From contig NZ_WTCR01000001.1 of assembly GCF_009795715.1 (NCBI RefSeq), positions 124,001 through 188,000 of the forward strand: DNA of 64,000 nt, written 5' to 3'. Positions 1-64,000 of the stretch are shown here, in pieces; position 1 is the first letter of the stretch; every line of letters starts with the position of its first letter. The notes under the pieces were generated by a model that was not told the origin of the DNA, did not search any database, and saw only the letters and a program-made list of their open reading frames with translations. Both the position numbers and the translations under genes were made by a program. The stretch comes from Labilibaculum euxinicum. Its GTDB lineage: Bacteria; Bacteroidota; Bacteroidia; Bacteroidales; Marinifilaceae.

Positions 1-2951
1 TTAACCAAAATAGGTTAGGTCTATTTATATATTCACCAGAAACAAAAACAATTAGATACTTCACAGAATTCGAAAAATTAAAAAATATACCGGAATTACT
101 CAAAACGAATAACATCATCTATATTTCAAGCCTAAATGAAATATGGATAACAAATGATCAAAACACGAAAATTGTAAAAATTAAAAAAAAGGGATCTGAC
201 ATTACTTCTCTAAAAGAAAGCTTTCTAAATAATACATACAAAGCCCCTGGTCAGATAAATCATATTTTTGAAGATAATAAGTCTAATATCTGGATCGGTA
301 CCAAGAACGCCTTATTTGTTCAACCAAGAGGATCTGAGAATATATTTCTGATAAATAAGAAAATCGGTTCAATAAACGAAATAACGCAGGATACAAATGA
401 TAACTTATGGATAATCTCTAATAATAAAGGAATATATAAAATAGCTATCCCGCAAATAGTAACAGAAGATGAAATTTCCAATTTAGAAATCGAAAACATT
501 CAAAGTAAGTTATTGAGTGACCATATCCAATCCATTACTGCCGATTTGAGTGAAAACATTTGGATTGGCACAAAAGAAGGTAGTTTAATTGCATACAATG
601 CTACTGATAAATCATTTACAAACAGAACTGTAGATTGCGGACTAAAAGGAGAAGCTATTTTAGATATTATTTCAGACAAATACAATAATATTTGGATTAC
701 TACCTATAAAAGAATAATAGAATTTAATCCAAAAAACAATGCCTATTTTGTCTATTCAGCCTCTGATGGAGTTCAAATCAATTCACATCTCAAAGGATCT
801 TTCTGTAAAACAATAGATTCAAAATACATATATATTGGTGGAAACAGAGGATACTCACGTTTTATCCCTTCAGAAAAATTAAACTCTCCCTTAACTAAAG
901 TACAAACAAAAATTACAGATATAAAAGTACAAAACAAATCGATCCTTAGCCAAAACAATGAGGTTGAATTCGATAGCAAAAACAACTCTCTTGTTTTAAG
1001 ACCAGAGGATAAAAACATTGAAATTTATTTTTCTACTCTCGACTATATAAATGCAAAAAAAATAAAGTATGCATATAAATTGGAAGGAGTAGATAATGAT
1101 TGGGTTTATCCTAAAAACGACAGACAATTTGCGGTTTACAATCAATTAAAAAAAGGACATTACACTTTCTGTATTAAAGCTACTGATGCACATAACCTAT
1201 GGAGTACTAACATCACAAAACTTACGATTGACCGTAAACCGGCATACTATGAAACAAACATTGCATACCTCCTGTATTTTTCGTCTTTCACTCTAGGAAT
1301 ATTCCTGCTGTTCAAAATAATTCTGGGTAGAAGTAAATTGAAAAATGAAGTAAAAATCACCCAAATAGAGAAAAGTAAATCTGAGGAAATCACCCAAACA
1401 AAACTAAAATATTTTACAAATATTTCTCATGACCTGTTAACCCCCTTAACGATAATTAATTGTTTGATAGATGATATTGAAACCACAGTTCAAAAAAACA
1501 TGCCCGAATTTGGAATTATACGATCGAACATTGTCAGACTCAAAAGATTACTTCAGCAAATACTTGATTACAGAAAAGTGGAAGGTGGTAAAATGGAATT
1601 GCGTGTTGCAAAGGCGGACATTTCATCCTTTATAAATGATATCTGTTACAACCACTTTATACCAATGTTTGATAAAAAAAATATTCTATTTGAATTAAAT
1701 TCAACACCTCAAGAAATAAGCGCCTATTTTGATGCTGATAAAATGGATAAAATCCTGTTTAATCTTCTATCAAATGCTTTTAAATATACCCCTCGAAATG
1801 GAAAAATTATTGTTGAGCTTACTCTTCTCATCAGAGAAAACACAGAATTTATTTCGATTAAAGTATCAGATACAGGCATAGGAATTCAACCCGAAGATAT
1901 TGAACATATCTTTCAGCGATTTTATAATAACAAAACAACTGATGTAAGCGAAACAAATGGGATTGGCTTATCTCTGACAAAAGATTTAGTAGAACTTCAT
2001 CACGGGAAAATATCCGTTAATAGCATACCAAAAACTGGTTCCACATTCTGCATAGAGATTCCTATTGATAAAAAAAGTTATACAATTGAAGAAATATATC
2101 CGGAAGCACAAAGTTTAGATTTAAATAATATAGATGATAAACTTCAGGAATATCCGGAAACATCTTCAAAAATCAGCAACATAAATATCTTGGTGGTTGA
2201 AGACAATGTTGAACTACTTAAAATAATTCAAAAACGCCTGCTCAAATCTTATAACGTATTAACGGCCCAAAATGGTTTAGAAGCTATTGAGCTCGTAAAA
2301 TCAACGGATATAGATATAATTATTAGTGATGTAATGATGCCCGAAATGGATGGCCTCGAGCTGTGCCGAACACTAAAAAACAATATAGAAACAAATCATA
2401 TTTCGATTATTCTTCTTACCGCCAAAAACAGCATAGATGATCGTATTGAGTGTTATAATGCCGGAGCAAATGCCTACATCTCCAAACCTTTTGAAATAAA
2501 TGTGTTACAGGCACGAATCCAGAATTTCACTTTGCAAAAGAAACAGCAGCAACAGGAATTTAAATCTAATCAAGAAATAAATATCTCTTCATTAGATTAT
2601 CCGTCAATGGATGAACAATTTTTAAAAAATGCCATTCTCATTATTGAAAAAAACTTAACGGAAACAGAGTTTGACATCAACTCTTTTGCCGGACAACTAA
2701 ACCTATCCAAATCAACACTATATAGGAAAATTAAAACAATTACAGGATTATCGCCTATTGAATTTATTCGTAACATTAAACTAAAACATGCCTCCAAAAT
2801 GTTAAAATCAAATCACATTAGCATTTCAGAAGTAGCATATTCTGTAGGTTTCTCAGATCCTAAATATTTTGCATCCTGCTTTAAAGCGGAGTTCAACATC
2901 ACGCCAAGTGAATTTCAAAAAAACAGTAATACCGATTGTGACTTATCCTGA
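1..2951 (+). CDS. Hybrid two-component system regulator, 5' end cut by window
   Basis: This is a one-protein sensor and transcription factor of the kind that controls polysaccharide utilization loci. The frame is open from base 3 to the stop, so the true start lies left of the window; a TTG at 513 lies inside the open frame and is not the start. In order I see beta-propeller blades (NIWIGTK repeated near 285 and 560), a Y_Y_Y domain near 1000-1240, one membrane helix near 1260-1320, HisKA with the phospho-acceptor in ISHDLLTPLT near 1428, and a HATPase with DTGIGI and NGIGLSL. A receiver domain follows (VVEDN, DVMMPEMDG, SKPFE; about 2190-2510), then an AraC-type HTH at the C-terminus. Periplasmic blades would bind a released oligosaccharide. 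It faces the PUL on its right, which has its own sigma/FecR pair, so its target may be that locus or genes off the left edge. Confidence 0.95.
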   Translation, partial: NQNRLGLFIYSPETKTIRYFTEFEKLKNIPELLKTNNIIYISSLNEIWITNDQNTKIVKIKKKGSDITSLKESFLNNTYKAPGQINHIFEDNKSNIWIGTKNALFVQPRGSENIFLINKKIGSINEITQDTNDNLWIISNNKGIYKIAIPQIVTEDEISNLEIENIQSKLLSDHIQSITADLSENIWIGTKEGSLIAYNATDKSFTNRTVDCGLKGEAILDIISDKYNNIWITTYKRIIEFNPKNNAYFVYSASDGVQINSHLKGSFCKTIDSKYIYIGGNRGYSRFIPSEKLNSPLTKVQTKITDIKVQNKSILSQNNEVEFDSKNNSLVLRPEDKNIEIYFSTLDYINAKKIKYAYKLEGVDNDWVYPKNDRQFAVYNQLKKGHYTFCIKATDAHNLWSTNITKLTIDRKPAYYETNIAYLLYFSSFTLGIFLLFKIILGRSKLKNEVKITQIEKSKSEEITQTKLKYFTNISHDLLTPLTIINCLIDDIETTVQKNMPEFGIIRSNIVRLKRLLQQILDYRKVEGGKMELRVAKADISSFINDICYNHFIPMFDKKNILFELNSTPQEISAYFDADKMDKILFNLLSNAFKYTPRNGKIIVELTLLIRENTEFISIKVSDTGIGIQPEDIEHIFQRFYNNKTTDVSETNGIGLSLTKDLVELHHGKISVNSIPKTGSTFCIEIPIDKKSYTIEEIYPEAQSLDLNNIDDKLQEYPETSSKISNINILVVEDNVELLKIIQKRLLKSYNVLTAQNGLEAIELVKSTDIDIIISDVMMPEMDGLELCRTLKNNIETNHISIILLTAKNSIDDRIECYNAGANAYISKPFEINVLQARIQNFTLQKKQQQQEFKSNQEINISSLDYPSMDEQFLKNAILIIEKNLTETEFDINSFAGQLNLSKSTLYRKIKTITGLSPIEFIRNIKLKHASKMLKSNHISISEVAYSVGFSDPKYFASCFKAEFNITPSEFQKNSNTDCDLS

Positions 2952-3576
2952 AATAGTTTGACACAGAATTATGAACATTCTCCTTTTTCCTCAAACAGAT
3001 GCTCTGTTCAGTTCTGAAAATGGTGTTTTCTTCTCCGCGCACCCCTTTGTCCTTTGTGGTCAGCTCTATTTAATTTCTGCTGTTAATCTCTGATTTTCAG
3101 TGCGCGGAGAACACAGAGTAGCACAGAGAGTGAATCGATTGATCCCAGTTGTCCCTAATTTGCAGGAATGCTGGCTTCTTTTTTCCTTTTAATTTAGGAA
3201 TTATAGAATTGTTGCTGATCTTATTAATGCATCAGCATATAAAATAACATCTATTGCGTAATAAATATATAAGTCAGATGAATAGATTATATAATCTGCG
3301 AATTAAATTATAATATCAGCTGTAAGAATAATTATATCAGATGACATCTAATGTGTTATTTTATTCAGCAGAAGAAAGAATTTTATCATCTGATGATGTA
3401 ATTTAATAAAATAATTATTGTGATGATTTAGCGGAGCACCTTAATTTATCTGCTGAAGAAAACAATTATTAAGTGAATATATAAAAACGAAACAAAATCA
3501 GACTTTCTTTGTGGTGATGGTATTCATTTAGTTCTGAGAACTCACTTTCGTTTATCCGTATACACGAGGAAAAAAC
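2952..3576. other. Intergenic region with extragenic repeat motifs
   Basis: No gene is supported here. A perfect 12-bp inverted repeat, TTCTCCGCGCAC at 3031-3042 and GTGCGCGGAGAA at 3100-3111, is separated by 57 bases and embedded in CTTTGTCCTTTGTGG-like and CTCTGTG-like sequence. This resembles dispersed extragenic repeats common in Bacteroidota. Further right the DNA is very AT-rich with a small palindrome at 3385-3397 (ATCATC-T-GATGAT) and related TCAGATGA words. Confidence 0.45.
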
Positions 3577-3610
3577 AAAACCATTATTCCAGCTAAGGAA
3601 TAATGGTTTT
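3577..3610 (-). terminator. Intrinsic terminator of the glycosidase operon
   Basis: A perfect 14-bp stem is formed by AAAACCATTATTCC (3577-3590) and GGAATAATGGTTTT (3597-3610) with a 6-base loop. On the - strand a T-rich tract follows, 30 bases past the GH35 stop codon. The + side also has a short T run, so it may work both ways between the convergent sensor gene and the PUL. Confidence 0.85.
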
Positions 3611-3641
3611 TACTGTTGTTCATCTTGTGTTTTTTCTGCTT

Positions 3642-5981
3642 TTATAATTTAAACCTCGTTTGCTTTAGATATACTTTATAATCTCTTATCATACCCGGTT
3701 TCCCCTCTTCGGCACGAGGCAAATACCAGAACCCTGTAACAAGCTTTTCTTCTCCCAAATCAATTACAATCTGATGTGGAAAACCTGCTTTGGTTGTTGA
3801 GTAATTTGTATGCCATATGGTTGACTCCTGTAAATCGAATACATTGCTTGCCGTATTATTGGCCGCATCTAATTCTTCACTATCGGCATATATTACTTTC
3901 CAATGCTGTCGCGATAAGGGTTTGCCATCTTTACCAAGAATTTCCAGTTCGGCAATGGAAGCAAAATTATCGTCTCCAAAGGAATTTAAGGCTTCCAAAC
4001 AAAAGTAGCGGGTGTTCGCTTGTTTATTAAAATTAATATGCTGCCAACCATTTCCTTTTGTAAATGAAGCCTTATAAATCGGCGTCTCATTCGCTAAATC
4101 AAGAGTTTCTCCTGGTTTACGGCAGGCATAAGCTCCATTTCCTTTTAAAACATCTAATATTGGGTGGCGCAATCCTTGGCTTTTAGCTTCTGTCGGCGAT
4201 GCCAAATCAAAAACAATCACTTCATTCTCACCTTCTTTTAACCAACATCCCGGAACGTAAAGTGTTTGTTGTGGGCCAATTTCCCAATAGCGGCCAATGG
4301 CATGTCCATTCACCCAGGCCAAGCCCTTGCTCCAGTTGCTCATATCCAGAAAAGTGTCTCCTTTTTTATCAACCACAAACCTTCCTTTATAAAAAGCAGG
4401 TTGTTTTTCAGAATTTGTCAGCTTGGTATAATGCTTGTTTTTAGCAAAACTGTAATCGGTAGGAATACTGTATACCTGCCAGTTTTTTAGTGCCTTTACT
4501 TCCTTATCCGATTTTATTTCAACCTTCTCTGTAATCCCTTTCCAGTCGTAAATCCCTTTGCCAAAATTCATCCGTCCCATGGCCTCAACTAAAATATCAA
4601 GAACGGCACCTTCTTTTACAGGAGGCAATAAAATTGTATTTTCTCCTCTTAGCCGGCTAAGAGAAGCTATTTTTTCACCATCGATAAAAACTTGTGTCCA
4701 ATCATGAGCTTCAGTTATCACTAAAGATTGCTGTTTATCCGATTTTTCAAGCTTGGTCCGGTATAAAATACTTCCCCATCCCTGATCAAAAAATTCCATT
4801 GATTTAATGTCTTCACTCATTTTTGGTTCAGGAAGATTGTCGAACAAGAGAGCTGTTTCATCCAATTCAAAAGCTGGTATGCTAATGGTTGGTATTGAAT
4901 CGGGAATTTCACTTAGCAACTCACCTTCAGGCAAATATTTTTCCAGCAATTTTCTAACTTCGAAATATTTGGGAGTTGTTCTTCCTGATTCGCTAATTGG
5001 CGCATCGTAGTCGTACGATGTACAAGTTGGCGAGAAATTAGGAAAGTTGGCACCACTCCAGTGTCCGAAACTGGTTCCGCCGTGAGTCATATATAAACTA
5101 AACGAGATATTCTGATCCAACATATCCTGCATTCCGTTCACCAAATCGGCTGCACTTCGGGTTTCATGTTTTGCTCCCCAATGATCAAACCAGCCTGACC
5201 AAAATTCACTGCACATAAGAGGCGTATTAGGACGAAGCTCTTTCAGTTTTTTAAACTGCTCATTGATATTGGCTCCTGTCCCAAAATTAACGGTCCACAG
5301 CAAATCATCCAATGCATTGTTCTGGAAGTTGGAACTCCAATCGCACTGAAATAATAGGACATCATTAAATCCTGCACCTTTTACGATATCGCGGATATCT
5401 TGAATATAGGGCTTATTTGTACCAAAAGAACCGTATTCATTTTCAACCTGCACCATTAATATATTTCCACCTTTGGTAATCTGGAGATCGGCCAGCTGTT
5501 TTCCTACTTCGTTTATAAATAGTTTTGCCCTTTCCATAAAATAGGGATCTTGCTCGCGCAGCTTAATATCTTTTTTCTTAAGCAACCACCAGGGCAAACC
5601 TCCCATTTCCCATTCGGCACACACATATGGTCCGGGACGAACAATCACATACATCCCGTTCTTTTGAGCCAAACGACAAAATTCTGCCACATCATTATTT
5701 CCGGTAAAATCGTATTTACCTTCTTCAGGTTCATGAATGTTCCAGAAAACATACAGGCAAATTGTATTCATGCCTAGAGCCTTACTCATCTTGATGCGCT
5801 GCTCCCAATATTCTTTCGGAATGCGGGGATAATGCATTTCGGCTGCCTTAACAACAAATGGTTTCCCGTTAAGCAGAAATGTTTTATCTCCAACTTCAAA
5901 TGTTCCTTCACTTTTTTGGGGCGAACAAGCATTCAGTAAGAATGTGAACAAAAGGATCGTATATAAAAACAATTTTTTCAT
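3642..5981 (-). CDS. GH35 beta-galactosidase with C-terminal discoidin-like domain
   Basis: A predicted periplasmic or surface lipoprotein that removes terminal beta-galactose. The ATG at 5981 (MKKLFLYTILLF) is preferred to an upstream GTG at 6008 because it begins a clean lipoprotein signal ending in LLNAC. The GH35 barrel shows the clan A motif ENEYG (acid/base Glu about residue 182) and the nucleophile in CSEFWSGW (about residue 259). The final ~120 residues look like an F5/8-type-C (CBM32-like) fold, ending in IRDYKVYLKQ. Last gene of the operon, followed by a strong terminator. The substrate is probably galactan or arabinogalactan side chains, inferred from neighbouring arabinosidases. 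Family call is firm, exact linkage is not. Confidence 0.93.
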   Translation of the reverse strand: MKKLFLYTILLFTFLLNACSPQKSEGTFEVGDKTFLLNGKPFVVKAAEMHYPRIPKEYWEQRIKMSKALGMNTICLYVFWNIHEPEEGKYDFTGNNDVAEFCRLAQKNGMYVIVRPGPYVCAEWEMGGLPWWLLKKKDIKLREQDPYFMERAKLFINEVGKQLADLQITKGGNILMVQVENEYGSFGTNKPYIQDIRDIVKGAGFNDVLLFQCDWSSNFQNNALDDLLWTVNFGTGANINEQFKKLKELRPNTPLMCSEFWSGWFDHWGAKHETRSAADLVNGMQDMLDQNISFSLYMTHGGTSFGHWSGANFPNFSPTCTSYDYDAPISESGRTTPKYFEVRKLLEKYLPEGELLSEIPDSIPTISIPAFELDETALLFDNLPEPKMSEDIKSMEFFDQGWGSILYRTKLEKSDKQQSLVITEAHDWTQVFIDGEKIASLSRLRGENTILLPPVKEGAVLDILVEAMGRMNFGKGIYDWKGITEKVEIKSDKEVKALKNWQVYSIPTDYSFAKNKHYTKLTNSEKQPAFYKGRFVVDKKGDTFLDMSNWSKGLAWVNGHAIGRYWEIGPQQTLYVPGCWLKEGENEVIVFDLASPTEAKSQGLRHPILDVLKGNGAYACRKPGETLDLANETPIYKASFTKGNGWQHINFNKQANTRYFCLEALNSFGDDNFASIAELEILGKDGKPLSRQHWKVIYADSEELDAANNTASNVFDLQESTIWHTNYSTTKAGFPHQIVIDLGEEKLVTGFWYLPRAEEGKPGMIRDYKVYLKQTRFKL

Positions 5982-6022
5982 CGTGTACAGTATTTGATAA
6001 TTAAACACTCAGCAATCCATCC

Positions 6023-8191
6023 TTAATTAACAGCATCGATACCTGAAAGAGTTGGCTTTACTTCTTTAATACTTCCATCGGCATCAAATTCCAATTTATC
6101 AATACACACTTCGCGGTGAAATCCACCGGCTCGTCCCATTGTAATTCCTTTCGGACGGGTAAAACGATGATATACCAAATACCACTCATCTTTGCCTGGA
6201 ATTTGAATGGCTGAATTGTGTCCTGTGGCATAAATCTCCTGATCTTTATCTTGTTGGATTACAATGTTATTTTCTGGAATCGTCAATTTTCCCATCGGCG
6301 AATCTGAAGTGGCATAACGTACTTTGTAATTCGGACTTCGGGTATCATCTTCCGACCACATAAAATAGTACGTACCATTGCGATAAATCACATAACTGCC
6401 TTCACGATAAGTGTTATCAACATTCATCAATTTTGTGTTTTTTTCGTTGATAGAAACCATATCATCATTCAATTCGGCTGCGGCCATATAACCATTCCCC
6501 CAATACAGGTAACTTTTGCCGGTTTTTGGATCGGTAAATACATCCGGGTCAATTTCCTGCCCATTTGTAATTCCTTTTGGCTTTTTATCAATTAATGCTT
6601 TTCCACTGTCAACAAACGGCCCCGTAGGGTTATCGGCTACAGCCACACCTATTTTTTGTGCTGCAGTAAAATAATAGAAATACTTGTACTGTCCGTCAAT
6701 TTTCTTTTCGACAATACAGGGCGCCCAGGCATTTCGATTGGCCCAGCTAACATCTTTTTTCAGATCGATAATAACACCTTCGTCAGTCCAGTCAACTAAA
6801 TTATCCGATGAAAACACACTGAATTGATAACCCGACCAGTTATTGAAACCATCGCTGGTTGGGTAAATGTAATATTTGCCTGTTTTCTCAGAATACAGAA
6901 TGTCAGGATCGGCTTTGTAACCTTCTAAAACAGGGTTGTGATCTTCAGAAACCGATACCTCGAAGCTTTGACTTTCTTTTCCATCAATTTTAAACGTGTA
7001 TTTCACCGATCCTTTCGAGAAATCCTGTGGCCCTTTAGGACTATAAGAGATTCCTGAAAAGGCTTTGAATTCCGGATCGAAATGATTCATGTCTGCTCCG
7101 GTTTTTACAGGCAAATAGATTGTTTTATCTTCACTTTTAAAACAGACATTGTTTTTCTTCAGCACTGGAGATTTAGCATCAACCAGTAAATCGTCGTAAT
7201 TGCTGTAAGTTGATACCAGTAATTTTAATTCTTTATCAGTAATTGGCATCACCGTACCGTGTCTTGGGTGAAAGTTCATCGAAATATCCTGATCGATTAC
7301 AGTAAAGGTTTCAAAATCTGAACTTTTTGTAAACTGATAACGCCCAAGTCCGTATACATCGTACATCAATATCCACTCATTGGAATTATTTAATTTAAAT
7401 ACACCAGAACCTTCAACATTTTCCGTTTCTCTGTCCACTCTATCTGTATTTACGAACTCATAACCTTCAGTCAATTTATCTGAAACAGCCAATTTAATGC
7501 CAGGGTCACCACTTTCCGATTTATGAAATAAATAAAACTTACCGTCCTTTTTTATGATATCTGCATCAATACAGGCATTGTTTGCAGGATTAAAAAACAG
7601 CTGTTTGGGTGCTTCTTCCAAAGCCGTAAAATCGCTGTTGGCATAGGCATAATAAATTATATCAGGACCATCTTTCTGAATCATCGAAAAATAAACCATG
7701 TATTTGCCGGCTTCTTCGTCATAAATGGTTTGCGGAGCCCAAACTCGCCAGACATCGCCAAACTGATCAGGAAAAGCTTTGGGAATATTCACAACTGAAG
7801 AAGTCCAATTAATTAAATCGGTAGATTTCATCAGTACCATAGCATAATTTTTCCAACCCATTTCCGGCACATACAAATCGGTAGCTACCATATAAAAGGT
7901 TTTTCCATCCTCTCCGCGCAAAATATGAGGATCGCGCACACCACCCGAAGTACTGATTTGTTTTGAATCAATTACTGCCTTATTGTTATTGAGAGCCCGA
8001 TAGTGATAACCATCTTCGCTTACTGCAAAATGAATGGCTTCTTCGCCGGGAGCATTGCCTGTAAAATAGGCAAATAAATAGGCACTGGTATCATTTCCTG
8101 TTTTATCAGAGCTACAGCCAAACAAGACACTGAATACAAAAAAACAGAGTCCGGAAATTAATATCATGTGTTTTTTTGGTTTTGAAAACAT
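6023..8191 (-). CDS. Tandem GH43 arabinosidase/xylosidase-type lipoprotein
   Basis: Two complete-looking five-bladed GH43 propellers lie in one chain. The ATG at 8191 is chosen over a TTG at 8200; the signal peptide ends at LFGC, so it is a lipoprotein. The first module (about residues 35-370) has Asp in VRDPHIL, Asp in IDADII and Glu in EGSGVF. The second (about 425-715) has KADPDI, DPDVF and REGSYV. These are the base, pKa modulator and acid positions of GH43, so both modules may be catalytic. Likely activity is removal of alpha-L-arabinofuranose or cleavage of arabinan. It lies 17 bases after the upstream GH51 gene and 41 before GH35, in one operon. Confidence 0.9.
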   Translation of the reverse strand: MFSKPKKHMILISGLCFFVFSVLFGCSSDKTGNDTSAYLFAYFTGNAPGEEAIHFAVSEDGYHYRALNNNKAVIDSKQISTSGGVRDPHILRGEDGKTFYMVATDLYVPEMGWKNYAMVLMKSTDLINWTSSVVNIPKAFPDQFGDVWRVWAPQTIYDEEAGKYMVYFSMIQKDGPDIIYYAYANSDFTALEEAPKQLFFNPANNACIDADIIKKDGKFYLFHKSESGDPGIKLAVSDKLTEGYEFVNTDRVDRETENVEGSGVFKLNNSNEWILMYDVYGLGRYQFTKSSDFETFTVIDQDISMNFHPRHGTVMPITDKELKLLVSTYSNYDDLLVDAKSPVLKKNNVCFKSEDKTIYLPVKTGADMNHFDPEFKAFSGISYSPKGPQDFSKGSVKYTFKIDGKESQSFEVSVSEDHNPVLEGYKADPDILYSEKTGKYYIYPTSDGFNNWSGYQFSVFSSDNLVDWTDEGVIIDLKKDVSWANRNAWAPCIVEKKIDGQYKYFYYFTAAQKIGVAVADNPTGPFVDSGKALIDKKPKGITNGQEIDPDVFTDPKTGKSYLYWGNGYMAAAELNDDMVSINEKNTKLMNVDNTYREGSYVIYRNGTYYFMWSEDDTRSPNYKVRYATSDSPMGKLTIPENNIVIQQDKDQEIYATGHNSAIQIPGKDEWYLVYHRFTRPKGITMGRAGGFHREVCIDKLEFDADGSIKEVKPTLSGIDAVN

Positions 8192-8208
8192 ATATTTCAA
8201 GTTTAGAT

Positions 8209-10170
8209 TTATTGTTTAATTTTTAGACGGCACACATAAAAAGCATTGCCCATTACCGAAAGTTTAAAGCTGTTTTTTTCAGAGCTAATGGAATAATTTC
8301 CCGGTACAATTGCCAATGGAGCAGCCAATGTATTTTGTGAGTCAGGATTATTAGAATGCAGACAAGTTATTTTCACCTCTTTGTCTTCAAATGATTTTTT
8401 TAATCCATCCAGTTTGATATTTATTTCATGATTAACAGAAGATATATTTACCACTTTAACGATTATCTCTAAGTTTTCATGATCCAATACGGCACTTGCA
8501 TACAAACTATCTTGTCCTGTAATGTTTTCATCCTTCGATTTTATTGAAAGCACGTTTGTTCCAGCATTTTTAGCATACATTTTTTGAACGTAATAATTTG
8601 GAGTGCAAACAGCAGAAAGATTATCGAACCAGATCATATCCGGACGCCATTGCCATGCATCAACATGGGCGAATAACGGAGCGTAAGTTGCCATGTGAAC
8701 GACATCAGCATTTCGCTCCAATCCTGTCATAAATGCCGCTTCAGCCAATGCTGCACGCAAATTATTTGCCTTATCTGAATCGTGTGCTGCATATTCACCG
8801 GCAAAAACTTTTGGCCCTTTTCGGTCATATGTATCATATCTCTTTGCATTCTTATAAAACCATTCAGGATTTTTGTAATAATGCTCATCAACAAGATCAA
8901 CTTTTAATTCTTTCATTTTAGGCCACAGGTATTCAAACTGCTTGCCATCAGAAGAAGGACCGGAACCTCCAACGATCTTAATTTCAGGATGCTTTTCCCG
9001 TATTACTTTCACAAATTTCTCCAGTCGCTCTACATATACATCTCCCCATTGCTCATTGCCAATAGCAATCATTTTCAAATTAAATGGTTCGGGATGTCCC
9101 ATTTCTGCCCGCATTTTTCCCCATTTAGTACTAACTTTCCCATTGGCAAATTCAATTAAATCGACAGCATCCTGAATATATGAATCAAGGCTGTCAACCG
9201 CAACGCACTCTTTACTTTCGTACTGACAAGCCAAACCGCAGCTTAATACAGGCAAAGGTTCTGCTCCAATATCCTCGCTAAGCAAAAAGTATTCAAAAAA
9301 GCCTAAACCGTAGCTTTGATAATAATCCGGAAAGAAATGATATTTGAAAGTATAAAACCACCTGTTGATATTCAAAGGTCTGTTCTCAGCAGGACCAACA
9401 CTATTTTTCCATTGATAACGGGTTTTTAAGGTATTTCCCTCAACAATACATCCACCTGGAAAACGTAAAACGCCCGGGTGCAAGTCATATAATGCCTGAG
9501 CAAGATCCTTGCGCAATCCATTTTTCCTGCCTTTCCATGTTTCTTTCGGAAATAGAGAAATGTGGTCTACATCAACTGTTCCTGCTGTTTCCAAAATAAA
9601 TCGGATTTTACCTTTTGCTTCAGTTTCCTTAGCTTTTATTGTACACGTATATTTTTTCCAGGCATTTCCTTGTACTAAAATTTCGCTGGTTCCAATTGCA
9701 GCATTGCCGGCATTTAGTAATTCTACCTTAAATTTATTTTCATCATTGCTAATTGATCTCGCATAAAATGAAAACAAATATTCATCATACTGATGAAATC
9801 CAATGCCTGTGAAACCATTATTTTCGAGTCCGGTACCTGTTCTAAGACCTTTTTCGTTAAAACGGACATAATTTGGATTTTTATCGAAACAAGGCGATTC
9901 CTGCTGAACTTTTACATCACCAAAAGGGGTCCACCCTAAAAAGGGATGTTCAAATTCAAAAGAACGATTTTTAATCAACTCTGCATACAATCCGCCATCG
10001 GCACCAAAGTTGATATCTTCGAAAAACACGCCGTACATTTCAGGCTGTATTTCTGCACCAACATTCTTTACATCAATCACAAAATTATTCTGAGCGAAGA
10101 TCGAAAAACAAGGTAGAATGAAGAGTGATATAAATATCAACGGCCTTTTAATCTGTTTTTTTAATTTCAT
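8209..10170 (-). CDS. GH51 alpha-L-arabinofuranosidase
   Basis: An exported enzyme (signal peptide ending near residue 26, IFAQ) that releases terminal alpha-L-arabinofuranose. The N-terminal half has the IGVFFEDIN-type opening (GVFFEDINFGADGG), a CBM4-like beta insertion at about residues 85-205 and then the (beta/alpha)8 barrel. Acid/base Glu is in GNEQWGD (residue 373) and the nucleophile in VFAGEYAAH (residue 459). A beta-sandwich completes the C-terminus. Length (653 residues) suits Bacteroidota GH51. It is a paralogue of the longer GH51 immediately upstream; the two share most motifs but not the N-terminal extension. Confidence 0.94.
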   Translation of the reverse strand: MKLKKQIKRPLIFISLFILPCFSIFAQNNFVIDVKNVGAEIQPEMYGVFFEDINFGADGGLYAELIKNRSFEFEHPFLGWTPFGDVKVQQESPCFDKNPNYVRFNEKGLRTGTGLENNGFTGIGFHQYDEYLFSFYARSISNDENKFKVELLNAGNAAIGTSEILVQGNAWKKYTCTIKAKETEAKGKIRFILETAGTVDVDHISLFPKETWKGRKNGLRKDLAQALYDLHPGVLRFPGGCIVEGNTLKTRYQWKNSVGPAENRPLNINRWFYTFKYHFFPDYYQSYGLGFFEYFLLSEDIGAEPLPVLSCGLACQYESKECVAVDSLDSYIQDAVDLIEFANGKVSTKWGKMRAEMGHPEPFNLKMIAIGNEQWGDVYVERLEKFVKVIREKHPEIKIVGGSGPSSDGKQFEYLWPKMKELKVDLVDEHYYKNPEWFYKNAKRYDTYDRKGPKVFAGEYAAHDSDKANNLRAALAEAAFMTGLERNADVVHMATYAPLFAHVDAWQWRPDMIWFDNLSAVCTPNYYVQKMYAKNAGTNVLSIKSKDENITGQDSLYASAVLDHENLEIIVKVVNISSVNHEINIKLDGLKKSFEDKEVKITCLHSNNPDSQNTLAAPLAIVPGNYSISSEKNSFKLSVMGNAFYVCRLKIKQ

Positions 10171-10187
10171 TTTAGTAAATATTATTT

Positions 10188-12779
10188 TTATTCTGATTTA
10201 ATTCGAATGATAGAGAAGGAGTGCGCAGGTATATGATAATTAAACTGTTTATTGATAACCATTGAACTTTTTACCGGAGTGCAGTTTTCGTTGATAAGTT
10301 CACCCTTTAAAATTGTTACAACTGCTTCTGTTTCTTTTATCTGAAGTTGTTCCAAATTAATCGTTGAGTTCACTTCAACCGGCAACAGGTTAGTTAGTTT
10401 CAAAATATAATCACCTGTTTTACTATCGTGCACCAGCGATGAAATTATTCGTTTTTTTAGTTCCTTCCGGTTATCAGACAAAGTGATTGTTGAAGGAATA
10501 TATTCATCGCCTGAATTTTGACCATAAAGCTTTTGTATGTAATAATCAACCGTAGGCTTCACTTCTGTGTTGTTGAAATAAATCAGATCCGGATTCCATT
10601 GCGTATGTCCTTCTTTGGCCAGTAACGGTGCAAAAGATGTCATGCTAACCACATCGCCGTTGCGTTCAACGTTACTCAGGTGCAATGCTTCGCAAAGTGC
10701 TGTTTCAATATTCATTTTACGGCCGGCTATGTGTGCTGCATATTCTCCTAAATAAACTTTGGGTTTGGAACGGTCATATTTGTCGTAATAGTTTTGATTA
10801 TTTAAGAACCAGCCAGGAGACTGATAGTAGTGTTCGTCTACCATTGGGACATTTAATTTTACAGCCAATTCCCAGCCTTCTCTGTAATCGGTGCCCATAT
10901 AAGTTGGGCCAACAGTACCAATCACTGTGATTTCAGGATATTTTTCCTGAATAGCTTTGAAAATCATGGTAAAACGTTCCTCGAAAATATCAGTAATCAG
11001 ATCTTCATTTCCAATTCCAATGTATTTAAGATTAAAAGGCTGAGGATGGCCGGCTTCAGCTCTTCGTTTTCCCCATGTGGTATTTTTATCCCCATTGGCC
11101 CATTCAATCAGGTCGAGAATTTCCTGCACATAATCACCCATGTCGCACATTGGAATGCCGCCTTGTTGTCCGTCACCTCCGGTTGCGGAGTTCTGACAGG
11201 GCACACCTGCAGCCAGCACCGGCAATGGTTCAGCCCCGGTATCTTCACAATACTGAAAATATTCAAAATAGCCCAAGCCCGCAGTTTGGTGATACCCCCA
11301 GATATTCCGTTGCGGCATCCGGGCTTCCAGCGGGCCAATCGTGTTTTTCCAGCGATAGATGTTGTTGAGACCGTCGCCATGGGCCACACAACCACCCGGG
11401 AAACGGATGAAGCGAGGATGAATATCAGCAATTGTTTGAGCCAAATCTGCCCGCAAGCCGTTCTTTCTCCCTTTGAATGTATTCTTTGGAAAAAGAGAAA
11501 CCATATCCAATGCCACTTTGCCCGTAAATTGCGGAACTATTTCCAGATGAGTTTTATCACAATCACCGTTTGCAATGATCACAAATTCCTGTTTTTTCCA
11601 ATCAGCACTAATGCTTTTGCTGAAAGCTTCAGCATATACTTTCCCGTTTTCATCTACCAAACGAATCAGTAATTTCCCTTTAGCCCCATCCAATCCGCGA
11701 ACAAAAACAGAAAAATTGTATTTGTCACCGGCTTTCATAGGAATGCCATCAAAACCTTCGTTAACCAAGGCCTCACCCTGCTTTTTAATAGATAAAACAG
11801 CGTAGTGTTTTTGATTGAAGTGGATTGGAGTGACCGTATCAATATTGAAGCTGTTTTTATCACCGGTGAAATTCCATGCCGTTGTACTATTCCAATTCTT
11901 GTCATGCCCTTCTCTGTCACTAAGAGTATATTCAAATCCACGGTTTTGAACTAATTCGGCATACAAACCACCGTCGGCAGCATAATTGATGTCTTCAAAA
12001 AATATTCCAATCAATAAATCGCTAATGGACTTACTTTTTTCCAAATCGATGGAAATTTCAGCATCCAGCGCTTTTAATGATTTGAATCGTTGAGAATCTT
12101 CACTCAGACTTTCATTTCTTTGTTGTTCATGGTACTGACTCCATTCATAATGTTTAATCAAACCATCAATTGTTTTCCATGATGTTTTTTGAATGATACC
12201 TGTTTGTTTTTCACCATCAATCATAACAACAACGCGGTCGTTTAAACGATCACTTTCGCTTCCTTCAACTGTCGTTGTATAGGTTCTAAAATCTGTAGTC
12301 GTTGTTTTATATACCTTTTGATTTCCATCCTGATCGCTCAGCCAGCTAATCAGATAATTTCCTGAACCAGTCTGAAAGGAAATTTCCGGCAAAAGAACAT
12401 TGCCTTTGTCCATTACATAAGGATAGGCTTGTCTGCCCCAGGTAAATAAATCGCTGGTGGCTGCATGTGCAAACTGCCCGACTTCTTCATTTAAAGTCCA
12501 AATGCAGTGCCACTGTTCCTTCTGATCCAGAAATAGATAGGGTGTGATCAATCTTTTTTGACTTCCCCAACGCCCAAAATCACTGAAAAGGAATCTATAT
12601 TCCGGACCAATGCCATGCCAGTTTTTTTTATCGGTACTCCAGGCGTAATGCAATCCGTTGCTGCCGTTATTTTTAACTGTAGCATAAGAAAACACATAAG
12701 CTGAATCGGGTTCGTTAGCGAACACGGTCTGAAATAACGATAAAACAATCAGGCTCAGCAATAAATAAAATCGTTTCAT
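10188..12779 (-). CDS. GH51 alpha-L-arabinofuranosidase with N-terminal GH43-like propeller
   Basis: A secreted fusion of about 863 residues. After a signal peptide (ending VFAN) residues ~25-235 look like part of a GH43/GH32-type propeller (GLHYAWSTDKKNW, TSDLFTWGRQ, KTTTTDFRTYT). The usual RDP-type catalytic Asp is absent; the equivalent region reads KRLITPYL, so this part is probably non-catalytic and may bind substrate. Residues ~250-863 are GH51: GIFFEDINYAADGG, acid/base Glu 592 in GIGNEDL, nucleophile Glu 679 in VYLGEYAAH. It probably attacks a different arabinose decoration than its downstream paralogue. Same operon, 17 bases from the next gene. Confidence 0.9.
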   Translation of the reverse strand: MKRFYLLLSLIVLSLFQTVFANEPDSAYVFSYATVKNNGSNGLHYAWSTDKKNWHGIGPEYRFLFSDFGRWGSQKRLITPYLFLDQKEQWHCIWTLNEEVGQFAHAATSDLFTWGRQAYPYVMDKGNVLLPEISFQTGSGNYLISWLSDQDGNQKVYKTTTTDFRTYTTTVEGSESDRLNDRVVVMIDGEKQTGIIQKTSWKTIDGLIKHYEWSQYHEQQRNESLSEDSQRFKSLKALDAEISIDLEKSKSISDLLIGIFFEDINYAADGGLYAELVQNRGFEYTLSDREGHDKNWNSTTAWNFTGDKNSFNIDTVTPIHFNQKHYAVLSIKKQGEALVNEGFDGIPMKAGDKYNFSVFVRGLDGAKGKLLIRLVDENGKVYAEAFSKSISADWKKQEFVIIANGDCDKTHLEIVPQFTGKVALDMVSLFPKNTFKGRKNGLRADLAQTIADIHPRFIRFPGGCVAHGDGLNNIYRWKNTIGPLEARMPQRNIWGYHQTAGLGYFEYFQYCEDTGAEPLPVLAAGVPCQNSATGGDGQQGGIPMCDMGDYVQEILDLIEWANGDKNTTWGKRRAEAGHPQPFNLKYIGIGNEDLITDIFEERFTMIFKAIQEKYPEITVIGTVGPTYMGTDYREGWELAVKLNVPMVDEHYYQSPGWFLNNQNYYDKYDRSKPKVYLGEYAAHIAGRKMNIETALCEALHLSNVERNGDVVSMTSFAPLLAKEGHTQWNPDLIYFNNTEVKPTVDYYIQKLYGQNSGDEYIPSTITLSDNRKELKKRIISSLVHDSKTGDYILKLTNLLPVEVNSTINLEQLQIKETEAVVTILKGELINENCTPVKSSMVINKQFNYHIPAHSFSIIRIKSE

Positions 12780-12808
12780 AGAGTATTATATTTCTGTCTT
12801 AAAATTAT

Positions 12809-14173
12809 TTACTGTCTTAATTTGAACAATCCACAAGCATGAGCATCTAATTCACGGCCAAATGTATCCGAAGTCGTACTGATTTCTTCGCCCGTCCACA
12901 AATTAATCACCTTACAGTTTGAATCTACGCCAATTTCATTTATCTCGACAGCAACTTCCACAGGCGAATCCGAGATATTGAAAAGGGCAAGATATACATC
13001 ACCGGTAATGGAATTTTTAGAAGTAATGGCAAGCTTTCCATCCTTTTGAAAAAGCTGATGTACATTAATTCCTACGCGGTGCATTTCCAACACTTCTTTA
13101 TTAGTCAGCAAGGAAAGTGTAAACTCATCATTACTTGGAAGATCACCTCCAAACATTAAAGGTGATTTGAAAATTGAGAACAAAGTCATCAGCGTATATT
13201 GTTCATCCTTGCTCAAACGGGTCATGCGGTCATTTCCACGTTCCCCGCGAATAGAGATGCGTCCCAATGGAATCATATCACAATCGGGCCAGGTGCCAGG
13301 TGCGATGTAAGGATACCATTTTTGGCAAATATCCATTAAATGAGTGATGTGTGGCCAGGTATCCCAAACATCGTCAACCATTCTCCACATATTGGCATGC
13401 TTTTGCACATGTTTCCCTGCTTCAATCGGTGTTTCGCCCGGTGAAGTGCTAAGTACAATCGGACGACCACACTGGTCAATCGCTTTTCGAATCAGTTCAA
13501 TTTCCCCTTGATGATATGGGCGCGACAAGTCATCAATTTTAATAAAATCAACCCCCCATTCGGCATACAATTCAAAAATCGAGTTATAATATTCCTGTGC
13601 ACCTGGTTTATTTGCTATAATTGTATAATTGTCCTTCAACCATTTACACTGCATCTCAGTAGAATAGACCTGATCGGCTGTAATTCCATCTGTTCCTTTA
13701 ATCGGTAATTTATTTTCCACAGCCACTTTCGGGATTCCACGCATGATATGAATCCCAAATTTTAAACCTTTATTGTGAATGTAGTTAGCTAGTTCTTTAA
13801 ACCCTTTACCGTCTTTTGCTGAAGGAAACCGATTTACCGCAGGTTGGTAACGTCCGTATTCATCAATCACATAGTGTGGATCGGTTTGGTTGTATCCTCC
13901 TGCTTTGTCATTTTCGACAAACCAGCGAATGTCCACCACAATGTATTCCCAACCATAAGCTTTTAGTTTTTCAGCCATATAATCAGCATTGGCTTTCACC
14001 TCATGTTCTTCAACGGTTGGACCATAACAATCCCAACTGTTCCAACCCATAGGTGGAGTTTGTGCCCAGGATTTAAATTCGTCTTTATTGAAAGTTTTAA
14101 TCGTCTTTTTAGGTTGGCAGGAAGTAAAGAAAGCCAGTATAAAAATGGATAAGAAAAAAATAGATGATCTCAT
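12809..14173 (-). CDS. GH27 glycosidase (alpha-galactosidase or beta-L-arabinopyranosidase)
   Basis: A predicted lipoprotein (signal ending FFTSC). The start is the ATG at 14173 (MRSSIFFLSIF), not the in-frame codon at 14227, which would add a hydrophilic stretch ahead of the signal. GH27 hallmarks are PPMGWNSWDCYG near the start, the nucleophile Asp in DFIKIDD and the acid/base Asp in VDDVWDTW. The galactose-binding DDxW motif of classical alpha-galactosidases reads VVDIRWF here, so the second Asp that contacts O4/O6 is missing. This would fit a sugar lacking C6 such as beta-L-arabinopyranose; that is inference. It is the first gene of the GH27-GH51-GH51-GH43-GH35 operon. Confidence 0.9.
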   Translation of the reverse strand: MRSSIFFLSIFILAFFTSCQPKKTIKTFNKDEFKSWAQTPPMGWNSWDCYGPTVEEHEVKANADYMAEKLKAYGWEYIVVDIRWFVENDKAGGYNQTDPHYVIDEYGRYQPAVNRFPSAKDGKGFKELANYIHNKGLKFGIHIMRGIPKVAVENKLPIKGTDGITADQVYSTEMQCKWLKDNYTIIANKPGAQEYYNSIFELYAEWGVDFIKIDDLSRPYHQGEIELIRKAIDQCGRPIVLSTSPGETPIEAGKHVQKHANMWRMVDDVWDTWPHITHLMDICQKWYPYIAPGTWPDCDMIPLGRISIRGERGNDRMTRLSKDEQYTLMTLFSIFKSPLMFGGDLPSNDEFTLSLLTNKEVLEMHRVGINVHQLFQKDGKLAITSKNSITGDVYLALFNISDSPVEVAVEINEIGVDSNCKVINLWTGEEISTTSDTFGRELDAHACGLFKLRQ

Positions 14174-14325
14174 TTCAGTTTTGGGTTTAGGTTCTATTAA
14201 ATTGTAAAGTTCAAAATAAAAGTACAAAATACGTTTTCTTCAATATCTGCACAACTTTAATTGGATGTTCTTCAGAATAAAGAAAAGAATCAATGCAAAA
14301 ATCTAAATGGCACTCTGAATATGCC

Positions 14326-14520
14326 ATACCTATAGTGTCCATTTAAGATCAATTTCCACTATTCGAAAAACAAAAAAGTCACTTAATCAAAAATAGCTGC
14401 ATGTAAACATATTAATATTCACAAATTCTATAAACGTGAAGAACACTTTTAAACAGATCACCAAATTCTTCTCTATCCCCATATCTCATTATTTCAACAG
14501 ATAAATAATCTATATGATGA
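14326..14520 (-). pseudogene. Relic of a second ECF sigma/FecR locus
   Basis: Read on the - strand, about 14420-14520 encodes HHIDYLSVEIMRYGDREEF then GDLFK, closely matching the N-terminus of the intact sigma factor at 24493 (QHIDYHSVKKLKSGDTNAF, then DDLFK). DNA identity is also clear (TAAACGTGAAGAA shared exactly). Directly beyond it, 14330-14380 matches the sigma-fecR junction at 23792-23845, including TGTCCATTTAAG and TCCACTAT, and the first codons of fecR (MDTIGM versus MDIIDI). The middle of the sigma gene and most of fecR are gone, so this is an internally deleted remnant with no function expected. Confidence 0.8.
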
Positions 14521-14586
14521 AATAATGAAGTCGCCTGTTAATTTCCCAAAAGAGAGTTAGACTTTAAATCAAACCCCCAAAAGAAA

Positions 14587-14642
14587 AAACCACAGAAAAA
14601 TCCTTCTGCCATACAGGCTTGTTTGGAAAATTTCTGCGGTTT
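14587..14642 (-). terminator. Terminator after the GH31 gene
   Basis: AAACCACAGAAA (14587-14598) pairs with TTTCTGCGGTTT (14631-14642) with one G-U, around a ~32-base loop. It begins 22 bases after the GH31 stop and is followed on the - strand by T-rich sequence. Confidence 0.6.
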
Positions 14643-14663
14643 GTATTCATATTAAACAATGAT

Positions 14664-17036
14664 TTAAAGTTCTTCTGACAGAGCTTTACCGATGTATGTT
14701 ACTGTTCTCACAGGAGTATTTTCTGCCAAACCAGTTCCTGAAATTGAATTCACCAAGACCAAACGAAACTGACGTTCAGACAACATGCCTGAGAATTCTC
14801 CCTTTCGGTCTGAAATACTCAATGTTTGCTGTGCGTCGTCCCATTTGAAAGAAATAGTTGAATAAGCTCCTTTTTCGTAATTGTAGTTGTCTCCTTCATC
14901 TTCATACAAAGTAAATTCACCATCAGCACCGGGATAAATACGAATCTCCAGATCGTCCCACTTTTTCTCTGATGCATATTGCACTTCGGGGCCCCATGGT
15001 AAAATAGAACCGGCTTTCACATACAATGGGATCAGATCAATTGGTGCTTCTCGGTTTATTTCCTGACCGCCAGCCAATTTCTCGCCTGTCCAAAAATCAA
15101 ACCATTCAGTCCCGGCAGGCAGATAAATCCGGCGAATATCGGTTTTACTAAAATTACTGAAAACCTTATCATTATTTTTACCGGTATACATAGGTTTTAT
15201 AACAGGTGCTACCAACAGAGACTGACCAAATACATATTCATCATTCAAATCAGCAACCTTTTTATCATCAGGGAAAAGCAAGGGCAACGCATACATAAAC
15301 GAACCTGAATTGCTGGTTACCTGCCAAGCTGTTGAATACAAATAAGGAAGCATTCGGTAACGCAGCTTAATCATCTTTTCAATGGCATCAAAAGCCCAAT
15401 TTCCTCGTTTACCAAACTGATAAATTTCACGAGGAATATCTGTTCCATGCGAACGCATCATTGGAGTTAATGCACCGAACTGAGCCCAACGCACATAAAG
15501 CTCCTGATATTCAGGATTTTTAGCACCACCGTCTTTATTGAATCTGCCGGCAAAGAAACCCCCAATGTCTGCATTCCAATATGGTACACCACTCAATGAG
15601 AAGTTTACGGCAGCCGGAATTTGTTTTCCCAGATTTTCCCAACTGGAACCGGTATCTCCCGACCATGAATTGGCACCATTTCGTTGCTGTCCGGCAAATG
15701 ATGAACGGGTTAAAATATACACCCGCTTTTCAGAGGTCGTTTCCCGTTGATGATCGTAAATTCCTTTGGTATGTTCCAGAGAGAAAGCATTAGACACCGA
15801 TTGGTATGACCCAAGAAAAGTAGGTTCTACAAAATCGCTCTCTTTCACATTAATATGGTCAGGTTCTGTAGAATCAAGCCACCAGGCATCTGTTCCAATC
15901 GAGAATACACCCTTGTTCAAATAATCCCAATAAATATCGCGGGCTTCCGGGTTATAAACATCATAAGGTTTAACGCCTCCATTGGGTGGCCAAGTATCAA
16001 AATTGATGAGCATGCCTTTCGACTCAAATTCTTTGTATTGCTTGGTTAACGGACCAAATCCAGGCCATGCAACCACCATCAGGTGACCGTTCATTCCGTG
16101 AACCTGATCAGCCATGACTTTCGGGTTAGGATATTCAATTGGTTTCCAAGTCATGGCATTCCACATACTGTCTTTGCCCCAGTATTGCCAATCCTGAATC
16201 ATTCCGTCAATCGGAACCTGCAATTTTCTGTATTCTTTCAATACATTTACCAGCTCGTCCTGATTTTTATAGCGTTCTTTGGATTGCCAATATCCAAATG
16301 TCCATAATGGCATCATGGGCGCCTGACCTGTTAAGTCTCGCATTTGTGCCACTGCCTTTGTTCCTATCCCTGAATACATGAAATAATAATCGGCACAATC
16401 ACCAATTGCCTCAAACGAAGTTTCTTCATCATTATCTACAAAAGTGTTTACGGCATAATTATCCCAATAAAGAGCATAACCTTTTGAGGAATAGAAGTAA
16501 GGGATCGTAATATTCAGATTTGAGTTCTTCATTTCGAGGGTTTGGCCTCTTTGCATCAGCTTGCCATTTTGAATCTGCCCAAGTCCGTAAAGTGCTTCAT
16601 CATTTTCCAATGCAAAGGCTTGTTTTACCGTGAAACTGGCTTTGCCGGCATCATCAAACGGAGTAAATCTGGAACCGGCTTCTTTTTCTGCCAGCAATTC
16701 ATTTCCGTTCAGGTCAGCAAATTCAATCTTACCGCTTACAAGATCGAGGGTCAGCTGAAGTGCGCTGCTTTTTACAATAATCAACCGATCTGTTTTATTT
16801 ATTTCCAGTAGTTGTGCTTCCGGCGATTTAATTACCGAAAGAGATTTTTTTTCGAAATTGAAGCCTTGCTTCGATTTGATAATCCTAACAATTTCAGGTG
16901 AGAAAAACTGTACTTCAATTTCGGTTGAATCAACCGCTGCTTTTATTCCAAATTGAGTTTTCTCATATCCGTCAGGAGCGCAAGAAACCATCCATATTGA
17001 CAAGCAAATAAAAGACAGGTAAATAATTTTTCGCAT
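14664..17036 (-). CDS. GH31 alpha-glycosidase lipoprotein
   Basis: A 790-residue lipoprotein (MRKIIYLSFICLSIWMVSC). It has the GH31 N-terminal beta-sandwich, the barrel with the nucleophile in DAWWLDSTEPD (about residue 395), the downstream GDTGSSWE segment carrying the acid/base region, and LSGVPYWNADIGGF. A C-terminal beta domain ends in an all-beta tail. The family includes alpha-xylosidases, alpha-glucosidases and alpha-galactosidases; the sequence alone does not settle which. It appears to be its own transcription unit, with a terminator behind it and about 700 bases between it and susD. It likely trims an alpha-linked sugar from oligosaccharides brought in by the same locus. Confidence 0.9.
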   Translation of the reverse strand: MRKIIYLSFICLSIWMVSCAPDGYEKTQFGIKAAVDSTEIEVQFFSPEIVRIIKSKQGFNFEKKSLSVIKSPEAQLLEINKTDRLIIVKSSALQLTLDLVSGKIEFADLNGNELLAEKEAGSRFTPFDDAGKASFTVKQAFALENDEALYGLGQIQNGKLMQRGQTLEMKNSNLNITIPYFYSSKGYALYWDNYAVNTFVDNDEETSFEAIGDCADYYFMYSGIGTKAVAQMRDLTGQAPMMPLWTFGYWQSKERYKNQDELVNVLKEYRKLQVPIDGMIQDWQYWGKDSMWNAMTWKPIEYPNPKVMADQVHGMNGHLMVVAWPGFGPLTKQYKEFESKGMLINFDTWPPNGGVKPYDVYNPEARDIYWDYLNKGVFSIGTDAWWLDSTEPDHINVKESDFVEPTFLGSYQSVSNAFSLEHTKGIYDHQRETTSEKRVYILTRSSFAGQQRNGANSWSGDTGSSWENLGKQIPAAVNFSLSGVPYWNADIGGFFAGRFNKDGGAKNPEYQELYVRWAQFGALTPMMRSHGTDIPREIYQFGKRGNWAFDAIEKMIKLRYRMLPYLYSTAWQVTSNSGSFMYALPLLFPDDKKVADLNDEYVFGQSLLVAPVIKPMYTGKNNDKVFSNFSKTDIRRIYLPAGTEWFDFWTGEKLAGGQEINREAPIDLIPLYVKAGSILPWGPEVQYASEKKWDDLEIRIYPGADGEFTLYEDEGDNYNYEKGAYSTISFKWDDAQQTLSISDRKGEFSGMLSERQFRLVLVNSISGTGLAENTPVRTVTYIGKALSEEL

Positions 17037-17691
17037 AATTTGTTTCTTTGAGTTACTATTGGTTTTTGGGTTGCAGCAGCTTGTTGGACAAACGAATTAA
17101 AAACAGATAGCGAGAAACTGTATTTAACAGATTCAGCTGAAAGTATTGCTTTAAGAGTGAATTTTTCTCGCAGAAATAACATTTCCATTACAAATATTTA
17201 CCATACGACCTGTCCATTAGTTTTGATTTATTCACACTTTCAAAAAAAAAGGTTTAAAATACTTTTTAATATACGAATTCCGAAAATAAATAAAAAATAT
17301 AGGAAGTTGCCACACAGGGAGGTCAAATTATTGCTTATAATTTGGAGATGCGTATTATACACCATGCGACAACCAATACAGACCTTACCATTTAATTTAC
17401 AAATTGATTTTCTGAAATGTATATTTTTGGAATTTGCAAGTTTTAAGCGAACCCATTTGTGAATTTCCTCTCATTAATCGATGTTTTTGTCGAAATGTTT
17501 TTTTATTCGACAATAAAAGTTTTATTAACTATTAAAAATCTATACTTATTAATTTCGATTCATATCTATTTTAAAATTCCCGGAAATTTGATTTTAAAAT
17601 GAATGAAATCGATTCCATTTGCAAATCTTGTCAGTGGTTTATTTTGTGGATCAATAAGAACCAAAAAGCGTAAGAATTAGTTCAAAAACAA
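17037..17691. other. Intergenic region between GH31 and susD
   Basis: About 650 bases of AT-rich DNA. It must hold the promoter of the GH31 gene, but I found no good match to the TTTG/TAnnTTTG consensus and no convincing small gene. Confidence 0.4.
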
Positions 17692-17721
17692 AAGCCAAGA
17701 TCTTAAAAAAGACCTTGGCTT
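17692..17721 (-). terminator. Intrinsic terminator of susCD
   Basis: The stem AAGCCAAGATCTT / AAGACCTTGGCTT has one G-U pair and a short A-rich loop, with a T-rich tract on the - strand. It lies 21 bases after the susD stop and separates susCD from the enzyme genes. Confidence 0.82.
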
Positions 17722-17741
17722 AGCCTTATTAATTGATATTT

Positions 17742-19292
17742 TTAATACCCGGGATTATTAGGGAGTAAATTTTCATTAATATCAATGTCTCCTTGAGGTA
17801 TTGGCCACAACCACCCCTTGGCTGCATTAAAATTTATGGTAGTTATTTTAATTTGTTCAAACACCCAATTAGCAGGATCTGAAGGATCAGACAATTTCGA
17901 TTTGTCATAACCATACACATCATGTACTAAGGATTCATCTTTCCAACGCAGCATATCTGCATACCGTGTTCCCTCCATGCAAAATTCGACTCTTCTTTCA
18001 TGTCTTACTATTTCACGAAGTTGAGTTTGGTTAAGCCCGGTTCCTTCAACAGATTCAACAGCAGGCATTCCCACTCTTGCACGAACAGCATCAATCAGGT
18101 CATAAATTTCCTGATCCGTACTACCAGATTCGATTAGCGCTTCAGCACGCATCAAGCAGATGTCTGCATATCGCATCAAGATCGTATTCAGGGTACTGGT
18201 GTTAACGTCGGCAACTCCATACTCCGCATACTTACGTGGTTTGGCGCCACAAGGGTATTCAGCATAACTGGCAGGAATAAAAGTAGCATCGCCATATGTT
18301 GAACCCGGCAGAACTACAGTACTAGCAAGTCTTGGATCTCTGTTTGTATAAGGATCCTGATCATTGTAACCGGATGTTGCATCTGTTATCGGCAACCCAT
18401 TGGTCATGTAATATGAATTAATCATATCGGCTGTAATGTTCGATGTTTGCCAGGTACCCAGAACAAATGGCTCTGCCGGCCATGGTTGGGGTTGATTTGT
18501 TGTGTATTGAATATCAAAAATAACTTCACTATTATTCTCCTTGGCTTCTGTGAAAAGACCAGAGTAGTCTGAGAAAAAATCATAAACCTCAAGATCCATA
18601 ACATCCTTAGCTGCTTGTGCAGCCTCATCCCATTGTTCATTATAAAGCAAGATTTTTGCTTTATAGGCCAATGCTGCACCTTTAGTCGCACGTCCTACCT
18701 CAGAATAAGATTTTGGTAATACAGCGATAGCATCAGTAAAATCAGAAAGAATTTGAGTAAGAACTTCACTTTTAGCATTTCGTGACACGTAGGCTTCATC
18801 AAGTGTCAGCACCTCGGTTATAAGTGGCACATCTCCAAAAAAAGTAATTAAATCAGAATAGGCATAAGCTCGTAAAAATTTTGCTTCCGCCACCATCTGA
18901 GTTCGCACTTCGTCGCTTACCGGAGCTGTGCTGATGTCTTTCATAAATTGATTTGCCCTGGTAAGGATTTTATAATCTTGTTGCCATTTTGCATTCGGAG
19001 CCCAGCTGTTTGAATTGGTACTCCATGAGCCAATTTCATTTGAACCCTGCCATGCTGCCTGACAATAACCGTTATCCGACATAAATTCAAACTGATAAAA
19101 ATGAGTTGGTGTGGCATTTGGCTGAATGGCATTGTAAATACCCATCAGTGCCATTTTAGCCTGGGTTTCGTTTTTATAGAATGTGTTAGGGGACAACCTA
19201 TCAAGAGGCGTTTTATCGAGAAAATCGTCTGAACAACCAAACAAAACTGATAAAAGAAAAAATATAGTAATGATCTTATTTGTATTTTTCAT
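17742..19292 (-). CDS. susD: SusD-like surface glycan-binding lipoprotein
   Basis: A 516-residue outer-membrane lipoprotein with signal ending VLFGC followed by SDDFLDKTPLDRLSP, the typical SusD N-terminus. TPR-like helices (ANQFMKDI, AEAKFLRAYAYSDLITFFGDVPL) and the C-terminal RagB/SusD signature (VRHERRVEFCMEGTRYADMLRW, WPIPQ) are present. It lids the SusC transporter and captures oligosaccharides outside the cell. It starts 12 bases after susC, so the two are co-transcribed. Specificity cannot be read from the sequence but the locus points to arabinose- or galactose-containing glycan. Confidence 0.95.
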   Translation of the reverse strand: MKNTNKIITIFFLLSVLFGCSDDFLDKTPLDRLSPNTFYKNETQAKMALMGIYNAIQPNATPTHFYQFEFMSDNGYCQAAWQGSNEIGSWSTNSNSWAPNAKWQQDYKILTRANQFMKDISTAPVSDEVRTQMVAEAKFLRAYAYSDLITFFGDVPLITEVLTLDEAYVSRNAKSEVLTQILSDFTDAIAVLPKSYSEVGRATKGAALAYKAKILLYNEQWDEAAQAAKDVMDLEVYDFFSDYSGLFTEAKENNSEVIFDIQYTTNQPQPWPAEPFVLGTWQTSNITADMINSYYMTNGLPITDATSGYNDQDPYTNRDPRLASTVVLPGSTYGDATFIPASYAEYPCGAKPRKYAEYGVADVNTSTLNTILMRYADICLMRAEALIESGSTDQEIYDLIDAVRARVGMPAVESVEGTGLNQTQLREIVRHERRVEFCMEGTRYADMLRWKDESLVHDVYGYDKSKLSDPSDPANWVFEQIKITTINFNAAKGWLWPIPQGDIDINENLLPNNPGY

Positions 19293-19304
19293 CGTTAGGA
19301 TCTT

Positions 19305-22300
19305 TTAAAAGTTAACATTTATACCCATAGTCATCACACGAACCTGAGGAAAAGCCTCAGCTCTGGTTTGATCAACTTTTTGCTCAGGATCAAAACCTTT
19401 AAAATTCGTGATGGTAAAAGCATTTTGGATACTTCCATAAATTCGTACGGAACCTAATCCGATTCGGGAAACAATTTCAGGACTAAGGGTATACCCCAAT
19501 TCAATATTCTTCAAACGGAGGTAGGATGCATCTTCCACATAGAAAGACGAATGAACATTCGTACGATATTCGTCTAAAGTTACCCGTGGCATAGTGTTGG
19601 ATGGATTTTCAGGTGTCCATCTGTCTTTCCACCATGAGCCTAGATTGGCAACACCACTAAATGGCGTAGCAATTTCATAATAAAAATAGCCATCAATGCC
19701 TTGTACACCTTGAAAGAATGCACTAAAATCAAATTGTTTCCATTCCAAATTTAGGTTCAACGAATAAGTAAGATCCGGGAATTGTTTCCCAATTACTGTT
19801 CTGTCGTTATTCTGATCTACAACGCCATCGCCGTTAAGGTCTCTAAACTTAATGTCTCCCGGCTGCGCAACATAGTTTGAAACAGAAACAACACCAGGCT
19901 TTAAAGTATACGTACTTCCATCATAGTCAAAATCAGAGACCTGATAAATTCCATCCATCTTGTAGCCATAAAATGAATTAATGGCGTCCCCCACTTTTTG
20001 AGCCTTGGGAGAAGTAAGTTTCTCCGGATCCATTTTTGTAATTTTATTTACAACGTGAGATGCGTTAAACGTAGTACGGAACTTAAGACCATTTGAAAAC
20101 GTTTTCCGGTAGGTTAAAGAAGCTTCAATTCCCTTATTCTGAACTTCACCGGCATTTACGAAAGGTGCATTCAATTGCATAGTCCATGGAATTTGTCGAT
20201 CTAAAAGTAAACCTTTTGTTTTTTTGTCAAAATAATCAACGGTCAGTTCCATGCCATTTCTCAATGTCATATCTATACCAAAATTCAATTGTTCTGATGT
20301 TTCCCATGATAAATCTTTATTGATCATATCTTCTAAAGCCACACCTGAATATAGGGCACCTCCAAGCGAATAATCTTTACCTGACTGCAAGATATCACTC
20401 CCGTTATAATAGTTTGGTATTTTCTCATTTCCAAGCTGTCCCCAAGAGGCACGTAGCTTCAAGAAATTAAGCCAATTAGCATCTTGCATAAAATCTTCTT
20501 TCGAAATAATCCAACCGCCTGAAAAAGATGGAAACGTTCCCCACTGATTTCCTGAAGCAAATCGCGAAGATCCATCTCTTCTAATGTTAGCTTCAAACAA
20601 GTACTTGTTATCAAATACATAATTTATACGCCCGAAGTAGGATCGCAAACCAAGGTCGTAACTTCCGGCATTATTTTTCTGAGTAGCAGCATCACCAAGA
20701 TTGAGTACTCGCTGGTCATTGTTAACAAAGTTTTTTCTATAGCCACTTTGCCAATCGTAAGTAAACTCTTCTTCAGAATAACCGGCCAACAATTTTAACT
20801 CATGTTTTCCAAATTTTTTGTTGTATTTCAATAAAGAAGTCAACATTGTCTGAACATCTGTATTATTACGAACATCCAAATCTGATGATTCTGTTTTTGA
20901 ACTTCCGTCCTTATTTGCTAATACTACATTCGCATTAAAACGATTCCCGTTTGATGTAACAACATTATATCCATATGTTACCTGCGCACTTAAATCTTTA
21001 GCAATTTCATATTCAGCTTCAACCTGCCCACTAAAATTATAGCGTTTCGTTTCTGCTGTACTACCAGTTTTAATTTCGGCATAAGGATTTAATTCCCCGT
21101 TTACGCTCATATACTCTCCATCTGCGTTTTTAAGGGGATATATTGGGGCGAGTGTGGCATACCATGTAGCATTCCAAACACTGGTAGGCTCACCTTTAAC
21201 ACCAAGGTTACCAGCCAATTTAGTAGACAGCCTTAATTTTTTATCTTTTAAGAAAAAAGCATCTATGTTCGAACGAAAATCGGTCTTTTTGTAACTGGTT
21301 GCTACCATAATACCATCTTGATTTAAATGCCCAAGCATAAACGCGTACTGCACATTTTCATTACCACCAGACATATTTACACGATGATTCTGTGTATTTG
21401 CCTGACCATAGTAAACTTTAAAATAATCAATATCAGGATACATTGGGTCATTGTGTGCTGCATACTTTTGAATATCTTCATCGGTGTAATTTGGAACACT
21501 CCCTGAATTTGCCGATGCCTCATTACGAAGAGTGGCATATTCTACCGAATTTAAAACACTTGGCAAACGGGTTGCTTTCTGTACGCCAAAATAGCCGTTA
21601 TAGCTCACTTTCATCTTGCCGGCAGTTCCTTTTTTTGTGCTAATCAAAATAACTCCATTGGCAGCCCTGTTTCCATAAATGGAAGAAGATGCTGCATCTT
21701 TTAATACTGATATTGATTCAATGTCAGTTGCATTAACATCAGACATATTGCCAGGAAATCCATCAATCAGTACCAATGGTGAATTATCAGTCCATGTTCC
21801 AACACCTCTAATGGAAATAACCGCATCATCATCTCCTGGTTTTCCTGAACTTTGCAAAGCATATACTCCAGAAACAGTACCTTGTAAAGCCAAACTGGCA
21901 TTAGTCAAAGGTCTGCTTTCCATATCCCCCATCTGAACACTTCCTACGGCTCCAGTCAAATTTGCTTTTTTCTGTGTGCCATAACCAACAGCTATCACTT
22001 CATTCAACCCGATTGTTTCTTCGGTTAATGTTACATTAACGTTTGCACTTCCATCAAAAGAAATTTCCTGCGATTTCATTCCAATAAATGAATACACAAG
22101 AATTGCGTCAGCTGGAACATTTAAAAGAACATAATTTCCGTCAATATCGCTTATTGTACCGTTTGTAGTACCTTTTACAAGTACAGTTGCTCCTGGTAGC
22201 GGAATACCGGAAGAGTCTTTGATTTTTCCAGAAACTGACTTTTGCTGCAAGTTGTTTTTTTCTTTTCCCTCACTGTTCACCAGCAGGATATGGCGATCGA

Positions 22301-22634
22301 GAATCGAATAAGAAACATCAGTATCTTCAAATAGTTTATCCAATACCTGATCAATCTTGATTTCTTCGACCTTGATATCTACCTTACGGCTAACATCAAT
22401 CAAATCATTATTATACATAAAAAAGTACTCTGAGTTACTTTCTATTTGATCAATAACTTCTTCCACACTTACATTCGTCATGTCTAATGATATTTTAGTC
22501 AATTGAGCGTAAGATTTAACCGCGAACGTTTGCGATACAGAAACTAATAAGATAAAAATGGTAAAACGCATAATCTTAAGCATTTTTAACAAGCCGTTGT
22601 CTTCCAGCAGCCTGTAGGTTTTGTTTTTTTTCAT
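19305..22634 (-). CDS. susC: SusC-like TonB-dependent transducer with STN domain
   Basis: A 1109-residue outer-membrane receptor. After a long signal region (to KSYAQ, about residue 44) comes an STN domain (about 45-120), a carboxypeptidase-D-like beta-sandwich (VSGKIKDSSGIPLPGATVLV), a TonB box region, the plug (SIRGVGTW, VLIDGFPG, ESISVLKDAASSSIYGNRAANGVI) and the beta-barrel ending in MGINVNF. The STN domain marks it as a transducer that signals through an anti-sigma factor, and fecR and an ECF sigma gene lie immediately upstream. It imports oligosaccharides with SusD and probably induces its own locus. Confidence 0.96.
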   Translation of the reverse strand: MKKNKTYRLLEDNGLLKMLKIMRFTIFILLVSVSQTFAVKSYAQLTKISLDMTNVSVEEVIDQIESNSEYFFMYNNDLIDVSRKVDIKVEEIKIDQVLDKLFEDTDVSYSILDRHILLVNSEGKEKNNLQQKSVSGKIKDSSGIPLPGATVLVKGTTNGTISDIDGNYVLLNVPADAILVYSFIGMKSQEISFDGSANVNVTLTEETIGLNEVIAVGYGTQKKANLTGAVGSVQMGDMESRPLTNASLALQGTVSGVYALQSSGKPGDDDAVISIRGVGTWTDNSPLVLIDGFPGNMSDVNATDIESISVLKDAASSSIYGNRAANGVILISTKKGTAGKMKVSYNGYFGVQKATRLPSVLNSVEYATLRNEASANSGSVPNYTDEDIQKYAAHNDPMYPDIDYFKVYYGQANTQNHRVNMSGGNENVQYAFMLGHLNQDGIMVATSYKKTDFRSNIDAFFLKDKKLRLSTKLAGNLGVKGEPTSVWNATWYATLAPIYPLKNADGEYMSVNGELNPYAEIKTGSTAETKRYNFSGQVEAEYEIAKDLSAQVTYGYNVVTSNGNRFNANVVLANKDGSSKTESSDLDVRNNTDVQTMLTSLLKYNKKFGKHELKLLAGYSEEEFTYDWQSGYRKNFVNNDQRVLNLGDAATQKNNAGSYDLGLRSYFGRINYVFDNKYLFEANIRRDGSSRFASGNQWGTFPSFSGGWIISKEDFMQDANWLNFLKLRASWGQLGNEKIPNYYNGSDILQSGKDYSLGGALYSGVALEDMINKDLSWETSEQLNFGIDMTLRNGMELTVDYFDKKTKGLLLDRQIPWTMQLNAPFVNAGEVQNKGIEASLTYRKTFSNGLKFRTTFNASHVVNKITKMDPEKLTSPKAQKVGDAINSFYGYKMDGIYQVSDFDYDGSTYTLKPGVVSVSNYVAQPGDIKFRDLNGDGVVDQNNDRTVIGKQFPDLTYSLNLNLEWKQFDFSAFFQGVQGIDGYFYYEIATPFSGVANLGSWWKDRWTPENPSNTMPRVTLDEYRTNVHSSFYVEDASYLRLKNIELGYTLSPEIVSRIGLGSVRIYGSIQNAFTITNFKGFDPEQKVDQTRAEAFPQVRVMTMGINVNF

Positions 22635-22724
22635 AAATTTGTAATTAACGGATTTACTACTTCTTAAAGTTAAATTCTAATTAATCGACAGGGCAGGTAG
22701 TGCAAATACCTCCCTGTTTTTTTT
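22634..22724 (+). ncRNA. Candidate antisense sRNA opposite the susC leader
   Basis: On the + strand a perfect Bacteroidota -7 box TAAATTTG lies at 22634-22641, and a classic intrinsic terminator follows at 22688-22724: ACAGGGcAGGTA pairs with TACCTCCCTGT around GTGCAAA, then eight T. No + strand gene exists here, so the terminator needs another explanation. A transcript from about 22648 to 22724 would be ~75 nt and antisense to the susC 5' leader. DonS-type antisense sRNAs are known at this position (between anti-sigma and susC genes) in Bacteroides loci controlled by ECF/anti-sigma pairs. The -33 box is weak. Confidence 0.6.
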
Positions 22725-22760
22725 ATAACATTGTCATAGGCATTTTTTTTGTTTTATATT

Positions 22761-23804
22761 TTATTTTAACCACATTTCTATTTTCTTTTTTAGGAAAGTG
22801 CTGTCTGGTTGTTGTAGTCTTTTGTGAATTTTATACTGTATGGGAGCCACAGTTGATAACATTTTGCAAATATCTTCGAGATTTTCATCTTGAAATGAAG
22901 CTCTGAATATAGAGGCTTTCAACGCATCACCATGAAGAATTATTTCCACATTATATCTTCGTTCCAGTCTTTTTGCTATTTCTGCCATAGTAGCATTCTT
23001 AAATACCAGCAATCCTTCTTTCCAACTTGTGTAGCTTTTTGCGTCAATACTTGATTTAACAAGTTTTTTTGTTGATTTGTTATAAATCAGTTGCTGGTTA
23101 GGATCAAGTTCCCCTTTCACACTTTCATCTTTACCAAGAACAATTACTTTTCCTCTTTCCAAGATAACCCCGGTAGTTATATCATCATCATATGCATTCA
23201 CATTAAATTGAGTACCCAATACCTTAACATCAAGATATGGAGTCAGTACCCTAAATCCATCCGAATTGATATGTACAACATCAAACCAGGCTTCGCCGGA
23301 CATCTCAACTTTCCGATTCTGTGCAAAATTGACTGGATATTTAATGGAGGATCCGCTATTCAGCCATCCTTGAGTTCCATCCGGCAACTGGAATTTCACT
23401 CTGGATCCAATTGGAGAATGAATTTCAGCCCAGGATTCAACCTTTTTAGGAGAATTAATTGAAAAGTAAGATAAAACACCGACGGTAATTAAAGCAGGAA
23501 TCAGTAAAACAACGGCAATTTTTGAGAATACATTGTAAAACGATTGAAAGACAGTTTCTTTTATTCTGCCTGTACTATTTATATGATCATGCAAACGGTT
23601 CAAAATTCCAGCCAGGCGTTCCTTGTTATCCTCAGTCGGTTTAGTTTCATTCCACTCCACCTCCATTTGTTTCTTTAATTCTTCATTACACTCTTCATTT
23701 TTGAAATAAGAGGATATGGATAAATAGTCATTGAATGAATATTTACCCGATAAAAAGCGATTTAATTTTTCCCTATTTGTTTGCATGATATCTATAATGT
23801 CCAT
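22761..23804 (-). CDS. FecR-family anti-sigma factor
   Basis: An inner-membrane anti-sigma factor of 347 residues: cytoplasmic N-terminal helices, one membrane segment (about 95-115, AVVLLIPALITVGVLSYF), a FecR domain (PIGSRVKFQLPDGTQGWLNS onward) and a C-terminal DUF4974 secretin-like domain (FKNATMAEIAKRLERRYNV). The periplasmic part would contact the STN domain of the neighbouring SusC and release the ECF sigma factor encoded upstream. The intergenic junction with the sigma gene is duplicated in decayed form at 14330-14380. Confidence 0.93.
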   Translation of the reverse strand: MDIIDIMQTNREKLNRFLSGKYSFNDYLSISSYFKNEECNEELKKQMEVEWNETKPTEDNKERLAGILNRLHDHINSTGRIKETVFQSFYNVFSKIAVVLLIPALITVGVLSYFSINSPKKVESWAEIHSPIGSRVKFQLPDGTQGWLNSGSSIKYPVNFAQNRKVEMSGEAWFDVVHINSDGFRVLTPYLDVKVLGTQFNVNAYDDDITTGVILERGKVIVLGKDESVKGELDPNQQLIYNKSTKKLVKSSIDAKSYTSWKEGLLVFKNATMAEIAKRLERRYNVEIILHGDALKASIFRASFQDENLEDICKMLSTVAPIQYKIHKRLQQPDSTFLKKKIEMWLK

Positions 23805-23899
23805 TTAAGCGAAATATCCACTATCGGAAAAGGTGAAAAAAAAGATAAAAAAATCAAAAAGAAACATATGACACTAAATATCAGTACATTATATTTTCA

Positions 23900-24493
23900 T
23901 TAAATTGAAACAAAAAAAGCAAAAAAGAGTGCTCCAGCCAATTTTCTTTTTGAAAGTTCTTTTAGAATTTGCTTCTGGGCGGAAGCCAACTGATTTTCTA
24001 CGGTGTTAGGAGAGATTTCAAGTTCTTCGGCAATTTGTTTAATTGAAAGTCCGTAATACTTTCTTTTGATAAAAATTTCTTTACGCCTTTTCGGTAAAGC
24101 ATCAATAATTAGCTCAACTTTTTCAAGAAGAAATTTATAATCTATCGTTTTATCAAGATTGTTTTCCTCTTTAAGTAATGAATAAATCAAATCATCTTTA
24201 AAAGCATTATCCTTAGATTTTTTGATGAAGTATTTCTTAATAATATTATAGGCTATTGTGAAAATATAAGCATTAAAAGAATGTTCTGGTTTTAAACCAT
24301 CTCTTTTATCCCAAATATACAGAAACACCTCCTGTACAACCTCTTCGGCCTCTTCACTTGACTTTAAATATTTAACAGAGAATTTGAATAAACGTGAAGA
24401 ATACTTTTTAAATAAATCATCAAATGCATTTGTATCTCCACTCTTCAATTTTTTCACAGAATGATAATCTATATGTTGAATTGACGAGCTCAT
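23900..24493 (-). CDS. ECF-type RNA polymerase sigma factor
   Basis: A 197-residue sigma-70 family protein. Region 2 is clear (AFDDLFKKYSSRLFKFSVKY, EEAEEVVQEVFLYIWDKRD) and so is region 4 (LPKRRKEIFIKRKYYGLSIKQIAEELEISPNTVENQLASA, read in two pieces). It is first in the sigma-fecR-susC-susD order typical of transport-coupled Bacteroidota loci and should drive susCD and perhaps the glycosidase operons. The C-terminus (LAGALFFAFFVSI) is unusually hydrophobic for this family but may just be a short tail. Confidence 0.94.
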   Translation of the reverse strand: MSSSIQHIDYHSVKKLKSGDTNAFDDLFKKYSSRLFKFSVKYLKSSEEAEEVVQEVFLYIWDKRDGLKPEHSFNAYIFTIAYNIIKKYFIKKSKDNAFKDDLIYSLLKEENNLDKTIDYKFLLEKVELIIDALPKRRKEIFIKRKYYGLSIKQIAEELEISPNTVENQLASAQKQILKELSKRKLAGALFFAFFVSI

Positions 24494-24838
24494 GATTTGT
24501 TGTTAAATTTTCAAAATGCCAATTTAAAGATAAAATAAAAACATACAATACAAAGAAATGCCAACTAAAAAAGAATCAATTCTGTGTTTTTAAAAGTATT
24601 TTAGCAACTTAATAAATAATACTATTCATTTAACTACTTTCAGACTTATGAAACACTTCCAATAATGATGGAATTGTATTTTGTATACTTTCTGACTATT
24701 TCAATTTGCTGAAAGTAAAACCCTTGCATAGACACAGACTTAAGATATGATTATCTAATAATTATGAAAGAAGAACATTTACAAGAGAGTTTAAACTGAA
24801 TTATTTTCTATAAGTTCACAAGGAATAAGTACATTAAA

Positions 24839-24878
24839 AAAGGTCTTTAAAAATCCGATCATTGAATTAAAGATCTTT
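24839..24878 (-). terminator. Terminator at the end of a gene relic
   Basis: On the - strand AAAGATCTTTAA pairs with TTAAAGACCTTT (one G-U) and is followed by a T run. The stop codon of the relic at 24859 lies in its loop, as if a gene once ended here. Confidence 0.55.
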
Positions 24879-25062
24879 CCTGATGCTTTCCTTCAGTCAA
24901 TAAATAATCGGTAAATTGCCTTGCTGTTTTAGGAATAAAAGCACGTCTTCTAAAAAAATCATGTAAAGTCTTGCGATTATATTCCTTTTCTGTTTCATCA
25001 ATAAACGGATTCAACTCCTCTTTTATCTTTAACAAGCAAAGTACAGCATCGAAAAGTTCATT
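24859..25062 (-). pseudogene. C-terminal relic of an unidentified gene
   Basis: A stretch of 67 codons reads as well-behaved protein (EELNPFIDETEKEYNRKTLH then DFFRRRAFIPKTARQFTDYL) and ends at a TGA inside a terminator hairpin. There is no in-frame ATG, and an in-frame TAG lies immediately upstream. I do not recognise the family. The rest of 24494-25492 shows no gene; a small stem CAGAGGG/CCCTCTG lies at 25272-25289. Confidence 0.4.
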
Positions 25063-25492
25063 CTATTATACGATCTTATTTTGATTTGTGGTGATTGATA
25101 TCTCCTTGAAATTGTTTACTATCACTTGTGTTGGGTAGTAAATCGGAATGCAAAAACCATAACTCTTAGTGTATCAGGCTGTTGAATATCATTTAAGTTC
25201 TGATTTTCAAAAAAAAGTGATTAAACTTTTGATTGAACCTAACGCCAGAACGTTGGGGAACGTCTTGTAAACAGAGGGTTACCCCTCTGCTTATCTTAAT
25301 TGTGCCCAGGAAAAGTGCACGACAGGCTTCATTATCATCTCATTACCAGCCATATAGAAATCTTTAAATTTAAAAGGTCTCGATTTTGTCTCTCTACAAT
25401 TAAAAGCGACTCTTTTACTGTACATAAATCACACTCTAAGATACCAACTTATTGACAGTGATCCAATTTTTATTTTTCGGACAAATGTCTTA

Positions 25493-26488
25493 CTATCTGG
25501 TAAGCTTTTTTAATTTAGTCTGATATGACTGTAAATAATTGCGCTTGGTTTTATCATCAAGAAATGAAGCTGCAATTAACTTTTCTACTTTTTCAGAACC
25601 AGAGCTTAATAAATCAAATATCTTTTTTACTTGTTGCTCTTTTAAACCAACCAACTCTGCCAGCTTAAAAAACTGTTTTGTAATTGTTCCTTGTGCAAGA
25701 TTCTTTGGCAACAAACCATCTTCAAGGGCAAAATCACTGTCCTCAATATGTATTCGGCTATTTAATAAGTCATATGCCGGGCTCAATCGAAAATCTCCCA
25801 TTGGAGTTTCCAATAAAGAAAAATTCTTTAAATGGGCATCTCCATTTGAAAAGAGATAATTAAATAATATCAGCCTGAATAATTTAGGTGCTTCAATTTT
25901 ATAAGCCGGCACATTCGCTTGTATCAATTGAAACAAGTCCAAATAATTCCCCTGGTATTTATAATGTTCTCCGTGGGTTTGAGGAGTTCTTCCAGCTAAT
26001 GATGCAAAATCCTCCTGTGCCCACTTGTTTCCATCATCTTTTACATCAAATCGCTTGGTGATATATGATGGTGATCCATTCTTAAAAAAAACCAAAGCAT
26101 TTTCGGCTGTTTCAATTCCATAAACTTGACGAGCAATTTGCATCGTTAAATGCTCATTTGCGGGCATCTGATCAGCCCTATTGCCAACACCAGGAATAGG
26201 TTTTAGAATATAAGCTCCTCGCTCCCCTGGATTAATTAGTCTCAATTTATTTTTGTCAAGCAATACGGAAAACTTTTGCTGAACTCCGGAAATAGACATT
26301 TGTTTTCTGCTATTATCGAATAATTCATCTGTTAGTTGATTACTTGCAGGAGAATCATATGGTAAAACATGATGAACCTTTTTTCCATTAAAAACCCTAC
26401 TTAAACAAGTTCTGCTGTAGGTCTGATAACCTTCTGCCAACGTACCAGGGCAGTATTTAATTTCAAGTAAACTCATTTCATTATTCAA
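25493..26488 (-). CDS. hipT: HipT-like serine/threonine kinase toxin
   Basis: A 331-residue HipA-family kinase that lacks the N-terminal subdomain found in single-chain HipA. Visible are the SIS-type autophosphorylation/gate motif (KQMSISGVQ, Ser 65 and 67), the catalytic loop SNGDAHLKNFSLL and the metal-binding AYDLLNS. In characterised HipBST systems HipT phosphorylates a tRNA synthetase and is blocked by HipS. The 8-base overlap with the upstream gene indicates tight translational coupling. The family assignment is strong; the target is inferred. Confidence 0.9.
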   Translation of the reverse strand: MNNEMSLLEIKYCPGTLAEGYQTYSRTCLSRVFNGKKVHHVLPYDSPASNQLTDELFDNSRKQMSISGVQQKFSVLLDKNKLRLINPGERGAYILKPIPGVGNRADQMPANEHLTMQIARQVYGIETAENALVFFKNGSPSYITKRFDVKDDGNKWAQEDFASLAGRTPQTHGEHYKYQGNYLDLFQLIQANVPAYKIEAPKLFRLILFNYLFSNGDAHLKNFSLLETPMGDFRLSPAYDLLNSRIHIEDSDFALEDGLLPKNLAQGTITKQFFKLAELVGLKEQQVKKIFDLLSSGSEKVEKLIAASFLDDKTKRNYLQSYQTKLKKLTR

Positions 26489-26804
26489 TTTTAATGATTC
26501 GAACAGCTCCTATGGTATCGGTTTTTGCTGTCGTTAACAGCAAACCAAAATAATCATCTGCATCTATTCTCAAAAGTTTGCAGACTACCTGCTTATTTGA
26601 TCCTTCAGGAAGCAGGTTATAGAAAAACGGGAATAAGTATTTTGAATTATACTCCTGTTTTGTTTTAGGTAAAGTCAGACTTATGCCTGGCTTACCATCA
26701 TCTGTCATCCAAAGATCATTGTATCGGAATGTGAATGATGCATCATCATGCTGAGCTAAAATTCCCGCTTCCTTCTCTTTGTACAATACACGAGCCTGTC
26801 TCAT
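26481..26804 (-). CDS. hipS: HipS-like antitoxin (separate HipA N-terminal subdomain)
   Basis: A 107-residue protein equal to the N-subdomain-1 of HipA: MRQARVLYKEKEAGILAQ, LPKTKQEY, the diagnostic FPFFYNLLPEG and a C-terminal DYFGLLLTTAKTDTIGAVRI. In HipBST systems this free subdomain, not HipB, neutralises the kinase. It sits between hipB (4-base ATGA overlap) and hipT (8-base overlap). An alternative is a hipA split by mutation, but the overlaps and intact ends argue for a genuine three-gene system. Confidence 0.87.
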   Translation of the reverse strand: MRQARVLYKEKEAGILAQHDDASFTFRYNDLWMTDDGKPGISLTLPKTKQEYNSKYLFPFFYNLLPEGSNKQVVCKLLRIDADDYFGLLLTTAKTDTIGAVRIIKIE

Positions 26805-27016
26805 AGATTAGGAGTTTTTTTAACTTGTAAGCAAAACTCCAAGCCCAATGCATCTGCCAATTTTTGCAAGGTTTGCAAGGTTGGATTTCCTTTTCCACTT
26901 TCGAACTCTTTTAAAGTTCGTAATCCTACACCTGAAATTTCGGCCAAAGTTTCCTGAGTAACCTGCATCATAATTCGGCGTTCTTTTAGTATTTGAATTA
27001 TCTCGTAATTGTGCAT
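26801..27016 (-). CDS. hipB: HipB-like XRE-family repressor
   Basis: A 71-residue Cro/C1-type HTH (VTQETLAEISGVGLRTLKEF, GNPTLQTLQKLADALGL) opening the hipBST operon. It would autorepress the operon. It starts at ATG 27016 and overlaps hipS by 4 bases. Short direct repeats around its start codon are candidate binding sites. Confidence 0.9.
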   Translation of the reverse strand: MHNYEIIQILKERRIMMQVTQETLAEISGVGLRTLKEFESGKGNPTLQTLQKLADALGLEFCLQVKKTPNL

Positions 27017-27091
27017 TATATTGCTCTTTTAAGTGTAAATATAACATTATTCCATTAAAATACCACGATTTGTGCAATATACTACTCTTTT
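27009..27091 (-). promoter_or_regulatory. Candidate HipB operator direct repeats
   Basis: TTGTGCATTATATTGCTC (27009-27026) recurs as TTGTGCAATATACTACTC (27070-27087), each followed by CTTTT-like sequence. One copy covers the hipB start codon and the other lies about 60 bases upstream, a layout that fits autorepression. No footprint evidence. Confidence 0.35.
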
Positions 27092-27519
27092 TAGCTGAGT
27101 TAACAAGTTAAAGCTACTCTCCAGTATTATCGTGCATTTTAAGGCCCTATAATTGTATTTTCTATAGCTGGAACAAAGTCTTTACTTAAATTTGAAGTGC
27201 AAATTAAACCTTACCTATAATATCAACACGAATTAAGGTAGGTCATAGTCCCAACAGAACCTAACCCGAAAGGCATTAAGCAGTGTATGCCAGCAATCTA
27301 GGATTGCTTAAATATATTTTAATATCCCCCTTATTTGTCCCCTAATAAATATTCAGTGTTTATTGAGTTCAACTGGTTAGTATAAAAATCTTTGGCACTA
27401 TATTGCTTCTACTTTTCAAAACCGTTACTATTCTTATTCAAATTTTACGCCAATGATTTTTTATGCATTGTTAGGACAGGTTATTTACACATAATAGCTT
27501 GCCTGGGCTTTTTAAAGCT

Positions 27520-27918
27520 CTAAAATTCTCTTAGATAATTGTTATATGATACTTGCTGTTTAAGCCATTTTAATGCAGCTTCCTCTGTAGAAAATACATT
27601 TATTAATACTTTTTCAGAAGAAGTATCTAAATTAAACAGAATAGAATAAGCGGTTATCTTTGGTGTGTCTACAAGAAAAGCTGTCCTAATTGTCTTGTAT
27701 GAAGAAGTCCCTTTTTCAGCTAATTTTGAAATAAAAGATATATCATCAATTTCAAGGTTCATATCAACCTCCCTTAAATCATATAGTAAGTAAATATTTT
27801 TCGGCAAATTATCAAGCCTCTCAAATTCGAACAGATAATTCTTTATATCTTCCACAGTAACAGTGTCAGAAAAATCAACATAAAATATTCCAGAATCTCT
27901 CAAAGAAAAGCTAATCAT
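27520..27918 (-). CDS. Uncharacterised small STAS/SpoIIAA-like protein
   Basis: The ATG at 27918 (MISFSLRDSGIFYVDFSDTV) gives 132 residues; a TTG at 27948 is in frame but less likely. The alternating beta-strand/helix pattern (FYVDFSDTVTVEDIKNYLFE, IYLLYDLREVD, RTAFLVDTPKITAYSILF, FSTEEAALKWLKQQ) resembles SpoIIAA-like proteins of Bacteroidota. No catalytic residues are evident. It stands alone, with no clear partner. The flanks 27092-27519 and 27949-28344 hold no other gene that I can support. Confidence 0.6.
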   Translation of the reverse strand: MISFSLRDSGIFYVDFSDTVTVEDIKNYLFEFERLDNLPKNIYLLYDLREVDMNLEIDDISFISKLAEKGTSSYKTIRTAFLVDTPKITAYSILFNLDTSSEKVLINVFSTEEAALKWLKQQVSYNNYLREF

Positions 27919-28344
27919 ATAAATTTTAGATAAAGAGTCATATTTCAATTACATTATTGGTTCTATGTCTGAACCAGTTAATAAGATCAGATTGATGTTA
28001 TTTCTTTTATAATCTTTCACAGAGGCAAAATATGCACCGATATTTAGGCATATACATTAACCGTCATCTTAAACATCCTTATTCTGAAATACACAAGCTT
28101 AAAGTAAAGCCATCAATTTTCAGTTAAGACTAATAAAATGACAAAAGCCTAAAAATCATTGAATAGTCATACCCTGACATTTTACAGCTTACCAATAGTC
28201 AGAGCATGACAAAATTGAAGTTTAACACATATCAGATAAGAAAAATCCGCCTTGTTGTTCTATGGCTTAGATTTAAACTGTTTTAGTTACTTTCTCAATT
28301 TTCATACTGCCTCTTAGTTCGACCTAATACATGTATACAAGAAG

Positions 28345-28374
28345 AGGCCTGTTTTCAATGTTGAAAACAGGCCT
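28345..28374 (-). terminator. Strong hairpin after the DUF4382 relic
   Basis: A perfect 14-bp stem AGGCCTGTTTTCAA / TTGAAAACAGGCCT with a tiny loop lies 23 bases past the stop. The T tract is poor, so it may be a processing or weak termination hairpin. Confidence 0.6.
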
Positions 28375-28397
28375 GATATTAAGATTATAATTAGCTT

Positions 28398-28890
28398 TTA
28401 GTTTGTAAGTAATTGAGCATCCTGAGTATTTGCATTACCTGCAACAACCTCAACGCCCTCGATAGTTGTAATTTGGTAACCTTCTTTTGCATATTCAAGA
28501 TTGTAAGTGCCGGCATCAACACCTATAATTGTATAATCACCATTAACATCAGTAAAAGAGGTGGTATATACAGTGTCAGCAGCAATAATTGAAACCTGTG
28601 CGCCATCAATAGCCAACTCCTCTGCATCAAAAACAGTACCTGTTAATCGTCCTGCTGTAGACAAGTTTGAAGCTTTTATTACTGGCTTAAAAATAAATCC
28701 TTTAATACCTGCTGGTGAATTAGTATTTCCCTGCACTACGAATGATTTACTTACATCAAAATCAAGAAGTAAGTCAGATGTCAGCCCTCCAGCTATTTCA
28801 AAGATGGCTTATAAATATCTTAATACCCGTCTGCGCTCCACTAGGAACCTTCATAGCATGTTTTGTACCATCAGACAATAGCACGTTTCA
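28398..28890 (-). pseudogene. 3' part of a DUF4382 gene, joined to truncated cysD
   Basis: Reading the - strand from about 28890 gives [20 protein letters not shown], a typical DUF4382 segment. Near 28810 the frame shifts into FEIAGGLTSDLLLDFDVSKS and then a carboxypeptidase-regulatory-like beta-sandwich (AGRLTGTVFDAEELAIDGAQ) to the stop at 28398. The N-terminal half is missing and the left part follows cysD sequence directly. A GTG at 28736 could still initiate a 112-residue remnant. The intact family is a secreted or lipoprotein beta-rich protein of unknown role. Confidence 0.8.
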
Positions 28891-29078
28891 ATATGTGCCA
28901 ATGTAAAAGGGATCTTCGCTGGCCAAAAAGCCTTTCGTGTAAGATGTGCTATGACAATAGAATCTTTTCCTCCTGAGAAAAGAAGGGCTGGGTTTTCGAA
29001 TTGAGAATCCACCTCCCGGATGACATATATGGCTTCGGATTCTAATTCCTGTAAATTGGATAGCTTATATTTTTTCAT
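28851..29078 (-). pseudogene. cysD: Truncated sulfate adenylyltransferase subunit 2
   Basis: The first ~63 codons are clean CysD: the PP-loop SGGKDS in [18 protein letters not shown] and [17 protein letters not shown]. At about 28890 the homology stops and a dozen foreign codons lead to TGA. About 240 residues of CysD, and the cysN gene that usually follows, are absent. The sequence beyond belongs to a DUF4382 gene, so a deletion has fused the two loci. Unless another copy exists, this operon cannot supply ATP sulfurylase. Confidence 0.88.
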
Positions 29079-29229
29079 GTTGTATTTTTTTTTAGTTTGT
29101 TAAATAATAAGGGGATCAATTCAAAAACGATTCAGCTTCTTATTCTGTAAATCTTGTATCGTTTTAATATAAATTGAAATTTCAAAACAGCAGTATTCGA
29201 TCTTAAAACTCAGCTAATTCTCAAGGGGT

Positions 29230-29850
29230 TCAATATCTTTTTTCGATTATTTTATCTATGATATGTTCAAGTATTTCTTCTGCCAATTCTTTGACACTCC
29301 TGTCTTCAGTTTTTATCACGATGTCAGGATTCTTCGGGCTGATAAAAGGAGAGTTGATGCCTGGAAAGTTTTTAACATCTCCATTTCGGGCCCTTTTGTA
29401 TAATTCTTTTATATCGCGCTGTTCGCAAATATGTAGTGGCGTGTCGATAAATACTTCTATAAAATCATCGCCTATGATATTTTTGGCAAGATCCCGAACA
29501 TCCTCAGTTGGACTGATAAAACAGTTTATTGTAATAATACCTGATTCAACAAATAATTTTGAAATTTCAGAGATACGTCTAATGTTTTCAAGTCTGTCGT
29601 TATCGGAGAAACCGAGATTTTGGGTAATACCGCTTCTTATATTGTCACCATCAAGAATGTTGGAAAAATAGCCAAGTTTGAAAAGTTCTTTTTCCAGTTC
29701 AATGGCAATTGTCGATTTTTCTGACCCCGATAGTCCGGTAAACCAGACTGCTTTTGCCCTCTGATTCAGAACAGATTCCTTGTAAGCACGAGGGACCGTT
29801 TTTTCGAATATGGGGAATATATTTGTTGCTTTTTTCACGATTACCTCCAA
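29230..29850 (-). CDS. cysC: Adenylylsulfate kinase, Walker A altered
   Basis: A 206-residue APS kinase: LDGDNIRSGITQNLGFSDND, RLENIRRISEI, then SPTEDVRDLAK and KELYKRARNGDVKNFPGINS. It would phosphorylate APS to PAPS. The P-loop, normally GLSGSGKS, reads GLSGSEKS: the final glycine is Glu (codon GAA, one transition from GGA). A bulky acid there should disturb ATP phosphate binding. It sits 9 bases after cysH and before the broken cysD, so the substitution may reflect relaxed selection. Confidence 0.88.
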   Translation of the reverse strand: MEVIVKKATNIFPIFEKTVPRAYKESVLNQRAKAVWFTGLSGSEKSTIAIELEKELFKLGYFSNILDGDNIRSGITQNLGFSDNDRLENIRRISEISKLFVESGIITINCFISPTEDVRDLAKNIIGDDFIEVFIDTPLHICEQRDIKELYKRARNGDVKNFPGINSPFISPKNPDIVIKTEDRSVKELAEEILEHIIDKIIEKRY

Positions 29851-29859
29851 TTTTGTGAT

Positions 29860-30540
29860 TTACTCTTTTGGTTTTGATGGTTTAGAATGTAAACCGCATT
29901 CTGTTTTTAATTTTCCTGACCATCTGCCTGAACGTCCTTTCCCTTTTATTGTACAGTGTGTACAGCCAACAGATTCATAACCACTGGCAAAAAGGGGATG
30001 TTCAGGAAGATTGTTTTCTTTAATTATCTTATTCTTTTCTTCCTCTGTCAGGTCTATTAAAGGATGAAATTTTATTATTCCGTCAGCCTCCTGAAAAATT
30101 CCAAAGTCTTCTCTTACATTATTTTGATTCTGCATAAGTCCTGAAATCCAGATTTTATATCCCGATTTTACAGAGGCAAGTGGACCAACTTTATTTACAG
30201 CACAACACAGGTCGGGATCACTTTTCCATACTTTCTCCTTTTTGGTAAAACTATTCTGATATTCATCAGGTTTTATATCAACAACATCAAGTTTATATAG
30301 CTGTTTTAATGTCTCTTTGTACTTCAATGTTTCAGGAAAGTGAAACGAAGTATCCAGAAAATGAACTTTTTGTTGTGGGTTAATACTATTAATAATATGC
30401 AAGAGCAGAATTGAAGACGTTCCAAACGATGATGTAATCATTATTTCATTGGAACTAAAATCTTTATATAACTCATGAATCCTTTCATCAGGCGTCAGTG
30501 GGGAATATTTTGCATTTAATTCTTTAATATTAGCTTTCAT
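29860..30540 (-). CDS. cysH: Assimilatory APS/PAPS reductase with 4Fe-4S motif
   Basis: A 226-residue reductase that makes sulfite from (P)APS. It has the SSFGTSSILLLHII phosphate loop, LDTSFHFPET, paired cysteines in DPDLCCAVNKV and CTHC, and the catalytic Cys in ECGLH near the C-terminus. The CC...CxxC pattern is that of iron-sulfur APS reductases, which do not need APS kinase; this bears on why cysC might decay. It starts after the DUF2061 relic and is co-directional with siroheme genes. Confidence 0.9.
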   Translation of the reverse strand: MKANIKELNAKYSPLTPDERIHELYKDFSSNEIMITSSFGTSSILLLHIINSINPQQKVHFLDTSFHFPETLKYKETLKQLYKLDVVDIKPDEYQNSFTKKEKVWKSDPDLCCAVNKVGPLASVKSGYKIWISGLMQNQNNVREDFGIFQEADGIIKFHPLIDLTEEEKNKIIKENNLPEHPLFASGYESVGCTHCTIKGKGRSGRWSGKLKTECGLHSKPSKPKE

Positions 30541-30615
30541 TTGTTCTGGGATTAGTTATAATATTGTTTATGATTTTAAAAGCCGTTTTTGCATTTGACT
30601 ATATCCTTTGGTAGC

Positions 30616-30818
30616 TTAATACCTCCAGCGAACGCGTGCCCATATTCTTTCATTTGTAAAATAAAGAATAAGCTTCACAACAAAATAGGCAACACCAATA
30701 TGAAAGGCTGAACTGATATTTGAAGTGAACGCGTAGGTAAAACACTCATGGTTGCGAATGTTGCCATAAAGCGATACGAAAGCCCCTTTATTATACTTCT
30801 TTGTTTAGATTCTTTCAT
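30616..30818 (-). pseudogene. DUF2061 membrane protein gene with frameshift
   Basis: From ATG 30818 the - strand reads MKESKQRSIIKGLSYRFMAT then FATMSV. Near the A/T run at 30739-30742 the frame changes to FTYAFTSNISSAFHIGVAYF and ends ERIWARVRWRY at a TAA at 30616. The total length is not a multiple of three; one missing T restores the frame. DUF2061 proteins are small two-helix membrane proteins often found beside sulfate-assimilation genes. It overlaps the 3' end of the siroheme gene by 14 bases. A sequencing error in the homopolymer is possible. Confidence 0.75.
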
Positions 30819-31413
30819 TGTCTATGATAAGATTTGAAGTTATTTTATTTAATTCTCTCACTTTTACAGTGAAATCCGATTTTAGACTGTTTCTAAGCTT
30901 ATTGAGATTATCAAGAACACTCTCCACTTCATCGGGTAAAATGCTTTCAAGAATTTCTCTGAATCTTTTTGAGAATGTTGGAGATTTCCCATTTGTGGAG
31001 ATACCTACCTTTAGATTTCCTTTGGTAACAACAGATCCGAAATAAAAATCGGATAACAACGGCTTGTCGACAACATTTACCAATAGTCGCATTTGTTTAG
31101 CTTCAAGTCTGATTTCGCGGTTTAAGTCTGAATGGTTTGTCGCAATTATCACAATATCTTTATCAATGAGGTCTGAACGATCAAATTTCTTATTTTGAAC
31201 TTTAACATTTGAATGTTTATTTGACAGTTCATAAATCTTAAGTGAAACCTCAAGAGAGACAATCGTAATATTTGCGTCAGGACTGTTTTTTAATAAAAAA
31301 AACAATTTTTCTGTTCCTGCTTTTCCCCCACCAATAATTAAATATTTAACCTTTAGCGGGTTTATAAATATTGGCAACAGGGGATTTATATTTATTTTAT
31401 CCGTCATCTTCAT
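30805..31413 (-). CDS. Precorrin-2 dehydrogenase/sirohydrochlorin ferrochelatase
   Basis: A 202-residue Met8/CysG-N-terminal type protein: Rossmann motif LIIGGGKAGTEKLFFLL, IIATNHSDLNREI, NVVDKPLLSDFYFGS and ISTNGKSPTFSKRFREILES. With CobA next door it completes siroheme for the sulfite reductase. Met 1 or Met 3 could start it. Confidence 0.9.
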   Translation of the reverse strand: MKMTDKININPLLPIFINPLKVKYLIIGGGKAGTEKLFFLLKNSPDANITIVSLEVSLKIYELSNKHSNVKVQNKKFDRSDLIDKDIVIIATNHSDLNREIRLEAKQMRLLVNVVDKPLLSDFYFGSVVTKGNLKVGISTNGKSPTFSKRFREILESILPDEVESVLDNLNKLRNSLKSDFTVKVRELNKITSNLIIDNERI

Positions 31414-31482
31414 ATGTTTATAATTTTCTAGTTAAGGCCATATGAAAGTCGCCAATAAGCACCTCCCTGTGTGTCGAAAGCA

Positions 31483-32295
31483 CTAGTCATGGCTCGTTTC
31501 ATTTTCTTTAATTTGGTTCTGAAGTAAATTGCAATGCAGATATTCACACACGTATTCGGTATGTTGCCTTACAACCTCTCCAATAATTATAATACTTGGC
31601 GTTCCCACATTCTTTTGTTCTACGAGCTTTTCAATATTTTCTATTGTAGAAATGGCCGTTTTCTCATTTGCTAACGAACCGTTTTGTATTACAGCAACCG
31701 GAACTCCTGATTTGTTATTATTCTTAAAAATTTCAACGATCTCGGAAAGTTTATTTCTTCCCATTAGTATAACTATAGTTGCAGATGATTTTGCTGCCAG
31801 TTTAATATCATTAGCCAGTTGATTATTTTGTGTTGTCCCGCTTAAAACCCAGAAGCTTTCGCTGATTCCCCTGCTGGTTAAAGAAATGCCCTTAAGTGCA
31901 GGTAGTGTTGTTGCTGATGAAAGTCCTGGGATTACGGCGACCTTTATTCCATGCAACTCAGCATATTCAGCCTCTTCTTTGCCACGACCAAAAATAAAAG
32001 GATCTCCTCCTTTTAATCGGACTACATTACCATATTTATATGAGTAGTCAACAATTAATTTGTTTATCTCATCCTGAGTGTGACTATGATTATTGGCTCG
32101 CTTACCTACATATACTTTCAGGCTGTTTTTCGGTGCATATTCCAGAATTTCAGGATTAACCAAAGCGTCGTAAAGGACTACTTCAGCTCTTTTAAGTGCA
32201 TTTGTTCCTTTTATACTTATTAGTTCAGGATCTCCCGGTCCTGCACCTACTAATGTCAGAACCGGTTTGTCATATTTATTTGTTTTGGCTTCCAT
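31483..32295 (-). CDS. cobA: Uroporphyrinogen-III C-methyltransferase
   Basis: A 270-residue SAM-dependent methyltransferase making precorrin-2: VGAGPGDPELISIKG near the N-terminus, YDALVNPEIL, VRLKGGDPFIFGRG, GLSSATTLPAL and the C-terminal GTPSIIIIGEVV. It uses SAM, consistent with a SAM riboswitch on the operon leader. It follows the sulfite reductase gene by 9 bases. Confidence 0.94.
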   Translation of the reverse strand: MEAKTNKYDKPVLTLVGAGPGDPELISIKGTNALKRAEVVLYDALVNPEILEYAPKNSLKVYVGKRANNHSHTQDEINKLIVDYSYKYGNVVRLKGGDPFIFGRGKEEAEYAELHGIKVAVIPGLSSATTLPALKGISLTSRGISESFWVLSGTTQNNQLANDIKLAAKSSATIVILMGRNKLSEIVEIFKNNNKSGVPVAVIQNGSLANEKTAISTIENIEKLVEQKNVGTPSIIIIGEVVRQHTEYVCEYLHCNLLQNQIKENETSHD

Positions 32296-32304
32296 GTCTT
32301 TATC

Positions 32305-34380
32305 TTAAAAGTCGATTTCAATAAACTTCCTTGTTTTGCTTATATACTTGTTTGCAAACGCTTTGGCTGGCCTTTGTTTATTAATTAGAAGTATTGTGTC
32401 TTTAAAGCTATTTTCCTTGCTTGTTATCTTTTTACTTGTAATTAAATTATCAAAGTCATTTATTACTTCAATCTCCGTGTTTACAGCAATCTTGTTTTTT
32501 ATAAGAATCGATTTTGCGATTGAAATAAGAGCAGCATAATTATGAAATATTGCATCTGCGTATTCTTCGTTTTCGTAAGCAATATCAGACTCTTCAAATC
32601 TATTTTTTGCCTCATTCGTAAATCTTTCTGCCCAATTGATATCAACTACTGGGGCAGTTGCAATCTTATTAGTTTCAAACTTTTTATCGTTTCCCCAGTC
32701 ATAAAAATCACTTTCAATAAGATTTGTTTTAATTGTTAAGGGAGTAAGAAGCTCAAAATAAAACGTCTTAGTTTTTTCGTTATAGTATTCATTAAATGTT
32801 TTATCGTCCAAATTATTCTTAGTGAAATCTGAAAGTATTATCCTAAGTGCATCAGGTACCCTCTTGGCAGGTATTTTAATTACTTTTTCACTAAAGACAC
32901 CATTGCCGTCACCTGTTATACCTCCGCCTAACATTATTTGGCTTCCTGGAGCTTGTCTACCATCAACAGAAAATATTGTTCCGTGAAAACCAATTGATGC
33001 TATTGACTGTTGCCCACAAGAGTTTGGACATCCGCTTAGTTTAATCCTTAAATTCTTATCTCCGATAAGCTCAGGAAATTCATCAATAATCACTCTTTCA
33101 ATTTCTCCAGATAATTTGCTTGTGTTTGTTATGGCTCTGACACAAGTGTCTGTACCCGGACATGATGTCACATCTGCAGTGCTATCGGCTCCAGGCTCAG
33201 CCAATCCAATCTCGTTTAGCAAATTGAAAATTCCTTTTAAATTCTCATTAGTTACAAACTTCAGAATAAGTCCCTGAGTAATGCTTAGTCTGATATCATC
33301 AGCCGCGTATAGCTTTACAATACCGGCTAATTTTCTAGCTGTATCGCTATCGATGTTTCCCATCGTCAGCTTAATTTGAATGGCATTAAATCCTTCCTGC
33401 TTTTGTTTCGATACATTCGTTTGTAACCACAATAAATATTTGTCTTCATTTAAAATTTCGATATCTTTTGTATTGCCTGCTTTTAAATTGGGAACAATTT
33501 GATTGTAAGATTCTCTGCTAATAACGAATTTCTCATGTTTAACGGCTATTTTTTCCTCATTTATTAATTGAATTACAAGCGAAAGACCAAGCTCTTTAAT
33601 TAGAAATTTCAATCTCGATTTTGCTCTGTTGTTTCTTTCTCCATATCTGTCGAATACACGAATAACAGCTTCAGTGAAGGGTATCAGTTCGTCTTCCGGA
33701 ATAAATTCTGTCGCAACATCGGCTAGTTTTGGAGAGACTCCCAGCCCGCCACCAATCATGACCTTGAAACCTCTTTTTTCTTCTCCTGAAATAATCTTAA
33801 TTTTCGGAATAAAACCAAGGTCCTGAATAAAACTCAGTCCCTCGTCTTCTTCATTTGATGAAAAAGAGAATTTTAATTTTCTTCCCAGTTTTTGCCCAAA
33901 AGGATTCCACAATATGTATTCGTAAAGCGCCTGAGCATAGGGTGAAACGTCGAATATTTCTTTTGGATCAATTCCGGAAAAAGGGGAGGCTGTTATGTTT
34001 CGAACAGTATGACCACAGGTTTCTCTAATTGTTAATCCAACTTTATCAAGTTCACTCCAAATAGCTGGAGTATCTTTAATTTTTACTGAATAAATCTGAA
34101 TATCCTGTCTTGTGGTGATATGTAACATGCCATTAGCGAATTGGTCTACAAGTTCAGCGATTTTAGTCAGCTGTTGTCCGGTTATTCTTCCATAAGGAAT
34201 CTTAATTCGAACCATCTGTACTCCTTTTTGACGCTGACCATGAATACCTCTTATGGAGTGAAATCCTTTGAAACTCTCTTGGTCAATACTGCCGTTTTTA
34301 AATAATTGGATTTTTGATTCCAGTTCTTTTATATCATTTTTTACTGATTGGGATGGATTAGTCGAATTTAGAATAGTCAT
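32305..34380 (-). CDS. Siroheme sulfite/nitrite reductase with C-terminal HEPN-like domain
   Basis: A 691-residue hemoprotein. Two ferredoxin-like and two siroheme half-domains fill residues ~1-570. The 4Fe-4S/siroheme ligands are in TSCPGTDTC (about 404) and SGCPNSC (about 448), with RETCGHTVRNI upstream. Residues ~580-691 are an all-helical HEPN-like extension (NWAERFTNEAKNRFEESDIA, NYAALISIAKSILI). In this operon the role is sulfite to sulfide. It is the first large gene behind the SAM-I/Cys-leader region and therefore the main target of that control. Nitrite reductase is the alternative, disfavoured by context. Confidence 0.9.
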   Translation of the reverse strand: MTILNSTNPSQSVKNDIKELESKIQLFKNGSIDQESFKGFHSIRGIHGQRQKGVQMVRIKIPYGRITGQQLTKIAELVDQFANGMLHITTRQDIQIYSVKIKDTPAIWSELDKVGLTIRETCGHTVRNITASPFSGIDPKEIFDVSPYAQALYEYILWNPFGQKLGRKLKFSFSSNEEDEGLSFIQDLGFIPKIKIISGEEKRGFKVMIGGGLGVSPKLADVATEFIPEDELIPFTEAVIRVFDRYGERNNRAKSRLKFLIKELGLSLVIQLINEEKIAVKHEKFVISRESYNQIVPNLKAGNTKDIEILNEDKYLLWLQTNVSKQKQEGFNAIQIKLTMGNIDSDTARKLAGIVKLYAADDIRLSITQGLILKFVTNENLKGIFNLLNEIGLAEPGADSTADVTSCPGTDTCVRAITNTSKLSGEIERVIIDEFPELIGDKNLRIKLSGCPNSCGQQSIASIGFHGTIFSVDGRQAPGSQIMLGGGITGDGNGVFSEKVIKIPAKRVPDALRIILSDFTKNNLDDKTFNEYYNEKTKTFYFELLTPLTIKTNLIESDFYDWGNDKKFETNKIATAPVVDINWAERFTNEAKNRFEESDIAYENEEYADAIFHNYAALISIAKSILIKNKIAVNTEIEVINDFDNLITSKKITSKENSFKDTILLINKQRPAKAFANKYISKTRKFIEIDF

Positions 34381-34424
34381 GTTTTTAATTTATTAAAAAA
34401 ATATTTGGATGTTTGATTTTATGC

Positions 34425-34457
34425 AAAAAAAAAGCCTTCCGAGTATCCGGAAGACTT
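34425..34457 (-). terminator. Attenuator terminator 2 of the sulfur operon
   Basis: On the - strand AAGTCTTCCG / CGGAAGGCTT (one G-U) forms a 10-bp stem with a 6-base loop, then nine T. It begins 24 bases after the second leader peptide stop and 45 bases before the sulfite reductase start. Its CCGGATA (34450-34444) is exactly complementary to TATCCGG (34520-34514) in the leader peptide gene, giving a mutually exclusive structure. Confidence 0.85.
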
Positions 34458-34481
34458 TACTATAAGTGATATGTTTTGATT

Positions 34482-34625
34482 TTAGAACATAGTACAATCA
34501 TAGTTATAATATCCCGGATAGGTCAAAATAATGCGCATACAACAGCACATACAGCAAATGCAGCACATCATTGTGTTAGAAGAATCTATACGGTTTTTAA
34601 CTATGTTTTGTATTGTACTTTTCAT
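34482..34625 (-). CDS. Cysteine/methionine-rich leader peptide 2
   Basis: A 47-residue reading frame from ATG 34625 to TAA 34482. It begins MKSTIQNIVKNRI and its centre is MMCCICCMCCCM: seven Cys and four Met in twelve codons (codons 19-30). Such a run has no plausible structural role in a tiny protein but is ideal for stalling a ribosome when Cys-tRNA or Met-tRNA is scarce. An intrinsic terminator follows at once. The antiterminator half TATCCGG lies about 18 bases beyond the last clustered Cys codon, so a stalled ribosome would leave it free, while a ribosome finishing the peptide would cover it. Classical transcription attenuation is inferred. Confidence 0.8.
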   Translation of the reverse strand: MKSTIQNIVKNRIDSSNTMMCCICCMCCCMRIILTYPGYYNYDCTMF

Positions 34626-34668
34626 CTAAATTTTTATTTAGCGGATGTTTCTTTTGAAATTTAACTGT

Positions 34669-34704
34669 AAAAAAAAAAGCCTTTCTGATGACACAGAAAG
34701 GCTT
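34669..34704 (-). terminator. Attenuator terminator 1 of the sulfur operon
   Basis: On the - strand a perfect 11-bp stem AAGCCTTTCTG / CAGAAAGGCTT with a 6-base loop is followed by ten T. It starts 33 bases after the first leader peptide stop. GACAAAGG in the peptide gene (34749-34742) can pair with CCTTT plus GTC of this hairpin as a weaker antiterminator. Confidence 0.9.
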
Positions 34705-34737
34705 AGTATATAATTATTTAAATTACACGTTATGAGC

Positions 34738-34821
34738 TCATCCTTTGTCGATAGGTATGTACATGCAGCAGCAACAATTGTTCTGTTTCAATTTCACGAT
34801 ATGTAATTTTACTTTTCTCAT
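34738..34821 (-). CDS. Cysteine-rich leader peptide 1
   Basis: A 27-residue frame from ATG 34821 to TGA 34738, starting MRKVKLHIVKLKQNN, then four consecutive Cys codons (TGT TGC TGC TGC, 34776-34765), Met and YIPIDKG. A strong intrinsic terminator follows at 34704-34669. The Cys run, short length and terminator are the textbook signs of an attenuating leader peptide responding to cysteinyl-tRNA. It is the first of two such units ahead of the sulfite reductase gene. Confidence 0.82.
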   Translation of the reverse strand: MRKVKLHIVKLKQNNCCCCMYIPIDKG

Positions 34822-34851
34822 TTTTGTCTAAGGTGTCTGATGTTGTTTTAG

Positions 34852-34882
34852 CAACAATATGTTAATGTTTTCGGAATGCAAA
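34852..34882 (-). promoter_or_regulatory. Possible internal promoter before leader peptide 1
   Basis: On the - strand TTTG (34882-34879), a 19-base gap and TATTGTTG (34859-34852) match the Bacteroidota TTTG/TAnnTTTG promoter with one mismatch. It would start transcripts near 34845, after the riboswitch, letting the Cys attenuators act alone. Confidence 0.4.
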
Positions 34883-34971
34883 TCTTTTTTTATGATTTCA
34901 GGTATAATCCCCAGAGTTTAAATAAAGTGTTGCGATCGAAAGTGTTGAATGTGTTTTTTATCTCTAATTTA

Positions 34972-35073
34972 ATTTATATTTTCCATAAGCTATCGGATCA
35001 GGACTTAGCAGCTTAACTGGTGTCAGGTTGCAAGAGTTTCATCGAACCTGTCTCTCCACTCTTCTGTATAAAT
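34972..35073 (-). promoter_or_regulatory. SAM-I (S-box) riboswitch
   Basis: The - strand reads AGAGTGGAGAGACAGG, TTCGATGAAAC, TTGCAACC and then GCTGCTAAGTCCTG. These are the conserved S-box core: GGAGRGAC, the kink-turn GATGAA, GCAACC and GTGCTAA-TCC positions. A closing P1 helix can form from ATTTATA (35073-35067) and TATAAAT (34978-34972). No obvious terminator follows within 100 bases, so the expression platform is unclear. It lies downstream of a consensus promoter and upstream of the two Cys leader peptides of the sulfur operon. Confidence 0.85.
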
Positions 35074-35101
35074 CAACTATTTCTAATTGAATTTGACGAC
35101 A

Positions 35102-35133
35102 CAAACATAAAGTGCTTTCACCGTCTTTCCAAA
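35102..35133 (-). promoter_or_regulatory. Main promoter of the sulfur-assimilation operon
   Basis: On the - strand TTTG (35133-35130), 20 bases, then TATGTTTG (35109-35102): a perfect match to the Bacteroidota -33/-7 consensus. Transcription would begin about 20-25 bases ahead of the riboswitch P1 helix. Confidence 0.75.
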
Positions 35134-35340
35134 TTCATAACAATTTAATGATGAATCGAAATCCACTTATAGTTAAGGATTCTAGTCAACCATGCTAGCT
35201 CACCAATGCAGCAACCCCCTGTATTAGCACCGATTTTAAGTGAAAAAAAACAAGATCTTCATGCATTTTAAAAAATAAACTAAAAATCTTTATTTATTTT
35301 GAATTTAGATAATGGCAGGCAAACTAAAAATTTGACCAAA

Positions 35341-35530
35341 CGTCTCTTCTTTGAAAAGAAAAGGCGAAGCCTTATCAGATTGGGAATTGAAGCTGGGCAA
35401 GTCTATGCTTGGAGTAGAACTCAAAAGGGTAGATAGGCGATTGCTCAGAGTCCAATTCTTATTACTACAATTACATTGGAAAGGTTGAAGAAACGCGGCT
35501 ATGTTTCTATGTCAAAAATTGTATTTACAG
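35341..35530 (+). pseudogene. C-terminal fragment of a group II intron maturase
   Basis: The + strand reads KRRSLIRLGIEAGQVYAWSR then TQKGR-stop-AIAQSPILITTITLERLKKR, GYVSMSKIVF. This is the tail of a Bacteroidota group II intron reverse transcriptase/maturase (WSRT-KGxWAIAQSPIL motif). The conserved Trp codon has become TAG, and everything upstream is missing. No domain V stem was found after it, so the intron is dead. Confidence 0.75.
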
Positions 35531-35540
35531 GTACGGTCTT

Positions 35541-35713
35541 GTGTATGAAACGTAGCGTATAAAAAGACGCTAACTTTTCGGATAAACACAGAGCCGAATT
35601 TTTATATTTTGTTTTTAATTTATCAATCTTAAAAGCCAAATTTAAAAATTTGGCGAACTTCGTAAATATACACAAACCTCTCTAAAAGCCTATATTAGCT
35701 ATGTTTCATACAC
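35541..35713. repeat. Inverted repeat with nested palindrome
   Basis: GTGTATGAAACGTAGC (35541-35556) recurs inverted as GCTATGTTTCATACAC (35698-35713), 15 of 16 matching. Between them lies a perfect palindrome GCCAAATTT-AA-AAATTTGGC (35635-35654). The arrangement resembles the end of a small mobile cassette or an attC-like fold, but no defined recombination core was identified. Confidence 0.5.
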
Positions 35714-35727
35714 GTTATGCTTAGTGT

Positions 35728-36018
35728 TTAGTGCTTTTCCGCTTTGCTTAATTCCAAAGTCATTTTTATAAAATCAGATATGCTTTTTCCTAAAACTGCC
35801 ATTCCTGCATCGTGAGGATTTTCCAATTTATAGCATCATTTTGCCAAACCATTTGAAGCATAGTCGAATCCATCAATTATTACTATACACCAATGACTTC
35901 GCCTACACTCAATAATTACTTCTTCAGCATAAAAAGGCCAATCTCCCTTATATTCGGATTTCAAAATTTTCTTTGATTTATATTCAGGATTTACTTTTCG
36001 CTGAACTTCGTCAAGCAT
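35728..36018 (-). pseudogene. DUF2511-like gene interrupted by a TGA
   Basis: From ATG 36018 the frame encodes [20 protein letters not shown] and [10 protein letters not shown], typical of DUF2511 (WPF ... YAxNGxA). A TGA at 35836 then interrupts, yet the same frame continues with ENPHDAGMAVLGKSISDFIK to a TAA at 35728. The downstream half reads as normal protein, so the TGA is most simply a nonsense mutation. No function is known. Confidence 0.6.
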
Positions 36019-36265
36019 TGTTCTCTTATGAACCTTTTTCGGTGTCTCTTAATATTTTGTGGTTTGACTTCGATAATCCTTTTACCCGAAATCTTTTTCA
36101 TATGATATTCCAAAATCAAAAAACGATAATGATGATAATTGTAAACCTTTTTGACCTAAACATTTAAAAATAACTGTCTCGGAATTGCGGAAATATACTT
36201 TTCAAAGACTACAATTATGTAAGTGGATATTTTTTGATAAACTTAGTGACTTAAATTAAAACCCA

Positions 36266-36787
36266 TCATCTTTCGATAATCTCCTGGATCAAGAGCCTCG
36301 TTTTCAGTCTCTTCCCGTAGTTTTTTTTTGTATTGATTCCAATTTGCGCATTGTCAGGAATCAAATCGGAATTGTGATATCTTGCCAATTTACCGAACTC
36401 AGAAAGTATAAATAGAAGTTCTTTTAAATCAGAATTTGTTTGGATAAACTCATTGTATAAATCAAACTGAGGGCTGTCGAAATCGAAGTAATAATTGTCG
36501 ATTATTTCCTTTAGTAATTTTTCTAAATCGTGCCCTAAGTTTTTAGGATACCTAAAGTTCGGAAGTTCTTCGTGTTTGTGGAAGTAACCCAAGCAAATGT
36601 AGGCTTTCATAAATCTCTCAAATTCTTGCGATAAAAGTTGAAAAGGAAGAAAGTAAAAATCGTTGTTGAGATTGATATTTTGAAGTTCGCCAAAACCTAA
36701 TTTAATCAACTTGTCAGAGGTTTCAAATTCCTCTAAAAGCGCAAAATATTTTAGGTTCTCAATTTCTGGCATTCTGTTTTTTGGCAT
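36266..36787 (-). CDS. Orphan helical protein, HEPN/Abi-like
   Basis: The ATG at 36787 (MPKNRMPEIENLKYFALL) gives 173 residues; an upstream TTG is less likely. The sequence is mostly helical and acidic/aromatic (FYFLPFQLLSQEFERFMKAYI, read in part; KNLGHDLEKLLKEIIDNYYF). A helix with an ER-FMKAY pattern and H-LEKLL resembles HEPN-fold proteins of accessory regions, but I see no certain RxxxxH nuclease motif. It is isolated among mobile scraps, so a defence or cassette gene is possible. Function not assigned. Confidence 0.6.
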   Translation of the reverse strand: MPKNRMPEIENLKYFALLEEFETSDKLIKLGFGELQNINLNNDFYFLPFQLLSQEFERFMKAYICLGYFHKHEELPNFRYPKNLGHDLEKLLKEIIDNYYFDFDSPQFDLYNEFIQTNSDLKELLFILSEFGKLARYHNSDLIPDNAQIGINTKKNYGKRLKTRLLIQEIIER

Positions 36788-36796
36788 TAAGCACAA

Positions 36797-37479
36797 CTTC
36801 TAAATAAACGCAATGGCGTTCATATTTATAATAAAAGTTTATTTCCGGACCTATATAGAGCGGGAGTCTACAATTATTATGCTTTTAATATTAAAAATCA
36901 TCAATAAAACGACACTAATACTTTTACTAAAGTATTAAATCTAAACTAAGATTCATATTGTCAAACCTGTCAACTTTCCGACATGGGAAATCACATTTTA
37001 AATAAGTCGCTATTTTGAAAACTGGATAAGCTAAATATTGAATCAAGAAACGATGTATTTTTATTCGGTGATAAAAACTACCTCTGTAGATTAATAGGCA
37101 TAAACAGAATGTGAAACGTAATAATGGAGCTATTTGTAAAGAGTTTTTAAGGGGTATTTATCCAGATCTTATCTATTCTATCTCGATCGTTTATTCTACT
37201 TAAACGATCTTTCTGATAGCAAAACAAATTAATTTGATGGAAATTTCTATTTCTCTAGTAAAAGAAGCCTTTGCAGAGAATAAAGGCTACAAATAGAGCT
37301 ATAATAAAGGGGTTTTAAGGGTGTTTATCTAGGTCTTAAATAGTTTCTATCCCGATCTTATCTAGATCGCTTATCCGTTTCGGAGGGTATGAAAAAAGCC
37401 AATTAATATTTTAGTGATTCAGGTCTCAATTTCCCGAAGTCTAAAATATTATTTGGCTCGAATACAAATTGCCTGGCAA
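36797..37479. repeat. Intergenic region with degenerate ~80-bp direct repeat
   Basis: No gene seen. Two related blocks, 37123-37205 and 37292-37378 (period about 168), share GAGCTAT, TTTTAAGGG, TTTATC-AG-TCTTA and CGATC. Both lie at the left edge of the mobile element, before its degraded first gene. They could be protein-binding repeats or an element boundary. Confidence 0.4.
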
Positions 37480-38089
37480 TTACACATCCGAGCTTTGCTC
37501 GGATTGCATCATGTAAGTTTGTAAGGTGCTGAATATTTCCAGTTGCTCTTCATGAGATTTTGCAAACAGTACATAGAGCATTTGAACCAGATAGCCTTGT
37601 ACATCGGGTTGCATTCTTCGAATGGCATCAATAATTTGTTTTTCCTGTACATTGAATTGATCTTCGACACCGCCTAAAGCATTTGTTTTACTAGGAACCA
37701 GATTGTTCGCAAAAGCCCCTAATACCGATTGAATTGCAGGCATTTGAGTAATTGCAGTTACAGTATCCTTGGTTGTGCTAGTACTTGCCCCGGCAATATC
37801 TCAGGTGTGTTTGTCCTTTAGGTCGCTTATTTTATCATTTAGCTTTTCAATCGTAAATTCATGCTTTAGATTCGTATCTTCCAAAGTTCTGATCTTATCC
37901 CCGTATTCGGTTCTTAGGTTAAGGATTGTATTAAAATGTTCCCGTTCTACGGTTCTTAATTCTGCCGAAGCTTTTTTGATCATTTAGTGATTTCCCCTAC
38001 TGTCTATGTCCATAATCGGATAAGCACCAAATTCATCTACTATCGCGCCTTTTATTTTCAATCGGGTTTCCACAAATTTCACATTCCAT
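37480..38089 (-). pseudogene. Degraded zinc-ribbon/coiled-coil gene of the mobile element
   Basis: Pieces read in order on the - strand: MECEICGNPIENKRRDSR from 38089, a frame change, DEFGAYPIMDIDSRGNH with a stop, then MIKKASAELRTVEREHFNTI and HEFTIEKLNDKISDLKDKHT, a TGA at 37801, and in the same frame DIAGASTSTTKDTVTAITQM to FNVQEKQIIDAIRRMQPD and the end at 37480. At least one frameshift and two stops separate recognisable parts of one ancestral protein: N-terminal CxxC, coiled coil, helical tail. Function unknown; it follows the HTH gene. Confidence 0.65.
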
Positions 38090-38129
38090 TTTCTGGTTCT
38101 TTTTTAGTTGTTGGTTTATTTTATTGATT

Positions 38130-38495
38130 CTAATTTTCTTGGGAGTGGTATTTTGCACCTGTATCAATTTCCCACTGAGTTCTCCACTCCACATTTTCAT
38201 GAATATATTTGACTTCGTTTTCAAGTAAGAGATAATGTCCTTTGATGTGTTCCAAAAAGTCAGGATTCAATTTTTTCATTCTTCGCCCAAGAGTTGAAGT
38301 GGAAATATCTAATTTCATGGCAAGCTCTTTTCGGTTCATTGTTTTGTATTCCATTTTTTGCAGTCTTGTTATTTCTGAATGAGTTTTTTTCTTGTTTGTG
38401 CTCTTTTTAGAGTGTGCCCTTGTATAAGTCAGAGAAAACAACTTAGCATTGTACAAAATAGGTGTGTTCAACAGAAAGTCCTTATTTGGTAGCAT
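38130..38495 (-). CDS. Small HTH protein beside the relaxase
   Basis: A 121-residue frame starting 5 bases after the relaxase stop. The core MNRKELAMKLDISTSTLGRR looks like a helix-turn-helix. An internal ATG at 38354 (MEYKTMNRKEL) could be the real start, since the first 47 residues are low-quality. It is probably a regulator or accessory mobilization protein of the element. Confidence 0.55.
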   Translation of the reverse strand: MLPNKDFLLNTPILYNAKLFSLTYTRAHSKKSTNKKKTHSEITRLQKMEYKTMNRKELAMKLDISTSTLGRRMKKLNPDFLEHIKGHYLLLENEVKYIHENVEWRTQWEIDTGAKYHSQEN

Positions 38496-38500
38496 GAGTT

Positions 38501-39406
38501 TTATTTTCTTTTGGATTTTCTCTTTAATCGATATTGCTTAGAAATATCTTTAGTTAAGTCCTTCTTTCGAATTTGCAACAATAATTCTTTCATAAATGCA
38601 CTTTTAAAGCCCTGACTAAATCTTTCATCTTTACTGGTGGCAATTCTCTCTTTTATTGATGTCTTTTTTTCCACCTGATAAAAATTCGGCTTCTCTTTAA
38701 ACTTCGACAGGCGAATCGGATAACGAATTACTTTTCCATTCCCATCGGTCACAAGCACAATATGTCCTCTACCCGATTTTCTGATTTCCACATTAAATAG
38801 TTTTAAGGTTTCATTATACAGTGCTTTGGAATTTACCTCCGACATTTGGTTGATATGATAGAAAAGGCTCTCCAGGCTTTGTTTGATGTTTCGGCTTTGG
38901 GCTGAAAATTTAAAAACAGGTTTCTCTGATCTTTTACGATTATCCAAGAGATGTCTAAGTTCTAATTCTTTAATGAAATTCTGAGCCTTCTGCCGCTCAT
39001 GATTGTCCTTGACTTTCTTACCGCTTTGTTTGTCGATCCGAGTGGATACGATGTGAAAATGAGTCCTCTCCAAATCTTTGTGTTTGTAGACGAAATACGT
39101 CTGATTGCCATAGCCCATGTGTTGCATAAACTGGTCAATTTCCTTTCGAATGATCGGATTATTTAATTTCAGAGAATCATCTGCAGATGGATTTACGGAG
39201 ATGTGAAGGCATTTGTTTTTCACTCTAGGATTTAGCTTTTCAATGTTCGTAAGCTCTTTCAAACGATGGCTTTTATCGAAAAAAAAGGGATTAATAGCTT
39301 TGGTATTCCTGCTGTGAAAAAAAACGGCTGCTTTCTGCTCCACCTTTTTTTCGTTATAAAGGAAGGCATTCTCGGTACTGGCAGTTTGATGGATAACGAT
39401 AACCAT
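38501..39406 (-). CDS. mobA: MobP-type relaxase/mobilization nuclease
   Basis: A 301-residue relaxase that nicks oriT. It carries CLHISVNPSADDSL and the metal-binding HFHIVSTRID, the HxH motif of MOBP-type relaxases in Bacteroidota elements; a basic C-terminal tail (KQYRLKRKSKRK) follows. The usual relaxase length is about 300-420 residues, so this is near the short end. It sits 17 bases after mobC. Together they form the relaxosome. Confidence 0.85.
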   Translation of the reverse strand: MVIVIHQTASTENAFLYNEKKVEQKAAVFFHSRNTKAINPFFFDKSHRLKELTNIEKLNPRVKNKCLHISVNPSADDSLKLNNPIIRKEIDQFMQHMGYGNQTYFVYKHKDLERTHFHIVSTRIDKQSGKKVKDNHERQKAQNFIKELELRHLLDNRKRSEKPVFKFSAQSRNIKQSLESLFYHINQMSEVNSKALYNETLKLFNVEIRKSGRGHIVLVTDGNGKVIRYPIRLSKFKEKPNFYQVEKKTSIKERIATSKDERFSQGFKSAFMKELLLQIRKKDLTKDISKQYRLKRKSKRK

Positions 39407-39423
39407 GAGTGAAGCTTTTGCTT

Positions 39424-39801
39424 TTATTCAATAACATCCATGTACTTTTGCAAAACGGAAAAACAGTTTCGAAGTTCCTGCAAAACTTTTAGAAAGACTT
39501 CGCGATCCGAAGCTCCAAATTGATGAACCTGACCGGAATTGATATTCTTGGAAACCTGGTTGAGATTCACGCCAATTTTATTGAGCTGGTAATCCAGTTT
39601 TTTGGTGATCTGAACAAAGTCTTCACTCACCTCAATTTTTCGGATTTCTCGTTTCTTCACCAACTTTGCCCTGCAAAAATCACTCAGCGTTCGGTAGCCT
39701 TCCTTTTTGCATCTTTTTAGAAGTAGTTTCTTTTCCAGTTGGGTCAAACGAATCCGAACTCCATGTTCCAACTTATCGTATTCTTCTGTTTTAGGTCTCA
39801 T
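39424..39801 (-). CDS. mobC: MobC-like relaxosome accessory protein
   Basis: A 125-residue DNA-binding protein. The start is ATG 39801 because a strong AAGGAGG lies at 39815-39809, seven bases upstream; the TTG at 39828 would bury it. The N-terminal RHH-like part (VRIRLTQLEKKLLLKRCKK, YRTLSDFCRAKL) and the conserved LNKIGVNLNQVSKNINSG segment are typical of MobC proteins, which help the relaxase open oriT. A candidate oriT lies directly upstream. Confidence 0.87.
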   Translation of the reverse strand: MRPKTEEYDKLEHGVRIRLTQLEKKLLLKRCKKEGYRTLSDFCRAKLVKKREIRKIEVSEDFVQITKKLDYQLNKIGVNLNQVSKNINSGQVHQFGASDREVFLKVLQELRNCFSVLQKYMDVIE

Positions 39802-39833
39802 ATCTATTCCTCCTTGTCCTATGGACAATCAAG

Positions 39834-39895
39834 CTTTTCATCCCCAGATGAAAAGTCCCTGCCGGAAGGCACAAGAGTTTTTGTGGAACAAAAAC
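39834..39895. other. Candidate origin of transfer (three adjacent hairpins)
   Basis: Immediately upstream of mobC-mobA lie CTTTTCATC/GATGAAAAG (39834-39855, 4-base loop), TGCC/GGCA (39860-39871) and GTTTTTG/CAAAAAC (39877-39895). Inverted repeats next to relaxosome genes are the usual setting of oriT. The nick site is not identified. Confidence 0.45.
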
Positions 39896-40019
39896 ACATC
39901 TTGCATTCCCCTCTTTACATTTTTTTAGTCGTCAAGTTTGAAGCTCCTTTTTTCAGAAAAGGGAAGACCACCAAACAAATGGATTTGTCCTCCCTCACCT
40001 TAACTCAACCACGATTATC

Positions 40020-40697
40020 TTATCCTACTTTCTGTTTTGTTCCTTTCTTTTTTTCGGTCTTCTGCTCCCTCTCCTTTTCTTTCTCCTGTTTGAAACCGGA
40101 AAAATTGATGCTCCGATTGGCTGCATCCACCTGAAGAGAGGCCGAAAATTTCTTTCCGTTTTTCCCGGTCATCCCATCCAGATGGATTTTCTTTCCAGCT
40201 GCCAATTGCTGTTTTTGTTCTTCGGAAAGACTTGCTCCCTTGATCTTTTCCGGTACCCGGATGTGCTTGGAACGAAGTGGAATCAGCTCATTGGTTTTGG
40301 CATCCAAAGACAGATAGTAATTGTCCTTTTCTCCCTTCTGATTGGTCATCTCAATGGTCTTTCCCAAATGTTTGTCTTCCAAAAGAGCCGTTTTTTCTTC
40401 CTTGGTAAATTTGTGTCCCAGATATTCATCGGGAATGTGCAGGCGTTGAATGGGATGCACCTTTACGTTCACGCTGCCATCTTCTGCCTGCTGCAACCTG
40501 ATTTTCGCAGGAATCCGATACTTCTCTTCATTGATGTTGGCATTGACCGTATAGAGTTTGGCAGACCGGAAGCCATTTAAGAAATCTTTCAGTTCCTGAC
40601 TTTCCATGCGGTCCACAAAATCTTTTTTGATCCCGGCTTTCTCCAGCTTTTCAAAAGGGATCTCTTCCTTGGTAATTCTTGTTGTTTGTTCCATCAT
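40020..40697 (-). CDS. DUF4099/DUF3945-domain protein of conjugative elements
   Basis: A 225-residue soluble protein with an N-terminal DUF4099-like part (EIPFEKLEKAGIKKDFVDRM) and two DUF3945-like repeats (IPDEYLGHKFTKEEKTALLE; GASLSEEQKQQLAAGKKIHL). The tail is highly charged. It is regularly found beside mobilization genes in Bacteroidota ICEs; its biochemical role is unknown. It is followed by the oriT/mobC region. Confidence 0.8.
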   Translation of the reverse strand: MMEQTTRITKEEIPFEKLEKAGIKKDFVDRMESQELKDFLNGFRSAKLYTVNANINEEKYRIPAKIRLQQAEDGSVNVKVHPIQRLHIPDEYLGHKFTKEEKTALLEDKHLGKTIEMTNQKGEKDNYYLSLDAKTNELIPLRSKHIRVPEKIKGASLSEEQKQQLAAGKKIHLDGMTGKNGKKFSASLQVDAANRSINFSGFKQEKEKEREQKTEKKKGTKQKVG

Positions 40698-40739
40698 TTC
40701 AAATTTTACTTGTTAGCATTCTACTTACACAGGCTTCAC

Positions 40740-42671
40740 TTATTGCGTATTTCTTTTACTTTCCAATAAGATTTTCTGTATGTCTTCACAGATTTGGCTG
40801 CGATTGTTTTCCAGCACAGCTTCCACATTATCAAATTGATAAATATCAGGGATGGACTGATAGTACTTCTCCTCTGTTTTCACCTGACGGGCATCCACCT
40901 GAATCAAACTGTTGAAATTCTTTTGGCCGACCTCCTCTCCAAAATTATCGGCGATCTGTCCCACCATCACTCCTTGCGGCAGGGTGGCAATTTTCCCTTC
41001 CGGAACCAGATAATCCATCTGGGTGGAGAAGGAAGTGGATTGTGTGTTTCTGTTGATCGTAACGGACTGTCTCTCTTGCAGAATTTTACCCATTCGGCTT
41101 TGAATGAACCTGGCCGTATCCCCAACCGACTGACCGGCAAACACATTCCCGATGTTGGTCAGAATGGCATTGGCCTGCTCCTTCCCGTAGTCCCGGATCA
41201 GCTGATCGATGGTCTGCATGCCCAGCAGGGTGGAAATCCGGTTGCTTCGGGCCGTTGCAATCAGGGTATCCAAACCCCGAAAATAAATGGTCGGCAGCTC
41301 ATCAAAAATCAAAGAGGATTTGCGCTGCCCCTTTCGGTTCATCACCTTCAGCATTCTGGTGATGTAGAGGGAAAGTACGGCTCCGTACATTTCAATGCGA
41401 AGCGGATTGTTGGCCAGGCAAATTACTTTGGGCCGTTGGGGATCATTGATGTCCAGTGAGAAATCATTCCCGGAACAAATCCAGTAAATCTCCCGGCTGC
41501 TGATCTTGGAAATGGCAATCTTTAAACTCCCCAACTGTCCCTCCAGCTGTTCACTGGCTCCTCTATGGTGCGCATTGAGAAAAGGGTTGATGATGTTCAC
41601 CACATCTTTTTCCTGTGAAAGCACTTCAAACAGATCATCATAGTCCAGCTGCAGAAGTTCTATGGCATGAGGCAGGGTGCAATACTGCCCATTCTGGTAG
41701 CGCTTCAAAAACCAGATGACCGCGGCAAAAAAGGAGACGGCAGATTCGGAAAAGAACTCCCCTTGTTTTCGGATCCACTCCCGATTCAAATTGTAGAGAA
41801 CTGTTCTGGAAGATTCAAAGGCATCAATGGGACTTTCCATGAGTTCCGGGGCCAGGGGATTGCATCGATAGGATTTCCGGATGTCATCAAAGTTGATGAT
41901 GTAAAAAGCCGAAGCGGCCGGCAGTTTCCGGTTCTTTTTGGCCTTCAGAAAATGATTGTAAGCCACCTCAGACAGATCCGGAAATTTAAAATCATACACA
42001 CACATGCAAAAGCCCTTGTTCAAGTGCTGTTTGATAAAAGGAAGTACCACAGAAAAGGATTTTCCCGATCCAGGTGTTCCGATCACCATGCTTCCCCGAA
42101 ATGGATTGACCACATTGATCCATCCCTGTTTCACTTCTCCCTGGTACTGAAACAGACTCGCCAGATTGACCGAATATTCATTTTCTTTCAGCTCCTGGTT
42201 CTGTGGAAAACTTTCATTCTCCTTGTTGAAACGATCTTTCATCAGATTTACATTGATCAGTTTGGAAATGTTGTCAAAGGCAATGTTCAGAAGCACAAAG
42301 CCCCAAAAGGAAAACAAAAGATAAAGTCCTGCCTGCCATTTGACCAGCAGCAAGCTTCCCCAGTACAAAAGCAAGCCAAACAGAACCTGAAAGATCAGAG
42401 TGGAAATCTTCAGTTCCCTGTCCTTTTTGGCTTTGGTGCCGATGCAGGTGATGATCAAAAACACCAGGCAGACCGTTTTGGAGTAAAGTGGCGAACTTAA
42501 AAATTCAAGATTCATCAGTTTGGTGAACAGGGCTTCCAATTCTTCCTGGTAGATCCCTGCGCCTTTAAAAAAAGTCATTTGGCTCAGGTACAAAGACAGA
42601 ATCAAAAGGGAGTAGGAAAAAAACCGAAATCCCTCATGTAGCTTTACCAATTCTCTGGATTCATCACTCAT
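40740..42671 (-). CDS. VirD4/TraG-type coupling protein
   Basis: A 643-residue type IV coupling ATPase that brings the relaxase-DNA complex to the channel. Four hydrophobic N-terminal segments (about 15-150) are followed by Walker A in VIGTPGSGKSFSVVLPFI (about residue 195), Walker B in SSLIFDELPTIYF, and IGNVFAGQSVGDTARFI. It directly follows traN with a 20-base gap, so traO, traP and traQ homologues of CTnDOT are not present here. Confidence 0.9.
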   Translation of the reverse strand: MSDESRELVKLHEGFRFFSYSLLILSLYLSQMTFFKGAGIYQEELEALFTKLMNLEFLSSPLYSKTVCLVFLIITCIGTKAKKDRELKISTLIFQVLFGLLLYWGSLLLVKWQAGLYLLFSFWGFVLLNIAFDNISKLINVNLMKDRFNKENESFPQNQELKENEYSVNLASLFQYQGEVKQGWINVVNPFRGSMVIGTPGSGKSFSVVLPFIKQHLNKGFCMCVYDFKFPDLSEVAYNHFLKAKKNRKLPAASAFYIINFDDIRKSYRCNPLAPELMESPIDAFESSRTVLYNLNREWIRKQGEFFSESAVSFFAAVIWFLKRYQNGQYCTLPHAIELLQLDYDDLFEVLSQEKDVVNIINPFLNAHHRGASEQLEGQLGSLKIAISKISSREIYWICSGNDFSLDINDPQRPKVICLANNPLRIEMYGAVLSLYITRMLKVMNRKGQRKSSLIFDELPTIYFRGLDTLIATARSNRISTLLGMQTIDQLIRDYGKEQANAILTNIGNVFAGQSVGDTARFIQSRMGKILQERQSVTINRNTQSTSFSTQMDYLVPEGKIATLPQGVMVGQIADNFGEEVGQKNFNSLIQVDARQVKTEEKYYQSIPDIYQFDNVEAVLENNRSQICEDIQKILLESKRNTQ

Positions 42672-42691
42672 TGTTTCCTGTCCTTTATGAC

Positions 42692-43489
42692 TTATAAATT
42701 TTCGGCTTTTAGAATATCCCTGTTTTCAAGCTCCAGGCTGAGCTTTCGTCCGGTGTTCCCCAAGGCTTTTTCCAGCATTTCAATGCGCAGGATCCGCTGA
42801 TCGGGAACATTCAGCTTGGGCAGCACAAAGATTTCCCGGACAGAGCTTTGAGCAGGAATGTAAGCCTGCGAGTAATACTGAAAGCGGGGATGCAGTTGAT
42901 ACTCCTGAGCATTGCTGGCCCGAAACTGCCTTTTATCAGCAATCCACCATTGAAAACTCTCCACATCATAGCCCATGTCCGTATGGTTTGTAATACCGAC
43001 TTCAAAAAACAGGACATCATTGCTCAGGTAGATGTTCCTCAAGTGCAGACTGATGCCGTCTTTGGCCATTTTGTGGCTTCTGCCGCTTCGCTTTTGATCT
43101 GCCAAAATCCTTCTGCAGTTCTCATCCAGATCCTCCCTGCTCATCAGCTGGCCCAGGTACAGATCGGCCTCCCGGGACTCAAATTCCTGAAGCAGATAAG
43201 CGTTTTCCGGGTCTGTGCCATAAGTCAGAAGCAACGTATAGAGCTGTCCGCCAGAAACCAGGGTAATGGAGCTTTCTCCTTCAAATCCGCCCAAAGCTTT
43301 GATGCGGACCAGATTGGGATGTTCCGGCACAATTTCAGCCAAGACAACATCCTGATTGCCCAGCTGCAGATAGGTGATCTTCTCCTCTGAAATCAGATGG
43401 ATGACTTTGTTCTCACAGACCTTGATCTGATTTTCTGCAAACAGAATCAAGGGAAACAAAAGAAAAAAGGTAATGCTGTATTTTTTCAT
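42692..43489 (-). CDS. traN: Conjugative transposon protein TraN
   Basis: A 265-residue exported protein (signal LFPLILFAE) of the DUF4138/TraN family, a VirB9-like outer component. Features are the beta-rich N-terminal half (LGGFEGESSITLVSGGQLYT) and C-terminal LHLRNIYLSNDVLFFEVGI with WIADKRQFR. It overlaps traM by 4 bases, so the two are translationally coupled. Call rests on family look and gene order. Confidence 0.85.
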   Translation of the reverse strand: MKKYSITFFLLFPLILFAENQIKVCENKVIHLISEEKITYLQLGNQDVVLAEIVPEHPNLVRIKALGGFEGESSITLVSGGQLYTLLLTYGTDPENAYLLQEFESREADLYLGQLMSREDLDENCRRILADQKRSGRSHKMAKDGISLHLRNIYLSNDVLFFEVGITNHTDMGYDVESFQWWIADKRQFRASNAQEYQLHPRFQYYSQAYIPAQSSVREIFVLPKLNVPDQRILRIEMLEKALGNTGRKLSLELENRDILKAENL

Positions 43490-44670
43490 GGCTGCTGATT
43501 TTGATTGATTAAATAAACAAGGGTATTTTTTTTGATGCTGATTTTTTTTAGTCTGACTCTTTTCAGGAGGATTTGCGTAGTTTGGTCAGCTGCTGAAATA
43601 CCCATATTGGCCAGCGGATCACTGCTCATTCCCCATAGCGTTGAAGCATTGGTTCTGCTCCCCACCTCCTTGCTCACCTTTCTGGCCGCATTGTCCGGAA
43701 TATAGAGACCCGGCAGACCATCCAAATCATGAATCTGCAAATCCACGGGCAAAAAATAATCTGCAATGGGAAAACTGGAAACCCGGATGTGCAGGCGCTC
43801 ATTATTGATTTTACAAATCCCGTATAAAAAGGTATTCCCGGAAACTTTCTGTCCGTTCAGCCAGGCATCTTCCAGCAGACGCATTTTGATGCGGTTCCCG
43901 TCCAGCACCTTGCTGCTTTCATAAATTTCGGCCCGGATCATGGCATGGGAAGTCCTCTTTCCGTTGAAGTTCACCTCCTCTTTTTGTTCCAGGTTAAAGC
44001 TGCTGAGTCCTTCTTCTTTGAGCAGGGAAAGCTGCCTTTTTGACAGCTCCAGATCAAATTTCAGGGAATCATTTTCCTGATTCAGACGGCTGTTCTCCTC
44101 AAAGACCTGTTCCAGTTCCTCCAGCCCTGTTTCCGAATCCAGCAAACTTCTTGTCAACTCCTTTTCCTGATGCATGTCGGTAAACGGCTCTTTAACAGGC
44201 CGTTTTTGGATCTTCTTTTGATTGGGGAATTCTTCCCGGGAAGCTTCCTTTTCCAGTTCCCCTTTCATCAGCTCCTGCTTTTGCCGGATGTGTGCCAGCA
44301 AGGGTTCAGAAATATCTTCTTCGGATCCTTTTTTCAGAAGGACCAAAAGACTGTCCGGCTCTTTCAGTCTTTCACTGCCGGACAATCTGCTTTCTGCAGA
44401 ATCCAGCTCTTCCTGGGAGTTTTCATTTCCCATTTGAACAGCCAGATCCTGCTGCTGATAGGCCTCCATTTTATCAAAAATCACAATGTTCCTTTCCGCT
44501 TCGGGAAGAATGTAATTGGCTCCTTCTTTTCCATCATTTTGATTTGCCAGGACCTTTTGATTCAGCGCCTTTTCTCCGCCTCCCAGAATGTAAAAAATGA
44601 GGATCACAAAGGGAAGCAGTAGCAAAGGCAGGATCAGCAAGGCCTTATTTTTTTTCAGGTAAGTTCTCAT
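43486..44670 (-). CDS. traM: Conjugative transposon protein TraM
   Basis: A VirB10-like protein of 394 residues. The ATG at 44670 (MRTYLKKNKALLILPLLLLP) is preferred to the upstream codon at 44718 because the membrane anchor begins there. It has one N-terminal membrane helix, a long charged central coiled region, and a C-terminal beta domain (KMRLLEDAWLNGQKVSGNTF, LDGLPGLYIPDNA). It bridges inner and outer membranes in the channel. Its start lies inside the 3' end of the traL-position gene (26-base overlap). Confidence 0.85.
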   Translation of the reverse strand: MRTYLKKNKALLILPLLLLPFVILIFYILGGGEKALNQKVLANQNDGKEGANYILPEAERNIVIFDKMEAYQQQDLAVQMGNENSQEELDSAESRLSGSERLKEPDSLLVLLKKGSEEDISEPLLAHIRQKQELMKGELEKEASREEFPNQKKIQKRPVKEPFTDMHQEKELTRSLLDSETGLEELEQVFEENSRLNQENDSLKFDLELSKRQLSLLKEEGLSSFNLEQKEEVNFNGKRTSHAMIRAEIYESSKVLDGNRIKMRLLEDAWLNGQKVSGNTFLYGICKINNERLHIRVSSFPIADYFLPVDLQIHDLDGLPGLYIPDNAARKVSKEVGSRTNASTLWGMSSDPLANMGISAADQTTQILLKRVRLKKISIKKNTLVYLINQNQQP

Positions 44671-44980
44671 GTAAATTTCGTTTAAGTTGATTTTCAAATG
44701 AATCCACCGGCATCTCAAATGTTGCCGTACCGGATTCTATCTCTCTTGTTTCACAGGCATTTCCAGAGGGTGATTCCAACCTGGTCCCTAAAAACTGCGC
44801 CACCGGCAAGCAGACAAAAGAGCCGGCAAACAGAAGGGAAAATGCAAACAGAATCAGTGCCCATTTTCCTTTTCTCACATTCGGAGCCAAGGCCTTGTCC
44901 TTTTCATCGGCTTTGCTTAGCCAGTCATCAAAAAGCATTGTAAGACTTTTGATCTGCCTAGTAGATCTCTTCTTTTCCAT
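44645..44980 (-). CDS. traL: TraL-position small membrane protein
   Basis: A 111-residue protein with a single membrane helix (about 43-63, KWALILFAFSLLFAGSFVCL), a basic cytoplasmic N-terminus and an acidic periplasmic tail. Position between traK and traM and its size match TraL of CTnDOT-type elements. Assignment is by synteny more than by motif. Confidence 0.7.
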   Translation of the reverse strand: MEKKRSTRQIKSLTMLFDDWLSKADEKDKALAPNVRKGKWALILFAFSLLFAGSFVCLPVAQFLGTRLESPSGNACETREIESGTATFEMPVDSFENQLKRNLHENLPEKK

Positions 44981-44992
44981 AATGATGTTTTT

Positions 44993-45619
44993 TTAGAATT
45001 GTTTTCTTCTGGTGGTTTCCAAATCCTTATTGTCCTCTATCCTCCAGTTCTCCAGTAAAAAGCCATGGGGATTGTTATCCGTTCTGGAGATGTTCCGCAT
45101 AGCTCCGGAAGTGCTTAAATTCCGAATGGTGATGTTGGACTTGCGGACAATCTTCTGCTTTCCAAAAAAATGGAAGCGGTAGGGATAGGCTGAAAAATCC
45201 AGATCAATCGAGTCGGTCTGCAGGGTCATGCTGATGTCGGAGGCGATCACCTGATTGTAGACATTGTTCTCCTTGAAGGACTGGTATTGATCCATGGCCG
45301 AACGATCCGATAAATACAGGGCTTCCCGCACATTGTTTTCGATGTACTCCTTATCGGGTTCCAGGGTAAAGAACAGCTCATGAAAGCGTTTCACATGATC
45401 CCTGGCTTCCGCATTCCGGTTCTCTGTGATGTCTTCCCGAAGGGCGACCAAAAGAGATTTTCCATTGTCCAGCACATAGATTTTTTGCTTGGAACGTTCC
45501 ACCAGATCCAGGGAAATGGAGAACACATAAACGCTTAACCCGATCAGGGAGAGACTGGTAAGGAGCAGCACATAAACGGTGAATCGGAATTTTCTTTGAA
45601 TGTCGAATATTTTTCGCAT
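44993..45619 (-). CDS. traK: Conjugative transposon protein TraK (VirB8-like)
   Basis: A 208-residue protein with one N-terminal membrane helix (about 13-36) and a periplasmic domain of NTF2/VirB8 type (RDHVKRFHELFFTLEPDKEY, AYPYRFHFFGKQKIVRKSNI). The tail is basic. It follows traJ by 15 bases. Good match to TraK in length and order. Confidence 0.87.
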   Translation of the reverse strand: MRKIFDIQRKFRFTVYVLLLTSLSLIGLSVYVFSISLDLVERSKQKIYVLDNGKSLLVALREDITENRNAEARDHVKRFHELFFTLEPDKEYIENNVREALYLSDRSAMDQYQSFKENNVYNQVIASDISMTLQTDSIDLDFSAYPYRFHFFGKQKIVRKSNITIRNLSTSGAMRNISRTDNNPHGFLLENWRIEDNKDLETTRRKQF

Positions 45620-45634
45620 AATTTCCTTTGGTAT

Positions 45635-46585
45635 TTATTTCAACATGCCTTTGGTAATTGCCATGGTGGCAGCAGTCCGGACCATTCTTCCTCCTCCGGA
45701 ACCTGTTCCCGAGGCCTGTACAATCCAGGAGGCAATCCTGGGCACCATACTCAGGCCTATGATTCCGCAAACCGGAACAATCAGGCTGGAGACATAGAGC
45801 ATTTGAGGCTGATAAATCAGCATGCTGTTGATCTGAATGATCTCCCATTCCAGCATGTAAATTAGCACCTCCTGATCCAATGAGAGAATCAAAAGAGCAA
45901 TGGGCAGATAGAGGTTTACATTGATAAAACGGGCGATCCATTGCAGGTAGTTGTCCTGAAATCCATCAAAAATGGACAGGGCAAAAACCAGGGGGCCAAA
46001 GATCACCAGCAGGACACAAAAGACCGTTCGCAGAAAAGCAATCAGATAAACAATAGCCTCAAACATGGATTCCAGCACCTGCCGGATGGCATCCATGATG
46101 TAAAAGTTAATCTGGTTTTGAATGGCCCTTCCGGTGATAATGTTGTAGCTGGTCAGCATTAGATTAATACCCTTGTCCCAAAGAGCTGCTTCCTTCTCCT
46201 CATTTTCATAGAAAATGGGTAAATCCGATGCCAGCATGGCATCCTGTTTCTGCTCCAGCAAGAGGGCCACCAGCGCCTTTTTGTTGGCGTATATGCTTTC
46301 TGAAAGGGAAGCCAGGCCTTTGGTCGGCACGAGGAGCAGATTCACAAAAACACCCCAAAAACTTAGAATCAACACAAAGGCAAAGGGACGCAATAGAGGC
46401 AAAAGGGAAATGGGATTGTCTGCAATGAGCTCCTCGTAAATCCGTTTGGAGATGTAAAAGAAGGCTGCAATTCCCCCAATGGCTCTGGCCATGTCCACCA
46501 AAAGCCGGGCATGGTCGATTCCGCCGACAATCAAAGTATCTGTAAAGGCAAAAAAATCATCTGTTGTGAGTACTTGTAAGAACAT
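45635..46585 (-). CDS. traJ: Conjugative transposon protein TraJ (VirB6-like)
   Basis: A 316-residue polytopic inner-membrane protein with about six hydrophobic segments (FAFVLILSFWGVFVNLLLV, AFLRTVFCVLLVIFGPLVFA, LYLPIALLILSL, VSSLIVPVCGIIGLSMV). A glycine-rich, basic C-terminus follows (ASGTGSGGGRMVRTAATMA). It forms part of the inner-membrane pore. Confidence 0.87.
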   Translation of the reverse strand: MFLQVLTTDDFFAFTDTLIVGGIDHARLLVDMARAIGGIAAFFYISKRIYEELIADNPISLLPLLRPFAFVLILSFWGVFVNLLLVPTKGLASLSESIYANKKALVALLLEQKQDAMLASDLPIFYENEEKEAALWDKGINLMLTSYNIITGRAIQNQINFYIMDAIRQVLESMFEAIVYLIAFLRTVFCVLLVIFGPLVFALSIFDGFQDNYLQWIARFINVNLYLPIALLILSLDQEVLIYMLEWEIIQINSMLIYQPQMLYVSSLIVPVCGIIGLSMVPRIASWIVQASGTGSGGGRMVRTAATMAITKGMLK

Positions 46586-46595
46586 GACATTCGTT

Positions 46596-47315
46596 TTATT
46601 GGGTTAAAAAAGCATAAGAACCGCTATGCTGCATCGTAAATAAATTGAAGTATTTCAGTTTGTTGTAGGTATAATCCAGCTCACCACTGAATTTGTGTAC
46701 AGCCATTTTCAGATCTGTGAAAGCCTGCAGCTTCTCTCCCTGTTCGGATTCCAAAAAATTGACCATTAGAAACTGCTCCAGCATTTCATTGGCTTCCTGT
46801 TTGAGCACTTTCTTGACAGCCCCTCCTTTTTCCAGATGATCCAAACGATCCAGATTCTCATACAAGGCAATGAATGTTTCGGTAAGGCCATAGAGGTCTT
46901 CCAATTGATCAAAGCGGCTGTCGAATAATTTTTGGCCGATTTCTTTTTGCCCTGCATTCAGTATTTTAATCCAGTTTGTTTCCTGGTATCTTCCCTTGAA
47001 CTGGGAACGCTCCATGAGTTTTGCTGCCAGACGCATCAATCCCGTTTTTGTTTTTCCTACCAATTCCTCAGAATCCGTTACCGGCATGGATTTCACTTTC
47101 CAGTAGTAATGCGTGAGCGGTGTTTTGATAAACAAGTGAGGCACGGGAGGCAACCACCCCTTAAAGGCAATAAAAGTTAGTGGGTAATCATTCTTCATCT
47201 GTGGGTATCTACCCTTCCATTTTTTGATGGCAACGGCTTGTCCGCTTACTATTCCTGCTGATTGAAAAAGCAAAAACAGAACAAACAGGATGCCGGCTAA
47301 TTTTGATTTTTTCAT
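46596..47315 (-). CDS. Exported protein of the transfer operon
   Basis: The ATG at 47315 (MKKSKLAGILFVLFLLFQSA) begins a clear signal peptide; an upstream in-frame start is disfavoured. The mature ~210 residues are helical (KTGLMRLAAKLMERSQFKG, LEDLYGLTETFIALYENLDR). I do not recognise a named family. It lies between the traI- and traJ-type genes and is probably a periplasmic channel component. Confidence 0.7.
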   Translation of the reverse strand: MKKSKLAGILFVLFLLFQSAGIVSGQAVAIKKWKGRYPQMKNDYPLTFIAFKGWLPPVPHLFIKTPLTHYYWKVKSMPVTDSEELVGKTKTGLMRLAAKLMERSQFKGRYQETNWIKILNAGQKEIGQKLFDSRFDQLEDLYGLTETFIALYENLDRLDHLEKGGAVKKVLKQEANEMLEQFLMVNFLESEQGEKLQAFTDLKMAVHKFSGELDYTYNKLKYFNLFTMQHSGSYAFLTQ

Positions 47316-47325
47316 GAGAATCAAA

Positions 47326-47976
47326 TTATTTGTACAACGAGTAATACATGGCAAAGCCTTCCAGCGTATTGCTTTCATAACTTTTCAGGTAGGAAGCATA
47401 AAGCAGCTTGTTGTAGAGGTAACAAATGGTTCCGTAATGCTGTTTCACATTCAGGTACACCCCATTGATAGTATCGTAGCGCTGCTTGTCATCCATCATC
47501 AGAAGATTGTCTTTCAGAATGGTAGTTAGGACGGTATTCACCAGTTGACTACTGTCGTCCAGAATCAAATCAAAGGATTGAACGATGGCCACGGCCTGCT
47601 GATTGGTGAAGTTCTCATCCTTGATGAGCTGTGGCAATTTATGGGTATAAATGTCCGTGATCTTGCCCAGCATATTTTTGGTTTCCTGCACTCTTTTGTA
47701 GTCCTTGATCAGAGCAGATACTTTCTCCAGGCTTTCCAGCATCTTCTGGTCGATGCCCAGCATTTCTCCGGTCAGGCCTTTGATGTCTCCGTTCAAGGCT
47801 TTGATCAGCACATTGTACCAATTGATTTTGGACAGAATGCTTTTTTCCTTGGTCCAAAGAGCTTCCCTTTGGATTCCTGCCCCCACATCGGTAACAGGTG
47901 CCTGAGCAAGAGCTTTTTGCAAGCTGCTTCCCATGAGTAGTACAAGCACTCCCAGTACAATTAATTTTGTTTTCAT
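47326..47976 (-). CDS. traI: TraI-position, VirB5-like exported protein
   Basis: A 216-residue secreted helical protein (signal LLMGSSLQKALAQ). The helical hairpin pattern (MLESLEKVSALIKDYKRVQE, TKNMLGKITDIYTHKLPQLI) and place after the VirB4 ATPase suit TraI/DUF4141-type proteins, which correspond to the pilus-tip VirB5. Assignment is by synteny and size. Confidence 0.7.
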   Translation of the reverse strand: MKTKLIVLGVLVLLMGSSLQKALAQAPVTDVGAGIQREALWTKEKSILSKINWYNVLIKALNGDIKGLTGEMLGIDQKMLESLEKVSALIKDYKRVQETKNMLGKITDIYTHKLPQLIKDENFTNQQAVAIVQSFDLILDDSSQLVNTVLTTILKDNLLMMDDKQRYDTINGVYLNVKQHYGTICYLYNKLLYASYLKSYESNTLEGFAMYYSLYK

Positions 47977-47993
47977 CTTCTTTTCATTTTTGA

Positions 47994-50405
47994 TTACATA
48001 TTTGTCAGAATTTCAATCAGGGAATTCTCCCCGGAGAGTTTGGTCAGGATCATTTCTTTCTCCTTCTGTTCTGTGGTATAACAGAAGTATTCAGCACGAC
48101 TCACCTCCAGGGCAAAGACCCGGGAATAGGAACCCAGTGCAATGAATACCTCCTTGAGTTTCCGGTCTCCCGGTAGATTCTTATTGATGGATAGAATTTG
48201 TTCTTTCTGAAAATCTGACAGTCCCAGAAGCTGACTGATCTGTCCAAATTTATTTTTGAACTTGCTCATGTCCAGCAGGATTCTGGTATCTGCATTGTTG
48301 ATGATGGCATCCCGGATAATGGGAGAAGAGATGATATCATCCACTTCCTGAGTCACCACCATGGCTTCCCCAAAGAACTTGCGGATGGTCTTGAAAAAAT
48401 ATTTCAGATAGGCAGCCATTTGAGGAGTGGCAATCGCCTTCCAGGCTTCTTCTATGCAGATCACTTTTCTCACGCCGCTGAGTCGTCTCATTTTCTGAAG
48501 AAAAATGTCCATGATGATCAGGGTGGCTACCGGAAAAATCACCGGATGATCCTTGATGTTATCCAGTTCAAACACCAGAAAAGGACAATTGAAAAACTCA
48601 TCCGTCTTCATGGGTTTATTCAGCAGGTAATCATACTCTCCTCCCTCAAAGTATTTGCTGAGAATAAAAAAATACTCATGGCTGTTGAATTCCAGGGACT
48701 GCTTCTCCACCAAATCAGGAATATAGTCCCTGCAAAAGCTGTAGTAGCCATTGAAAGAGCGTTCCAGGCCCGGCGTTTGCAAAAAGTCCGTAACCGAATG
48801 TGCAATCACATCTTTTTCCATGTCCGAGAGTTGTTCCTTGTAGATGGTGTAAATGACTGACAGTATGGTCTGTTTGCGTTCCACACTGAGTTCCCCTTCC
48901 AGCACAAAAGGATTAAAAGAGATGGGGTTTTCCGTTGTGAACTCCACCATCATGGCTCCTCCCTGCTCTTTGAGACTCTCATTCAGGTAACGGGTCAGCA
49001 TCTCATAGCTTCTGCCCACATCCAGGAGCACCACATGACAGTTACCACTCTCAGCGTATTGGCGCAAAAGGTGATTGGTGAAAAATGATTTCCCGGATCC
49101 TGATCCGCCGATGATGAGTTTGTTCCGGTTGTGGATCAGGTGCTTTTCCATGGGTTCATCCGAAAGATCTATTTTCACCGGACAGCCCTCCTGACGATTG
49201 GAAAACTGAAGGGTAAATTTCGAATTGGAATTGCTCACCTCCCCTTCAAAATTGCACAGACAACAGGCCTGAGGAACCTGGGTAATGAAAAGTTCCGTTT
49301 CCGGCAGCTGGGTGGAAAACGGCAGGCAGGAAAAAAACAGCAGGGGCAAATCAAAGGTATGCTGGTAGGGAAAACAGTTCATGAGTGAGAAAGCAGAACT
49401 GCACTCACTCTTGTTTTGCTTGAGCCTTTTGATGGACTGATCCATCACCATCACATTGAAATGCGTTTTCACGATTTTCTCTCCCGAAGTCTGTACCGTA
49501 TCCAGAAAGTTTTCGATCAGTCCAGAATTTATTTTGTTTTCGGAGGAGAAACGGGACAGGCTGTAAATTTTCTTGTAATTACTCTCCAGATTGGCTTTCA
49601 CCTCTTGTTGTCCAGGCATGTAGATGAACTGGTTGGTGATGTGGGAAAACGGCAGGTGATAGGTCAGCGGATAGACAAAAGAACAGGGCAATTCCGTCCC
49701 GGGATGTCCGCCCACAGGTTTTACAAGGGAAGGGACATGAGAGTAATCACTCAGACTCAGGATTTCCACAAACTGATCCATCACCCTCAGCCGGTCCCGA
49801 AAATCAATTCCGCCCAGTACGGTATTTTCCCTTTGAAAATTAAGGGTCAGATAGGATTCTATGAGTCCCGTAGATTCTTCCGTTCCGACGGCCTGCTCCC
49901 GGCTGATAACATCACAGGAAATGCCCGATTGGGAAAACAGAGCCATCAAATTGGACCGGAGCTCCAGCGCTTTTTCACTTCGGTACTGATCTGCCTGCCT
50001 CACTTTCTGTGAGAAGATCAGAGAGGAAGACAGGTAATTTTTCAAAAGACCTTTGTTGAGCAGACTGACGTAAAGGAAGCACTCATGTCTCAGGTACTCT
50101 CTTCCTGTAAAATGAGTTCCATAACTTTCATCCAGTTTTGATGCTTTGCTGCCAGCTGCAGACTCTTCTGCCTTAAATTTCTCCACAAAAAAGAAATCCT
50201 GTTTGTGCAAAAGACTGTCTTGCGGCAAAAGGTTTACCACGCGCTGAAAGGTATCATGCAGCAGGTATAATTTTTCCTGACTGCAGGAGAGAAGTTCCGG
50301 CAGCTGCAGTTTCAAACCAAAACTGAGATCCAGGTTGTTGGAAATTAAAAAATCTCCATTGAAGCCCAGTACCGGCAGACTTTTTTCTATTGATTTTACA
50401 TTCAT
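47994..50405 (-). CDS. traG: Conjugation system ATPase TraG (VirB4-like)
   Basis: An 803-residue ATPase powering channel assembly. Walker A is in LIIGGSGSGKSFFTNHLL (about residue 435), the Walker B-like VICIEEAWKAIATPQMAAYL lies near 645, and VVTQEVDDIISSPIIRDAII near 690 is typical of VirB4. The N-terminal 400 residues form the membrane-associated CagE-like part. Starts 3 bases after traF. Confidence 0.93.
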   Translation of the reverse strand: MNVKSIEKSLPVLGFNGDFLISNNLDLSFGLKLQLPELLSCSQEKLYLLHDTFQRVVNLLPQDSLLHKQDFFFVEKFKAEESAAGSKASKLDESYGTHFTGREYLRHECFLYVSLLNKGLLKNYLSSSLIFSQKVRQADQYRSEKALELRSNLMALFSQSGISCDVISREQAVGTEESTGLIESYLTLNFQRENTVLGGIDFRDRLRVMDQFVEILSLSDYSHVPSLVKPVGGHPGTELPCSFVYPLTYHLPFSHITNQFIYMPGQQEVKANLESNYKKIYSLSRFSSENKINSGLIENFLDTVQTSGEKIVKTHFNVMVMDQSIKRLKQNKSECSSAFSLMNCFPYQHTFDLPLLFFSCLPFSTQLPETELFITQVPQACCLCNFEGEVSNSNSKFTLQFSNRQEGCPVKIDLSDEPMEKHLIHNRNKLIIGGSGSGKSFFTNHLLRQYAESGNCHVVLLDVGRSYEMLTRYLNESLKEQGGAMMVEFTTENPISFNPFVLEGELSVERKQTILSVIYTIYKEQLSDMEKDVIAHSVTDFLQTPGLERSFNGYYSFCRDYIPDLVEKQSLEFNSHEYFFILSKYFEGGEYDYLLNKPMKTDEFFNCPFLVFELDNIKDHPVIFPVATLIIMDIFLQKMRRLSGVRKVICIEEAWKAIATPQMAAYLKYFFKTIRKFFGEAMVVTQEVDDIISSPIIRDAIINNADTRILLDMSKFKNKFGQISQLLGLSDFQKEQILSINKNLPGDRKLKEVFIALGSYSRVFALEVSRAEYFCYTTEQKEKEMILTKLSGENSLIEILTNM

Positions 50406-50408
50406 GAC

Positions 50409-50705
50409 TTAGCTTTGACAGATTCTTCTTTTCACGGTGATAAACTGAGGTAGTTTTTTGGCATGTTTCTTTTTGCTCCAGCCTTTGTGACCGTATTTTT
50501 TCTGGATTCGGTTCAGGCGATAGAGAATGACAAAAAATGAGGGGCAGCAGATGGCTACAGCAGGAAAAACACCGGCCAGTATGTACAGCAAAACAAACAG
50601 GATAAAGGTACCGATGATGGTGTACAGAGCTAAATAAACCAATTCACCTGAAAAGCCTTTTACATACAAGCTGGTGTCTATCTTTTGTATTTGATAGCTG
50701 TCCAT
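50409..50705 (-). CDS. traF: Conjugative transposon protein TraF (DUF4133)
   Basis: A 98-residue protein with two membrane helices (LVYLALYTIIGTFILFVLLY, VFPAVAICCPSFFVILY) and a basic C-terminus. The ATG at 50705 overlaps the traE stop as TGATG; a longer frame starting at 50810 is a run-on into traE. VirB3-like role. Confidence 0.87.
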   Translation of the reverse strand: MDSYQIQKIDTSLYVKGFSGELVYLALYTIIGTFILFVLLYILAGVFPAVAICCPSFFVILYRLNRIQKKYGHKGWSKKKHAKKLPQFITVKRRICQS

Positions 50706-51019
50706 CAGGAAAAGAAAGCCTTGATGACAACACCTACCAGAATTAAAAACAAACAGGCTCCAAACCATCCCATGATGGCCTTTTGAGTATCCTGATCCCC
50801 GCTTTGCCATTTGATGTAGACGCGAACGCCTCCAATTAATCCCACCACTGCCCCAATGGCAATGATCAGATTGGATACCGGATCCACATAGGAATTGATT
50901 TCACTGGTAGCCTGATCAATTCCGGTTGCACTTTGACCCAAAACAAGTGATGCCATGCAGAGCATCCCAACCAAAAGAGCCGTGCCCTTTTGATCAATTT
51001 TCAAATTGATTTTTTTCAT
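50705..51019 (-). CDS. traE: Conjugative transposon protein TraE (DUF4134)
   Basis: A 104-residue VirB2/pilin-like protein: N-terminal signal helix (LLVGMLCMASLVLG), the conserved GIDQATSEINSYVDPVSNLI, GAVVGLIGGVRVYIKWQSGD and a second membrane helix. It is an early gene of the transfer operon. Confidence 0.92.
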   Translation of the reverse strand: MKKINLKIDQKGTALLVGMLCMASLVLGQSATGIDQATSEINSYVDPVSNLIIAIGAVVGLIGGVRVYIKWQSGDQDTQKAIMGWFGACLFLILVGVVIKAFFS

Positions 51020-51038
51020 GGAAACTAATTTTTAGTAC

Positions 51039-51401
51039 TTACTGTTCATATTGAATTTGATTCAAAATTTCAGAAAGAATGGATTCATCAGGCTGCAGAA
51101 AAGCATCCAGCTCGTAACCTTCATCCATGCCCATCTCTTCCTGAATGGTGACCATGGGTGAAATCTCCGACAGGGAAAGAGGTGGAATCAGTTCTGTGGT
51201 AAAATCTTTTGCTGAGACCAGTATGGGCTGAAACTCCTGTCTTTGAAAATCATCTTCCGACTGATCTTCAAACTGGATCTGCTGATCCTTGAGCCTGCTT
51301 TTCAACCAGGCCAAAACCATGAATCCCAGATACCATGTAATCAAAACAAAGGCCGTGAATTTCAAAAAACCGGCCCAACTGATGTGATCGAATCCAAACA
51401 T
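51039..51401 (-). CDS. First gene of the tra operon, small membrane protein
   Basis: A 120-residue protein with an N-terminal membrane helix (FLKFTAFVLITWYLGFMVLA) and an acidic cytoplasmic tail. No named family recognised. It starts the transfer operon and is preceded by the operator-like palindrome about 100 bases upstream. Confidence 0.65.
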   Translation of the reverse strand: MFGFDHISWAGFLKFTAFVLITWYLGFMVLAWLKSRLKDQQIQFEDQSEDDFQRQEFQPILVSAKDFTTELIPPLSLSEISPMVTIQEEMGMDEGYELDAFLQPDESILSEILNQIQYEQ

Positions 51402-51497
51402 ATGCTTATCTGTTTTTGTTAAACCATCTGATAATTACTCGAAACAAAGAGAATCCCCTTTGAATCGACAGGATAAATATCTGGAATTCAAATACAG

Positions 51498-51531
51498 AAA
51501 ACTCCCAAGTTGTTCCCAACTTGGGAGTTTT
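51498..51531. promoter_or_regulatory. Hairpin/operator-like element upstream of tra
   Basis: ACTCCCAAGTTG (51501-51512) pairs with CAACTTGGGAGT (51517-51528) around TTCC, extended by A/T pairs, with a T run on the + side. It can act as a terminator. However, its 13-bp palindrome TCCCAACTTGGGA (51514-51526) and the CCCAAG ahead of it recur at 54089-54111 upstream of another operon, where no terminator shape exists, so a protein-binding role is also likely. Confidence 0.65.
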
Positions 51532-51639
51532 TTATTGTTTAATAAAAATCAGGTGATTTGTAGGGTTTTGATCTATTTTCATCTTAATTGACCTCAAAAA
51601 ATCATCTTCCATCCCAAGTTGACTTGTTAAACCACTCAA

Positions 51640-51730
51640 CTTGCTCCTGTTTGTTTCTGTTTGCTTCTATTTATTTCTATTTGTTTGTTTGTTTGTTTTT
51701 GTTTTTCAAAAAAAGAAGAGAAAAAACGGT
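51640..51730. repeat. TTTG-rich low-complexity tract
   Basis: Runs of TGTTTG, TATTTC and GTTTGTTT form a one-sided T/G-rich tract between the operator and the large inverted repeat. No coding potential. Confidence 0.6.
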
Positions 51731-51737
51731 CAAAAAA

Positions 51738-51911
51738 AGAAAAGAAAGTCAATTCGCCAGCCGATGACAGGCTAAAATACAAGGCTGCCACAGCTCAATA
51801 AAAAATAGGGAACCAGCTAAAAACACAATTTACCTGTGGCACAAAGCCTGGCCTTGTATTTTAAAAGGGGGAAGCCTGCGGGGTCATCGGCTATATTGGG
51901 CTTTCTTTTTG
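51738..51911. repeat. Large interrupted inverted repeat upstream of the tra operon
   Basis: Three blocks are mirrored in order: AGCCGATGAC (51759-51768) with GTCATCGGCT (51883-51892); AAAATACAAGGC (51774-51785) with GCCTTGTATTTT (51851-51862); TGCCACAG (51786-51793) with CTGTGGCA (51834-51841). Outer AAAGAAAG/CTTTCTTT words extend it. One strand would fold into a hairpin of about 150 bases with side bulges. It could be a structured leader, a regulatory RNA or a transfer-related site. Confidence 0.75.
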
Positions 51912-51954
51912 TCTTTACTTTGACTGATTTTTAAACCAAAACAATCTCTTTAAA

Positions 51955-52500
51955 GCTTTGGGAAAGGAAGTGTAGGACTGGAATGAAATGCAAGGGATAC
52001 TCTTACTGCGGAGTGTTCAAGGCTTGTTTGAAGAAGCCACGAAATCAGCGTCCCTAAGCTGAGCGAAACAAACAGCAGGGAAGCTATAAAAGGCTGAACC
52101 AAACAGGCCGGCACACAGGCCTCAATCCTTAAATATCCAGGCAGATACCATTGAATTAACAACAAGAAAAAACTTCTTCCTGAGGGCAGGGAAAAGCAAG
52201 TGCAGAACCGGAATGAAATGCAGGGGATGCTCTTGCTGCGGAGTGTCCAAGGCTTGTTTGGAAAAGAAGTAAAATCAGCTTCCCTAAGATGAGCGCAGCA
52301 AACAGCATGGGAGCTGATAAAAAGCTGAGCCAAACAGGCCGGCACACAGGCCTCAAGCCTTAAATATCCAGGCAGATACCATTGAGTTGTCAACAACAAA
52401 AAGCTTCTTCCTGAAGGCAGGAAAAAGCAAGTGCAGAACTGGAATGAAATGAAGGGGATGCTCTTACTGGAGGGATGGGAAAGGCTTTTTCCGAAAAGAC
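51955..52500. repeat. 230-231-bp tandem direct repeat, about 2.3 copies
   Basis: GGAATGAAATG occurs at 51980, 52210 and 52441, and CCAAACAGGCCGGCACACAG at 52099 and 52330, giving a period of 230-231. Copies are roughly 85-90% identical. The - strand frames through it (such as 51950-52399) simply repeat with the DNA and have no start context, so I read it as noncoding. Confidence 0.85.
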
Positions 52501-52596
52501 ATGCAAATACTTACTTCACACGGCAGAGTATACGTGTGAGAATAATGCAAGCTGAAATGAATAAAAGGAACAGGCCTTTCCCATGAGGGGTAAAAA

Positions 52597-53283
52597 CTAG
52601 AGCCTTTTATCTTTGGAAGTCTTCTCAAATGCAATGAGATTAAACAATTCCCGCATTCTGCTGCGAACGCGGTTCCCATAAAGTGCTTCCAACTCTGAAG
52701 CCGATAAATTTGTTGTCAGGTGGGTCACAATTCTCTTTTGCATGAAAAGATCATAACGACTAAGCAGGATTTCAGCCATCACATTGCATTCATTCCCATA
52801 GTACTTTTGACTTTGTTCCACACCCAGATCATCAAAACAGATGATTCCCGATGTAATCCTACCTCCTATGCTGTGCAGAAAAGTATTCCCATACCTGCTG
52901 ATCACCTTGTATCCTTCCCGTTCGAACTCAAAGCTCGCTTCACGGGAAGATTTCATTTGAAATTGTCTGGCTGCAGGAAAGAACTGATTAATGAGTCTCA
53001 TCAAGGAGGTTTTCCCACAGCCAACTGGTCCTGTTAATAGAATTCCTTTGTGTAAGTTGAGTCCCTTCTTTTTACAATTTAGCTCATCACCAATGGCATA
53101 AACCAGCAGTTTGTAAATCAATCCAACATCTTCCCTATGAATGGTAAAATGGGAACCAAATTGCTTCCTGCCCACCTTCTCGAGCCAATTCAGGCAGACC
53201 GGAAAATCGAACTGGTAGCTTTCCCCCTTCAGCTTGGCTACATCCTCATAAGGGTTCTGAATAATCTTTGTCGAGACTGGCAT
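52597..53283 (-). CDS. DnaC/IstB-like ATPase
   Basis: A 228-residue AAA+ protein: Walker A GILLTGPVGCGKTSLMRLI, Walker B SGIICFDDLGVEQ, sensor THLTTNLSASEL and an arginine-finger segment NRVRSRMRELF. It resembles helicase loaders and probably helps replicate the element after transfer. It overlaps the upstream gene by 38 bases. Confidence 0.87.
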   Translation of the reverse strand: MPVSTKIIQNPYEDVAKLKGESYQFDFPVCLNWLEKVGRKQFGSHFTIHREDVGLIYKLLVYAIGDELNCKKKGLNLHKGILLTGPVGCGKTSLMRLINQFFPAARQFQMKSSREASFEFEREGYKVISRYGNTFLHSIGGRITSGIICFDDLGVEQSQKYYGNECNVMAEILLSRYDLFMQKRIVTHLTTNLSASELEALYGNRVRSRMRELFNLIAFEKTSKDKRL

Positions 53284-53731
53284 TCAATCGGTTTTTTTCG
53301 TTTCTATTTTTCCTTCTTTCATTTTTAAAACTTTCCGGATTCCCTTGTTTGTTTTTGTTTGTAATGTTTATTAAAAGTGTATCACTTGCTGTATCAGTTC
53401 CGGTATCAGTTCCGGTATCAGTTCCAGTATCAGTTGCGATATCAAATCTGATACAGCTAATGCGACTGCCGGAATGTAAATTGGCTGAAGGAAAATACTC
53501 AATATAAGCCCACTGATTCAATTCTTTTATGCAGCGAGCATAGGTGTTTACGGATCCAATTCTGGAGAGCCTCATCATCTGAAAGCGGTCCACCGAAAAA
53601 GGATTTCTGAAACGATTCACATTCCAAATCTGGAAGCAGGACAAATACAGACTAATGTGATAGGCAGTCATTCGTTCATCCTGTTCCAGTCTTTGAAAAA
53701 ATCCATTGAGATGCCGGATGTAGTTCATCAA
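53246..53731 (-). CDS. Replication/winged-helix-like accessory protein with TDTG repeat
   Basis: A 161-residue protein; the first ~110 residues resemble small winged-helix proteins found before dnaC-like genes (FSVDRFQMMRLSRIGSVNTY, CIKELNQWAYIEYFP). A repetitive linker TDTGTDTGTDTGTDTASDT is coded by four 12-base DNA repeats at about 53395-53440, followed by a basic tail. It overlaps both neighbours, so the three genes are coupled. Confidence 0.7.
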   Translation of the reverse strand: MMNYIRHLNGFFQRLEQDERMTAYHISLYLSCFQIWNVNRFRNPFSVDRFQMMRLSRIGSVNTYARCIKELNQWAYIEYFPSANLHSGSRISCIRFDIATDTGTDTGTDTGTDTASDTLLINITNKNKQGNPESFKNERRKNRNEKNRLNASLDKDYSEPL

Positions 53732-54021
53732 TGAGATCTTAGAGGAAATCCATTTTGCACCTGATTCTTCTCCAGCATTTTTTTAATGTTTTCCAAATCA
53801 TAAAAAATAACGCGTCCGACTTTGGTGTGGTTCAAGCCTCCCGTGATTCTCATGGATCGTAAAGTTCCCGGTGATACTCCCAATAGATCCTGAACCTCGT
53901 GAGATTTTAGCCATTTCTTGCTTGGCAGACCATTCTGCTGTTTCAGGATCGCTTTGAATTCATCCAGCAGCTCAATTTTGAACTCTTTCAAATCATCTGT
54001 GGTAATAATTTCTGCAGGCAT
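53728..54021 (-). CDS. Excisionase-like HTH protein
   Basis: A 97-residue MerR/HTH_17-type DNA-binding protein: KKWLKSHEVQDLLGVSPGTL, TGGLNHTKVGRVIFYDLENI. In CTnDOT-type elements such proteins aid excision or regulate. The operator-like palindrome sits 68-90 bases upstream of its start. Confidence 0.85.
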   Translation of the reverse strand: MPAEIITTDDLKEFKIELLDEFKAILKQQNGLPSKKWLKSHEVQDLLGVSPGTLRSMRITGGLNHTKVGRVIFYDLENIKKMLEKNQVQNGFPLRSH

Positions 54022-54088
54022 AATTTATTTTTTAAAATGACACAAAATAACTTACGCCTCAAGTTGCGATTTTTAAAAAATATTTTAT

Positions 54089-54111
54089 CCCAAGATGCTC
54101 CCAACTTGGGA
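54089..54111. promoter_or_regulatory. Second copy of the CCCAAG...TCCCAACTTGGGA operator
   Basis: It matches the element at 51504-51526 in 20 of 23 positions including the whole 13-bp palindrome. It precedes the HTH-dnaC operon as the other precedes tra. A half-site CCCAAGTTG also lies near 51613. Confidence 0.6.
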
Positions 54112-54158
54112 AAGAATTATTTTCAGAAACAGGTCTCTTTTTTTTATTTTTTCATCAA

Positions 54159-55316
54159 TTAGTTGTCTTTGAATTCTTTAATTTTATTGAGCAGTGAATC
54201 TTTCAACAAATCCAAAAATTTTGTTGGTTCTATTTTCCGGCCACGAATCTCTGAGAAAGCATGGTAAACATCACCCAAATCCACAGAAAACAAATTTTCA
54301 AATGCTTCGGTGATTTCCCTGATTTCCGCATCACCATCATTAAGAGAGTTCGAACAAAACAAAGCATAAATAAGCTCAACCAATGCCACTTTCTTGTCTG
54401 TCCATCTCAATTTAACAGGAGAATTACTGGAGCTTTTCTCCTGCTTACTGCCATTGGAAAGGAGTTTAAACTTTTCAATCATTTTCTTCAAATCATTTTT
54501 TAAATCCTGCAAAAATGCAGAAGAATTGGGTTGATCCAGGATCGAGTGCATTTCCAGAAACAAAACCTTCATCTCTTGGTCTTTGAAATCCACCCCTTTA
54601 AAATCACTATATTGGGATTCACAAAGCAATCCCCTGTAGGTCTCAATTTTTACCTCAAAATACATATTCGCCGGAGAGGAATAAATATCTTCACCTTTCC
54701 CCAGATATTCCAAAGATAACCTTTGCCGTTCTTCATGCAGAAAGTAAATTTTATCAGGAAGTAATTTGTGCATTGGCAATACATCCTTTATCCTGGTCAT
54801 ATGAGGATAGAATTCTTTCATTTCATTCAGCCAGGATGCATCAGGACCTAACAGATAAACTTCTGATTTCCTGCAATTTTTACGAAAAACACGAATGAAT
54901 TTGGATGATTTTTGAATGATGTCCTTTTGCAGTTGAAAACAGGCCCCCATTTGCGACAGATCTTCAGGATGTATATGAATCCACTCTAAACGATTAATGG
55001 TTTTAGTTACTATTTTATAATTTGGGGATGGATTTACAAAATCTGGATTTTCACCAATCTGCTCATCCAGCATTTCAAAAATATGGATTAACATATCCAG
55101 ATATAAACGTACCTCCCCGTTCGTTTTGAAACTGTATAAATTATTTCGAACTTCACGAATGAAATTCCAATACAAATGGTTCACATTATGCTTGAATTCG
55201 CTAAAACTTAAATGATTGTCGAAATAGAGCTTATACCCAACCTCATTTTTCTCGAAAACAACGACAGCCTTTGTCAATTCTGTTATTAGCCTGAAAAAAA
55301 TCTCTTCTGTAAACAT
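54159..55316 (-). CDS. rteC: RteC-like regulator of the conjugative element
   Basis: A 385-residue protein whose C-terminal ~90 residues match RteC: KLRWTDKKVALVELIYALFC, DGDAEIREITEAFENLFSVD and RKIEPTKFLDLLKDSLL. In CTnDOT, RteC activates excision genes. The N-terminal part (YWNFIREVRNNLYSFKTNGE) is also RteC-like. No rteA/rteB pair is visible nearby. Confidence 0.88.
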   Translation of the reverse strand: MFTEEIFFRLITELTKAVVVFEKNEVGYKLYFDNHLSFSEFKHNVNHLYWNFIREVRNNLYSFKTNGEVRLYLDMLIHIFEMLDEQIGENPDFVNPSPNYKIVTKTINRLEWIHIHPEDLSQMGACFQLQKDIIQKSSKFIRVFRKNCRKSEVYLLGPDASWLNEMKEFYPHMTRIKDVLPMHKLLPDKIYFLHEERQRLSLEYLGKGEDIYSSPANMYFEVKIETYRGLLCESQYSDFKGVDFKDQEMKVLFLEMHSILDQPNSSAFLQDLKNDLKKMIEKFKLLSNGSKQEKSSSNSPVKLRWTDKKVALVELIYALFCSNSLNDGDAEIREITEAFENLFSVDLGDVYHAFSEIRGRKIEPTKFLDLLKDSLLNKIKEFKDN

Positions 55317-56271
55317 ATTTCATATATTTATAATTATACAATCAGTTATTTCAATTAACATTTCAGCTCAAAACGAACACCATAAATATCATACTGTAGT
55401 TATAAATATACCAAAACATTAAATTCAATGCAAAAATAAAAAAACCAATCGAACAATCTGAAGATCAGGGTTTTAGATTTTCACTTCATTCCATTTAAAA
55501 CAACATAAAGAATTACTATCTGATTCAATAATACAGATACTGAATCATTGAATCAGAATTACCGACAACAGATCAGCATATTTTCATGATTCTAATTCAA
55601 TTTTATTTTGACTGCCCCATCCGAAATACTTGCCAATTCAAATGTGCTAAGACCTAAAACGAGTTGTCAAGCTGATTCTGATGCAAGACCAAACCTAATC
55701 AGAAGCATAGAAGATTTTTTCTGAAATTGAATTTCAGGAATTTACTCGATAATTAAGAAGACTTTGTTGTGTTTTTCGAATTTTCTATGGAAATCAAAAA
55801 AATATTTAGCCAAGCACTTTAATAAAAAATTGGAATGGAAAAAATAGAAAATAATCTTTGAGCATTTCCGTTAGGCAGAAGAGCATTCTACCCGAAATTT
55901 TAGAGGTGATGGATTGGGCACATTCATCTCAAAAGAAATAAATGAATTGATGGGAGGTGAATTGTAGGTTCAATCGGAATCAAATAAAGGCACTTGTTTT
56001 TAATTTTCGATTTCCTGCAGCTCCACTTTATTTACAATACAAAAACCAACTCAAAGTGTTGTCTATTAGCTGGTTTTTATTTTTCATTGAATTATCTAAA
56101 CAGCTCCCAAACTAGACACCTATTCGGATACCTAAATGAAAATTATAATTCTCCCTAATTGCATTTAATTTGATCACGTCTGATATCAAATGAAGAACTT
56201 GAACAGAATCCTTTTCGGTTTAAAAAATTAGTTAGGGAAATGCTAAATGTAAAACATTCACGAACACCAAA
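55317..56271. other. Intergenic region at the right edge of the mobile element
   Basis: About 950 bases without a supported gene, integrase or tRNA. A hairpin-like AAAAACCA ... TGGTTTTT near 56039-56079 could be a terminator. No matching pair of att repeats was recognised against the left edge. Confidence 0.4.
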
Positions 56272-56412
56272 TCAATTTGCATTAGCTTCCAATCCTGAAG
56301 ATAATGATGCATGTGCTACCTTTCGTTTGACTGGAAGAAATTTATCAGCCCCAAATGCGACTAATAAGAATCTAATACCGGTATTAACTATAGTTATCTT
56401 ATTTAAATCCAT
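56272..56412 (-). pseudogene. Short DoxX-like N-terminal remnant
   Basis: ATG 56412 follows AAAAAAGGATAGTA, a good ribosome site, and encodes 46 residues beginning MDLNKITIVNTGIRFLLVAF then GADKFLP, which looks like the first helix of a DoxX/MauE-type membrane protein. Homology then fades and it stops. A true small protein cannot be excluded. 56413-56724 shows nothing else. Confidence 0.35.
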
Positions 56413-56724
56413 TACTATCCTTTTTTAATTGATTGAATATTTTCTTAATCTCAAACCACTAATAGGTACAGGGATTGGTAATCATGGACATATATACCCA
56501 TACAAACATTGGATTCATAATAAATTCGTTGAAAGGGTACATTACTCTTACAGCAATGGGAATGAAGATTAAGAAGCCACATTTCTCTATTTTAGGGTCT
56601 GTTGGATAATAAGAGGACATCAATACCATTTGTTTATTATATTTAGTGAACCTTTTATTGATTGTTTCACGTGCAGATGGATGAAAAATCAGGAATATTA
56701 ATTATTAATTTCAGAACAAGGATA

Positions 56725-57354
56725 ATGAACGATACACTTATTTACGGAATAGGGTTTTTAGCTCAAGGCTTATTTGCAGGTCGTCTAATTGTTCAGTGGA
56801 TCAAATCGGAAAATGCAAAGAAATCTCTTTCACCAACTCTATTTTGGCAACTAAGCATTCTTGCCTCTTGGTTGTTATTCTTATATGGTTTATTAAGAAA
56901 CGACTTCGCAATTATCTTGGGGCAGGTTATTACTTACTTTATTTACATTCGAAATTTACAATTAAAAGGGAATTGGAAAAAACTCCCTCTTTTGAGTCGA
57001 GTTTTTTGTCTACTAAGTCCAATCATTGCTTTTACTTATATGGCAATCAATTACGAAAGCAAAATTCTTCTTCTGTTCTACAATCAAGACATTCCATTTT
57101 GGCTCTTGATATGGGGAAGTTTAGGTCAGTTAATTTTCACATTTCGTTTTATTTACCAGTGGATTTATTCTGAAAGAGAAGGAGAATCTATACTTCCTTT
57201 AGGCTTTTGGGTAATCAGTTTGATAGGGGCTATTATGATTTTATCGTATGCCGTTTATCGAAAAGATCCCGTACTACTCATGGGGCAAGGTCTTGGCACA
57301 ATCATCTATATCCGAAATATTATTCTAATTAAAAAAAGTAAAATATTGTCATAA
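56725..57354 (+). CDS. Lipid-A-disaccharide-synthase N-terminal-domain membrane protein
   Basis: ATG 56725, preceded by AAGGATA, gives 209 residues; an upstream TTG at 56662 is unlikely. Two tandem LAB_N modules are visible: FLAQGLFAGRLIVQWIKSEN ... LSPTLFWQLSILAS and GSLGQLIFTFRFIYQWIYSE ... ILPLGFWVISLIG, each of three membrane helices. Such proteins accompany glycosyltransferase and lipid-modification genes; activity is unproven. It is the only intact + strand gene in the right half. Confidence 0.85.
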   Translation: MNDTLIYGIGFLAQGLFAGRLIVQWIKSENAKKSLSPTLFWQLSILASWLLFLYGLLRNDFAIILGQVITYFIYIRNLQLKGNWKKLPLLSRVFCLLSPIIAFTYMAINYESKILLLFYNQDIPFWLLIWGSLGQLIFTFRFIYQWIYSEREGESILPLGFWVISLIGAIMILSYAVYRKDPVLLMGQGLGTIIYIRNIILIKKSKILS

Positions 57355-57425
57355 TAGTTTAATTACAAAACTGTTAATTTGTGCAACTCCGTCGCGGTCC
57401 ATATAAATGAGCTTAATAAAAACAA

Positions 57426-57456
57426 TTAGGAGCCTCAAAAAGATTGAGACTCCTAA
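57426..57456. terminator. Hairpin between convergent genes
   Basis: TTAGGAGCCTCAA / TTGAGACTCCTAA, one mismatch, 5-base loop. It serves the convergent + strand membrane gene and the - strand PepSY gene. T tracts are poor. Confidence 0.6.
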
Positions 57457-57536
57457 AGCAGTAAATATGTAGTAGTTTTGCACCAAAGTGCCTGTTGGTT
57501 GCGGAACGACTTCCTTAAAGAAAGTATTCCTTTTTT

Positions 57537-57998
57537 CTAGTCTTCATCATTCTTATCTTCTTCTATCGATTCTTTCTTGATCAGCTCGCCTTTTGAGTTA
57601 ATGGCTATTTCAACTTCGGTTTTACCCATTTTCAATTCAAATTCATAGCACTTACCATCTGCAGTTTCCGACATTTCAGATTCTTCAATTTTATATCCTG
57701 AAAATTCTTTTTCTATTGTAGATTTAACTTGATCTGGAATTTCATTTGAACTAATTTCGAATTCTGTCTCTAACCAAACTCCTTCCATGTTAAAGTTTGC
57801 AGAATATTCTTTTCCCGACATCTTAAATTCAGCCTCCCATTCTGCATCGTTTTCTTTATCCCATTTTACATTCGATGCATCTGGAAATTTTTGAGCAAAA
57901 GCGGTTTTAACCTGATTCGGAACGGCCTTTTTATTTTGTGCACAACCGGACACTGAAGTTATTGCAATAGCAACAATCACTAAAAGTAAATTTTTCAT
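57537..57998 (-). CDS. PepSY-like small lipoprotein
   Basis: A 153-residue lipoprotein (signal ending VSGC). It has two PepSY-like/BLIP-like beta-alpha repeats: VKTAFAQKFPDASNVKWDKE with AEFKMSGKEYSANFNMEGVW, and VKSTIEKEFSGYKIEESEMS with YEFELKMGKTEVEIAINSKG. Periplasmic; role unknown. It lies 86 bases after the RND pump and may belong to the same envelope-stress or metal response. Confidence 0.85.
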   Translation of the reverse strand: MKNLLLVIVAIAITSVSGCAQNKKAVPNQVKTAFAQKFPDASNVKWDKENDAEWEAEFKMSGKEYSANFNMEGVWLETEFEISSNEIPDQVKSTIEKEFSGYKIEESEMSETADGKCYEFELKMGKTEVEIAINSKGELIKKESIEEDKNDED

Positions 57999-58084
57999 TT
58001 TGATCTATTTTAAATTAATAACATGATCAAGATAAGTCCATAATCTAAAGAAATCTTGAAGTTATTATCTGCCTGCAAAAAAAA

Positions 58085-61000
58085 TTACGACACTTGCTTT
58101 TTTAGTATCAGGTTTAACAAGCCTGGCAACACGATGAGCAACAAAGGCAAGGCAATAATTAATCCACCAATTACAGCAATTGCCAGTGGTTGATGCATTT
58201 GAGCTCCTGTACCAATCCCCAGAGCCAATGGACTAAGGGCAACTACCGCTGCCGATGCAGTCATTAATTTAGGACGAAGCCGAGTTGAAATAGCATAGGA
58301 TAAAGCTTCAGAGACAGAAGTATTTTTTAATTCAGAATAAAACTGCTGTATGGTAAAAATTGAATTTTCACCTATAATGCCAATAATCATTATCAACCCG
58401 GTATAACTACCTACATTTAGAGGAGTTCCGGTAAAATACAAGGCAATTAAACTGCCTGATATTCCAAGAACACTTATAAAAAGAACGACAAGGGAAATTG
58501 CCAGTTTTTTAAACATGAACAGCACCACAGTAAAAACCATCAACCCTCCAGCAATCAATATCTTTAGAAGTTCAGAAAACGATTTTTGCTGCTCGGCATA
58601 AGCGCCGCCATAGGTAATCTGATAGGAAGGAGGCAAATTAATTTCCGCCAGTTTAATTTTGATGTCTTTCATTGTGCTTCCCAAATCCCGGTTATTTAAA
58701 CGAGCCGTTACAACCCCCATTGTTTGAAGGTTCTCCCTCTCTATTTCCGACACGCCGCTTTGTATATCAAAATCTGCAAATGTTTTAACTGGCAGGTAAG
58801 TACCTGAAGGAATGCAAATAGTAAAGTCCTTTATTTTTTCAATTGCTGTTTTATTATTCATTGGAAAAATCATCCGGATATCTGTGAGTTGCTCCTCTTC
58901 CTGAATTGTTCCAATAACAGTTCCAGTCAAATGGGTTTCCAACTGCGCCTGCAAATCAGAGGCACTAAGTCCGAATTGTTTTAATTTGCCCTCTTTGGGG
59001 AAAATTCGAAGGATGGGTCCTGCAACAACAATTCCATCAAATACATCAGCTGTTCCTTTAACAGTTTCCAGACTATCTGCAATTTGTTTCGAAAGAAGTT
59101 TTAGTTTGTCGTGATCATCACCAAAAATCTTTATCTCGATGGGTTGAACACTACTCATTAAATCCCCAAGCATATCAGATATAACCTGCCCAAAATCAAC
59201 ATTTAAGGCCGGCACTTTTTGCTCCACCACAGAACGAATATCATCTGTAACCTCTTCGGTTGTTTTTTTTCTGTTGCTCTTTAATTCAATCAAATAATCG
59301 CCCCGGTTGGATTCTGTAATGAAAAAGCCCATTTGTGTTCCTGTTCGTCTGGAATAGGTTTTTACATCGGGAATGGATTCAATAATTTTATCCACTTCGC
59401 TTAGCATTCGGTCGGTTTCTTCAAGAGATGTTCCTGCAGGCGAATTGTAATCCAATACAATTGATCCCTCATCCATTTCCGGTAAAAAACCTGTGGAAAG
59501 TTTTGGCATGATCCATACAATACTCAAAATAAGCAGCAGCGAAAACAGAATACTGATATATGGTTTTGTAAGAAAGAAACGAATCCACTGATGTGTGGAA
59601 TGCTTACTCTCATAATGTTTACCCAAGCCTTTATTTTTAGACAACAGCAAATAAATTACAGGCAAGCCAAGCCAGGTAATAACAAAGGAACAAAGCAATG
59701 TTATCATCATGGTTTCAGTCAAAATTTTGAAGTAAGCACCAGCCACACCGGTCATTAATTCGAAGGGAATAAGAATAACAATTGTGCTGAGCGAAGAACT
59801 TACCATTGATGGAAACAGAAAACGGATGGCTTTACCAACCAGCTCATTCGGTTTCCGATCAGGAAATTCCTCATGTGTGCGGTGGATTTGTTCAACCACA
59901 ATAATCGCATCATCAATAATTAATCCAATAGAAGCGGCAATGGCTCCAATGGTCATGATATTAAAATCGAAACCAATGGCTGATAAAATAATAAAGGTAA
60001 GCGTAAGTGTGAGCGGAATGGTTATGAGGATAACAGTACTTGATTTTACCGAACGTAAAAATACAATTACAACAACAATCGACAATAACAATCCAATCCA
60101 AAGCACATCAATTATACTGTGGATACTCCTATTTACAAAATCGCCCTGATTGTAGTAGGATGTCAAAATCACGTCATCGGGTAATATTTTTGCGAGCTCA
60201 CTAACTTTCTCTGCCACCTGATCCGACACATCCATAAGATTACTGTTCGGTTGCTTTAAGACTGCAATCAGTGGAACATCCTTGCCATTGGCTTTAATTT
60301 TTACATATTCGTTGCGCTCAGCAATTTCTACATTTGCAACATCTGAGACTTTAATGCTACGAACAGCATCGTTAAACAACACTAAATTCTCAAGTTGTTC
60401 TTTATTTTTTATGCTGGCATCGGTAACCGTTAAATACAAACGCTTGTAATCTACAGTATAACCATTTGATTCTATGAAATTGGTTTGTTGCAATGCACTG
60501 CTAATTTGCTGAAGACTGATTCTTAACAAATTGAGTTTTTGCTCATCCAATACAATCCGGTATTCTTTTACTTTCCCGCCAATTACATCAACCGCCGCTA
60601 CCCCTTTAATTCTAGACAGATAAGGTTTCACAATATATTCAGCTATCCTTTTCAGTTCCACCTGGCTTTTTTGATCCGACTGAATCGAATACCCAATTAC
60701 CGGTAGTATGGATGGATTCATCTTCTCGATGGTAATTTGCGCGGCACTGGGTAAGCTATTTTTAATTTGTGCAATCTGAGATTCCACCTGTTGTTTGTCC
60801 AAATCGATATCCGAATCCCAATTCATAAAAGCAGAGATTTCACAACTTCCCATACTCGTAATGCTTCGTATTAAATTGAGATTCTCAACTTTTTTAATTG
60901 CATTTTCGATTGGTCTGGTTATCGCAACCATCATTTTATCTACTGGCTGTTCGCCATTGTCAACAATTATTTTTATTTTCGGAAACGTCACATTCGGAAA

Positions 61001-61102
61001 TAATGAGGTCTTCATACTTTGATAGGAAAACCCTCCTCCTATTAATATGAGTAATAAAATAACTGCTATAGGACTCTTAAATCTGACAAATATTTTCTCC
61101 AT
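58085..61102 (-). CDS. RND efflux pump inner-membrane transporter
   Basis: A 1005-residue AcrB/MexB-type proton-driven pump. It has TM1 at the N-terminus, two large periplasmic loops, and the TM4 proton-relay motif SIGLIIDDAIIVVEQIHRTH (tandem Asp). The second half repeats with GLIMIIGIIGENSIFTIQQF. The HAE-type relay favours organic substrates over metals, but this is not certain. It begins 1 base after the adaptor gene stop. Confidence 0.92.
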   Translation of the reverse strand: MEKIFVRFKSPIAVILLLILIGGGFSYQSMKTSLFPNVTFPKIKIIVDNGEQPVDKMMVAITRPIENAIKKVENLNLIRSITSMGSCEISAFMNWDSDIDLDKQQVESQIAQIKNSLPSAAQITIEKMNPSILPVIGYSIQSDQKSQVELKRIAEYIVKPYLSRIKGVAAVDVIGGKVKEYRIVLDEQKLNLLRISLQQISSALQQTNFIESNGYTVDYKRLYLTVTDASIKNKEQLENLVLFNDAVRSIKVSDVANVEIAERNEYVKIKANGKDVPLIAVLKQPNSNLMDVSDQVAEKVSELAKILPDDVILTSYYNQGDFVNRSIHSIIDVLWIGLLLSIVVVIVFLRSVKSSTVILITIPLTLTLTFIILSAIGFDFNIMTIGAIAASIGLIIDDAIIVVEQIHRTHEEFPDRKPNELVGKAIRFLFPSMVSSSLSTIVILIPFELMTGVAGAYFKILTETMMITLLCSFVITWLGLPVIYLLLSKNKGLGKHYESKHSTHQWIRFFLTKPYISILFSLLLILSIVWIMPKLSTGFLPEMDEGSIVLDYNSPAGTSLEETDRMLSEVDKIIESIPDVKTYSRRTGTQMGFFITESNRGDYLIELKSNRKKTTEEVTDDIRSVVEQKVPALNVDFGQVISDMLGDLMSSVQPIEIKIFGDDHDKLKLLSKQIADSLETVKGTADVFDGIVVAGPILRIFPKEGKLKQFGLSASDLQAQLETHLTGTVIGTIQEEEQLTDIRMIFPMNNKTAIEKIKDFTICIPSGTYLPVKTFADFDIQSGVSEIERENLQTMGVVTARLNNRDLGSTMKDIKIKLAEINLPPSYQITYGGAYAEQQKSFSELLKILIAGGLMVFTVVLFMFKKLAISLVVLFISVLGISGSLIALYFTGTPLNVGSYTGLIMIIGIIGENSIFTIQQFYSELKNTSVSEALSYAISTRLRPKLMTASAAVVALSPLALGIGTGAQMHQPLAIAVIGGLIIALPLLLIVLPGLLNLILKKQVS

Positions 61103-61103
61103 G

Positions 61104-61994
61104 TTACTTCGAAATTCTTACAATTGAACTATCCGATAAACCATATGCACCTTCACAAATAATCACATCGTCTAAATTTATATTTTTCGATAAAATCTCA
61201 ACAACACTATCGTTCTCTATCCCCTTTGCAATTGGTATTTTTACAGCCAGGCTGTCCTTAGTAATTTTCATCACCCAATAGTTAGATTGTTTTTGGTTGG
61301 TTAGAATTGCTTTTTTTGAAACCAATAGGCTATTGGTTTTTTTTTCGATGATAAACTTTACTGTAACATTTAAATTTTCGGGCAATTGAGATTTTTCAAT
61401 TGGCTGTAATAAAACGATCTGAGTTTGATTGATTTCATTTACAGAGGGAATAATTTTAAAAAGTCTTGCGTAAAACCAATTATCATCGCTGGTCATCACT
61501 TTAAAGCTCGTAACGGTCTTTAAAAAGCCGTTGTACTGGTAGGGAACATTTAGCTGAATTAGTATCTTGCTGTTCTCAACAATAGTAGATAATAAGTCTC
61601 CTTCGGTAACAAAAGTGCCTGTTTCATTTGTATTTAATTCACTAATAACACCATCGGAAGGGGCTAAAATCTCCACTTTGCCAAGTGTATTATTTAAAGC
61701 TTTACTTTCCTTGGTTTGCATCTCAAATAGAAGATTATTTTTCTTAACAATATCTCCATACTCCGTGGCAACACGAGTTATATATCCCGAGAAAGGTGCG
61801 GTTATTTTGTTTTTCTTCAGGTAAACCACTTTTCCATTTAAATCAACGTACTTTTCAATATCTCCTTGTGATATTGACGTTGTTTTAACTGATATTATTG
61901 GATTTCGTGTTTTAGAATTACTGCTTTTCTGCCTGCATGAGAAAAGGATTATATTTGAAAAAATTAGTAAAGAAATTAGAATTAGTTTTCTCAT
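61104..61994 (-). CDS. RND periplasmic adaptor (membrane fusion protein)
   Basis: The ATG at 61994 (MRKLILISLLIFSNIILFSC) starts a lipoprotein signal; an earlier codon is less likely. A split lipoyl domain (APFSGYITRVATEYGDIVKK; ILAPSDGVISELNTNETGTF) with a very short hairpin between, then a beta-barrel and membrane-proximal domain. 296 residues. Partner of the pump downstream. Confidence 0.9.
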   Translation of the reverse strand: MRKLILISLLIFSNIILFSCRQKSSNSKTRNPIISVKTTSISQGDIEKYVDLNGKVVYLKKNKITAPFSGYITRVATEYGDIVKKNNLLFEMQTKESKALNNTLGKVEILAPSDGVISELNTNETGTFVTEGDLLSTIVENSKILIQLNVPYQYNGFLKTVTSFKVMTSDDNWFYARLFKIIPSVNEINQTQIVLLQPIEKSQLPENLNVTVKFIIEKKTNSLLVSKKAILTNQKQSNYWVMKITKDSLAVKIPIAKGIENDSVVEILSKNINLDDVIICEGAYGLSDSSIVRISK

Positions 61995-62046
61995 TTGTCT
62001 GTGATTTACAATTTGAAGATCTATGAAATTTAGCATAAACCGAATA

Positions 62047-63333
62047 TTAATAATTCCAATAATTATACCTATTAATTAAAGCTTGTCTTTCCATACTGAA
62101 GGTTAGCAGTTCATTCTTTTTCACGGCAAGATCTCTTAGTAAATTTTTCAAATCCATAATAGATACTTCGCCAAGTGAAAGTTCTCTGTTATAGGTCTCC
62201 ACCAGAATATCGTATTTCTCCAATTGTTGCGATATCATATTCACCCTTTCTTCCAAGGATTGGATTTGAGCCATAATCTTACATTTCCTAATATCAGCAT
62301 GATTGATTACATTATTCTTCTCAAATTCGATGGTATTCAGATTTACTTCCGCTTTTCGCCCTTGTAATCTACTCTGATGACCGTCAAAAATCGTCCAGCT
62401 AAGACTTAATCCTGCACTAAACCCCAGACGGTCAAATGATGGTTGATAAACAGCATTTAAACCTGCATTGGCATAAAAAGACAATTGAGGTTTATATTTC
62501 AGATTGTAAATTTGTTGCTCTGACAAAACATTGAGACTATCCAGCATGAATGAGCGTAAAAATTTATTATCACCTTTATTTTTGGATTCCATAACAAAGC
62601 GAAAATCCTGTATCTCAACATTAGCAGTATCTTTTATTCCACACAACAAATTTAAGTCGTAAAGGTTGCTTGTATATTCTGAACGAAATATTTTTCGCTC
62701 AGCTTCAAAATTGCTCTGTTCAATTTGCAACAGCATTAAGTTGGATAGTTTGTAAACGCCATTTTCAATCAGTTTTCGCATAACACTTACCTGATCGGCA
62801 ATTTGATTTTCCAGAGACAAACTATTCTGTGCCTGTTGCTTTGTTTTTAAACACAGCAGATACTGTGAACCAATAAGAAGCTCTAACTCATGAATATTTA
62901 AATCAATATTATTCTCATTAATTCGTTTATCGATTTCAGTTTTTTTAGTGTATGACTTAACTTTAAAGCGAGTGTTAATTGGTTGTTTAAGCGAAATTCC
63001 TGCTTGATATTGTCCTCCATCAGTAAGCGCCAGATCATATCCAGTGTAATGATCAGCTCCATTAGATATTAGTTCCAAATTGTATGAATTATTATTGTGG
63101 GAGATAATGGGTGCTAGTAAAACATTGCTTTCGATGCTGATTTCCGGTTGTCTTAAAATGGCACGAACCTGTTTTAAATCCAAATCCAAAATTAAGTTTT
63201 CATTCTTATTTTTATGAATCAGAGGACTGTTCTTTTTTGCCTGTTCAAGGTAATAGTTTAAGTCCCGGGTTTGTGCATTAAGAAGTAATGGGGTCATCAA
63301 AATTAACACACACAAAATTCTAATTTTATCCAT
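62047..63333 (-). CDS. TolC-family outer-membrane efflux protein
   Basis: A 428-residue exported protein (signal ending LLLNAQ) with the long helical repeats of OEPs (DLNYYLEQAKKNSPLIHKNK; LSLSWTIFDGHQSRLQGRKA; MDLKNLLRDLAVKKNELLTF). Completes the tripartite pump. It overlaps the kinase gene by 8 bases. Confidence 0.9.
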   Translation of the reverse strand: MDKIRILCVLILMTPLLLNAQTRDLNYYLEQAKKNSPLIHKNKNENLILDLDLKQVRAILRQPEISIESNVLLAPIISHNNNSYNLELISNGADHYTGYDLALTDGGQYQAGISLKQPINTRFKVKSYTKKTEIDKRINENNIDLNIHELELLIGSQYLLCLKTKQQAQNSLSLENQIADQVSVMRKLIENGVYKLSNLMLLQIEQSNFEAERKIFRSEYTSNLYDLNLLCGIKDTANVEIQDFRFVMESKNKGDNKFLRSFMLDSLNVLSEQQIYNLKYKPQLSFYANAGLNAVYQPSFDRLGFSAGLSLSWTIFDGHQSRLQGRKAEVNLNTIEFEKNNVINHADIRKCKIMAQIQSLEERVNMISQQLEKYDILVETYNRELSLGEVSIMDLKNLLRDLAVKKNELLTFSMERQALINRYNYWNY

Positions 63334-64000
63334 TTTCTTTATTTTTACAGATTTTAAAACAATGCATTCCGTTTTTTGTGTACTTAATTTGCAAATTATT
63401 GGTATCGCAAATATTTTTAACTATTGCCAGTCCTAAACCATAGGATTTGGAGCTCCCCTTGGTAAACCGTCCGAAAATAGTTTCATTGGTTAAGAGATGA
63501 TCCGAACCTGTATTGCAAATTTTAAATTCATTTTCGCAAATTACAATCTGAATCGTTCCTCCTTTGTTATTGTGATTAATGGCATTAGAAAACAAATTAT
63601 TGAACAGTCGTTCGGCCAGAGTTTCGTTTAGTTTATTACAAAAATCATGACTGAACTTAATCTCGACCTTCAGCTCATTGGATTCAAAAAGCGGTTTAAA
63701 CTCCTCAACTTTCTTCTTACTCATTCGATGAAATGAGATTTCCTGATCGGCAACAAATTGTCTGTTTTCAATTTTGGCAAGAAGAATAAGGCTACTGTTC
63801 AAAGAAGAAAGCCTTTTTAACGAATTGATCGTAGAATAAACCTTATTAAATGTTTTTTCATCAAATTCCTGTTGCAAAATTTCATCCAGATTTAAAAGCG
63901 CAATCGAAATAGGAGTTTGAATTTCATGCGAGGCATTTTCGGCAAATTCCTTTAACAAAAGGTAGTCGGACTCAAGCTTTGCCGTAAGCCTTTCAATTAC
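63326..64000 (-). CDS. Sensor histidine kinase, 5' end cut by window
   Basis: The frame is open to the window edge, so the sensor part is missing. Visible are the HisKA box (FAENASHEIQTPISIALLNL), the N-box NNLFSNAINHN, a short G1-like ICNTGSDHLL, F-box IFGRFTKG and the G2 box SYGLGLAIVKNICD. It shows unusually short ATP-lid spacing. It presumably works with a response regulator further right to control the efflux operon it overlaps. Confidence 0.9.
   Translation of the reverse strand, partial: VIERLTAKLESDYLLLKEFAENASHEIQTPISIALLNLDEILQQEFDEKTFNKVYSTINSLKRLSSLNSSLILLAKIENRQFVADQEISFHRMSKKKVEEFKPLFESNELKVEIKFSHDFCNKLNETLAERLFNNLFSNAINHNNKGGTIQIVICENEFKICNTGSDHLLTNETIFGRFTKGSSKSYGLGLAIVKNICDTNNLQIKYTKNGMHCFKICKNKENG

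Follow-up and report, generated by a model that had tools for sequence, protein, structure and literature searches.

Introduction

The trp, his and leu operons are controlled by the classical amino-acid leader attenuators. Leaders rich in cysteine have been described from other settings: mycobacteria possess polycysteine leaderless short ORFs (Canestrari 2020, as cited in PMC13236596), and translation attenuation is cited for the Cys ORFs of M. smegmatis (PMC13236596). Cys leaders were also described in Actinobacteria, those of Mycobacterium being presented there without conserved terminator hairpins (Seliverstov 2005, PMC1262725), and the uORFC-8-2 motif is located upstream of cysS in Rhodobacterales (Brewer 2021, PMC8632094). 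In Streptomyces lividans the metL leader precedes metN, a methionine importer gene (PMC8079986), and the mgtCBR operon of Salmonella is equipped with tandem attenuators (Lee and Groisman 2012, PMC3641672). The transcriptome of F. psychrophilum hints at attenuation by leader peptides upstream of amino-acid operons, cysteine being unnamed in that part of the account (PMC9723704); leader-like sORFs are mentioned in general terms in the accessible text of PMC7366714, and that of PMC2965389 holds nothing on Bacteroidetes. A literature search, thin in its coverage of subscription papers, found no Cys attenuator in Bacteroidota and, with the same incomplete coverage, no report of two serial attenuators for one amino acid; the view of a preliminary description of the present locus, that a serial Cys then Cys/Met attenuator in Bacteroidota is undescribed, agrees with this outcome.

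Here we report on a stretch of 64,000 nucleotides from Labilibaculum euxinicum (contig NZ_WTCR01000001.1, positions 124,001 to 188,000), referred to below as the window, in which two Cys-rich leader ORFs precede a sulfite reductase operon. We argue from its sequence and that of its relatives that they are very probably ribosome-mediated transcription attenuators arranged in series on one mRNA that sense the supply of Cys and, probably, of Met. Because they recur in related bacteria, the pair would very probably constitute a two-step switch for sulfur assimilation under cysteine shortage.

The leader region of the sulfite reductase operon

On the minus strand the promoter motif is followed by a SAM-I aptamer, leader 1, terminator 1, leader 2, terminator 2 and the sulfite reductase start at 34380. 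A second copy of the sulfite reductase within the family, in genome G050, is 99% identical. The features are as follows.

35102-35133, minus strand: Bacteroidota-type promoter motif TTTG-N20-TATGTTTG; identical in G050
34971-35074, minus strand: SAM-I (S-box) riboswitch aptamer, RF00162, 57.8 bits (gathering score 44.4)
34738-34821, minus strand: leader ORF 1, 27 codons, CCCC run, short tail; MRKVKLHIVKLKQNNCCCCMYIPIDKG, then stop
34735-34749, minus strand: putative antiterminator segment A1 (GACAAAGGATGAGCT), overlapping the leader 1 stop; p=0.050 against shuffles
34677-34704, minus strand: intrinsic terminator 1; 5' arm and loop about 34703-34688, T run to about 34669
34482-34625, minus strand: leader ORF 2, 47 codons, long tail; MKSTIQNIVKNRIDSSNTMMCCICCMCCCMRIILTYPGYYNYDCTMF, then stop, with the run MMCCICCMCCCM
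34512-34520, minus strand: putative antiterminator segment A2 (TATCCGGGA); p=0.010 against shuffles
34461-34503, minus strand: predicted accessory hairpin between A2 and terminator 2, containing the leader 2 stop codon
34431-34458, minus strand: intrinsic terminator 2, 9 T
32305-34380, minus strand: sulfite reductase with NIR_SIR domains and a C-terminal HEPN domain (Pfam), first gene of the operon
31483-32295, minus strand: tetrapyrrole methylase, uroporphyrinogen methyltransferase-like (Pfam)
30805-31413, minus strand: siroheme synthase-like NAD-binding protein (Pfam)
29860-30540, minus strand: PAPS reductase, cysH-like (Pfam)
29230-29850, minus strand: adenylylsulfate kinase (APS kinase), cysC-like (Pfam)

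Most of what the preliminary description had read from these letters was borne out. Leader 1 contains four consecutive Cys codons, as seen in MRKVKLHIVKLKQNNCCCCMYIPIDKG, and the leader 2 run comprises seven Cys and four Met; both are trailed by intrinsic terminators, whose T runs number 10 and 9 if the T paired at the stem foot are included. The distance from leader stop to terminator, given as 25-35 bases, holds for leader 1 (33) and is slightly shorter in leader 2 (23). TATCCGG (34520-34514) and CCGGATA (34450-34444) are exactly complementary, GACAAAGG of leader 1 is able to pair with the CCTTT and GTC of terminator 1, and the two antiterminator halves begin 16 nt (leader 1) and 19 nt (leader 2) beyond the final Cys codon of each run. 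The downstream gene is indeed a sulfite reductase by its Pfam NIR_SIR and NIR_SIR_ferr matches. Its HEPN domain, at residues 584-656, scores 25.9 bits against a Pfam cut-off of 22, and nearly all homologues of the class align past residue 680. Elsewhere in the window, two adjoining ORFs (25493-26804, minus strand) resemble a HipA-type protein, one its N-terminal part and the other its kinase part.

The Cys-run ORF, the intrinsic terminator and the competing antiterminator of a classical amino-acid attenuator can thus all be recognised, as predicted elements, in the sequence. Five terminator-like sites occur on the two strands of 34300-35600 against 0.4 expected from shuffles, three of them being neither terminator 1 nor terminator 2. 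The pairing of A with the terminator 5' arm is stronger than in shuffles for leader 2 (p=0.010) and borderline for leader 1 (p=0.050; p=0.064 in G050), and the region between A2 and terminator 2, where the accessory hairpin is predicted, folds with z=-2.16. No leader or T-box family of Rfam 15 reached its gathering score over the two modules, the best being Phe_leader with 27.4 bits where 55 are needed, and the SAM aptamer is the only match of the window. At lax Rfam thresholds 34380-34960 gave 22 weak matches, every one below its gathering score, which we regard as chance.

Recurrence of Cys leader modules across Bacteroidia

A sulfite reductase homologue is present in 94 of the 396 sampled genomes of the class (the genome of the window included), and 95 upstream regions were compared, namely those of 93 other homologues, the window and G050, some of which stop at contig ends (e.g. 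L012, L032, L068). As a strict module we counted an ORF that starts with ATG, is no longer than 60 codons, has three or more Cys in six codons and is followed by a hairpin below -8 kcal/mol and a T tract 40-80 nt past the stop; this range was chosen after viewing leader data and was the same for all residues and both strands. Such modules number 49 in 37 of the 95 regions, distributed over 15 families, with none on the reverse strands. When the same count was made for every residue, the forward strands gave 50 ORFs in 37 of the 95 regions for Cys, 26 in 21 for Met and at most 13 for each of the others, and the reverse strands none for Cys and 15 for Ser, the highest there. Cys runs and terminators, whose absence from relatives would have counted against the proposal in the preliminary description, are found in many families, and so is the alternative pairing.

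The remaining 58 regions have no strict module, and in families f131, f134, f171 and f183 none of the sampled regions has one; L043, L094 and L097 look doubtful. A leader with two clustered Cys before a terminator was found in 11 further regions, selected by hand under a rule that was applied to the forward strand only; the matches in L016, L066 and L067 and the far-upstream extra ORFs of L044, L050 and L058 were dropped as chance.

Similar leaders also precede cysC-cysD operons. Among the 30 cysD loci inspected (cysD is present in 115 of 197 genomes) six carry one Cys leader with a terminator each (L121, L128, L130, L131, L135, L137), and five of these six genomes also have a cysI leader. There is thus an apparent Cys-attenuator regulon of cysI and cysC-cysD operons, and the system may be an RNA-based regulon, more than a single switch. 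Some of the cysI operons start with an aldo/keto reductase-like gene and that of L023 with a peroxiredoxin-like gene, the families being judged from sequence.

Predicted alternative pairing of the leader RNA

For each module the segment from the last Cys codon to the terminator (A) was paired with the terminator 5' arm and loop (B) and compared to dinucleotide shuffles of A. Over the 49 modules the mean z is -2.62 and the combined z -18.4, the latter overstated because modules within one family are related; with one module drawn per family (15 families) the median combined z is -9.9. Individually, 33 of the 49 modules reach p<0.05 and 18 reach p<0.01, so that 16 fall short of the former level, and cruder hairpin calls on the same modules give 30 of 49 at p<0.05 and a combined z of -14.2. 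The control pairing of A with the terminator 3' arm yields +0.9. Native A ranks among the best 5% in 13 of 49 modules when compared with A of other families (KS p=1e-10), and A therefore tends to covary with its own B. Leaders held out from this set behave alike: the six cysC-cysD leaders give a combined z of -7.1 (5/6 at p<0.05) and eleven two-Cys leaders -5.4 (4/11), together 9 of 17.

Where the pairing is significant (33 modules), A begins 8 to 32 nt beyond the last Cys codon, with a median of 12 nt; by the size of its footprint, a ribosome held at that codon would have its leading edge near this point. The RNA separating A from B also folds more strongly than its shuffles (-5.7), and the accessory hairpin predicted there encloses the stop codon in 21 of the 49 modules. 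For a hairpin spanning the Cys run and A, the combined z goes beyond shuffles in second (-4.9) and single leaders (-3.2) and fails to do so in first ones (-1.4).

Two modules in series

Two strict modules follow one another in 12 of the 95 regions, belonging to seven families (f1, f129, f135, f139, f143, f154, f161), so the serial arrangement proposed for the window recurs. Their geometry is ordered. The first leader is the shorter-tailed in all 12 pairs, with 6-27 nt from the last Cys to the stop against 24-57 in the second, a gap that in f129 amounts to merely 3-6 nt; the stop and the T tract are 55-69 apart in first leaders and 47-52 apart in second ones, ranges that stay separate. Extending the flank of L014 (as L141) makes a first module appear; extended in the same way, L143 and L144 still have one and L142 reaches the contig end. 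In L020 a second leader is present and was excluded by the length rule. A promoter motif lies 3-35 nt before the ATG of 11 of the 37 most-upstream leaders and of none of the 12 second leaders, against a background of 0.96% of positions, and both modules should therefore be carried on one RNA.

That a single attenuator works in the window and the other is a relic appears unlikely, even though 25 of the 37 module-bearing regions contain just one strict module and the leader 1 pairing of the window is borderline. In the alignment of the window with G050 every Cys codon is kept, the fourth of leader 1 with a TGC/TGT change and those of leader 2 with none, and terminator 2 has a C-to-T difference that still allows a G-U pair; both modules are thus preserved in ORF, Cys codons and terminator in the two copies, though the copies are very close. 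The relic reading is also at odds with a first/second geometry that differs in the same direction in 12 regions of seven families, and with the strong first-leader pairing of L011 (z -6.2), L013 (-5.8), L032 (-5.8) and L023 (-4.2).

The probable signal: cysteine and methionine

Met accounts for 100 of the 194 non-Cys residues near the Cys runs and for 65 of 986 outside, an excess that holds in 14 of 15 families. A succession of 'Cys then Cys/Met', as the preliminary description put it, is consequently not specific to the window. Because Met is enriched around the runs, we consider that both Cys and Met are probably read by the leaders. A mixture of Cys and Met also suits Cu(I) ligands, and the same enrichment could be taken to mean that the nascent peptide senses metal, thiol or sulfide by ligand binding rather than Cys-tRNA supply. 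We regard this as very improbable: the Cys residues differ widely in how many they are and how they are spaced (CCCC, MCMCC, CCMMC, CC), the recognised downstream genes are those of sulfate assimilation (by Pfam in the window, judged from sequence elsewhere) with none for metal handling, and Met is itself a sulfur amino acid. Reading of Cys, and probably Met, by the translating ribosome is the interpretation that we retain.

The promoter motif and the SAM-I aptamer

The motif at 35102-35133 is the only full match, within 1.5 kb upstream of the sulfite reductase, to the Bacteroidota promoter consensus (TTTG-N17-23-TAnnTTTG). The SAM-I aptamer, overlooked in the preliminary description, lies on the same strand and the same predicted transcript. 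It may be decaying, because it differs from the G050 copy (L106) at two positions, one of them inside the GGTGC stretch conserved in the Rfam consensus, and scores lower (57.8 bits against 70.4). A SAM-responsive terminator was looked for before leader 1: no terminator-like site was seen between 34971 and leader 1, and the fold of 34730-35090 is no better than shuffles (z -0.21).

The aptamer upstream invites the view that the terminators are constitutive, or driven by the SAM riboswitch alone, and that the Cys ORFs are short functional proteins. This too is very hard to sustain: no SAM aptamer reached the gathering score in the 38 loci scanned (20 and 18) among the 93 other cysI loci, and many of the 38 do carry Cys modules; by eye, the peptides share little across families outside the Cys/Met run; and the A/B pairing would be left without a role. 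The remaining alternative, incidental TGY repeats in AT-rich upstream DNA, can be set aside almost entirely, for although short patterns are easily found in one window and the looser two-Cys rule yields a few apparent chance matches (L150, L016, L066, L067), none of the 95 reverse strands has a strict module, no other residue matches the Cys count, and the pairing tests, held-out leaders included, and the promoter test speak against it.

Other loci, too, combine a SAM aptamer and a Cys leader. By eye this is so in 6 of 50 SAM loci (L189, L191, L194, L199, L183, L175), where 20 of the 50 had been picked from chosen families; five of the six come from these 20, and L175, with a CC leader, from the 30 best SAM loci. 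An O-acetylhomoserine sulfhydrylase-like (metY-like) gene follows in L189, L191 and L194 and a cysH-like gene in L199. In the three metY-like loci the leader mechanism may be different, because no T-tract terminator was seen by eye after the leader. The broader notion that SAM-I aptamers of Bacteroidia generally precede a sulfur-amino-acid leader was discarded, as none of the 30 best SAM loci satisfied the Met or Cys ORF rule. The only other SAM-I match of the same genome, L149 (G000 C4:17083-17190, minus strand), directly precedes a Met-rich short ORF (MKKTQINYNQQAHQEQNFTLQSSTMLMMRMQQMMRMI, then stop), followed by an O-acetylhomoserine sulfhydrylase-like gene.

Distribution and probable mobility of the operon

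With the own genome counted, the sulfite reductase is present in 1 of 9 genomes searched in the genus and in 2 of 56 in the family. In the order it was matched in 7 of 295 genomes, the six others having 31-36% identity, and a scan of genome contigs that used this protein alone yielded a single distant relative. The window has relaxase-, mobilization- and TraG-like genes beside the operon (38130-42671) and a conjugation-like gene run is found in G050 (L106), these names being assigned from sequence. Because relaxase-/TraG-like genes adjoin the operon in both genomes, the operon and its leader look like the cargo of a conjugative element. When window 29230-34380 is set beside L107 and L138, the last gene of the window operon is cysC, and the G050 copy runs on into cysD and cysN. 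The window genome has a separate cysC-cysD-cysN on this contig, at a distance of about 163 kb, and therefore possesses two cysC and obtains cysI from the island copy only.

A tree of 31 sulfite reductases, made up of the window and G050 copies and 29 of the 93 others, places these two copies together on a deep branch of their own. On this tree 5 changes of the tandem label are needed, 4 of them forced by supported branches, and the tandem state is therefore old or has arisen more than once.

Proposed mechanism

The leaders, the terminators, the alternative pairing and their recurrence and order are supported by sequence and statistics; stalling, readthrough, a two-stage gain and any input from the SAM aptamer are what we infer for the following model. 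RNA polymerase would initiate near 35100 and a ribosome would translate leader 1. With ample Cys-tRNA (and probably Met-tRNA) the ribosome would reach the stop and cover or block A1, terminator 1 would fold and transcription would end. A ribosome stalled on the Cys run would leave A1 free ahead of it to pair with the terminator 5' arm, and the polymerase would pass. Leader 2 would repeat the same test before the sulfite reductase operon. The two geometries suggest different ways of blocking A: in leader 1 the finishing ribosome would sit on or beside A itself, and in leader 2 it would lie within the loop to be closed by A:B pairing, A being otherwise sequestered by a protector hairpin. Long-tailed leaders would need an accessory hairpin or steric exclusion because a ribosome at their stop codon leaves A uncovered.

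More speculatively, and as a possibility to which we give rather less than even credence, the whole leader may form a three-stage sulfur gate of SAM aptamer, short-tailed and long-tailed Cys/Met attenuator that turns the operon on only if SAM, Cys and Met are all low, gate and operon travelling as conjugative cargo and the attenuator pair being an ordered two-design device of sulfate assimilation in Bacteroidota.

Serial attenuation of this kind offers a concrete candidate answer to how sulfate assimilation is controlled in many Bacteroidota, with cysteine (and methionine) being counted through ribosome stalling. Placing two attenuators for one amino acid behind each other, with unlike geometries whose order is the same in seven families, would also be a natural route to deeper repression.

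Comparison with known systems

Cys leaders from other bacteria and tandem attenuators with different signals were already known; serial Cys attenuators in Bacteroidota appear to be new, as far as reports could be found. With the SAM-I (S-box) riboswitch RF00162 the locus shares the aptamer at 35074-34971; it differs in that no terminator comes right after it, and the two Cys modules come next. As in the mycobacterial and actinobacterial leaders, Cys-run ORFs precede cysteine genes (Seliverstov 2005, PMC1262725; PMC13236596), whereas, unlike in the mycobacterial ones as presented there, intrinsic terminators with matched antiterminators are found here. The uORFC-8-2 motif shares the Cys-Cys leader and a terminator-like stem with a U run, but it is described as a single element before cysS, in another phylum and with two Cys codons (Brewer 2021, PMC8632094). 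The metL leader likewise mixes Met and Cys (..RCMCRRMCAF); it is described as a single leader without a clear terminator, for which the authors emphasise Met and Thr, not Cys (PMC8079986). 

An architectural parallel to one operon under two leader ORFs in series is mgtCBR, whose leaders are reported to sense different signals, ATP and proline, in contrast to the Cys runs in both leaders here (Lee and Groisman 2012, PMC3641672). With the trp, his and leu operons the locus shares a leader ORF with a run of regulatory codons, an intrinsic terminator and a competing antiterminator just past the predicted position of the stalled ribosome; unlike them it has two such devices one after the other, both for the same amino acid and of two geometries whose order is constant, and its Cys runs are mixed with Met.
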